The notes under the pieces: generated by a model
What the model was told of the DNA's origin: nothing
The model's input: the letters and a program-made list of their open reading frames with translations, nothing else
Database searches by the model: none
Shown: one piece after another, positions 1-42,415 of the stretch
Layout: the number at the start of each line of letters is the position of its first letter
How positions within the stretch are numbered: position 1 is the stretch's first letter
Position numbers and translations under genes: made by a program
Assembly: GCA_012520975.1 (NCBI GenBank)
Contig: JAAYNF010000131.1
Span: forward strand, 1 to 42,415
Direction: 5' to 3'
Source of the DNA: Clostridiaceae bacterium
GTDB taxonomy: Bacteria > Bacillota > Clostridia > Saccharofermentanales > UBA5734
Length of the DNA: 42,415 nucleotides

Positions 1-2
1 AA

Positions 3-566
3 ATGAAAAAAAGAAGCGGTATTATTACAAGTAAAGAAGTAAATGACTCTGATATTCCTACGATATATCTTACACGAATGGTTGAAAAAGGTGAGATTAT
101 TAGAGCAGATAGAGGAATATACATCCTCCCGGACGGAGATTATGATGAATATTATTTTTTTCATAAAAGGTATAAAGTTGCTGTTTTTTCCTATGTATCC
201 GCTCTGTATCTCCATCAATTTACAGACATAATCCCGGGGGAAATCGAAATTACAGTGTATAAAGGATATAATCCTCACCGCATAGCCGGAAATGTAAGGG
301 TTCACTATGTAACAAAATCAATTCACAATTTGGGCGTTACGGAACGTAAAACTATTTTGGGAAATACTGTAAAAGTCTACGATTTAGAAAGAACTGTTTG
401 TGACCTCGTTAAAGATAGAGATGAAATAGAAACGGAATTGTTTTCTAAAACCATAAACAAATATGTTCGTGATAAAAATAAGGATTTGAATAAACTATAT
501 GCGTATTCCAAACAAATGAAAATATATGAAAAAGTAAGAGAAATTTTAGAGGTGGTTTATAAATAA
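3..566 (+). CDS. AbiEi-like type IV TA antitoxin / transcriptional regulator (module 1); 5' end may lie outside the window
   Basis: ORF with AbiEi-like wHTH N-terminus (GIITSKEV...YLTRMVEKGEIIRADRGIYILP) and 'VYDLERTVCDLV' core; immediately upstream of an AbiEii-like ORF. Confidence 0.8.
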   Translation: MKKRSGIITSKEVNDSDIPTIYLTRMVEKGEIIRADRGIYILPDGDYDEYYFFHKRYKVAVFSYVSALYLHQFTDIIPGEIEITVYKGYNPHRIAGNVRVHYVTKSIHNLGVTERKTILGNTVKVYDLERTVCDLVKDRDEIETELFSKTINKYVRDKNKDLNKLYAYSKQMKIYEKVREILEVVYK

Positions 567-1392
567 AAATAAGCTTAGAGCAGAATGCCAAAAACTGTCA
601 AAAGAAACAGGGCTTAGCTTTAATGCGATTCAAACACATTATTTTTTGGAAAGCATCTTGGAAAAGATAGCGGATAGTGATGAGAGTGAAAATTTTATTT
701 TCAAAGGCGGATTTTTGCTTGCAAATGTAATTGGAATTAGGCAAAGGAGCACGGTAGATATTGATCTCTCGATAAGGCGATTCTCACTTACGGAAGAAAA
801 TATAAAAAATAAATTAGCAAAGATTCTTCAAAGCGGCAAAGATAACGGAATTATTTATGAAATTCAAAAAATTGAAGAAATTCACACAGAAGACGAATAT
901 GGAGGATATAGAATTAAGGTTCTTTGCAGATTGGAAAATATAAGACAGATTGTTCCGCTTGATATAGCAACAGGAGACCCGATTACTCCAAATGAAATAT
1001 CTTATGAGTACAAAAGTATTTTTAGTAATAGAATTTTTGAGATTTGTGCCTACAATGTAGAAACAATGCTTGCCGAGAAGATTCAAACGGTCTATCAAAG
1101 AGGAGTTTTTAACAGCAGGAGTAAGGATTTTTATGATATTTATATTTTATACCATCTGAGAAAAAAAGAAATAGACTTTGAAAGTCTAAAAAGAGCTTGC
1201 CAAAATACATTCAAGTACAGAAACACGGATTTTAACACAGAGCACATTCTTGATGTGTTGCAGGATTTAAAAGATGAAGAAGATCTTAAAATCAGATGGA
1301 AAAGTTATCAAAAACGCTTCAGCTATGCGGAAGAAATTAGTTTTGAAGATGTAATAGGCACAGCAGTAAAAGTAATAGAAAATATAAGATAA
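559..1392 (+). CDS. AbiEii/AbiGii-family nucleotidyltransferase toxin (module 1); start uncertain (ATA at 559 or TTG at 646)
   Basis: KGGFLL...RSTVDIDLSI nucleotidyltransferase motif, LDIATGDPITP, RSKDFYDIYIL. The reading frame is open upstream of the listed TTG back to ATA 559 (INKNKLRAECQKLSKETGLSFNAIQTHYFLESILEKI), preceded by AGAGGTGG. Confidence 0.85.
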   Translation: MNKNKLRAECQKLSKETGLSFNAIQTHYFLESILEKIADSDESENFIFKGGFLLANVIGIRQRSTVDIDLSIRRFSLTEENIKNKLAKILQSGKDNGIIYEIQKIEEIHTEDEYGGYRIKVLCRLENIRQIVPLDIATGDPITPNEISYEYKSIFSNRIFEICAYNVETMLAEKIQTVYQRGVFNSRSKDFYDIYILYHLRKKEIDFESLKRACQNTFKYRNTDFNTEHILDVLQDLKDEEDLKIRWKSYQKRFSYAEEISFEDVIGTAVKVIENIR

Positions 1393-1553
1393 CACACTAA
1401 AACATGCACAAGTAATCGGGGTAAAAGATAGGAAATGGCAGATTCCTCAACTGCAACTTTTTTATTTACATCCATTATTGTGTTTTTTCAAATGGTTTTT
1501 TAACTTTTCATCTAAAAATGTTTCGCCAAAAGTTTTGCCATATCTAAATTTCT

Positions 1554-1582
1554 TTGAAATCGCTTGATTTTCACCTTATAAT
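1554..1582 (+). promoter_or_regulatory. sigma-70/A-type promoter for AbiE module 2
   Basis: TTGAAA (1554-1559), 17-bp spacer, TATAAT (1577-1582), upstream of ATG at 1612. Confidence 0.7.
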
Positions 1583-1611
1583 CGCATATTATTAAACCAA
1601 GAGGTGAAAAT
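1567..1611. promoter_or_regulatory. Perfect 10-bp inverted repeat bracketing the -10 box and overlapping the SD of module 2 (candidate AbiEi operator)
   Basis: ATTTTCACCT (1567-1576) ... AGGTGAAAAT (1602-1611), 25-nt spacing. Confidence 0.55.
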
Positions 1612-2193
1612 ATGATAAAAACAACATCAATGCTTTTGGAAGAATTAGAAGAATATGCCTCTCCTAAGTCAAAGCTATCGCGCATGGTAAAGCGTGGTGA
1701 GTGCTTTCCTATTACAAAGGGGCTTTATGAAACCGACCCTAATACGCCGCCCCATCTGCTTGCAGGCAGTATTTACGGCCCATCTTACATTTCTTTTGAA
1801 TTTGCACTAAGCTACTACGGACTTATCCCTGAAGCGGTATATACCGTCACCTGCGCCACCTTTGAAAAGAAAAAGAAAAAAAAGTACGAAACATCCTTCG
1901 GAACATTTACTTATCGTGATGTGCCATCGAAGGCATTCCCATTGGGGATTAGATTGGTTCAGGAAGGAGATTACTTCTATCGGATCGCAAATCCGGAAAA
2001 GGCATTGTGCGACCAGCTTTATAAGATTCCTCCGGTACCCAACATAAAGGAACTGATGCTGCTTTTAACGGAAGATTTACGGATTGAAGAAACTGAACTT
2101 AAAAAGGTGGATAAAAGCAAGATTTGTGACTACAGCAAAGCATATCGCACCACAAACATCAAGAAACTATGCTCGCTTTTAAGGAGATTCTGA
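1612..2193 (+). CDS. AbiEi-like type IV TA antitoxin / transcriptional regulator (module 2)
   Basis: N-terminal wHTH-like (SKLSRMVKRGECFPITKGLYETD), YISFEFALSYYGLIPE, NPEKALCDQLYK core; 1-nt gap to an AbiEii-like ORF. Confidence 0.85.
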   Translation: MIKTTSMLLEELEEYASPKSKLSRMVKRGECFPITKGLYETDPNTPPHLLAGSIYGPSYISFEFALSYYGLIPEAVYTVTCATFEKKKKKKYETSFGTFTYRDVPSKAFPLGIRLVQEGDYFYRIANPEKALCDQLYKIPPVPNIKELMLLLTEDLRIEETELKKVDKSKICDYSKAYRTTNIKKLCSLLRRF

Positions 2194-2194
2194 T

Positions 2195-3061
2195 ATGAGC
2201 GCAATTATTGAAAAAATGCTAAAAAACTACAATGTAGAAAATTTATATGACAAGAAAAATGCCATGAAGGAGATTATGCAGGAAATCGTGCTGTGCGGTT
2301 TATCCCGCGCCGGTTTCTTTAAAAAGGCGGCGTTTTATGGCGGAACCGCCCTCAGAATCTTTCATGGTCTTGATCGTTTCTCGGAAGATTTGGATTTTTC
2401 GCTGGAAACGGAAGAACCGGATTTTGACTTGACATCTTACTTTCCTGTGCTTGAAAAGGAAGTAAAATCATTCGGACTGAACATGGACATTCAGGAAATA
2501 GGAAAAACAAAAGAAAGTACAATCCATTCCGCATTTCTTAAAGGAAACACGAAAGAGCACCTTCTGCTGTTCTATGCAGATGAGGCACTTGCGGGAAAGG
2601 TGGCAAAAAACGAGGTGATAAAGATAAAGTTTGAAATTGATGTTAAGCCTCCCGCCTTTGCCACGTTTGAACACAAATATCGGTTGCTGCCCGTACCCTA
2701 CGAAGTGAAATTATACGATATTCCTTCTCTTTTTGCCGGAAAAATTCATGCGGTAATATGCCGTGCGTGGCGTAGCCGTATTAAAGGCAGAGACCTTTAT
2801 GACTATGTTTTTTATCTTTCAATAGGTGCTGCGGTAAATCAAAAGCATCTCCGGGAACGACTTATTGACTCCGGATACATTTCCGCTGATACGGACTGTT
2901 CTCTTAACGATATAAAAAAGATGCTTTCAGAACGTTTTGACAACATTGATTTTGTGCAGGCCGGACGGGATGTTGTTCCGTTTATCAGAAACACTTCTGT
3001 TCTTGATGTTTGGAGTGCAGACTTCTTCAAGCAAATCACGGAGAGGCTTACAGCAATATAA
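2195..3061 (+). CDS. AbiEii-family nucleotidyltransferase toxin (module 2)
   Basis: FYGGTALRIFHGLDRFSEDLDFSLE nucleotidyltransferase signature; RIKGRDLYDYVFYL C-terminal motif. Confidence 0.88.
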   Translation: MSAIIEKMLKNYNVENLYDKKNAMKEIMQEIVLCGLSRAGFFKKAAFYGGTALRIFHGLDRFSEDLDFSLETEEPDFDLTSYFPVLEKEVKSFGLNMDIQEIGKTKESTIHSAFLKGNTKEHLLLFYADEALAGKVAKNEVIKIKFEIDVKPPAFATFEHKYRLLPVPYEVKLYDIPSLFAGKIHAVICRAWRSRIKGRDLYDYVFYLSIGAAVNQKHLRERLIDSGYISADTDCSLNDIKKMLSERFDNIDFVQAGRDVVPFIRNTSVLDVWSADFFKQITERLTAI

Positions 3062-3142
3062 TATTTCCGTCAAAATTTAAACATTTCCATATAAAGCGCC
3101 CGAAATGCCGCTCTAATTATTTGCCCAAAAGGCGGAATACAC

Positions 3143-3241
3143 ATGCCAAGCGAATTGCAAACTTATATGCAGATGGCACAATTCAACAGACAATGTCTGC
3201 TGAATCGAATAACTTATCTGTTGCAAATACGAAATAACTAG
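3143..3241 (+). other. Short ORF (32 aa) whose N-terminus MPSELQTYMQMA resembles the start of large conjugative-element helicase-like proteins; possible mobile-element remnant
   Basis: MPSELQTYMQMAQFNRQCLLNRITYLLQIRNN with GGCGGA upstream; resemblance is from memory only. Confidence 0.25.
3181..3205. repeat. Near-perfect 25-bp palindrome
   Basis: ATTCAACAGACA-A-TGTCTGCTGAAT, one mismatch in 12 bp arms. Confidence 0.6.
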
Positions 3242-3390
3242 ACAAATGCGGTTATGAGTGTAAATGCGGAATTCTCGAGAGGTTTTCGCAGAGTACCACC
3301 CAAGAAATAAAATTTAATGATCCTATCACTCACAGTTTGAATGCGAGTATCGTTACAGCATTTTTCACAATAAGATCACAGTAAAGTACA

Positions 3391-3440
3391 ATGAAATCAA
3401 ATAAAAAGAAATCAGAGTTGTCAAATACGACAACTCTGAT
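3391..3440 (-). terminator. Rho-independent terminator of tRNA-Leu
   Basis: Perfect 12-bp stem ATCAGAGTTGTC/GACAACTCTGAT (3411-3440), followed on the minus strand by TTCTTTTTATTTGATTT. Confidence 0.8.
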
Positions 3441-3442
3441 GA

Positions 3443-3525
3443 TGGTGCGGACGACAGGACTTGAACCTGCATGCTTTCGCACTGGAACCTAAATCCAGCG
3501 TGTCTGCCAATTCCACCACGTCCGC
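3443..3525 (-). tRNA. tRNA-Leu (anticodon TAG), CCA encoded
   Basis: Minus strand GCGGACGTGGTGGAATTGGCAGACACGCTGGATTTAGGTTCCAGTGCGAAAGCATGCAGGTTCAAGTCCTGTCGTCCGCACCA; acceptor stem GCGGACG/CGTCCGC, anticodon loop TTTAGGT, T-loop GTTCAAGTC. Confidence 0.93.
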
Positions 3526-3536
3526 GCGCATGGACG

Positions 3537-3566
3537 ATTATACAATACGAAGGTTCGGATCGTCCA
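3537..3566 (-). promoter_or_regulatory. Promoter of tRNA-Leu
   Basis: Minus strand TGGACG (3566-3561), 18-bp spacer, TATAAT (3542-3537), ending 11 nt before the tRNA 5' end. Confidence 0.55.
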
Positions 3567-3586
3567 GTTGTTCTAATCAGGAAAAT

Positions 3587-3635
3587 GCGTTATGTGCGTT
3601 AGGAAAATGCGTTACCCTAATTGCGTTATGCGTTA
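3587..3635. repeat. Cluster of five GCGTTA (TAACGC on minus) hexamers
   Basis: GCGTTA at 3587, 3596, 3609, 3623, 3630; GGAAAATGCGTTA occurs twice (3580-3592, 3602-3614). Confidence 0.7.
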
Positions 3636-4361
3636 ATCTTCAGCATCGGGACTTGGCTGCGTATCGGTTGACGATTTTTTCGTCTTTTGCTGTCGCTTGA
3701 GCATTAAATAACCAAAAACGGACACGATCAGCGCACTGACAGCATCGACGATCAAATCCTCCATGGTGTCGTGAAGCGCCGCGGAGCCGACCAGTTGGGT
3801 TCCATCAGCCAGCATATATTTTTGCATATTGAGACCAAGGATCCGATCCACGACAAACTCATAAATTTCCCAAATCGTACCGGCTGCCAAGGCAAAGCAG
3901 AATGCAAACAGAGCCACAAACAAGGGGCTTAATTGAAAGCGGATATTGTCCGCGTCGTTCAGCATGCTAACCAGCGAAAAACCAAGCGCCCCCAACATGG
4001 CGCCGCTGAATGCGTGCAGAATCAAATCCCAGAAAGGAATTCGATGATAAAAATCCCAGACCTCGCCGAGGAAAATCGCACAGAACAAAAAAGCATAATA
4101 TAAAAGAAACATGTAGTTGGGAATCGTCAATTCCCAGCGGCGCTGGATCAGCGAAGGAACCGCCATGACCACCAGCCCCAAACAGCACTGAATCAACATC
4201 AATGCATAATCGCTTTTGACATGTTTAACACCATCGGTAGCTACAGCGGGGGCTGAAATCAAACGGATAATGGAATAGATAACCGAAAAGCCAAGAAAAA
4301 CGGCCAGAACCACAGCGGCCAGATGGCGCCAGGCATCCTTGATTTTAAATTTTCGTTTCAT
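3633..4361 (-). CDS. DUF2238/YjdF-like integral membrane protein
   Basis: Multiple TM segments, motifs WDLILHAFSGAMLGALGF and DTMEDLIVDAVSAL. Confidence 0.6.
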   Translation of the reverse strand: MKRKFKIKDAWRHLAAVVLAVFLGFSVIYSIIRLISAPAVATDGVKHVKSDYALMLIQCCLGLVVMAVPSLIQRRWELTIPNYMFLLYYAFLFCAIFLGEVWDFYHRIPFWDLILHAFSGAMLGALGFSLVSMLNDADNIRFQLSPLFVALFAFCFALAAGTIWEIYEFVVDRILGLNMQKYMLADGTQLVGSAALHDTMEDLIVDAVSALIVSVFGYLMLKRQQKTKKSSTDTQPSPDAED

Positions 4362-4428
4362 ATCCTTTCCTTTGTATAAATTTACCGTAAAATTACCATA
4401 TTAATCGAGTGCTCGGAAATCCTCTTTG

Positions 4429-6240
4429 TCACTCATCCAGACGAAGAACGCTCATGAAGGCCTCCTGCGGCACCTCGACATTGCCGACCTGACGCATGCG
4501 TTTTTTGCCTTCCTTTTGCTTTTCCAACAGTTTTTTCTTGCGTGTGATATCGCCGCCGTAACATTTGGCCAACACGTCTTTTCGGAACGCCCGGACGGTC
4601 TCGCGAGCAATAACTTTGCCGCCGATGCAGGCCTGAATCGGAACCTCAAACTGCTGACGGGGGATGTTGTCCTTGAGTTTTTCGGCCATGCGGCGGGCCC
4701 GGCTGTAGGCCTTGTCACGATGAACAATAAAAGACAGGGCATCGACGATTTCTCCGTTGAGCAGGATGTCCAGCTTGACCAGGTCGGACGCGACGTAACC
4801 TTTGAGTTCATAGTCCAGCGAGGCATATCCGCGGGTGCGCGATTTGAGCGCGTCAAAAAAATCATAAATGATCTCGTTGAGCGGCATCTCGTAGTGGAGC
4901 GTGACACGGTTGGCGTCGAGGTAATCCATGTTTTGGTAATTGCCGCGGCGTTCCTGACACAGCTCCATGATGTTGCCGACATATTCCTTCGGGATCATGA
5001 TGGTGGCATCGACCATCGGCTCTTCCATGCTGTCGATATCCGAGGGGTCCGGCATATTGGTCGGATTGTCCAGAATAATTGTCTGGCCGTTATTCAGCTT
5101 GACATGGTAAACCACCGACGGCGCCGTGGAAATAAGATCAAGCAGAAATTCCCGCTCCAGACGTTCCTGAACAATCTCGTAATGCAGCAACCCGAGAAAA
5201 CCGCAGCGGAAGCCAAAGCCGAGAGCGGCCGATGTTTCCGGTTCAAAGGACAGGGCGGCGTCATTGAGTTGCAATTTTTCCAAGGCATCCCGCAAATCAG
5301 GATATCTGGCGCCGTCTGTCGGATAAAAGCCGCAAAATACCATTTGCTGAACCTTTTTATAACCGGGCAACGCCTGAGTTGCCGGTTGGGCAGCCGAGGT
5401 TATTGTATCCCCGACAGCGGTGTCCCGGACATTTTTAATGCTGGCCACAAGATAACCGACATCACCGGCCGACAGCTGTTCGCAGGGCAGAAAATCACCC
5501 GGACGGAAATAACCCAGTTCGGTCACGACAAATTCCTTGCCGGTATTCATCATCCGGATACGATCACCGATGCGAACCGCACCTTCCTTGACATTGACAT
5601 GGACGATGACGCCTTTGTAGGTATCGTACTTGGAATCAAAAACCAACGCTCGCAGCGGCGCGGTTTCGTCTCCCTGCGGAGCCGGCAAAAATTGGATGAC
5701 TTTTTCCAAAACCTCTTCGATATTCAGGTCGTTTTTGGCGGAAATCAGCGGTGCGTAGGACGCATCAAGACCGATGACATCCTCGATCTCCTGGCGAACC
5801 ACGTCCGGTTGAGCCGCCGGCAGGTCGATCTTGTTGATAACCGGCAGTACTTCGAGGCCCGCGTCAATGGCTAAATAGACGTTGGCCAATGTTTGCGCCT
5901 CGATACCTTGGGCGGCATCAACCACCAAAATGGCTCCATCGCAGGCAGCCAACGTGCGGGAAACCTCATAATTGAAATCCACATGTCCCGGTGTGTCAAT
6001 CAGGTTGAGGGTGTAAATCTTCCCATCCTCGGCTTTGTATGCCATGCGGGCGGCCTGAGCCTTGATGGTAATGCCTCGTTCCCGCTCAATGTCCATATTG
6101 TCAAGAACCTGGCTCTGCATCTCCCGCGCGGTCAAGGAGCCGGTTCGTTCGATCATCCGATCGGCCAAGGTTGATTTGCCATGGTCAATGTGGGCAATAA
6201 TACAAAAGTTGCGAATAAGTTTTTGGCGTTCTGAAGGCAT
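4429..6240 (-). CDS. lepA: Elongation factor 4 (back-translocating GTPase LepA)
   Basis: [40 protein letters not shown]-terminal [35 protein letters not shown]. Confidence 0.98.
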
Positions 6241-6276
6241 GTAAGGTTGATTCCTCCGTCAATCGAGCTGTGTGGG

Positions 6277-6849
6277 TCATGGCGAACCGACCCGGTCAAA
6301 AGGGTAAAAGCGGATCAGGACACGCCCGATGATATGTTGAAGCCGGACCGGACCGAAAGTTCGGCTGTCAAGGCTGATCTCACGGTTGTCCCCCAACACG
6401 TAATATTCATCATCGGCCAGCGTAATCTTGGCATAGTCTAGCTTTCGGATTTCCGTCACGATGCCCGGGGCAAGATAATTTGATTCGTCCAGCGGTTGAC
6501 CGTTGCGATAAACCAAGCCCTCCCGGATTTCGATGGTATCTCCGGGTTGTCCGACCACCCGCTTGATGATGTTGGGACCGCCCTCGTGGCCGCGCAACTC
6601 ATCGGTTTTGATGGTGACAATGTCCTCGTAACCAATCCAACCGCCCAGCTTGCTGATTTTTTCCACCAGCAGCTGGTCATTGCTGTACAAGGCAGGCTTC
6701 ATCGAGTCCCCGACCACCGAATTGCGCTGGACCACAAAAACAACCATCAGTAGTCCGATCAGGAACGCAATCAGAATATACTTGAGCCAATCCAGAAGCT
6801 CAAGCAAAACACCTTTGTTTTGCGATTTGGAATTTCCGATATCAGTCAT
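6277..6849 (-). CDS. lepB: Signal peptidase I
   Basis: [42 protein letters not shown] at 6849 overlaps the aspS stop (listed ORF extends further upstream). Confidence 0.92.
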
Positions 6850-8638
6850 GCGTGACCTGTCCCTCCCTCTCCGGCTGAATAGCCAATGCCAATTCCGCCA
6901 GCTGCTGACCATCGACGGAATCCGGCGCATTGGTCATCAGGCAGGCCGATGTCTGCACCTTCGGAAAGGCAATGACGTCACGAATGCTTGAGCTGTCGGT
7001 CAGCAGCATGACGATACGATCGAGACCATAGGCCAAACCACCGTGGGGCGGAACACCGTATTGAAATGCCTCCAGCAGAAAACCGAATCGGTCCCATGCC
7101 TGTTCCTGACTGAAACCGAGAATACCGAACAAGGTTTGTTGTAAAGCCTGGTCATGAATCCGGATGCTGCCGCCGCCAAGTTCGGTGCCGTTGAGGATGA
7201 TGTCATAGGCCTTGGCCCGTACCTGGTCGGGTTGAACGGTCAGCAGTTCAACGTCTTCATCCATCGGACTGGTAAAGGGATGGTGTTTGGCCACATAACG
7301 GCCGTTTTCATCATCATATTCCAAAAGCGGAAACTCCGTCACCCAAAGCAGCCGCCAGTCGTTCGGGTCGATCAGATCCCGACGGCGGGCCACTTCACAG
7401 CGCAACGCTCCCAAAGCATCCAGAACAACTGGATCTTGATCGGCAATGATCAGCAGCAAATCACCTTGATTCGCGCCGGCCTTTTCATAAATGGCCTGAA
7501 TCAGATCCGGGCTCAAAAATTTCAAAATCGAGCCCCGCGGCGTTGTTTCAACGGTCAGCCAGGCCAAACCTTGGGCTCGATACGTCTTGACATACTCGCC
7601 GAGGCTGTCGATTTCCTTGCGGCTCATTGTCGCGCCGCCCGGCACGCAGATCAGCCGGATGCTGCCCCCACTCTCGGCGGCTGCGGCAAAGGGCTTGAAT
7701 TCGTTGTCGCCTACCAAAGTAGTAATATCGCACAATTCCATGCCAAAGCGAAGATCCGGCTTGTCGGATCCGTAACGCCGCATGGCTTCGGCATAGGTCA
7801 GCCTCGGTAATGGCAGCTGCATCTCCACCTGCTTGATCTCACGGAAAAGCAGCTGGAGGAAGGCTTCGTTGACCGCGATAACCTCTTCGATATCGACAAA
7901 TGCCATTTCGAGATCGATCTGGGTAAACTCAGGCTGGCGGTCGGCGCGCAGGTCTTCATCGCGAAAACAGCGGGCGATTTGCATATAACGATCGTACCCG
8001 GCCAGCATCAGGAGTTGTTTGAATAGCTGCGGGGACTGGGGCAAGGCAAAAAAACGGCCGGGAAAGACGCGGCTGGGCACCAGATAATCGCGGGCCCCCT
8101 CCGGCGTGCTCTTGGTGAGCATTGGCGTTTCAATCTCCAAGAAACCTTCCCGGTCAAAAAAGTCGCGGGCCAGCTTGGTGATTTGGTGGCGCAGGATCAG
8201 ATTGTGCTGCATATTCGGCCGGCGCAGATCCAGATAACGATATTTAAGCCGCAACGCCTCATTGGCCGCACTCTCCTCTTCAATGTAAAATGGCGGTGTC
8301 TTGGCCTCGCTGAGAATGCGAAGCTCGGAAACCTTCAGCTCAACTTCGCCGGTTTTCATGTTCGGGTTGACCGCGGAACGTTTCTGCAGGACACCGCGGG
8401 CGGCAATGACAAACTCACCGCGCACCCGGGCGGCTTTTTCACGCACCTCGGCGGGACAGCTTTCATCGATAAGCAACTGGATTTCACCGCTCCGGTCACG
8501 CAGGGTGATGAAGATCAGGCCGCCCAAATCCCGTTGTTTATGACACCATCCCGCCAGAACCAATTCCTGGCCGATGGCTTCAAGTTCAATTTCACTGCAG
8601 CGGCTGCTGCGTTTCAATCCCTGCATTGTTTCCGCCAT
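6842..8638 (-). CDS. aspS: Aspartyl-tRNA synthetase (bacterial type)
   Basis: [85 protein letters not shown]. Confidence 0.97.
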
Positions 8639-8652
8639 GATCGTTACTCCCT

Positions 8653-9972
8653 TTATATTGCCGACGTTGAAGCGTAGTCATCAATGATCTTATCCTGTTC
8701 GGCGGCCGGTCGATCTTGAAGCCCACACAATAAATCCGGCAAATCGGCCAATCGGACCACCGCCGTCACGTTCTCCCGCAACAAGCTGCGAAGCTGGGTG
8801 GTACCGGCGGCCAGTTCGTCCGGCCCCAAAACCAACACGAATTGCGCGCCGCTTTTCCCCGCATGCTTCATCTGCGCCTTGAGGCTTCGGTCCAGAAGAT
8901 CCGTTTGCGCGCGCACACCTGCCCGCCGCAGCGCAAAGCAGAGGCTGGCGGCTTGTTGTTCCATCGAGCCGGTAACAGCCAAATAAACCGTGGGCGGCGC
9001 GGGCTGCGGCAATTGCACCCGTTGAGCGGCAAGCTCCATCAACAGCCGTTCCACGCCCAGCGCAAAGCCGATCCCCGGCGTGGGCGGGCCGCCCATGGCC
9101 GCAACCAGACCGTCATAACGGCCACCGCCGCATATTGTGCCCTGTGTACCGACATTTTCCGAGATAAACTCAAAAACCGTCCGCGTGTAGTAATCCAGAC
9201 CGCGCACGATCTTGCGGTCAATAATATAGTCCAGGCCAAGGCTGTCCAGATTGTCGCAAAGCCCCTGAAAATGTCTTTGGCAATCTGAACAGATGTGGTC
9301 GAGCTGAGCCGGGGCGTCCCGGGTGATGCCGCGGCAAACCGCCTCCTTGCAATCAATGATGCGCATGGGGTTTTTGACAAACCGCTCCTGACAATCCGTG
9401 CAAAGCCGGTCCAGATGCGGCTGCAGAAATTTTTTGAGCACCTCCAGATAGGATTCTCGGCAAACAGGACAGCCGATACTACTAATGTGCAAGCTGGTTC
9501 GGCTCAGGCCCAAGGTTTGAAAATAAAGTTGCAGGAGGCTGATCAGCTCTGCATCAATGGCCGGTCCGGAAGCGCCGAAAGCCTCGCAGCCAAACTGATG
9601 AAATTCACGATACCGGCCTTTCTGGACATTTTCGTAGCGAAAAGCCGTGATGTTGTAAAAAAGACGCACCGGAGAAGGCCAGGAAGCCATGCCGTTTTCC
9701 AAAAAACTGCGGACAACGCCGGCCGTTCCCTCCGGTCGCAAAGACATGCTGCGGCCGCCCTTGTCCTCAAAAGTATACATTTCTTTCTGAACAATATCGG
9801 TCGTGTTCCCCACACCGCGCTGGAAGAGACCGGTCTGTTCAAAAGTCGGAATTCGGATTTCCTGGTAACCGAAGCGCCCGCATATTTCGGCGAATACCTG
9901 CTCGACGTGCTGCCAAGCGGTAATTTCGCCGGGCAATATATCACGGGTACCTTTGGGGGCGGCTATTTTCAT
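8653..9972 (-). CDS. hisS: Histidyl-tRNA synthetase
   Basis: [16 protein letters not shown] start; motif 2 [35 protein letters not shown]. Confidence 0.96.
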
Positions 9973-10083
9973 GGATTTTCCTCCAAGTTGAATTATCGAT
10001 ATATTATACACCAAAACAGAACTCAACGATAGGCGCTCGGCCCGACAGACAGCTTATTATCAGGTTTACGGGCAGGGCGCGGC

Positions 10084-10830
10084 TTAAAAGTCGCGAAATG
10101 CATAAATCAACATAGCCAATACCGCCGGTCCCGCGGTTTCGGTCCTCAAAATCCGCCGACCGAGCGTAACCGGCTGTATGCCCAAGGTAAGGGCGGCGCT
10201 GATCTCATCAGCGGCAAAGCCGCCTTCGGGGCCGATCAGAATGCTGATTTGGGGATCGGACTTCGGCGTGTTTTTCTCCATTGCCGTGCGCAGGTCATTT
10301 TTTTGTTCGTTCTCCCAAGGAATGAGCGCGATGTCGGCCAAAGCCGCCTCTCGGACAACCTCGGCAAAGGATACCGGAAAGCGCACTTCGGGGATCCGCC
10401 CACGGCCGCACTGTTTTGCCGCTTCGGCAGCGATCCGCTGCCACCTGATCTGCTTTTTATTCAGATCCCGATTCTCAAGACGAACAACGCTGTGCCGGCA
10501 GGCCGTAGGAACAATCCGCGACACACCCAGCTCGACCGCCTTTTGTATGATGCTGTCCATTTTGTTCCCTTTGGCCAGACCCTGATAAAGTGTCACATGG
10601 TAGCTCGGCTCACGTTGGTTGATCCGGCGCTCATTTACCGCTAGGACCAGACCATCGGGCAGAAAGTGATCGATTAAGCAGATCATGTCGTTGAGCGCGC
10701 CGTCGCAAACGGTCACGCGATCCCCGACTCGCAAGCGAAGGACATCGCGGATGTGGTGATAGGAGTCACCGCGTAGTACCAACCGGTCAAGGCTTGGATC
10801 AATCGGGTCTTCAAGAAAAAATCTCGGCAT
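10084..10830 (-). CDS. rsmE: 16S rRNA (uracil1498-N3)-methyltransferase
   Basis: MPRFFLEDPID...HHIRDVLRLRVGD, QKAVELGVSRIVPT, ILIGPEGGFAADEI, LGRRILRTETAGPAVLAML. Confidence 0.93.
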   Translation of the reverse strand: MPRFFLEDPIDPSLDRLVLRGDSYHHIRDVLRLRVGDRVTVCDGALNDMICLIDHFLPDGLVLAVNERRINQREPSYHVTLYQGLAKGNKMDSIIQKAVELGVSRIVPTACRHSVVRLENRDLNKKQIRWQRIAAEAAKQCGRGRIPEVRFPVSFAEVVREAALADIALIPWENEQKNDLRTAMEKNTPKSDPQISILIGPEGGFAADEISAALTLGIQPVTLGRRILRTETAGPAVLAMLIYAFRDF

Positions 10831-10864
10831 GGTTTCCTCCGGATCTCGAGGCTGAACTGCATAA

Positions 10865-10893
10865 AGTATACGGTAACATCCGGCGATCGGCAA
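10865..10893 (-). promoter_or_regulatory. Promoter of the rsmE-hisS-aspS-lepB-lepA cluster
   Basis: Minus strand TTGCCG (10893-10888), 17-bp spacer, TATACT (10870-10865). Confidence 0.6.
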
Positions 10894-10912
10894 ATTATGT
10901 TATGCTGGGAAC

Positions 10913-11971
10913 ATGAATGCAAATCAATTTGAATTAATCGATCTCGCCCACCGGCTTCTTGCTTGGTACGACCGGCAAAAGCGTGATTTGCCTTGGCGCC
11001 GGAGCAAAGATCCCTATCGGATCTGGCTGGCGGAAATCATGTTGCAGCAAACTCAGGTGTCCGCCGTAATTCCTTATTTCGACCGCTTTTTGCAAACATG
11101 GCCGCAGCTGTCCGACCTTGCCCGGGCCCGAGATGACCAAGTGATGAAGGCTTGGGAAGGTCTGGGTTATTACTCCCGCGCCCGCAATCTCCTTGCCGCC
11201 GCCCGCTTAATCGAGACACATTTTTCCGGTGTTGTGCCCAAGGAGGAAAAAGAGCTCCTGTCCTTGCCCGGCATCGGCGAATATACCGCCGCGGCGATTG
11301 CCGCGATTGCTTTCGGCCGACCGGTCGTGGCGGTTGACGGCAATCTTGTTCGGGTTTTCGCCCGGCTTACCGCCAAAGATTGGGATCCGTCCAATCTTTC
11401 ACAACGGCGTCAAGTCCGGCGTCTGGCCGAGTCCCTGCTGCCGGCCGACCGGCCGGGTGATTACAACGAGGCGCTGATGGATCTTGGCGCGACCATTTGT
11501 CTGCCGCGTCGGCCCAACTGTTCTGCTTGTCCTCTGGCGGAATTATGTTTGGCTTTTCATCAGGGGCAGGTTGAACGATATCCGGCCAAGCCGCGCCGCA
11601 GACCGCGACCGGTAGAAAACAAAATCGTTCTGGTTCTGATCTGGCAAAAGAAGGTTCATGTCAGCCGGCGACCGGCACGAGGATTGCTGGCCGGTTTGTA
11701 CCAGTTTGACTGGTTATCTTCTTCTGCCCTCCATGAAGGTCAAACAACGGAATCGATGCTTGCCCAAATGTATCCCGGAGCAAAAATCAGTTTTCTGGGG
11801 GAAAAAACCCATCACTTCACCCACAAACAATGGCAGCTGGACGGCTATGCTGTTCAGGTCGAGGCCAAACCGGAATTAAAAACCGGCCTTTGGGTCGATC
11901 GTCAGACCTTGGCAACACTGCCCTTTCCCACAGCCTTGGCGGGTTACCGCGAACAGGTGCTTTTGCTTTAA
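10913..11971 (+). CDS. mutY: A/G-specific adenine glycosylase
   Basis: EIMLQQTQV, LPGIGEYTAAAIAAIAFG, VDGNLVRVFAR, Fe-S ligands CLPRRPNCSACPLAELC. Confidence 0.96.
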   Translation: MNANQFELIDLAHRLLAWYDRQKRDLPWRRSKDPYRIWLAEIMLQQTQVSAVIPYFDRFLQTWPQLSDLARARDDQVMKAWEGLGYYSRARNLLAAARLIETHFSGVVPKEEKELLSLPGIGEYTAAAIAAIAFGRPVVAVDGNLVRVFARLTAKDWDPSNLSQRRQVRRLAESLLPADRPGDYNEALMDLGATICLPRRPNCSACPLAELCLAFHQGQVERYPAKPRRRPRPVENKIVLVLIWQKKVHVSRRPARGLLAGLYQFDWLSSSALHEGQTTESMLAQMYPGAKISFLGEKTHHFTHKQWQLDGYAVQVEAKPELKTGLWVDRQTLATLPFPTALAGYREQVLLL

Positions 11972-13404
11972 TCAGGTGTGTTGAGTTTTTCCAGCAGACG
12001 GCGATTGAGCAAAGCCGGATCGGCTTTTCCTTGCAGGACGCGCATCGCTTGACCGACCAGAAAAGTCCGGACCTTGTTTTTTCCCGCCCGATAGTCGGCA
12101 ACCGATCGCGGATGGGCAGCCATAGCCTGATCGATCGCTGCGTCAATGGTCTTGATGTCGCGAATCATCCTCAGATTATGCCGGTGGACATAATCATCAG
12201 GATCCGCTTGGTTATCAATCATCTGAATGAAAACCTGGCGCGCCGTACCACGGGTAATGTCACCTTCGGCCAAAAGCCGCACAAGTCGCGCCAGTTTTTC
12301 AGGCGTCACTTTTAGATCTTGAGGCCGGCAGGCTCTTTGGTTGCACTCCTGCAGCCATTCCCCCATGATCCAACCGGCAACATCCTTGGCGCGGCCGCAT
12401 ATGGCCACGGTCGCCTCAAATAAATCGGCTAAAGCCGGATGGGACGTCAGAATGGAGGCCTCATAGGCGGTTAGGTCCAGCGTTGTAAGATAACGTTGAT
12501 ATTTCGCATCCGGCAGTTCCGGCAGCAGTTCCCGAGTGTTTTTTATCCAATGGTCATTGATCCGGATTGCCATCAGGTCCGGATCAGGAAAATAACGGTA
12601 ATCCTCCACGTTTTCCTTGATTCGCAAAGCAAAGCTTCGCTTTTCATTTTCGTCCCAACGCCGCGTTTCCTGCCTGATCCGGCCGCCTTCGGTCAAAATC
12701 TTAATTTGGCGCCGGCTTTCATAGGCGATGGCCAAAGCCATGGCCTTCATGGAGCTCATGTTCTTCAGCTCGGTCCGGGTCCCCAGGACCTTGCTGCCGG
12801 TCGGACGAACCGAAACATTAACATCCGCGCGAAGAGATCCTTCCTCCATGCGGCAATCCGAGACACCGATGAATAAAAGGAGACGACGCAGCTTGTCGAG
12901 ATAATCCAAGGCCTCTTCGGCAGAGTTGAGGTCCGGCCGGCTGATGATCTCAAGGAGAGGGATGCCACAGCGATTGTAGTCCACCAACGTATGTTTGCCT
13001 TGGGGATCGTGAATAAGTTTCCCGGCATCCTCCTCGATGTGAATCTCGTGAATGCCGATCGCTTTGTCGCCGTTGTCGGTTGTGATCACCAGCTTGCCTC
13101 CACGACCGATCGGCTGGTGTTGTTGTGAGATCTGATAACCCTTCGGCAGATCGGGGTAAAAATAATTCTTGCGGTCGAATCGGATCAGACTGTTGATCGT
13201 ACAATCGGTGGCCAGACAGACACGCAACGCATATTCGATCACCTGTTGATTCAAAACCGGTAAAGCACCCGGGAAACCACTGCAAACCGGGCAGCATTGT
13301 GTGTTGGGCGGACGACCGAAAAGAGTCGGGCAACCACAAAAAATCTTGCTGGTCGTTGCAAGTTCAACATGAACCTCCAGACCGACGATGGTGTCCCAAG
13401 TCAT
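11968..13404 (-). CDS. gatB: Asp/Glu-tRNA amidotransferase subunit B
   Basis: MTWDTIVGLEVHVELATTSKIFCGC...PNTQCCPVCSGFPGALPVLN, RKNYFYPDLPKGYQISQ, DYRYFPDPDL, C-terminal YqeY-like DYRAGKNKVRTFLVGQAMR. Confidence 0.96.
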   Translation of the reverse strand: MTWDTIVGLEVHVELATTSKIFCGCPTLFGRPPNTQCCPVCSGFPGALPVLNQQVIEYALRVCLATDCTINSLIRFDRKNYFYPDLPKGYQISQQHQPIGRGGKLVITTDNGDKAIGIHEIHIEEDAGKLIHDPQGKHTLVDYNRCGIPLLEIISRPDLNSAEEALDYLDKLRRLLLFIGVSDCRMEEGSLRADVNVSVRPTGSKVLGTRTELKNMSSMKAMALAIAYESRRQIKILTEGGRIRQETRRWDENEKRSFALRIKENVEDYRYFPDPDLMAIRINDHWIKNTRELLPELPDAKYQRYLTTLDLTAYEASILTSHPALADLFEATVAICGRAKDVAGWIMGEWLQECNQRACRPQDLKVTPEKLARLVRLLAEGDITRGTARQVFIQMIDNQADPDDYVHRHNLRMIRDIKTIDAAIDQAMAAHPRSVADYRAGKNKVRTFLVGQAMRVLQGKADPALLNRRLLEKLNTPD

Positions 13405-14873
13405 GTCTTTTCTCCCACGTGCGGCGGACGCAATTGATGAAAAGCCGTCGCTTCCTGATAAGCGGTACCGACCGACAACAGCAAAGAATCGCTGAAAGCC
13501 GATCCGATCAGCTGAAAGCCGATCGGTAGATTGCAATGGTCCAGTCCACAAGGCAGGACCAAGGCCGGAAAGCCGGACAAATTTGCCGAGACCGTAAAGA
13601 TATTGGCGAGGCACGTGTTGTAAAGATCGTCGGGCCCGGCCCCCGGTCGGGGCGCGGTCGAGGGAGCGACCGGAGTCAGCAACAAATCGCATTGAGCAAG
13701 GGCCTTTTGCAAATTCTCTTTGACCAATCGGCGAGCCTTCGATGCCTGAAGGTAATACCTGTCATAGTATCCGGCGCTCAAAATCAAGGTTCCCAACATG
13801 ATCCAACGGCGCGCTGCGGCGCCAAATCCCTGTTGTCGGGTATGGCAATAATAATCCGACAGATCGTCATGTTTTGGGTCGGCCGGCCGGTATCCATATT
13901 GGATACCGTCAAAACGGGCCAGATTGGCCGATGCCTCGGCAGCGGCTATCAAGCAATATGCCGCAACCGCCTCTTCTCCAAGCGACAGAGCAACCGGTTC
14001 GATCCGGGCGCCCAGCACGGCGAGCTGGTGGGCGGCGGCCTGCACAGCTTTGCCGATCTCCGGCTGAAGATCCGGTAAAAAACATTCTTCGGGAAGACCG
14101 ATGACAAGGCCGTTAAGATTCACCGGTTCCGGCTTGAATTCCATCGGCTGTGTGGTGCTGTCCTTGGGATCCGGTCCGGCAATCAAAGCCATAACGGCCG
14201 CGCAGTCGGCTGCGCTTTCGGCGACGGGGCCGATCTGATCAAGGGAGGAAGCATTGGCAACAAGGCCATAACGAGAAACGGAACCATAGGTTGGCTTGAG
14301 GCCGGTCAGACCGCAATGGGAGCAGGAATGGCGAAGAGATCCGCCGGTATCGGAGCCCAAGGCGTACCAAACCTCACCGGCGGCCACAGCGGCTGCGCAA
14401 CCGCCGCCGGATCCACCTGCCAAATGATCGGTCGACCAAGGATTGAGAACCGGTCCGAAATGGGAGGTTTCATTGGTGCCATCCATGGCAAATTCGCCCA
14501 GATTGGTCTTGCCGATCACGATCCCACCGGCGGCCACGAGCCGGTCGATGACCGTGGCGCTGAAAGGAGGAACATAATTGTGCAGCATACGTGAAGCGCA
14601 GGTCGTCAGAATGTCCTTGGTGCTGATATTGTCTTGCACAGCCAACGGAACGCCGGCCAGCGGTGGAAGTTTTTCGCCGGCATCCAAGCGTTTTTGGATC
14701 GCCTTCGCCTGCTGATATGCCGACCGACCGCTGATTGTGATCAATGCGTTAACGGTCGAATCAAGCAAATCCATTCTGCCCAGCGCATGGCGGACCGCCT
14801 CCGGAGCGCTGATTTCCCGGTCGGCAATCTTTTTCCCCAACTCTAATGCTCCCAACTCGTGTATTTGTGTCAT
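13401..14873 (-). CDS. gatA: GatA-like Asp/Glu-tRNA amidotransferase subunit A with altered amidase catalytic residues
   Basis: Full-length homology (GSDTGGSLRHS, GLKPTYGSVSRYGLVANASSLDQIGPVAE, RRWIMLGTLILSAGYYDRYY), located gatC-gatA-gatB; but GVPLAVQDNIS and AGGSGGGCAAA replace the usual K and cis-Ser. Confidence 0.92.
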   Translation of the reverse strand: MTQIHELGALELGKKIADREISAPEAVRHALGRMDLLDSTVNALITISGRSAYQQAKAIQKRLDAGEKLPPLAGVPLAVQDNISTKDILTTCASRMLHNYVPPFSATVIDRLVAAGGIVIGKTNLGEFAMDGTNETSHFGPVLNPWSTDHLAGGSGGGCAAAVAAGEVWYALGSDTGGSLRHSCSHCGLTGLKPTYGSVSRYGLVANASSLDQIGPVAESAADCAAVMALIAGPDPKDSTTQPMEFKPEPVNLNGLVIGLPEECFLPDLQPEIGKAVQAAAHQLAVLGARIEPVALSLGEEAVAAYCLIAAAEASANLARFDGIQYGYRPADPKHDDLSDYYCHTRQQGFGAAARRWIMLGTLILSAGYYDRYYLQASKARRLVKENLQKALAQCDLLLTPVAPSTAPRPGAGPDDLYNTCLANIFTVSANLSGFPALVLPCGLDHCNLPIGFQLIGSAFSDSLLLSVGTAYQEATAFHQLRPPHVGEKT

Positions 14874-14879
14874 ATCGCT

Positions 14880-15185
14880 CTATTCCATCGTTTTGGGCGC
14901 CATAAGGAAGCCATCTTGGCCGATGCTCTCATGGATCAGATCCGCAGGATCAAAAGGAGATTGAACCTCATCCGGGCGCAACCGGTTGGTATCCGGATGG
15001 GGATGATAAATCGGCTCTGTATTTCGAGTGTCCGGCCATTCCAGCCGATCAAAAGAGCGCAGAATCCGCTCCAACTCTTGTCGTAGCAGAACACGTTCCG
15101 CCTCATCCGGATTCAGTCGGGCCAGATGGGCAACCCGGCTAATCTGTTTTGGGTCAATGAGGGGTTGAGGCAACGGTTTGTTCAT
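14880..15185 (-). CDS. gatC: Asp/Glu-tRNA amidotransferase subunit C
   Basis: Short protein directly upstream of gatA: ISRVAHLARLNPDEAERVLLRQELERILRSFDRL...LRPDEV. Confidence 0.88.
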   Translation of the reverse strand: MNKPLPQPLIDPKQISRVAHLARLNPDEAERVLLRQELERILRSFDRLEWPDTRNTEPIYHPHPDTNRLRPDEVQSPFDPADLIHESIGQDGFLMAPKTME

Positions 15186-15200
15186 GCACATTCAACCGGA

Positions 15201-15941
15201 TCACACGCTTACCGTACCGGCCAAGGCCAGATCGGAGAAGACCCGCTCCATCAGCTGATGTCCCCTTTCGTTGGGATGAATGCCGTCGGAGCAGAGCAGG
15301 GACGGCATATCCCGCTCGGCCAGAAAGGCTTCCCGCATCGGGATATAGGCGCATTGATTGCGGTGGGCGATTCCGGTTACCGCCAAGGAGTACATTTCAT
15401 GAAAACGATAAATCTGCTGGCAGTCGCCGAGAAAACTCATGATGTTTTCCCGATCCAGTCCGCGGCTGACAATAAATTCAAAATAACGCTCGGCGTGAAT
15501 CGGTGGCAGGGACATCAAAAGCGGTGTGATTCCATGGTTGCGAATCAGGTCGACCATTTCTTGCAAATTGGCTTTAAACCGTTCAATCGGTGTGTTCGGT
15601 TGGTGCGGCAATTTCGGATCTTGCGACACCTCTTCCCAGTTAAAATCGCAATCGTTGCCTCCGTATTCCAAGAGCAGATAATCGCAATCCAAACCTTTTC
15701 GCAAAGATTTTTCCAATGTCGCCCGGCCCTTTTCGATGGTGCTGCCGAAACGCGAGCGGTTGAGAATCTTGAGTCCCAATGCTTTGGTGATCAGGTTGCC
15801 GCAATTTTCCGCCAACAATCGGTAGGTTCCGCGAAGCTCATCGAAAATAACACCTTTGAGAACCGAATCACCCCAGACGCCAATACTTTTTCGCAAATCA
15901 AACATGTCCGTCACCTCTTTGGGTTCTTTGCCGAAAATCAA
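15201..15941 (-). CDS. SGNH/GDSL-family hydrolase (start may be Met at 15905)
   Basis: GVWGDSVLKGV, EYGGNDCDFNW, CSDGIHPNERGH block motifs. Confidence 0.8.
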   Translation of the reverse strand: MIFGKEPKEVTDMFDLRKSIGVWGDSVLKGVIFDELRGTYRLLAENCGNLITKALGLKILNRSRFGSTIEKGRATLEKSLRKGLDCDYLLLEYGGNDCDFNWEEVSQDPKLPHQPNTPIERFKANLQEMVDLIRNHGITPLLMSLPPIHAERYFEFIVSRGLDRENIMSFLGDCQQIYRFHEMYSLAVTGIAHRNQCAYIPMREAFLAERDMPSLLCSDGIHPNERGHQLMERVFSDLALAGTVSV

Positions 15942-17395
15942 CCACGGAGAATCGGCTGGCGGGCCGCCCTCAATTCGTCCGGTCGGCTGACCGGTGTGTT
16001 GTGTGGAGCCGTGTGCAGCAGCTCGGGTCGGGTTTTGGCCTCATGGGCAATGGCCAAGAATGCCTCGGCCAACGCATCCAGGCTTTCCCGATCCTCGCTC
16101 TCGGTCGGTTCGATCATCATGGCTTCCTTGACGGTCAAGGGAAAGTAAACCGTCGGCGGATGAAATCCATAGTCAATTAAACGCTTGGCCACATCCATGG
16201 CCGACACGCCGTAAGGCTTGAAATTGCTGGCAGACAGGACAAATTCATGCATGCAAGGCGTCTCGTACGGCATATCGAATGCTTGGCTCAAACGGCTTTG
16301 CAGGTAGCGGGCATTAGCCACGGCGGCTTCCGAAACCTCACGCATACCGCTGGTTCCATTGGCCAGAATATAGGCGTAAGCACGGATCAATACCGCAAAG
16401 CTGGCGTGGAAGCCCCTCACCCGACCGATGCTCAACGGACGCTGCTCATCCAGAAACAGACGACCATCATCCGTGGAACTGATAACCGGAACCGGAAGAA
16501 AAGGCTCAAGAAAAGATGCCACGCCGATCGGGCCGGCGCCGGGTCCGCCACCGCCGTGGGGAGAGCTGAAACTTTTATGCAAATTGAGATGTACGATATC
16601 AAAACCCATGTCTCCGGGACGCGCCTGCATCAGAATGGCGTTGATGTTGGCGCCATCATAATAAAGCAGGCCGCCTGCCTCGTGAACCCGATCGGCGATT
16701 CGCCGGATGTCCTTTTCAAAAAGTCCGAGGGTGTTGGGGCAGGTCAGCATGAGACCGGCGGTTTCATCGTCAAGGGCCTCCTCAAGGGCATTGAGGTCGA
16801 CCAAGCCATCCGGTCCGGACCGGATTTCCCGTATCTCAAAACCGACCATTGCGGCGGATGCCGGGTTGGTGCCATGGGCCGAGTCCGGAATAATGATCGT
16901 ACGCCGCTTGTGGTCGTTGCGGCTAAGGTGCCAGGCCCGCATCAGCAATAGGCCGGTCAACTCCCCATGGGCTCCGGCGGCCGGCTGAAAGGTCATTCGG
17001 TCAACACCGCAAATCATGCACAGCTGTTTTTCCAGCTCGGCCAGAAGCTCGAGACACCCCTGTGTGGTTTCCGGGATCTGAAGAGGATGAACACCGGCAA
17101 AGCCCGGAAGAGCCGCCAGATCTTCATGTACTTTTGGATTGTATTTCATGGTGCAGGAGCCAAGGGGATAAGGCCCATTGTCCACACCGAAATTCTTGTC
17201 GGACAGTCTTGTGTAATGACGAACAACCTGATTTTCCGCCAAATTCGGGATTTCCGGCGGTGCCGGCCGAAGATTGTCGGATCCCAGCACAGCAGCCAGA
17301 TCCATCGGAGCCGAATCATCTGCCGGGAGCAGACGACCGGTCGTTTCCTGTCCCTCGTATTCGAAAATTAATTTAACCGGAGCATCGGTATTCAT
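15938..17395 (-). CDS. gcvPB: Glycine dehydrogenase (decarboxylating) subunit 2
   Basis: LGSCTMKYNPKVHEDLA, LHKSFSSPHGGGGPGAGPIGV (PLP Lys), start ATG overlaps gcvPA stop by 4 bp. Confidence 0.96.
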   Translation of the reverse strand: MNTDAPVKLIFEYEGQETTGRLLPADDSAPMDLAAVLGSDNLRPAPPEIPNLAENQVVRHYTRLSDKNFGVDNGPYPLGSCTMKYNPKVHEDLAALPGFAGVHPLQIPETTQGCLELLAELEKQLCMICGVDRMTFQPAAGAHGELTGLLLMRAWHLSRNDHKRRTIIIPDSAHGTNPASAAMVGFEIREIRSGPDGLVDLNALEEALDDETAGLMLTCPNTLGLFEKDIRRIADRVHEAGGLLYYDGANINAILMQARPGDMGFDIVHLNLHKSFSSPHGGGGPGAGPIGVASFLEPFLPVPVISSTDDGRLFLDEQRPLSIGRVRGFHASFAVLIRAYAYILANGTSGMREVSEAAVANARYLQSRLSQAFDMPYETPCMHEFVLSASNFKPYGVSAMDVAKRLIDYGFHPPTVYFPLTVKEAMMIEPTESEDRESLDALAEAFLAIAHEAKTRPELLHTAPHNTPVSRPDELRAARQPILRG

Positions 17396-18792
17396 GATTT
17401 CCACCCCCTGTCCCGACGGTAGGCGCCGATCAGATCGATCAGACGATTGATATCCGACCGGCGGCGTTTCTCGGTTGCGGCCAAAAGCCATCCTCCCGGA
17501 ACGCCTGATCCGCCCTCCAGATTGGCCAGATCCAAACCCCCGATTATTCCATGCGTCGCCAAATAACGATTCAGATCCGTACCGGTTGTTTCGTTCCAAG
17601 TTTCAGGATTCAATCGGACGGCAAATTCTCGGAAGAAAGGACGGTCATGAACAGGCAAAAACCAACCGGTTTCACAAAGGGCTTGACGCAGGGATGCGGC
17701 TTTGCGAGCCGATTGGCCGGCGGCTTCCACCAGACCGTTTGCGCCGAGCAGCGCGGCCTGCATGGTGACCGCCAAAGCGCATAGCGCCTGATTGGTGCAG
17801 ATGTTTGAGGTGGCCTTTTCACGCCGGATGTGCTGTTCCCGCGCCTGAATGGTCAAGACAAAGGTTCGTCGGCCGTGCCGGTCCACCGTTTCGCCGCAGA
17901 TTCGGCCCGGCATACGACGCAAGAGGGATTGGCGGGCGGCCAGATAGCCGGCATATGGGCCGCCAAAAGACAGCGGCAGACCCAAAGATTGCGCATCACC
18001 CACAGCGATATCCATACCGGCTTGTCCGGGGGTCTTAAGAACGGCCAAACTCAGCAGGTCGCAGCTGGCAATGGCCAGCGCGCCGGCCTGATGGGCCAGT
18101 GCGGCAATGGCAGGCAGGTCCTCGATCAGTCCAAAGAAGTTGGGGCTTTGGACCAGCACGGCCGCCGTCTGTTCGTCCGGCGGCTGTTTGGCCAACGCAT
18201 CGGCCCAGGATCCATCCGGACCGGCCGGCAAAAAATCAACCTCTCCGCCGTTGGGCGGCAGATAGGTAGCGATGACCTCCCGGGTATGCGGGTGAACAGT
18301 GTCGGCCACAATAATACGGTTGCGTCCGGTGGCCCGGCAGGCCATCAACAAAGCCTCGGCCGCCGCGGTTGCGCCGTCGTACATCGATGAATTGGCGATG
18401 TCCAGATCGGTCATGCGACAGACCAAACTCTGAAATTCAAAAATTCCCTGCAAGGTTCCCTGGCTGACCTCCGGTTGATACGGTGTATAGGAGGTGTAAA
18501 ACTCCTGACGAAGCAGCAGATGACGGATGGCGGCCGGCTGATAGTGGTCATAGGCTCCGGCGCCAAGAAAACAAATATGGTCGGCGGCCGGAAGATTGCG
18601 ATCGGCCATTGCCCGCAACCGGTCGATCAGGTCGGGCTCGTTGAGCGGACCGTCCAATTGCGGACAGCCCTCCGGATAGTCCAAACGAAGATCCTGCGGC
18701 ACACTGTCAAAAAGCTGCTCCGGCGGCGGCAGACCGGCGTCGGATAGCATTTGAGCCCGTGACTTGCGGTTTGAGGGGACAAAACCTGCCAT
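17392..18792 (-). CDS. gcvPA: Glycine dehydrogenase (decarboxylating) subunit 1
   Basis: FLGAGAYDHYQPAAIRHLLLRQEFYTSYTPYQPEVSQGTLQGIFEFQS, SNICTNQALCALA. Confidence 0.95.
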   Translation of the reverse strand: MAGFVPSNRKSRAQMLSDAGLPPPEQLFDSVPQDLRLDYPEGCPQLDGPLNEPDLIDRLRAMADRNLPAADHICFLGAGAYDHYQPAAIRHLLLRQEFYTSYTPYQPEVSQGTLQGIFEFQSLVCRMTDLDIANSSMYDGATAAAEALLMACRATGRNRIIVADTVHPHTREVIATYLPPNGGEVDFLPAGPDGSWADALAKQPPDEQTAAVLVQSPNFFGLIEDLPAIAALAHQAGALAIASCDLLSLAVLKTPGQAGMDIAVGDAQSLGLPLSFGGPYAGYLAARQSLLRRMPGRICGETVDRHGRRTFVLTIQAREQHIRREKATSNICTNQALCALAVTMQAALLGANGLVEAAGQSARKAASLRQALCETGWFLPVHDRPFFREFAVRLNPETWNETTGTDLNRYLATHGIIGGLDLANLEGGSGVPGGWLLAATEKRRRSDINRLIDLIGAYRRDRGWKS

Positions 18793-18794
18793 AC

Positions 18795-19181
18795 TCAACC
18801 CTCCGAATCGCAAAAGGCTTCATAGGCCGCCGCGTCCATCAGAGAATCAAGCTCGGAAAGATGATCCGGTCGGATCACCACAAACCAGACGGCATAAGGA
18901 TCCTCCGTCAGCTGGTCTAATTCATTATCGATTTCTGTTCGCGATTCGACAATTTCGCCGGTGAGCGGGCTCAGAATATCCGCCGCAACCTTAACCGACT
19001 CAATGGCGCCGACCGCCTGGCCGGGCACAACACGCCGACCGGGTGAAACCGCTTCGGCGAATACAAGTTCACCAAGTTCGTTTCGAGCATAATCGGTAAT
19101 GCCGATCGTTGCCAGACCATCGGCAAACCGCACCCATTCATGACTGCGTGTGTACAAAAGATCTTCCTTGACAATAGCCAT
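18795..19181 (-). CDS. gcvH: Glycine cleavage system H protein
   Basis: YTRSHEWV..., lipoylation motif AIESVKVAADILSPLTGEIVE. Confidence 0.95.
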   Translation of the reverse strand: MAIVKEDLLYTRSHEWVRFADGLATIGITDYARNELGELVFAEAVSPGRRVVPGQAVGAIESVKVAADILSPLTGEIVESRTEIDNELDQLTEDPYAVWFVVIRPDHLSELDSLMDAAAYEAFCDSEG

Positions 19182-19207
19182 TTTTCATCCTCCTAAATGA
19201 TGCTCTT

Positions 19208-20299
19208 TTAACCACGTTTGACAAAGGGCAGGGAACAAACCTCAAAAGGCTCGTCCTTGTCCCGGATTCGAACCAGGACACTACCATCGATGACGGTTGT
19301 TGCTTCCACCGACGCCAAGGCAATGCCCCGCTCAAGGGTCGGTGAATAACCGCCGGAAGTCACGGTTCCAATCGGTTTGCCGGATTGGATCAGCGGGTAC
19401 CCCTGTCGAGGAATGGTCCGACCAAGGGCTTTCAATCCGATTAGTTTTCTGGATTGGCCGGCGGTCGCCAAGGCCTCCTGTCCGACAAAACCGGGTTGCG
19501 GCTTGGCGGAAAAGACAAACCGCTCCAAACCGGCATCCAAGGGACTGATGTCCGGAGACAGCTCATGACCGTAGAGCGGCAAAGCCGCTTCGAGGCGCAG
19601 CGTATCTCTGGCGCCCAATCCAGCCGGAACAGCGCCGGCCTCCAGCAACTTTTGCCAGAGATCATGCGCCTGGGCCGGTGGCAGATAAATTTCGAAGCCG
19701 TCTTCGCCGGTATAGCCGGTTCGTGAAACCAGCCAATCGGGCGCCGAATCCGGTTGTAAAAACCGAAACGGCCGCAACCGCGAGACTTCCGGGATGATGG
19801 GGAACAAAAGATCTTCGGCATTGGGACCCTGCAAGGCCAATTGGGCATAATCCGCCGAGCGATCCTCAACTTGCGGCAGAGGCTTTTCTGCCGCCGCCCA
19901 AGTTTTTGCAACCAGCTGAATGTGGGCCAGATCCGTAGCGGTATTTGCCGCGTTGACCACCAGCAAATACCGATCCTCAGACAACGGATAAACGATCAGG
20001 TCGTCAACGGTTCCGCCCCTCTCATTGCACATGGCCGAATAAAGGGCCCGCCCGGACTGGACTCCGCTCATGTTCCGCGTGAGGAGATAATCAAGAAAGT
20101 CGAACGCGCCCGGGCCGGAAACCAAGATCTCACCCATATGGGAAACATCAAACAAGCCGACCGCCCGGCGCACGGCCAGATGTTCCTCGCGGATGCCGGA
20201 ATACTGCATCGGCAAGCGCCAGCCGGCAAAATCCATCATTTTGGCGCCCAGTTCCAGGTGGGCATCATGAAGCGGTGTTTTACGTTGTTCGTTACTCAA
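19208..20299 (-). CDS. gcvT: Glycine cleavage system aminomethyltransferase T
   Basis: RKTPLHDAHLELGAKMMDFAGWRLPMQYSGIREEHLAVR, FDVSHMGEI, SRTGYTGEDGFEIYLP. Confidence 0.96.
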   Translation of the reverse strand: MSNEQRKTPLHDAHLELGAKMMDFAGWRLPMQYSGIREEHLAVRRAVGLFDVSHMGEILVSGPGAFDFLDYLLTRNMSGVQSGRALYSAMCNERGGTVDDLIVYPLSEDRYLLVVNAANTATDLAHIQLVAKTWAAAEKPLPQVEDRSADYAQLALQGPNAEDLLFPIIPEVSRLRPFRFLQPDSAPDWLVSRTGYTGEDGFEIYLPPAQAHDLWQKLLEAGAVPAGLGARDTLRLEAALPLYGHELSPDISPLDAGLERFVFSAKPQPGFVGQEALATAGQSRKLIGLKALGRTIPRQGYPLIQSGKPIGTVTSGGYSPTLERGIALASVEATTVIDGSVLVRIRDKDEPFEVCSLPFVKRG

Positions 20300-20823
20300 A
20301 GGGGATTCTCCTTTACTTTCAATAGGGAATATGTCGGATATCCGGCTAGTTTTTCCCGACCACCCAGACCGTCGAGTTCAATAAAAAAGGCGACAGCGGC
20401 CACCTCGCCACCCAGCTCCTCAACCAAATGACAATTGGCCAGCGCCGTACCGCCCGTTGCCACCAAGTCGTCCACGATTAATACTCTCATGCCCGGCTCA
20501 ATGGCATCGACATGAAGCTCGAGAATGTCGGTTCCATATTCCAGCTCGTACTGTATCTCAACGGTTTCGGCCGGTAGTTTCCCCTTTTTACGCACCGGCG
20601 CAAAACCGCGTCCGGTTGCATAGGCCAAGGGCGCACCCACTAAAAATCCGCGGGATTCGGCACCGACGATCAGATCAAAATCAATCGGCCGAACCAACTC
20701 GGCCATGCGGTCGATAGCCAATTTAAAGGCCTGGGCATTTTTGAGTACGGTGGTAATGTCGATAAAGTCGATACCGGCTTTGGGAAAATTGGCAACGTGC
20801 CGAAGCTCTTTTACCAGATCCAT
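20296..20823 (-). CDS. apt: Adenine phosphoribosyltransferase
   Basis: NFPKAGIDFIDITTVLKN, GAESRGFLVGAPLAY, VLIVDDLVATGGTALA; stop overlaps gcvT ATG. Confidence 0.95.
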   Translation of the reverse strand: MDLVKELRHVANFPKAGIDFIDITTVLKNAQAFKLAIDRMAELVRPIDFDLIVGAESRGFLVGAPLAYATGRGFAPVRKKGKLPAETVEIQYELEYGTDILELHVDAIEPGMRVLIVDDLVATGGTALANCHLVEELGGEVAAVAFFIELDGLGGREKLAGYPTYSLLKVKENPL

Positions 20824-21081
20824 GGCAAGCAGTCCCTCCATAAAATGATCAGCCTGAGACAACTGCGTCGCAGGCCATTAACATTATACCTTAAAGTCCG
20901 ATGATAATCTGCTTTTAGGTTGGATCTTGTTCAATTTTTCTTGACTTTTGCTCCTTCACGCAATGATTATGATGGTTATTGATTGTTTTTGAGAATTGAC
21001 ATAAGATGAAAGCGTAGGTTCCCTTGCCAATTATTTTTGACCAAACCAAATACAACTATGAAAGAAGGGTATGGTATACAT

Positions 21082-22020
21082 ATGAAACGTCTGATGATTT
21101 TCCTGTTATGCCTGACTCTGCTGGCTTTCATCTTCGCCGGTTGCGCCTCTTCCTCTTACCCAAATAAAGATCGAGACTATGCACAGGAAGCGCCAGGCAA
21201 CGTAGCCCCTCCCCTTGATTCCAAAGGCGAGCCTAGGGAGGATTACACCGAAATACCCCAATCCGCGACCGTTCAGCGAAAAGTCGTCAAAAATGCCTCC
21301 CTTGGTCTGGAGGCCGCAAATGTCAGCGACACCTATGCCGCCATCCTGCATTATGTTGAGGGTCTGGGGGGCTATGAGTTTAGTCGCTCACAACAAGTTC
21401 GCGAGGATACAACAACCATCTATGCCGTGATTAAAGTCAAACCGGAACAGCTTGATGCCGTAATCGATCACATTGGCACTTTATGCCAGATCATCAAAAC
21501 GCAGACCTCCAGCAGTGATATCACGGCCGACTATTATGACGCCAAAACCCGCTTGGCGACCATGGAGAGATCCCTGACAACCTACTATAACTTTTTGGAA
21601 TCGGCGAAAAATATTGAGGAAAGCCTTCTGGTTCAACAGCAGATCAACGAATTGACCGTCAGGATCGAATCTCTCAAAGGGCAAATCAGCTTGTGGGATA
21701 GCCTCTTGGCCGAATCCACCCTTGAAATCACATTGCGACAGTTGACCGATCCCGTGCAGACACGTCGGGAAATCAGCTGGTCTACCCTGTCCTTCGATGA
21801 CATGGGTTACCTGATCAAAACCGGTTTAAGCTGGCTGCTTAAAGCCATCGCCGTGGTGCTGCAATGGTTGGCGATCATTCTGGTCATCCTCTCTCCCCTT
21901 TTGATCATCGCGGCAATCGTGCTTATCTTGATCTTCCGCCGTCGGCGCCGGAAAAAGATTTTATCGGAAAAAAGCCGGCACGCGCAACAGGCCGACCCCG
22001 GTCAAGATCGCGAAAACTGA
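21082..22020 (+). CDS. DUF4349-type lipoprotein with C-terminal TM
   Basis: Lipobox FAGC, NASLGLEAANVSDTYAAI...GGYEFSRSQ, coiled-coil ESAKNIEESLLVQQQINELTVRIESLKGQI, C-terminal TM plus basic tail. Confidence 0.72.
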   Translation: MKRLMIFLLCLTLLAFIFAGCASSSYPNKDRDYAQEAPGNVAPPLDSKGEPREDYTEIPQSATVQRKVVKNASLGLEAANVSDTYAAILHYVEGLGGYEFSRSQQVREDTTTIYAVIKVKPEQLDAVIDHIGTLCQIIKTQTSSSDITADYYDAKTRLATMERSLTTYYNFLESAKNIEESLLVQQQINELTVRIESLKGQISLWDSLLAESTLEITLRQLTDPVQTRREISWSTLSFDDMGYLIKTGLSWLLKAIAVVLQWLAIILVILSPLLIIAAIVLILIFRRRRRKKILSEKSRHAQQADPGQDREN

Positions 22021-22070
22021 GCGGATCGGCATAAGCAGGCCGGATATCGGACCGCCGTGACGCATATCTT

Positions 22071-23090
22071 TTAACAATCAATCCGGCGAAATACCGCCGC
22101 ACACCATTCGGAACGCTCTCGCTGAACCAAAAGCTCCAACCCGGCTTGGCGAGCGGCGGTCTCAACATAAGTAAATTTATCTTTAATGATGCCCGATGCG
22201 ATAAAAAGGCCGTCTTTTGCCAGCCGATTCGGAATGGAAGAGGCAAGCGCGGCAATCACATCGGCAATAATATTGGCGACGATCAGGTCATATGTTTCGT
22301 GGAGGGCATCGGAAAGTTCTCCGGCATGACAATTGATCCGGACGTCGTTTTGCGCGCAATTGGTTTTGGCGACCTCCACAGCCAGCGGGTCAATGTCGAT
22401 GGCTTCGACCAACCCGGCACCCAGCTTGGCCGCGATAATGGCCAAAATGCCGCTGCCGGTTCCGAGATCCAGCACACGATCTTCCGCTTCTGCCAATTCA
22501 TCCAAAAATTCGGCGCAAAGCGCCGTGGTTTCATGTCTGCCGGTTCCAAAAGCACTGCCCGGGTCGAGACTGATAACAATTTCATCCGGAGCGGGCGAAT
22601 AATCCAGCCAGCTGGGATTAATAACCAACCGGTCGGTCAGGTGAATGGTCTGATAGTGTTTTTTCCAGTTTTCCGCCCAATCCTCTTCGTGAATTTCCCG
22701 AAAACCAAGATAGCCGGCTCCCATATCGAGAAAACCGGAAAAATCACGGATTTTATCACGGATCATGACCTCAAGATCTTTCAGCCGGATCAAGGTTTTG
22801 GGGACATTGTCGTAAAGCCGGACCGCAAACATGTCGATCTTCCGATTACAGCGTACACCCTCGGGAAATTCAACGAAGTAAGCGCAAACCCGCACGGTTT
22901 CGCCCAGTTTATTCAGAAAATCCGTGTCCGCGTAATGGAGGCTGTTCGGAGCAGACAATATCGCCCTGATTTCTTGGGCATCTTGGACCTCAACGCCCTC
23001 GGCGCCCAATCCGGACAAGTAGTCCACCAACAAATCAGCGGCTTCATGGGTAGTGGCAAAATCCAAAGCCAGCCAGCGCATCATGATCAT
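22071..23090 (-). CDS. prmA: Ribosomal protein L11 methyltransferase
   Basis: SLDPGSAFGTGRHETT, VLDLGTGSGILAIIAAKLGA, LIVANIIADVI. Confidence 0.93.
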   Translation of the reverse strand: MIMMRWLALDFATTHEAADLLVDYLSGLGAEGVEVQDAQEIRAILSAPNSLHYADTDFLNKLGETVRVCAYFVEFPEGVRCNRKIDMFAVRLYDNVPKTLIRLKDLEVMIRDKIRDFSGFLDMGAGYLGFREIHEEDWAENWKKHYQTIHLTDRLVINPSWLDYSPAPDEIVISLDPGSAFGTGRHETTALCAEFLDELAEAEDRVLDLGTGSGILAIIAAKLGAGLVEAIDIDPLAVEVAKTNCAQNDVRINCHAGELSDALHETYDLIVANIIADVIAALASSIPNRLAKDGLFIASGIIKDKFTYVETAARQAGLELLVQRERSEWCAAVFRRIDC

Positions 23091-23105
23091 CCTTGGTACT
23101 TCTGT

Positions 23106-24242
23106 TTATTTAAAAATTTCTTTGATTTTATTGAAAAAGGATCCTCTTTTTTGATAATTTTTTTCGCTGCAACTCTGCTCAAACCGACGCAACTGCTCTT
23201 TTTGATTCTCGTCCAGGTTGCGCGGAACTTCCAAGACAACGCGGAAGCGATGATCCCCGCGCACATTGGATCGATTGAGATGAGGAATACCTTTGCCGCG
23301 CACCGTAAAGGTATCGTTGGGTTGCGTTCCCTCTCTGATGCGATACAGGTGAGGCCCGTCGATCGTGGGGACCTCAAGATCCGCCCCTAGCGCGGCTTGG
23401 GTGAATGTAATGGGAACCTCGCAAAAAGTGTTGTAGCCGTCTCGTTTGAAAATCGGATGGGGACGGACGGTGATCTCAATATAAAGATCCCCGGAAGGGC
23501 CTCCCAGCGTGCCCGGCTCTCCTTCGCCAGGCATGGTCAACATCTCGCCTTGATTAACACCGGCAGGAATCCGTACGTGAAGACTTTTGGCTTTTTGTCG
23601 GCGCCCTCTGCCATTGCATGCCGGGCAAGGATTTTTGACAATGGTGCCCTTGCCGTTGCAGGTTGGGCAGGTTCGAGAGGTCATCACCGTACCAAACATT
23701 GTCTGCTGGCGTTGGTTGACCTGACCGGTTCCTTGGCAGGCCGTACATTGATCCGGCTGCGTGCCGTCCCGGCTGCCGGTTCCCTTGCAGGTATCACAAT
23801 GGTCTTCTTTGTTAATGGTTATCTGGCGTTCGACGCCAAAAGCCGCCTCCATAAAATCCAAGGTCATGCGATATCGGAGATTGGCACCGCGTTGCGGCCC
23901 GCTTCTCCTGCGTGAACCTCCGCCGAAACCACCAAAGAAAGAGCCAAAGATATCTTCCAGATCAATGTCGAAGCCCGCGCCGCCGAAACCGCCAAAGCCA
24001 CCAAAGCCCTGACCGTCGACACCGGCATGGCCGAATTGGTCATAAGCCTTCCGTTTCTCCGGATCGCTGAGAACAGCATAGGCTTCATTGGCTTCTTTAA
24101 ACTTCGCCTCAGACTCTTTGTCCCCGGGATTCAGATCGGGATGATGTTTTTTGGCTAGGTTGCGATAAGCTCTCTTGAGCTCGTCATCCCCGGCGCTGCG
24201 GGGAACACCGAGAATTTCGTAATAGTCCCTTTTTTCGGGCAC
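23106..24242 (-). CDS. dnaJ: Molecular chaperone DnaJ
   Basis: J domain with HHPDLNPG, G/F region, four CxxCxGxG zinc repeats. Confidence 0.97.
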   Translation of the reverse strand: MPEKRDYYEILGVPRSAGDDELKRAYRNLAKKHHPDLNPGDKESEAKFKEANEAYAVLSDPEKRKAYDQFGHAGVDGQGFGGFGGFGGAGFDIDLEDIFGSFFGGFGGGSRRRSGPQRGANLRYRMTLDFMEAAFGVERQITINKEDHCDTCKGTGSRDGTQPDQCTACQGTGQVNQRQQTMFGTVMTSRTCPTCNGKGTIVKNPCPACNGRGRRQKAKSLHVRIPAGVNQGEMLTMPGEGEPGTLGGPSGDLYIEITVRPHPIFKRDGYNTFCEVPITFTQAALGADLEVPTIDGPHLYRIREGTQPNDTFTVRGKGIPHLNRSNVRGDHRFRVVLEVPRNLDENQKEQLRRFEQSCSEKNYQKRGSFFNKIKEIFK

Positions 24243-24264
24243 GGTGCAAAGTCCTCCTTGCAGA

Positions 24265-24307
24265 AAGGGTAAACCGCCCGATCGATTAAGACGGGCGGAT
24301 CACCCTT
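24265..24307 (-). other. Strong hairpin in the dnaK-dnaJ intergenic region (candidate attenuator/processing element)
   Basis: AAGGGT-aaa-CCGCCCG-atcgattaaga-CGGGCGG-atc-ACCCTT nested inverted repeats. Confidence 0.55.
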
Positions 24308-24332
24308 GACCTATTCTATGAATGTCAGGTTA

Positions 24333-26168
24333 TCAGTCCCCGCCGGCGTCTTTGAAGTCACCATCAAAACCGGCCTGATCCGAACCATCGACTGATCCGC
24401 CAAAATCCTGCGGATCACCGGTATGACCGGCATCGCCATGCTGCTGATAAAGTTTTTCGCTGGCCTTGAAGAATGCCTGCTGCAAGGCTTCGGTGTCATC
24501 TTTCATTGCCTGGATGTCATTGGCCGACATACTGCCCTTTAGCTTTTCGATGGCGGCTTCGATGGCGGATTTTTCCCCCGCATCCAGTTTGTCGCCAACA
24601 TCCTTCAAGGTTTTTTCCGCCTGATACACAGCCGAATCAGCTGCATTGCGGGTATCAATCTCTTCCTTTTTGGCCTTGTCTTCGGAAGCAAAACGCTCGG
24701 CTTCCTGAACCGCCTTTTGGATCTCGTCCTCGGTCAGGTTGGTCGACGCAGTGATCGTGATGTGCTGTTCACGGTTGGTTCCCAAATCTTTGGCAGACAC
24801 GTGAACGATACCGTTCGCGTCAATATCAAAAGTTACATCGATCTGGGGGATACCGCGGGGAGCCGGCGCAATGCCGTCGAGATTAAACCGGCCGAGGGTT
24901 TTGTTGTGCTGCGCCAATTCACGCTCGCCTTGCAGGACATGAACCTCAACCTGGGTCTGGCCGTCCGCTGCAGTGGAGAAAATCTGACTTTTTTTGGTCG
25001 GGATGGTTGTGTTCCGATCAATAATCCGAGTAAAGACGCCGCCCATTGTTTCGATCCCCAAAGACAGCGGTGTGACATCAAGCAACAGCAGGCCGGTCAC
25101 ATCACCGGTCAGAACCGCTGCCTGAATAGCGGCACCGATGGCGACACACTCGTCGGGATTGATTCCCTTGAACGGATCTTTGCCAAAAAGCTGGCGAACC
25201 ATCTCTTGTACGGACGGTGTCCGGGTGGAACCGCCAACCAACAATATTTTGTCAATGTCCTGCGGGTTGAGCCCCGAATCGGCAAGAGCGCGCTGTGTCG
25301 GCCCCTTGGTTTTTTCGACCAGATCCGATGTCAGTTCATCGAACTTGGCCCGCGTCAATGCGGTATCCAGATGTTTGGGGCCACTGGCATCAGCCGTGAT
25401 GTAAGGCAGGTTAATGCTGGTTGTGGTCACGCCGGACAGTTCGATTTTGGCTTTTTCAGCGGCTTCGCGCAAACGCTGCATGGCCATCTTGTCATTGCGC
25501 AGATCAACACCCTGCTCACGTTTGAAATTGTCGACCAGCCAGTCAACAATTTTCATGTCAAAATCATCGCCGCCCAGACGATTGTTGCCGTTGGTTGCCA
25601 AGACCTCAAACACGCCGTCGCCGATTTCAAGGATGGAGACGTCAAAAGTGCCGCCTCCCAGATCAAAGACCAATATTTTCTGATCGGCTTCCCTGTCGAG
25701 CCCATAGGCCAACGAAGCCGCGGTCGGCTCATTGATGATCCTAAGGACTTCAAGACCGGCGATCCTGCCGGCATCCTTGGTCGCTTGACGCTGCGAGTCG
25801 CTAAAATACGCCGGAACCGTGATGACGGCCTGCGTTACCGTATCACCAAGATAGGCCTCCGCGTCGGTTTTAAGTTTTTGCAAAACCATGGCTGAGATTT
25901 CCTGTGGTGTGTAGTTTTTGTTGTCGATGGCGACTTTATGTCCGGTGCCCATCTCGCGTTTAATCGAGATCACGGTGCGGTCAGGGTTGGTGACGGCCTG
26001 CCGCTTGGCAACCTGCCCGACCAAACGTTCACCGGTTTTGGAAAATGCGACAATGGACGGGGTTGTACGACTGCCTTCCGCATTGGGAATAACAACAGGT
26101 TCCCCACCCTCCATAACCGCCACACAAGAATTGGTTGTACCCAGATCAATACCTATAACTTTTGCCAT
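24333..26168 (-). CDS. dnaK: Chaperone DnaK (Hsp70)
   Basis: [70 protein letters not shown]. Confidence 0.98.
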
Positions 26169-26244
26169 ATAATTTTCCCTCCGTAAATAATGGGTGTTTC
26201 GTTACTTGAATTTATGTTTAAAGCCAAGTCGGCCGATTTTTCAC

Positions 26245-26844
26245 TTAATTTGCAACCTTGACCTTGCTGTAGCGGATCACACGGTCCTCGCGCCGATAGC
26301 CGGCCTCAAGTTCTTCGACCACCGTCGACGGTCCGGCATCATCATCTTGGATATGCATAACCGCCTCATGCAGGATCGGATCAAAAGATTCGCCCACGCA
26401 GTCAATCTTGGAAACACACAGGCGCTCCAACATCTGCTCCACCTGACGCTGTATCATTTCAACGCCTTCGGCCACTTTCCTGGCCTCTTCGGTTTCATAC
26501 AAAGCCGCCGACCGGCCGGCTCGTTCGATATTGTCAATCACCGGCAGGATGTCTTTGACGATCGCCACGACGGCGTCAGAATAAACGGCTTCCTTTTCCT
26601 TCTGGCTGCGTTTGCGGAAATTATCATACTCTGCCGCCAGCCGCAGATATTTTTCCGACAAGATGTCGAAATCTTTTTCTTTTAAAGCCAATGCTTCTTT
26701 CAATTGGGCGACCTGTTGATCGACCGCGGTTTGCTCAGATGCTTCGGCCGCCGGATCTTTTTCGGCAATGGACTCGACATGGCCGGCATCATCTGCCGGA
26801 GGCACGGCCGACTCGCCATGACCGGGGCCTTTGTTCTTTTTCAT
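26245..26844 (-). CDS. grpE: Nucleotide exchange factor GrpE
   Basis: AAEYDNFRKRSQKEKEAVYSDAVVAIVKDILPVIDNIERA..., position between hrcA and dnaK. Confidence 0.95.
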   Translation of the reverse strand: MKKNKGPGHGESAVPPADDAGHVESIAEKDPAAEASEQTAVDQQVAQLKEALALKEKDFDILSEKYLRLAAEYDNFRKRSQKEKEAVYSDAVVAIVKDILPVIDNIERAGRSAALYETEEARKVAEGVEMIQRQVEQMLERLCVSKIDCVGESFDPILHEAVMHIQDDDAGPSTVVEELEAGYRREDRVIRYSKVKVAN

Positions 26845-27977
26845 TTCTGATGAACCTCCATTCTATCCTCACCGGTGGTAAGGCGTCTGATTTCTTCGTT
26901 CAAAATCTGTTTGATAAAGCTGATATTGGATATGACTTTGCCATAAGCCATCCGGCGCGGACCAATGACGCCGATGCGTCCGGCTACGACATCGCCCATC
27001 TTATAGGTTGTAGTCACAAAACTACAGTCTGTCAAGCCCTCCAGCATAATTTCCTGACCGATGCGAACGACATAGGAAGCTCGCGGCCGAGCCGGAGACG
27101 TTTCGGCATGATCGTCCGGATCGCTATCCTCGTCATCTTCGATCAGGATCGATGGTTCCTTGAGTTCGGTCATATAGCCGGCGATGATCCCGTCCCGATT
27201 GAGAATGTCGAGGTATTCCCGCGCCTTATGGACGTCCTGAAATTCGGGATATGACAAAAGCTTGTGGGAACCTTCCATGTAGACTTCGAGATTATCGGCC
27301 TGCTTGATGGCGACATAAGCTTCGTACATAACCTGATTCAACAGATTTTCCGGCAACCGAATATTTCTGGCAGCCGTGGCCACCGTTACCAACGTGATAT
27401 CATCCAGTTTCATGCCGGAAAGTCCTTCTTCGATCGCAGCCGCAATCTGAGCAAGCTGGGCAGCATCCAGCACTTCCGGTACACGAGCCAGTCTGTCCTT
27501 AACCACACCGGCCGACAGCACCACGACCACCAAAGCGCGGCCGGGCTCGATCATCAGCATTTTGATCTGCTGCAAGTGGCTATGGTTGAGTTTAGGCGAA
27601 AGAGCCAGTGAAGTGTAACCGGTTTTTTCCGAAAGCAGTGTGGACGCCCTGCGAATCATTCCGGTCAGTTCGTCCAAACTGTTCCGCATGACCACACGGA
27701 TCTTTTCTTCCTCGGCGGCGGTCAGATCTTCAATCTGAAGCAGACTGTCGACGTAGGCGCGATAACCTTTATCCGATGGAATGCGGCCGGCGGAGGTGTG
27801 GGGTTGCTCAAGATAACCTTGATCTTCCAGCTCGGCCATCTCGTTGCGGATCGTTGCCGAACTAACGTTAAAATGGTAACGATTAACCAAGGCTTTGGAA
27901 CCAACCGGCTCAGCCGTGGCAATATAATCGTCAACGACTGCTTTGAGAATATTTCTCTTGCGCTCATCCAACAACAT
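26841..27977 (-). CDS. hrcA: Heat-inducible transcription repressor HrcA
   Basis: LDERKRNILKAVVDDYIATAEPVGSKALVNRYHFNVSSATIRNEMAELEDQGYLEQPHTSAGRIPSDKGYRAYVD. Confidence 0.97.
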   Translation of the reverse strand: MLLDERKRNILKAVVDDYIATAEPVGSKALVNRYHFNVSSATIRNEMAELEDQGYLEQPHTSAGRIPSDKGYRAYVDSLLQIEDLTAAEEEKIRVVMRNSLDELTGMIRRASTLLSEKTGYTSLALSPKLNHSHLQQIKMLMIEPGRALVVVVLSAGVVKDRLARVPEVLDAAQLAQIAAAIEEGLSGMKLDDITLVTVATAARNIRLPENLLNQVMYEAYVAIKQADNLEVYMEGSHKLLSYPEFQDVHKAREYLDILNRDGIIAGYMTELKEPSILIEDDEDSDPDDHAETSPARPRASYVVRIGQEIMLEGLTDCSFVTTTYKMGDVVAGRIGVIGPRRMAYGKVISNISFIKQILNEEIRRLTTGEDRMEVHQK

Positions 27978-28002
27978 GTCGGCGGTTCCCTCCCGGTATA
28001 AA

Positions 28003-28029
28003 TTAGCACTCTAAGCTCGAGAGTGCTAA
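28003..28029. promoter_or_regulatory. CIRCE operator (HrcA binding site)
   Basis: Perfect TTAGCACTC-N9-GAGTGCTAA. Confidence 0.97.
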
Positions 28030-28033
28030 TGAC

Positions 28034-28063
28034 AATTTACCACTTCCCCACTACCTTTGTCAA
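28034..28063 (-). promoter_or_regulatory. Promoter of the hrcA-grpE-dnaK-dnaJ operon
   Basis: Minus strand TTGACA (28063-28058), 18-bp spacer, TAAATT (28039-28034), immediately upstream of CIRCE. Confidence 0.7.
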
Positions 28064-28122
28064 TCTTCAATTAAGAAAAAAGAACAGCGCGCTTGTGAAT
28101 CTTTCGTGAACTGAACCGAAAC

Positions 28123-29361
28123 TCAAACAAATTCCATTAAAACCTGATTGGCCAAATCCAGACCGATTGGGGTCAACCGAACACCTTCGCGATCAAATGC
28201 CAAGAGACCGCGCCGTGTCATCCGGACGATCTGCGGACCGAAAACATCTTCGAGTCCAACACCGAAGCGGTGGTAAAATCTTTGGGCAGAAACACCCGAC
28301 AGCAGACGAAGGCCAAGCAACATCATTTCTTTCATGGCACTTTTCCGGTCGATGATTTCCAACTCTGTGGATAAAAAAGATCGATCCGGCAATCCGGCCT
28401 GTGATCGTCCCCAACCCTGCAGATAGACAGTCAAATCCGCCGTATTGGCTCGACGGACCCCTTGGGTAAAAGCATGGGCCGATACACCAAAACCGTAATA
28501 GAAGTTGCCGTGCCAGTAAACCAGATTGTGACGGCATTCTTGGCCCGGAAGGGCGGCATTGCTGATCTCATAGTGGGTCATCCCCGCGGCTGTCACCAGC
28601 TCAATGATGCGCCGATACTGCGCACGTTCGCTGTCCTCATCCGGCAGCAATTGCGGCGATATCTCCACCATAGCCTGAAGCGGTGTGTTCTCTTCAACAA
28701 TTAAGGAATAAAACGAAAGATGCTCAATGGGTAGCGCCAGCACCTGGCAAACGGTCTGTTCCACATCCGCAAGCGTTTGCCCGGGCAGACCGAACATGAT
28801 ATCGGTATTGATCGATGTAAAGCCGGCAGCCCGGGCCATGTCGATGCCGGCCAGAAAATCATCCGGGGTGTGGGTGCGGCCGAGCCACCTGATCAGATGA
28901 GGTTGCATGGCCTGCAAACCGAAGCTCAGGCGGTTAAAGCCGGCCAGACGCAACGCAGCCAAGCCTTCAGCAGTCACGGTGCCGGGATTGGCCTCCAGCG
29001 TGATCTCGCTCTCCGGTTCCCATCCGAAAGCATTCCGAATTGCATCCAGTATCCGGATCAGCTGGCCCGGAGACAAAATTGTCGGCGTACCTCCGCCAAA
29101 AAATATTGTCCGCAGCGGCACCTTGCTTTTTTGTTCGGAAATGTTTTCACCCATTTGATTGATTTCCCGGCAGAGCGCATCCACATAAGCCGACAGGCTT
29201 GCTTCTGTCGGATCGGGAAAAGAGCAAAAGTCGCAGTAGTGACACTTGCTGCGGCAAAATGGAATGTGGACGTATGCGGCAAGAATCGGATCGTCGGGCA
29301 GAAAAGGTTTGGTCGGTACCAAGGATCTGCGTGTTTCTGCCTTACCGGGGGTCTGCGTCAT
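28123..29361 (-). CDS. hemW: HemW-like radical SAM protein
   Basis: AAYVHIPFCRSKCHYCDFCSF (CxxxCxxC), FFGGGTPTIL, SFGLQAMQPHLIRWLGR, MFGLPGQTLADVEQT. Confidence 0.92.
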   Translation of the reverse strand: MTQTPGKAETRRSLVPTKPFLPDDPILAAYVHIPFCRSKCHYCDFCSFPDPTEASLSAYVDALCREINQMGENISEQKSKVPLRTIFFGGGTPTILSPGQLIRILDAIRNAFGWEPESEITLEANPGTVTAEGLAALRLAGFNRLSFGLQAMQPHLIRWLGRTHTPDDFLAGIDMARAAGFTSINTDIMFGLPGQTLADVEQTVCQVLALPIEHLSFYSLIVEENTPLQAMVEISPQLLPDEDSERAQYRRIIELVTAAGMTHYEISNAALPGQECRHNLVYWHGNFYYGFGVSAHAFTQGVRRANTADLTVYLQGWGRSQAGLPDRSFLSTELEIIDRKSAMKEMMLLGLRLLSGVSAQRFYHRFGVGLEDVFGPQIVRMTRRGLLAFDREGVRLTPIGLDLANQVLMEFV

Positions 29362-30652
29362 GGTTACCCTTGGCAAGAGCCTCAAGAATGATAAAGGCCG
29401 TATTGTTGATGCGACGCGTCAGCTGGTCGTCCAGAGGTCTTTCGGTCACTCCGACCGCCGAAGAACGGGTTGAATTTAATAATTGCTCAAGAAAATCAGT
29501 GGAGTCAAATCTGGTGCCTCGAATCCGACCCTCGGTTGCTCCGAAAGCCGGGTTGTGACTCTCTTTCATTTTGGCAACGGATTTTTCGTCGTAATCATAG
29601 GATTCAAAAAAGACAATGGGAATGTCCAGCTCATCAAAGGGCAGATAATCGGAATCATTCAGAGACCATTCGCGATAGACAACAGGCTCCGCGTAGCCTT
29701 CGAGCTCCATAAGGAAGGATGATTGATTGGTATATAACATATAACGGTTGTTGGTATAAAGCAGGTTGTCAAAAAAGACATCGGTGGCTTCGTAAAGTTT
29801 GCGTCGTTTTTCATAATCTTTGCGATCGCCGCCCAAAATGCTGTTACGCCCGGAATGAGCATATACTTTATCGCCGGCATAGATGGAATCAATGCAATAC
29901 ATCGCATCCGTGGCGACGATTTCGGCCCGACTCAGCTGCCCGGCAAAAAATCTTGAGCCGGCCTGACCGGCTGATCCGGCACCGAAAGCAACCAAAACCA
30001 CATCGTAGCCAAGATCGTAATTTTTCAACTCACGGGCAATGGTCAGCAGGACGGCCACTCCGGAGGCATTGTCTTGTATGCCGGTGTACTCGGCTAGCGA
30101 AGGGCCGCTTCCGCTGGTCGGCTTTTCCGGTTCAGTTTCTTTGGCTTCGGCGGCGGCAGCTTCGATTTCTTCGGCCGAGATCGGCGTATCGTAGTGCGCG
30201 CCGATGATAACCTGCTTGCGAAACCGGGTTTGCCGGCCATCGGCTCCGGTGCGGGTGAACCCCTTTCCTTCAACAAAAACAGCAATGTTGCGAGAGAACG
30301 GAGCCGCCTGCATGGTGGCATCGGCATCCTCATCAGCAGATGCCTCCTCCTGATCTTCCGCAGGTTCCGTGGGCAACGCAAATGTAGTCACGATGGGGGC
30401 ATATCCCATGTCTTTAAGTGTTTCCATGATGAAATCGCCGGCCGCATACTCCTGATCGGAACCGGGACTGCGACCGGAATATGTCCGGGCAAACCGCCTG
30501 GCAAATTGGGAACCGTCTTTTCCGTAATCGGCCACCGGCAGTTTCTCCTCTTCGACAGAATCACAGGCCGCCAACAGCAAGGATAGCAACAACAGGAGAA
30601 TGACCGGCAAAATAAAACGCCGTGAGCCAGAGGATCTTGATACTTTCAGCAT
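29342..30652 (-). CDS. M28-family (aminopeptidase-like) lipoprotein, catalytic motif altered
   Basis: Lipobox LAAC; GAHYDT and GIQDNASGVAVLLTIARELK motifs of M28, but FGAGSAGQAGSRFF at the usual AEExGLxGS position. Confidence 0.75.
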   Translation of the reverse strand: MLKVSRSSGSRRFILPVILLLLLSLLLAACDSVEEEKLPVADYGKDGSQFARRFARTYSGRSPGSDQEYAAGDFIMETLKDMGYAPIVTTFALPTEPAEDQEEASADEDADATMQAAPFSRNIAVFVEGKGFTRTGADGRQTRFRKQVIIGAHYDTPISAEEIEAAAAEAKETEPEKPTSGSGPSLAEYTGIQDNASGVAVLLTIARELKNYDLGYDVVLVAFGAGSAGQAGSRFFAGQLSRAEIVATDAMYCIDSIYAGDKVYAHSGRNSILGGDRKDYEKRRKLYEATDVFFDNLLYTNNRYMLYTNQSSFLMELEGYAEPVVYREWSLNDSDYLPFDELDIPIVFFESYDYDEKSVAKMKESHNPAFGATEGRIRGTRFDSTDFLEQLLNSTRSSAVGVTERPLDDQLTRRINNTAFIILEALAKGNHDADPR

Positions 30653-30733
30653 GTATTTCGTGCCTCCATCAAAAACACTATCATTTTACTTGTTGTCTGA
30701 CGGAAGCGCAAGATAAGCCGACAAAACGAAACT

Positions 30734-32038
30734 CTAAGTCGAACGCAACGCTTGGTCAAGATCGTCAATCAGGTCCTCTGCATCTTCAAGACCGATGGAA
30801 AGGCGAATAAGATCCGGCGTAATACCTCCGGCTTGTAGTTCCGCATCGGACATTTGCGCATGGGTCGTACTGGCCGGATGGATCACCAGAGATTTCGCAT
30901 CGGCAACATTGGCCAGCAATGAAAAAAGCTTCAGATGATCGATAAAGCGAACCGCAGCATCACGTCCACCCTTAACGCCAAAGGCAAAGATCGAGCCGGC
31001 CCCGTTGGGAAGATACTTTTGAGCCAATTCATAGGACGGGTCGTCGGGGAGACACGGATGGCGGACCCAAGAAACACATGGGTGGCCGGCCAGAAATCCG
31101 GCAATTTTCTCGGCGTTTTCAACATGTCGGGCCACACGAAGGGGCAGTGTCTCCAAGCCCTGAATAAACAACCAAGCGTTAAACGGACTCATGGCCGCAC
31201 CGGTGTCACGCAATAACGAGACTCGAGCGCGGGTAATGAAAGCCGCGGCACCAATGTCTTGGGTGTAGCTCAGGCCATGGTAGCCGGCATCCGGTTGGGA
31301 AAGCAGCGGGAAGCGGTCGGTGGCGCCATAGTCAAAACGACCCGCATCCACGATCACCCCGCCAAGGGAGGTTCCATGACCACCTATAAATTTGGTTGCG
31401 GAATGCACCACAATGTCCGCGCCGAGTTCGATGGGTCGAATCAGATAAGGCGTTCCGAATGTGTTGTCAACGATCAGGGGAATACCGCTCCGATGCGCAG
31501 CTTCGGCCAGTGCGGGGATGTCCGCGACGTTGCTCAGGGGATTTCCGATTGATTCGACAAAAAAGGCCTTGGTCCGCGGTTGCACAGCCGCCACATAAGC
31601 AGCCGGATCGGAAGGATCCACAAATGTGGTCTTGATCCCGTAGTGGGGCAAGGTATTGGCCAGCAGATTATAGGTTCCACCGTAGAGAGTGGCCGCGGCG
31701 ACCACATGATCGCCCCCTTGGGCCAGATTCATGATGGCGTAGGTCACGGCGGCCGAACCGGACGCGGTGGCCAGCGCGCCGATTCCGCCTTCAAGGCTGG
31801 CCATTCGCGCCTCAAAAACATCGGTGGTCGGATTCATCATCCGCGTATAGATGTTTCCGGAACGCGCCAAGCTAAAAAGATCGGCGCCATGCTGCGTATC
31901 TTCAAAAACATAGGATGTGGTCTGATAGATGGGCACGGCACGCGATCCGGTCGTCGGATCGACCTGTTGGCCGGCATGCACCGCTCGCGTATGAAAGCCA
32001 TATTTGTTTTTATCCACGGCAAAAGCCCCCCTATTCAT
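30734..32038 (-). CDS. O-acetylhomoserine aminocarboxypropyltransferase/sulfhydrylase-like PLP enzyme
   Basis: [76 protein letters not shown]. Confidence 0.9.
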
Positions 32039-32128
32039 ACTGTTCACGTATGCATTTGATGATACGGCGGGCATCAATTGATGTCAAGTCGGTATCACCT
32101 GCGGATCGGCCGACGATTCCATGTTTAT

Positions 32129-33019
32129 TCAGAGACTCGCATGTTCTTTTCGGAAACGGCTGGGGGTCTGTCCGTCTTCGCTCTGAAAAACAGCCGAAAA
32201 GCGGCTGGGGGATCGGAATCCGCACCTTCGGCCCACTTCCGCCACGGGCAAGCGTGTTTCAATCAGCAGCCGCCGGGCGTTGCTCAGTCGAATCTGGGTC
32301 AGGTAATTATACGGGCTGGTGTTGAAGGCTCGTTTGAAAGTCCGGATAAAATGAAAACAATTCATGTTGCACAAAGCCGCCATATCTTCCACAGAAAGTC
32401 GTTCGGCATAGTGCAATCGCATATGACGAACAACCGAACTGAATCTGGACTGTTCGCCTACAAGAATTTCAGGAACAGACAGGTCAAGAGATGCGGGTTG
32501 CCGATAGTAATGACGAACCAAAAGAACCAAGAGTTCTTCGGCCAAGCAGCGCATGAGAATTTCACGTCCGCAGTAGGCACACTTGCTTTCCTGAATCAGG
32601 CGGGAGATCAAGTGCTGGATATCCGAGCGCAGAGGAAAAGCGCAATGAGGAAAAAGAAAACCGAAGGCGTTGACGTTGATCTGTCGGATCAGTCGAGTCA
32701 TGCTGTCCGCGCAGATAAGAAGGAGAATATACGAAACCTCGCTGTGAGCGGATTTTACACCGTGGCGCTGTCCCGGGTTAATGGGAATAATCTGACCGGG
32801 TTGACAGTCAACCGACTGATCTTCAATTTGGAATTGTCGAAGCGGCGTCAAAGGAATCAGGAATTCATAAAAATTATGGATATCTGAAAATTCGGACGGC
32901 AGATCGATGGGTTGCCCCGTCAAAACAACATGAACAAATCCACAGCTAATTGTGGTAAAATGTGCTGATCGATCGCGGGTTCTCATGATCGATAGCATAA
33001 ATTTATCATTCGACGTCAT
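32129..33019 (-). CDS. AraC-family transcriptional regulator
   Basis: C-terminal double HTH LSVEDMAALCNMNCFHFIRTFKRAFNTSPYNYLTQIRLSNARRLLIETRLPVAEVGRRCGFRSPSRFSAVFQ. Confidence 0.92.
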   Translation of the reverse strand: MTSNDKFMLSIMRTRDRSAHFTTISCGFVHVVLTGQPIDLPSEFSDIHNFYEFLIPLTPLRQFQIEDQSVDCQPGQIIPINPGQRHGVKSAHSEVSYILLLICADSMTRLIRQINVNAFGFLFPHCAFPLRSDIQHLISRLIQESKCAYCGREILMRCLAEELLVLLVRHYYRQPASLDLSVPEILVGEQSRFSSVVRHMRLHYAERLSVEDMAALCNMNCFHFIRTFKRAFNTSPYNYLTQIRLSNARRLLIETRLPVAEVGRRCGFRSPSRFSAVFQSEDGQTPSRFRKEHASL

Positions 33020-33188
33020 AAACTTCGACTCCTATCTCCTTCTGAAATCCATGAATATCCGGCTTCATTTCGCATAAGTTGCGCTATAATACAAGCAAAA
33101 AAAATTATAATGCCAAACAAGTTCAGTGGCAAGTGCCTTTTGCGCAAATTGTTTAAAAAATGCAACAATCATGAATATTTATGAATTA

Positions 33189-33217
33189 AAGACAGCTAAT
33201 ATCGGGGATGGTACAAT
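33189..33217 (+). promoter_or_regulatory. Candidate promoter of the DacF-like gene
   Basis: AAGACA (33189-33194), 17-bp spacer, TACAAT (33212-33217). Confidence 0.4.
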
Positions 33218-33308
33218 GTTCCGTGGCTTACTTCGTCTTGGTTGTATCCGGGACCGGCACTATGTTAATATTGTGACTGAACAATGAGTTTTTGCCCGGA
33301 GGTTGGAC

Positions 33309-34760
33309 TTGAGGACCGTTAAAACACAACGGGGAACCGCAATAGTGCTTCTGATTATCGGTCTGCTCATGTTGACGGCCGGATCGGTCGACCCTGCGTT
33401 GGTCGCTGCAAGGCCTGTTCAGGCAACCGAATTGACCGATCAATCCGACCCGGATCCTGCGGCCGAAGAAGAAGAACCGACCAAGCAGATCGACCTTTAT
33501 CCAACGATAAGCCACTCTTCGGTTTCGGCTCTTGCAATCGAAACCAGTCGCCAAAGGACCCTATACACCAAACAAATCAACCCTCGCATCCATATGCCGG
33601 CCGCGTCCAAAATCATGACTGCGTTGATCGCCTGCGAACGTTTAAAAACCGATGTTCAAGTGACGATCAGCAAGGTAGCGGCCGAGGTGGGCGCGCAGGA
33701 AAAGACTCCGGACGGAGTTATTCTCCATTCAGGAGATAAATATCCGTTGGGTTATTTGCTGGCCCGCCTGATTTATTATGATTCTGACGCGGCGGCATTG
33801 GCCATCGCGGAACAGATCTCCAATGTTGAGGAACAGTTTGTCGAAATCATGAATGCCCGGGCAACGGCTTTTCGTATGACCGGCACCGTTTTCAAAAACA
33901 GCACCGGCGATCTGGTCTACGATATGTCCGCCACCGGCATTTCCAAATCGAATCCCGGTTCTGCTCTTCTGCAATACACCACCCTGCCGGACATGGCTCT
34001 CCTCTTCCTTCAGGCCATCGCCAATCCGGTTTTTTTTGAATATCTGACCACTCCTTCCAGATATTTTGTCCTCAGCGAATCGTCAATTGTCGTCATGCGC
34101 AATAGAATGTCCGGTATCTGGACGCGATCGGAAGGATTGATCAACGGCGTTTTTTATAGTCAATGGGCCAACAGCAGTTTTATGGCCGCAATAGGAACGG
34201 TTAACGACATCAACACGATTGTCCTGACTTACATGGGCAATCCCGATGAGGCCGACAATGATCTGATGGCCATCTTTCAGGCCTGCGAATCCTTTTACAC
34301 TAGGTCACCGTTGGTGATGGCCGGTGATTTGTTTGCCGGCACCACAGAGCAAACCGTTGATGGTGAATCTTTTGGCTTGGTGTTCAAAAACACCGTTTAT
34401 TACGTGCATCCGCACAGCAATGACTGGTTGAAACAGACCATTCGCTACAAGTCGCTGGGGCCTTTTAACCGGCCGATTCTGCGTAGCATGACGGTAGGGC
34501 AGGTCGTCTTTGAGCTCGTGGACGGAACTCAAATCGCCGTTGATGTCGCACCCGACCGGCAGATCCTTTCCAGCATTTCGATTATCGACAATGTGCTCAG
34601 CGGACTGCAGCGAAACAGCAACCTGGCCACCGTTCTGATCATTGCCGGGTTGTTCCTGATCATCGTGATGTTGATCCGCGTCATTGTAGGAATTGATCGT
34701 GTCCGCCAATTGACCAAACGAATCCGATCGGAAAAGCGCAACCGGCGTCCGGAAAATTAA
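33309..34760 (+). CDS. DacF-like (D-Ala-D-Ala carboxypeptidase family, PBP5-type) protein lacking recognisable catalytic motifs
   Basis: PAASKIMTALIACERL, DAAALAIAEQISNVEEQFVEIMNARATAFRMTGTVFKNSTG; N-terminal signal/TM and C-terminal TM. TTG start at 33309, 6 nt after GGAGG. Confidence 0.75.
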   Translation: MRTVKTQRGTAIVLLIIGLLMLTAGSVDPALVAARPVQATELTDQSDPDPAAEEEEPTKQIDLYPTISHSSVSALAIETSRQRTLYTKQINPRIHMPAASKIMTALIACERLKTDVQVTISKVAAEVGAQEKTPDGVILHSGDKYPLGYLLARLIYYDSDAAALAIAEQISNVEEQFVEIMNARATAFRMTGTVFKNSTGDLVYDMSATGISKSNPGSALLQYTTLPDMALLFLQAIANPVFFEYLTTPSRYFVLSESSIVVMRNRMSGIWTRSEGLINGVFYSQWANSSFMAAIGTVNDINTIVLTYMGNPDEADNDLMAIFQACESFYTRSPLVMAGDLFAGTTEQTVDGESFGLVFKNTVYYVHPHSNDWLKQTIRYKSLGPFNRPILRSMTVGQVVFELVDGTQIAVDVAPDRQILSSISIIDNVLSGLQRNSNLATVLIIAGLFLIIVMLIRVIVGIDRVRQLTKRIRSEKRNRRPEN

Positions 34761-34767
34761 TGTCTTG

Positions 34768-35313
34768 TTACGGGATACGCCGGATCCGGGCCGCATAAAA
34801 TTGGATCAGCAAACTCAGCACCAAATCAAATAACAGCACCGCTGCCTGAACTGCGACAGGAAAAACATACCAAAAGAATGGGAATTTTTCGGCCAATGCC
34901 CACACATCGGCTCGGACGAAAAAAAGAATGACCATGCCCGTCAGAATATTACCGACGACCAGCTTAAGCAAGGTTGCCGCGACGCGGCCAAAACGCTGGT
35001 CAATGATCGCCCTAAGCAGAGGATAGGGACCGAAGAAAAAGATAAAGGGAAAGGAAACGGCTAGGCCGGGCCAGGCCAAACTAAGCAGCGCAGCAGCCAG
35101 ATATGCGATCGCCGCCATGCCCACCCCTCCCTCGATAACCGCGATGGCCAAACATAACGCGGTCAATGCCAAGATAAACAAGTTCGCCGTCGGTAAGATC
35201 TGTTTAAGAAACAGCAACAAAATGATCAAGGCGACCAAAAGGCCGCCATAACTTAATCGCCTGACCAAACGTCGGTTTTTATCCGGATCAGCAGCAGCCA
35301 CAGAGGTCACCAC
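34768..35313 (-). CDS. Conserved multi-pass integral membrane protein
   Basis: Hydrophobic throughout, ~5 TM segments, [19 protein letters not shown] loop; overlaps the J-domain gene 3' end by 26 bp. Confidence 0.6.
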
Positions 35314-35686
35314 CCATACACTCGCAACAGGAATCGGCGCAGCAAAGACAACTCAAAGCATTGCAGATATCGTTGACATCGGATCCGCCCTGCCGATAAT
35401 AGGGACCATATCGCTGTTGTTGCTGCCATGGTTGTTGCTGCTGCCACTGCTGTCCGGCCGTGTAATCAGGGTTGGTGTAACGTTGTCCCTGTTTATGATT
35501 GGGATTGGTCAACCGGTCGTAAGCTTCGTTGATCTCCTGCATTTTTTCCTTGGCAAGGTTTTCCAGCGGATGGTCCTTATAGTTGTCAGGATGATATTTT
35601 TTGACCAGTTCACGATATGCTTTTTTTATTTCTTCCTGTGTTGCGCCGGGTTTGACCCCCAGCACTTCATAGGGTGATTTAGCCAT
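35288..35686 (-). CDS. J-domain protein with Q-rich linker and Cys-rich C-terminus
   Basis: [35 protein letters not shown] (HPD) ... [25 protein letters not shown]. Confidence 0.88.
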
Positions 35687-35710
35687 GATGGTAATTCCTT
35701 TCCTAGTGGC

Positions 35711-36559
35711 TCACAGTCGAGTCGGTTTTTCTCCTCGCAGAATCCGTTGGCGGGTATCCGGAAGACCCAAGGTAAAGATGTTGGCGATGAGACCGCCATC
35801 CCGCCGATAAGGCAACAGCGCCGCGGTCCGATCCATCTCCAGCTCCAAATCGGCCAGCCTTTCTCCGGCAGCCGCACGAGCCGTGGCAAGATCCAGCCCA
35901 CCATAAGGGTTCCAGCTTCCATTATTGCAGTCACGCGTCCAATCGTCAATCGCATCCATCAGATAGATCCAGCAACCCAAGTGGCCTCCTAACAAACCAA
36001 TGGCCTGGCGGATCGGCTCATCCTCACAAACCAGTGTCGCGGACCGAGAAAAAATTTGGCTGAGCAGACCGCCAAACACGTTGCTCGCGGCCGGATCGGG
36101 GGGGCCGGACTCCAGCCGCCTTAAATCGTTCATGGCCGAGGCAATCCAACGGTCATAGGCGGGGAATCGGTTCACGGCTCGGCGGTAACTGCGTTTCAAA
36201 GCAATTTTCGCGATCCGGCCGGAAAAGGGATGCTCATCGGCCACATCATCCACCGCCTTGTACCAAGCAAATAAGACGGTCAGACCGGCGCAAAGCTCCA
36301 AAACCTCACCACCTCTGGCAATCGGCCGCTTGGCCAACGGGTTGAGAATACAGCCGGCCACCTCGTCCGTCGGCTGTTGTTGACTCAAAGACAGCAGCAA
36401 GACAGCAAGCATCGTCAGATCATAGTTTACACCAACACGAGGCAACTGACCGTAGTCATGACCGATCTGTTTGCAAATGCCACAGTAAATCGATTTGTAA
36501 CGCGTGAATTCCCTCATCAACAATTCGGGTTTCAGCGGGCGAACATAGCCAAACATCAA
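35711..36559 (-). CDS. DUF5685-like protein
   Basis: MFGYVRPLKPEL, YCGICKQIGHDYG, AWYKAVDDVADE, YLMDAIDDWTRDCNNGSWNPYGGL; upstream of a J-domain gene. Confidence 0.7.
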   Translation of the reverse strand: MMFGYVRPLKPELLMREFTRYKSIYCGICKQIGHDYGQLPRVGVNYDLTMLAVLLLSLSQQQPTDEVAGCILNPLAKRPIARGGEVLELCAGLTVLFAWYKAVDDVADEHPFSGRIAKIALKRSYRRAVNRFPAYDRWIASAMNDLRRLESGPPDPAASNVFGGLLSQIFSRSATLVCEDEPIRQAIGLLGGHLGCWIYLMDAIDDWTRDCNNGSWNPYGGLDLATARAAAGERLADLELEMDRTAALLPYRRDGGLIANIFTLGLPDTRQRILRGEKPTRL

Positions 36560-36683
36560 GCCTCCGGATCATTTCAACAGTATTAAAGAAAGCTAATTTA
36601 TGTTATCATACTATGCAATTGCGAGTAAGGCTTTTTTGTAAACGAATCGTGGCCGAGGAACCGGCCGAAAGGAGAGCACCGCG

Positions 36684-38141
36684 ATGAATCTCACCACTGT
36701 CCGCACCCGTTTTGCCCCCAGCCCGACCGGCTTCATGCATGTCGGTAATCTGCGGACGGCTTTGTATGAATACCTGATCGCCAAATCAGCCGGCGGCTCT
36801 TTTGTTCTGAGAATCGAGGACACAGATCAAGACCGGCTTGTGGACGGCGCGATCGACATCATCTACAGAACTTTGCGCCAAGTAGGCCTTGTGCACGATG
36901 AAGGGCCGGATATCGGCGGGCCTTACGGACCGTATGTGCAAAGCCAGCGGTTGGCTTTGTATCAATCCTTTGCCCAAGAGCTGGTTCAGAGAGGACACGC
37001 CTACTTCTGTTTTTGCAGCCGGGAGCGGCTTGAAAGCCTCAAAAATCAGGCTGAAAACTCCGGGTTCTCCGGTTACGACCGTCACTGCCGCAATTTACCG
37101 GCAGAAGAATTGGAACGCCTTCTGGCGTCCGGCATCCCCTATGTTGTCCGACAGAAAATGCCGCTTACGGGATCCACAACGTTCACGGACGCGGTTTTCG
37201 GATCCATTACGGTGGAGAATAACGAACTGGAGGATCAGGTCCTGTTGAAATCCGACGGCTTTCCGACCTACAACTTCGCCAATGTCGTCGATGACCACAC
37301 CATGGCGATCACCCACGTTGTCCGAGGATCGGAATACCTTTCGTCGGTGCCGAAGTACAATTTGCTTTATGAGGCCTTCGGCTGGGAGATTCCAACCTAT
37401 GTCCACTTGCCGCTGATCGTCGGTCAGGATGGTCGGAAACTGTCAAAACGACATGGTTCAACCAGCTTTGACGATTTGGTGGCCGAAGGATACCTGCCCG
37501 AGGCGATCATCAATTATATCGCCATGCTTGGCTGGTGCCCCGCGGATAACCGCGAAATTTTCTCCCTTTCGGAATTGTGTCGAAACTTCGATATAACCGG
37601 TATCAGCAAATCACCTTCGGTTTTTGATTATGATAAACTCAGCTGGTTCAACGCCGAATACCTGCGGAGGATGCAACCGGCTGATTTTCTCGAACTGATC
37701 CGTCCTCATCTGGATCCGGCGTTCGGAGAAATGAAATATGACGGCCCGCTGCTGGCCGAACTGCTGCAGCCCAGATTGACCAAACTGAACCAAATTGGCG
37801 AAATGGTTGGCTTTTTGACGGTTCGCCAAGCATATGATCCGGCCTTGTTTACCAACAAAAAAAGCAAGTCGACACCGGAGCTGGCCATGTCTGTTTTACC
37901 ACAGGCAATCGAGACTTTATCTCATTTGCCCGACTGGAATCGAACAAGCATTCACGATGCGCTGATGACGGTAGCCGAACAGCTCGATCTGAAAACCGGA
38001 CAAGTGATGTGGCCTGTCCGTATTGCCGCTTCGGGTCAGGCGGTGACACCCGGCGGCGCCGTCGAAATTTTGGTTATCCTCGGTAAAGCCGAGTCGCTGG
38101 AGCGGCTTGGCATTGGATTGGATCTTCTGGCCAACCCCTGA
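36684..38141 (+). CDS. gltX: Glutamyl-tRNA synthetase
   Basis: TRFAPSPTGFMHVGNLRTALYEYLIAK, FVLRIEDTDQDR, KLSKRHGSTSFDDL. Confidence 0.97.
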   Translation: MNLTTVRTRFAPSPTGFMHVGNLRTALYEYLIAKSAGGSFVLRIEDTDQDRLVDGAIDIIYRTLRQVGLVHDEGPDIGGPYGPYVQSQRLALYQSFAQELVQRGHAYFCFCSRERLESLKNQAENSGFSGYDRHCRNLPAEELERLLASGIPYVVRQKMPLTGSTTFTDAVFGSITVENNELEDQVLLKSDGFPTYNFANVVDDHTMAITHVVRGSEYLSSVPKYNLLYEAFGWEIPTYVHLPLIVGQDGRKLSKRHGSTSFDDLVAEGYLPEAIINYIAMLGWCPADNREIFSLSELCRNFDITGISKSPSVFDYDKLSWFNAEYLRRMQPADFLELIRPHLDPAFGEMKYDGPLLAELLQPRLTKLNQIGEMVGFLTVRQAYDPALFTNKKSKSTPELAMSVLPQAIETLSHLPDWNRTSIHDALMTVAEQLDLKTGQVMWPVRIAASGQAVTPGGAVEILVILGKAESLERLGIGLDLLANP

Positions 38142-38168
38142 CATTGCCATCGCAAAGGAGCTCACACC

Positions 38169-39869
38169 ATGAACAGCAACAACGACCCGATCAACCCGAC
38201 GACAGACGATGTTTCTGCTAATTTCATCCACGACCTGATCGATGAGGATCTTGCGCCCGGGGGCCGATTTGCCGGCAAAACCGTCCATACGCGTTTCCCT
38301 CCGGAGCCAAACGGATATCTGCATATCGGCCATGCCAAAGCCATTGTCATTGATTTCGGCACCGCGGAAAAATACAACGGACTCTGTAATTTGCGCATGG
38401 ACGACACCAACCCAAGCACGGAAGACGTCGAATATGTGGAGGCCATTCAGAACGACATCCGTTGGCTGGGGTATGACTGGGGAGGCCGTTTCTATTACGC
38501 CTCGGATTATTTCCCTCAGATGTTTGATTTTGCCTGTCGTCTGATCGAGAAAGGGCTGGCCTATGTTTGCGAGCTGACCCCAAGCCAGATCCGGGCTACA
38601 CGAGGAACCCTAACCACACCGGCGACACCGAGTCCATATCGTGATCGGCCCGCCAGCGAGAGTCTGGATCTTTTTCGGCGGATGAGGGCCGGCGAATTTC
38701 CCGATGAAGCCATGACTTTGCGCGCAAAGATTGATTTAAATTCGGGGAATTTCAACATGCGCGACCCGGTGCTCTATCGCATTTTGCGCGCCCACCACCA
38801 CCGAACCGGTGATGACTGGTGCATCTATCCCATGTATGATTTTGCCCATCCGATTGAAGATGCCTTGGAAGACATCACGCACTCCCTGTGCTCCCTCGAA
38901 TTTGAAGACCACCGTCCCCTTTATGACTGGGTCATTGAGCATATCGACGCGCCCGCAAAGCCGCGGCAAATCGAATTTGCCAGATTGAATATCAATCACA
39001 CGGTTATGAGCAAGCGCAAACTTCGCATACTGGTGGAAGGCGGGCATGTCAGCGGCTGGGATGACCCGCGTATGCCGACATTGAGTGGTTTGCGGCGCCG
39101 AGGCTACACACCGGCGTCCATTCGAAACTTCATTGAGCGGATCGGCGTGTCCAAGGTCAACAGTATGGTGGACTATGCCTTCCTTGAACATTGTCTTCGC
39201 GAAGATCTCAATCAAAATGCCCGACGAGTAATGGCTGTTTTGCGGCCGATCAAACTGATTATCGACAATTATCCCGCCGACCGAAATGAAAAATTCCCTG
39301 TCGAGAACAATCCGGAACGCCCGGAGGATGGTGTTCGCGAGGTCAGTTTCTCACGAGAGCTTTGGATCGAGGCGGATGATTTTATGGAGACTCCGGCCAA
39401 GGGCTATTTCCGGCTTTTCCCCGGCAACGAAGTTCGTCTTAAATCAGCGTATATCGTCCGATGCACCGGCTGTAAAAAGGATGCCGATGGACAAGTGCGC
39501 GTTGTCCATGCCGAGTATGACCCGGCCACACGTGGGGGAAGCACACCGGATGGCCGGCGCATCCGAGGAACCATTCATTGGGTCGATGCGGCAACCGCGC
39601 AGACCGCCGAGATCCGGCTCTACGATAATTTGTTTTCAGTGGAGGATCCCGACACCGCGGACCAGGAAATCATCAATCATCTGAATCCCGATTCATTGGA
39701 GGTTCTTCCGGATTGCAAAATCGAGGCCTCTCTCCAAGGTTGCCGGCCCCCCGAAGCTTTCCAGTTTCTCCGCTTGGGCTATTTCTGTCCGGACAACGTG
39801 GACAGCCGGCCGGATGCGCTGGTTTTCAATCGCTCGGTATCCCTGAAAGACAGCTGGAGACCAAAATAA
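38169..39869 (+). CDS. glnS: Glutaminyl-tRNA synthetase
   Basis: TRFPPEPNGYLHIGHAKAIVIDFG, NLRMDDTNPSTE, PTLSGLRRRGYTPASIRNFIERIGVSK, VMSKRKL. Confidence 0.97.
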   Translation: MNSNNDPINPTTDDVSANFIHDLIDEDLAPGGRFAGKTVHTRFPPEPNGYLHIGHAKAIVIDFGTAEKYNGLCNLRMDDTNPSTEDVEYVEAIQNDIRWLGYDWGGRFYYASDYFPQMFDFACRLIEKGLAYVCELTPSQIRATRGTLTTPATPSPYRDRPASESLDLFRRMRAGEFPDEAMTLRAKIDLNSGNFNMRDPVLYRILRAHHHRTGDDWCIYPMYDFAHPIEDALEDITHSLCSLEFEDHRPLYDWVIEHIDAPAKPRQIEFARLNINHTVMSKRKLRILVEGGHVSGWDDPRMPTLSGLRRRGYTPASIRNFIERIGVSKVNSMVDYAFLEHCLREDLNQNARRVMAVLRPIKLIIDNYPADRNEKFPVENNPERPEDGVREVSFSRELWIEADDFMETPAKGYFRLFPGNEVRLKSAYIVRCTGCKKDADGQVRVVHAEYDPATRGGSTPDGRRIRGTIHWVDAATAQTAEIRLYDNLFSVEDPDTADQEIINHLNPDSLEVLPDCKIEASLQGCRPPEAFQFLRLGYFCPDNVDSRPDALVFNRSVSLKDSWRPK

Positions 39870-39911
39870 TCGGAGGTTCTTCGGCATTCAATGACCGGAC
39901 GTGTTCCATAG

Positions 39912-39933
39912 CACCGCCGCTTAATCGGCGGTG
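39912..39933. terminator. Hairpin between convergent glnS and galM, possible bidirectional terminator without a clear U tract
   Basis: CACCGCCG-cttaat-CGGCGGTG; loop contains the galM stop codon. Confidence 0.4.
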
Positions 39934-40976
39934 AAAATATAAACGGTTTCCTGTTGGTATGGGTTGCCGGCTTTGTAAATCGGATCGGCAAACCCGGGAT
40001 GATGGACGGCGTCCGGGAAATATTGCGTTTCCAGGCAAAAGCCGTCACGGCGATCATAACGGACACCTTCTTTGCCGACCGTCGACGTCATCATATTACC
40101 GGAGTAAAACTGAAGACCGGGCAGCGTCGACACGACTTGCATGCGTCGACCGCTTTGGGGCTCGAAAACGGCGGCAACCGGTTGTTTGCGGTCGCGCAAG
40201 GATTCCCGCAGAACGAAATTATGATCAAAACCTCCCGCTGCCAACAGAACATCGGTCGTATCAAAGGCCGAACCAATGGACTTGGGCCGGCGAAAATCCA
40301 GCAGGGTTCCCGCAACCGGCAAAATCTGTCCGGTTGGAATGAGTTCGTCATCGGTCGGCGTGTAGAAATCCGCGGCTATTTGCACCTCGTGGCTGAAAAT
40401 ATTGCCACTCCCCTGCCCGGCGAGATTGAAATAACTGTGATTGGTCAGATTGATCACGGTGTCGGCATCGGAAGCGGCGGAAAAACGTATGATCAGCCGA
40501 TAATCCGAAGTCAGAATATAGGTCGCTTGAGCATTAAGATTACCGGGATAACCCTCTTCCCCATCCGGGCTATGATAATAAAAATTAACTCCGGGACCTT
40601 CGACGAATTGAGCTGCCTCGCCGCGCCAGACAACCTTGTCAAATCCTCGCTTCCCTCCATGGAGATGATTGCGCCCATCGTTGGCAAACAGGGCATATCG
40701 GCGATCGGAAATCGGCAGGTCGGCTCGGGCAATTCGGTTGCAGCATCGGCCGATGGTCGCTCCGAAATAGTCTTTGCCGTTTTCATAGGACGGCAAATCG
40801 TCATAACCAAGCACAACGTCCTGAAAATGGTGATCCCGATCCGGCATCATGAGACGCTGCAGTGTGGCTCCATAGGACAGCAACGTGCAAAAGGTACCAT
40901 TCTCCTGATAAATCGTAAAACTTTGAACATTCTGACCGGCCTGAGTATGACCAAAATCCCCGATGACAATACGCAT
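39921..40976 (-). CDS. galM: Aldose 1-epimerase (galactose mutarotase)
   Basis: YGATLQRLMMPDRD, NDGRNHLHGGKRGFDKVVW, NLTNHSYFNLAGQGSG, DHNFVLRE; begins 1 nt after the EIIC stop. Confidence 0.93.
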   Translation of the reverse strand: MRIVIGDFGHTQAGQNVQSFTIYQENGTFCTLLSYGATLQRLMMPDRDHHFQDVVLGYDDLPSYENGKDYFGATIGRCCNRIARADLPISDRRYALFANDGRNHLHGGKRGFDKVVWRGEAAQFVEGPGVNFYYHSPDGEEGYPGNLNAQATYILTSDYRLIIRFSAASDADTVINLTNHSYFNLAGQGSGNIFSHEVQIAADFYTPTDDELIPTGQILPVAGTLLDFRRPKSIGSAFDTTDVLLAAGGFDHNFVLRESLRDRKQPVAAVFEPQSGRRMQVVSTLPGLQFYSGNMMTSTVGKEGVRYDRRDGFCLETQYFPDAVHHPGFADPIYKAGNPYQQETVYIFTAD

Positions 40977-40977
40977 A

Positions 40978-42279
40978 TTATTCTTCTCCTCCAAGGTCAT
41001 CTGCTGCCGCCTCGTCATCGATTTCCGATTGGTCATCTGCTGCCACCTCGTCATCGATTTCCGCTTGGTCATCGGCTGTCACCTCGTCATCGATTTCCGC
41101 TTGGTCATCGGCTTCCGGCCGATCACCGCCCGGTGCAAGCAGTTTCCGGAGCACAACAGGAAAATAGACCACCGCAAACGAGAGCAATGCCATGAGGATG
41201 CCTACCTGCCAGACCCGCTCCGGATGTGTGGCCAAATGCCATGACTCCAGATAATCGATCAGCCCGGCCGCATTGGTGAACCCGTGATGGATTTGCAGCT
41301 GATAGCTGAGCAAAAAGGATACGCCGGATAAAACGGTGTAAATAAGATAAAGCAGCGGCGAAACAAAAAGGAGAAAGTATTCCAATGGCTGGCTGACGCC
41401 GCTGACCAATGAAACCAGCGCCGTAATCGCCATCAGCAAATAAAGGCGGGTCCTGTTCGGAGTCCGGGCGGTCAAAGCAAAGCAAACGGCAATGGCGGGG
41501 ATGCTGAATATCAACATCGGATAAAACCCCGCCAGCAAACGGCCGGCCGTCGGATCTCCGGCAAAAAAGCGGCTCAATTCACCTGTGAACAACCGGCCGC
41601 TTAAGTCGGTGAACTGTCCACTGTCAAACCAGATCGACTGATTAAGAACGTGGTCCAATCCAAAAGGAAGCAGCAGTCGATTTAAAAGACCATAAGAAAA
41701 GGCGCCGGTGGTACCCATCTGCGACAATCTGGAGGCGGTTGCGACAAGCTCGTTTCGGATCAAGGAGGCCAGCGCTCCGAATCCGGAGCCAAGCAAAACA
41801 GAGGTCAAAACAGCCACCAGCGCCGACAGGCGAATGCCGGAAAAATAATCCAGCCAAGCCGGTAATCGCCAAGTACGACATCTGTTGTGCAGCAGGGCGG
41901 TCATCATACCGATGATCAAGCCGCCAAAAACCCCGGCGTAAAACGAGGGCTGAACATCGGCTCCGGCCAACAGTTCATACAGCGCCGAGCCTGAGTGATG
42001 GAATGCTAGGTAGGCGGCAACCGCTGACAAGGCAGCCGCGCCATTTTGAGCGTTGGCCAGCCCATAGGCCAAGGCAACAGCAACCAAAAGAGGAAATTGC
42101 CTCAAGAGAACCGTGCCGGAACGCAGGAGAATATCGGCGCCGAGAAATCCAAAGAAGCGTCCTGTCAAATCACCGGCCATGATCAAAAGGCCGGCCAAGG
42201 GCAACAGAGCGGCAGGTGTAATCAGAATTTCGCCGACCCTTTTAAGCCCATCGACTCCCTTGCGCAACGAAAGTTTCAT
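40978..42279 (-). CDS. PTS glucose/GlcNAc-type EIIC-like permease lacking an EIIB domain, with acidic repeat tail
   Basis: GLKRVGEILITPAALLPLAGLLI, NGAAALSAVAAYLAF, YGLLNRLLLPFGLDHVLNQSIWF, GVSQPLEYFLLFVSPLLYLIYTVLSGVSF. Confidence 0.85.
   Translation of the reverse strand: MKLSLRKGVDGLKRVGEILITPAALLPLAGLLIMAGDLTGRFFGFLGADILLRSGTVLLRQFPLLVAVALAYGLANAQNGAAALSAVAAYLAFHHSGSALYELLAGADVQPSFYAGVFGGLIIGMMTALLHNRCRTWRLPAWLDYFSGIRLSALVAVLTSVLLGSGFGALASLIRNELVATASRLSQMGTTGAFSYGLLNRLLLPFGLDHVLNQSIWFDSGQFTDLSGRLFTGELSRFFAGDPTAGRLLAGFYPMLIFSIPAIAVCFALTARTPNRTRLYLLMAITALVSLVSGVSQPLEYFLLFVSPLLYLIYTVLSGVSFLLSYQLQIHHGFTNAAGLIDYLESWHLATHPERVWQVGILMALLSFAVVYFPVVLRKLLAPGGDRPEADDQAEIDDEVTADDQAEIDDEVAADDQSEIDDEAAADDLGGEE
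40996..41118. repeat. 36-bp in-frame tandem repeats encoding (A)DDQAEIDDEV(T/A)A
   Basis: CTCGTCATCGATTTCCG... begins at 41011, 41047 and 41083 (period 36), plus a partial flanking copy. Confidence 0.9.
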
Positions 42280-42316
42280 GATGAAAAAGCCCCTTTAACG
42301 ATCAACGTCACGCTTT

Positions 42317-42415
42317 TCAATACTGGCGCTTGATTTTCCTGGACGTTGTTTTTTCAAACTCGGTCGCGCGCAGGGTAAAACGCTTGATATATTTATAGGT
42401 CACCAGCGAATGATT
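42317..42415 (-). CDS. C-terminal end of an AMP-binding/acyl-CoA ligase-type enzyme (partial, continues outside the window)
   Basis: Open frame to the window edge: NHSLVTYKYIKRFTLRATEFEKTTSRKIKRQY*, resembling the (Y)K-I-x-x-F...EFPKTxTxKIKR C-terminal motif of ANL-family enzymes. Confidence 0.6.
   Translation of the reverse strand, partial: NHSLVTYKYIKRFTLRATEFEKTTSRKIKRQY

Follow-up and report, generated by a model that had tools for sequence, protein, structure and literature searches.

Class I prenyl, terpene and squalene synthases bind Mg2+-diphosphate through two helix-borne Asp-rich motifs. The FPP-synthase-like enzyme ComQ attaches a prenyl group to a Trp in ComX, the product of an adjacent gene (PMC5331326, PMC4008528), and in eukaryotic protein prenyltransferases zinc activates the thiol of a Cys (PMC13290415). 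According to a 2017 review, cysteine isoprenylation had yet to be detected in prokaryotes (PMC5331326); the major protein prenyltransferase classes listed in a 2026 review comprise only eukaryotic enzymes and two bacterial peptide-modifying families (PMC13290415). The eukaryotic cysteine string protein, which joins a J domain to a Cys string, is palmitoylated (PMC4447612). For DUF5685, a Pfam family of unknown function, the literature searched records no function; one paper names the domain, only among the hits listed for C. difficile proteins, and no description of its pairing with a cysteine string was found in the same literature. What is new here is the description of its motifs, of the string and of the gene module to which both belong.

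The window, a stretch of 42,415 nucleotides from a Clostridiaceae bacterium, carries a DUF5685 gene on the minus strand (35711..36556), assigned by Pfam PF18937 and by an alignment of 58 homologs and encoding 281 aa between an ATG at 36556 and a stop codon at 35711-35713. A preliminary description of this DNA had reported an ORF at 35711-36559 with a DUF5685-like product; the ORF, on the minus strand, is real, and the identity was borne out by a match to PF18937 (E = 2e-61, residues 1-268) that scored 208 bits against a gathering cut-off of 26.7 and covered model positions 1-269 of 272. By these measures, the window protein is a full-length DUF5685 member. The ATG at 36556, which is preceded by GGAGG in the window, is likely a better start than the TTG at 36559, and MFGY is the start of nearly all homologs. 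Because the TTG start had been used earlier, the residue numbers given then were off by one. In the corrected numbering, KAVDDVADE spans residues 100-108 and YLMDAIDDWTRDCNNGSWNP residues 198-217, CGIC occupies residues 25-28, and the later Cys is C69.

To define the conserved residues, we used the alignment of 58 homologs, which come from two phyla, Bacillota and Actinomycetota, and reach down to about 18-25% identity. C25, C28, C69, D103, D201, D205, D209 and N216 were present in all 58, and D107 and E149 in 57. On the minus strand of the window, these residues make up an invariant CxxC (C25-G-I-C28, 36473..36484), a third invariant Cys (C69, 36350..36352), Asp motif 1 (D103-D-V-A-D107, a DxxxD, 36236..36250), a near-invariant acidic residue between the motifs (E149, 36110..36112) and Asp motif 2 (D201-A-I-D-D205-W-T-R-D209 ... 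N216, a DxxxDxxxDx6N, 35909..35956). A Tsukamurella homolog read after the alignment keeps the three Cys, D103, D201, D205, D209 and N216, with Glu at position 107. No universally conserved diphosphate-binding Lys or Arg was found among the 58 homologs, R40 being present in 56. The two Asp-rich motifs and the added Cys site that had been proposed thus proved to be there, and the suggested check on family-wide conservation of the Asp motifs, now carried out, gave near-absolute conservation across both phyla. The first Asp of motif 1 and the first Asp of motif 2 are 98 residues apart. Conservation of the Asp and Cys motifs in sequences this divergent is real and not due to chance, the motifs being strongly constrained, and the invariant residues look like metal- or substrate-binding residues.

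Immediately downstream, starting 24 bp after the DUF5685 stop codon, lies a gene (35288..35686, minus strand) for a 132-aa J-domain protein (PF00226, E = 2.6e-20) that ends in a cysteine string (35291..35374, minus strand). This partner, which the preliminary description had missed, is conserved in homologous loci and is the most informative clue to DUF5685 function. A tail profile (A7) built from 19 strings matched the window string with E = 2.4e-11, as the single hit in its own genome. From one homologous locus to the next, the gene that follows DUF5685 retains the Cys-string C-terminus and the remainder changes: some partners have a J domain only, some a J domain plus TPR-like repeats, and some repeats only (L117, L121 and L122). 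In the loci compared, then, the string is the constant part of the partner and persists where the J domain is absent. Moreover, among 338 neighboring ORFs of at least 90 aa, 17 had at least five Cys in their last 30 residues, and all 17 were either the partner or DUF5685 itself. These trans strings contain fixed acidic and Gly residues (D, E and GGD), and their Cys are interspersed with hydrophobic residues, often ending in CC. The partner resembles the eukaryotic cysteine string protein (CSP alpha/DNAJC5) in having an N-terminal J domain and a C-terminal Cys-rich string; however, the two strings differ in sequence, the partner can do without its J domain, as the TPR-only versions indicate, and the modifying enzyme on the eukaryotic side is an acyltransferase. 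We regard the resemblance as an analogy in architecture only.

We then compared the occurrence of the two components across genomes. A profile search found PF18937 in 41 of 58 relatives and in 33 of the 300 genomes of a phylum sample of Bacillota (about 11%); the Thermotoga maritima control genome also matched. The tail profile was found in 35 of the 58 relatives, all of them among the 41 DUF5685-positive genomes and none among the 17 negatives (hypergeometric p = 5e-10). In the phylum sample, all 13 strong tail-profile hits fell in DUF5685-positive genomes, and two weak hits (E 0.006-0.01) fell in negative ones; even with both counted against the link, p = 2.7e-12, although both p-values assume independent genomes, an assumption that does not hold for relatives. 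The profile matched one place per genome, with a second, weak place in one genome, and the one weak hit among the 35 (E = 0.035) nevertheless lies beside DUF5685. Six DUF5685-positive relatives gave no profile hit: in three (G024, G025 and G040) a degenerate string adjoins DUF5685, and in the other three (G005, G017 and G049) the DUF5685 gene lies near a contig end. In G036, DUF5685 and the adjoining string gene are transcribed divergently; therefore, the link between them is not solely an operon effect.

When a domain is found now fused to a protein, now encoded beside it, joint function is classically indicated. Such an exchange was seen for the string, which is fused in cis to the C-terminus of DUF5685 itself in one Bacillota genome (L045) and in all four Actinomycetota examples (Nocardia sp. 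L100, Nonomuraea L101, Tsukamurella L193 and N. farcinica L194), and therefore points to joint function with DUF5685. In Actinomycetota, these fused strings are hydrophilic and acidic and resemble metallothioneins. Read directly at the sequence level, the invariant residues, the module, the conservation and co-occurrence of the string and its cis/trans exchange indicate that DUF5685 and the string are very probably functionally linked. As DUF5685 is almost always accompanied by a string, in trans or in cis, it may be an unrecognized enzyme by which the string is modified or loaded. Four divergent loci (L047-L050) carry DUF5685 without an adjacent string. Three of the divergent-locus genomes (L180-L182; G283, G307 and G215) encode, about 4-7 kb from DUF5685, a TPR-like protein (about 125-160 aa) whose Cys-rich C-terminus is shorter and which is possibly a separated partner. 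At another locus (L185, G421; about 5707-6600, minus strand), the DUF5685 gene is apparently broken, giving two separate matches with stops between them, and the remnant is still followed by a Cys-rich tail.

The preliminary description had also suggested that DUF5685 may share the fold of class I isoprenoid synthases or be a metal-dependent relative. Among 46 DUF5685 members searched with Pfam class I models, none scored above the cut-off: SQS_PSY was touched by one member, at E = 0.22, and PF00348 by none, so that homology to trans-IDS-like (ComQ/PalQ) FPP/GGPP synthases was not detected with that model in these members. A single-sequence search of the PDB with DUF5685 gave no match, and a PDB profile search gave 11 hits, all sub-threshold, of which two were prenyl synthases (1wy0 and 4jxy) and many were designed helical repeats. 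HHalign against 15 squalene/phytoene synthases (SQS; PF00494) aligned residues 92-220, with VDDVADE opposite ADDIVDE and LGCWIYLMDAIDDWTRDCNNGSWNPY opposite LGIGMQLTNILRDIGEDxxxxRIYLP. In this register, DDVADE pairs with DDIVDE, LGxxxYLxDAxDDxxxDxxxGxxN pairs with LGxxxQLTNILRDIGEDxxxGRxY, and motif 2 falls on the NxxRDxxxDxxxGRxY of SQS_PSY. Against 30 polyprenyl synthases (PPS; PF00348), residues 81-264 were aligned, again with both Asp motifs in register, motif 1 lying opposite motif 1 as it does in SQS_PSY; the two class I families had been built independently of each other. The modest HHalign scores for the first, trimmed and extended alignments were 28.3, 24.2 and 23.3 against SQS and 22.9, 25.6 and 25.5 against PPS, at probabilities of just 1-6%. 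When 200 reversed or block-shuffled decoys of the trimmed alignment were scored, 1 of 200 reached each score and none exceeded 22 against both families. The global mode of HHalign gave no useful alignment. Rubrerythrin-like di-iron helical proteins, considered as an alternative, did not align, and an all-helical rubrerythrin control scored 13.9.

Two AlphaFold2 models were compared with known structures, one built from two sequences (model 1; pLDDT 46, pTM 0.46) and one from a single sequence (model 2; pLDDT 40, pTM 0.28). Both low-confidence models are predicted to be all-helical; in both, the helix that carries motif 1 at its C-terminal end stops near residues 104-106, and the one with motif 2 at its end stops near residues 210-212. 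Foldseek searches of the PDB with model 1 retrieved almost exclusively isoprenyl diphosphate synthases and UbiA, the best match being 9kuq (probability 1.00, E = 0.11, TM 0.42), and with model 2 isoprenyl diphosphate synthases again came out on top. For both models, no E-value was below 0.001 and TM-scores were below 0.5, and the tool itself warns that low-confidence models yield meaningless matches. The fold check proposed earlier was thus run and did retrieve isoprenoid synthases, but from models with pLDDT values of 46 and 40.

Altogether, DUF5685 shares with SQS and PPS two Asp motifs at predicted helix ends whose flanks are in register (LGxxxxxxxD/NxxxDxxxD). It differs from them in lacking a significant profile match, in an Asp-motif spacing of 98 as against 113-148 (SQS) and 127-147 (PPS) in the sets compared, in a second motif of the form DxxxDxxxDx6N, and in three invariant N-terminal Cys together with a constant cysteine-string partner. 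Its first motif is DxxxD rather than the canonical DDxxD of class I enzymes, and metal-diphosphate binding by DUF5685 is putative. The earlier fold proposal is favored by the register of both Asp motifs and by weak Foldseek agreement, and it is weakened by the HHalign probabilities of 1-6%, by the short motif spacing and by the lack of a significant Pfam or PDB match. This is agreement between weak lines, not proof, but on balance DUF5685 probably has an isoprenoid-synthase-like fold and may work like a class I isoprenoid synthase. We did not file it as one, because no significant family profile match was found and the motif spacing lay outside the compared ranges. The preliminary interpretation as a whole stands in part: the Asp motifs and the Cys site hold, the fold evidence is indicative only, and the partner has to be added.

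The best overall explanation, to which we give a probability of roughly 30%, would make DUF5685 an enzyme that depends on metal, has a divergent helical fold like that of class I isoprenoid synthases and is dedicated to one target, the cysteine string, either in trans, at the C-terminus of the J-domain/TPR protein encoded by the next gene, or in cis, at its own C-terminus. D103 and D107, together with D201, D205 and D209, N216 and possibly E149, would bind Mg2+ and a prenyl donor's diphosphate at the mouth of a cavity. C25, C28 and C69 would hold zinc with one open position, where a string thiolate could be bound and activated, as in zinc thiol-alkyltransferases. The prenyl group would then pass to a string cysteine, and the J/TPR protein so modified would be anchored at the membrane, perhaps together with the module's small membrane protein. 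For this scheme we infer the fold, the metals, the substrate, the chemistry and the membrane outcome. Its attraction is that prenylation is the one reading that uses every invariant residue. Furthermore, C69 lies 34 residues before motif 1, and the acceptor-binding GKxxR of the compared polyprenyl synthases mostly lies 40-45 residues before theirs; therefore, a Cys site could stand in for the acceptor, although this positional argument is suggestive only.

ComQ and PalQ offer a works-like analogy, in which an isoprenoid-synthase relative modifies an adjacently encoded polypeptide near its C-terminus (PMC5331326, PMC4008528, PMC13290415). Next to DUF5685 lies the gene of a dedicated polypeptide whose C-terminal string is conserved and which may be its substrate. 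ComQ, however, is a recognizable FPP-synthase relative whose second motif is degenerate and whose acceptor is Trp; DUF5685 stands outside that family, has retained both motifs and occurs with Cys-rich C-termini. That DUF5685 transfers an isoprenoid to the string is put forward as a tentative proposal. It is rather doubtful that the locus represents a full bacterial protein S-prenylation system, in which an enzyme of isoprenoid-synthase fold, equipped with a three-Cys zinc site, would prenylate J-domain/TPR strings or its own tail, self-modification in Actinomycetota being part of that reading. If DUF5685 did prenylate the string, the 2017 review statement would be overturned, a J-domain membrane-tethering strategy thought to be eukaryotic would exist in bacteria, and with S-prenylation the partners would be bacterial counterparts of the eukaryotic cysteine string protein.

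The chief rival to prenylation is metal handling without any isoprenoid, an account that we consider possible though far from established. Here the string would be a metallothionein-like binder of Zn, Cu or Fe-S, the J/TPR part a scaffold or co-chaperone, and DUF5685 a helical metalloprotein that receives metal from the string or loads it, using its Cys3 and Asp-rich sites. The CC/CxC/CxxC spacing and the Asp/Gly richness of the strings, above all in cis, suit this account, as do the three invariant Cys and the many invariant acidic residues of DUF5685. Indeed, the metallothionein-like Actinomycetota cis strings are at least as compatible with metal binding as with lipidation. The fixed D, E and GGD of the trans string also speak for metal handling and are needless for a lipid anchor, but an enzyme-recognition motif could need them. 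Metal handling leaves unexplained the in-register likeness of both Asp motifs and their flanks to isoprenoid synthases, as well as the Foldseek results, and it sits poorly with the interspersed hydrophobic residues and frequent CC endings of the trans strings and with a third gene encoding a membrane protein. Were the chemistry metal loading, a widespread metal-handling module would still have been defined. The constant cysteine string is a concrete assay target for DUF5685.

An isoprenoid-synthase-like enzyme acting on a small molecule, by prenyl transfer or cyclization, with the string/J protein as an accessory that merely serves as a membrane tether, a redox or metal sensor or a folding aid, appears unlikely. 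It draws on the same fold evidence as prenylation of the string, and strings fused to the enzyme suit a tether as well as a substrate; nonetheless, it does not explain the Cys3 site, and a dedicated trans string on a separate J/TPR protein would be an unusual tether. Nor does a recurrent terpenoid gene cluster adjoin DUF5685, whose neighbors are gltX/glnS, yicC, cdaA/R and the like; ispD/ispF lie near it in one locus only, about 4 kb upstream, and are not recurrent. Equally improbable is another lipid or thiol modification of the string, by S-acylation or by disulfide exchange via C25/C28, in a helical protein unrelated to isoprenoid synthases whose Asp motifs form a structural or catalytic metal site that is class I-like by convergence: palmitoylation of the eukaryotic cysteine string protein (PMC4447612), a potentially redox-active CxxC and a fold similarity below significance favor it, but DUF5685 has no DHHC-type motif, its Asp pattern and flanks match the class I motifs at both sites, and C69 is as invariant as the CxxC, which therefore argues for a three-ligand site rather than a dithiol.

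The third gene of the module (34768..35313, minus strand) encodes a small multi-pass membrane protein of up to 181 aa; its start codon is uncertain, and it overlaps the J gene. In about a dozen loci, a multi-pass membrane protein of 170-195 aa is encoded after the string gene, and DUF5685, a J-domain and/or TPR string protein and a small membrane protein together make up a conserved module. Similarity of the membrane protein to DUF2232 was weak, occurring in 6 of 13 members with a best E of 6.7e-4, and a PF02232-like relation is not claimed. In Lachnospira-like loci L109, L110 and L112, the membrane protein downstream of the string gene is replaced by a different protein of about 140 aa that ends in a zinc-ribbon-like CPHC...CPxC.

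A wide scan of genome contigs yielded a single close relative. Viral contigs scanned with whole-family and subclade DUF5685 alignments yielded no relatives, and therefore a phage origin of DUF5685 is not indicated. On the other side of the gene, at 36684-39869 (plus strand), gltX and glnS-like genes diverge from DUF5685, and this pair also flanks it in most same-order relatives. Further along the window, a tandem 36-bp repeat (40995-41117; 3.3 copies, 95% match) lies where a PTS-type transporter ORF (40978-42279, minus strand) ends and an aldose-epimerase-like ORF (39921-41072, minus strand) begins, the two ORFs overlapping in different frames through the repeat.
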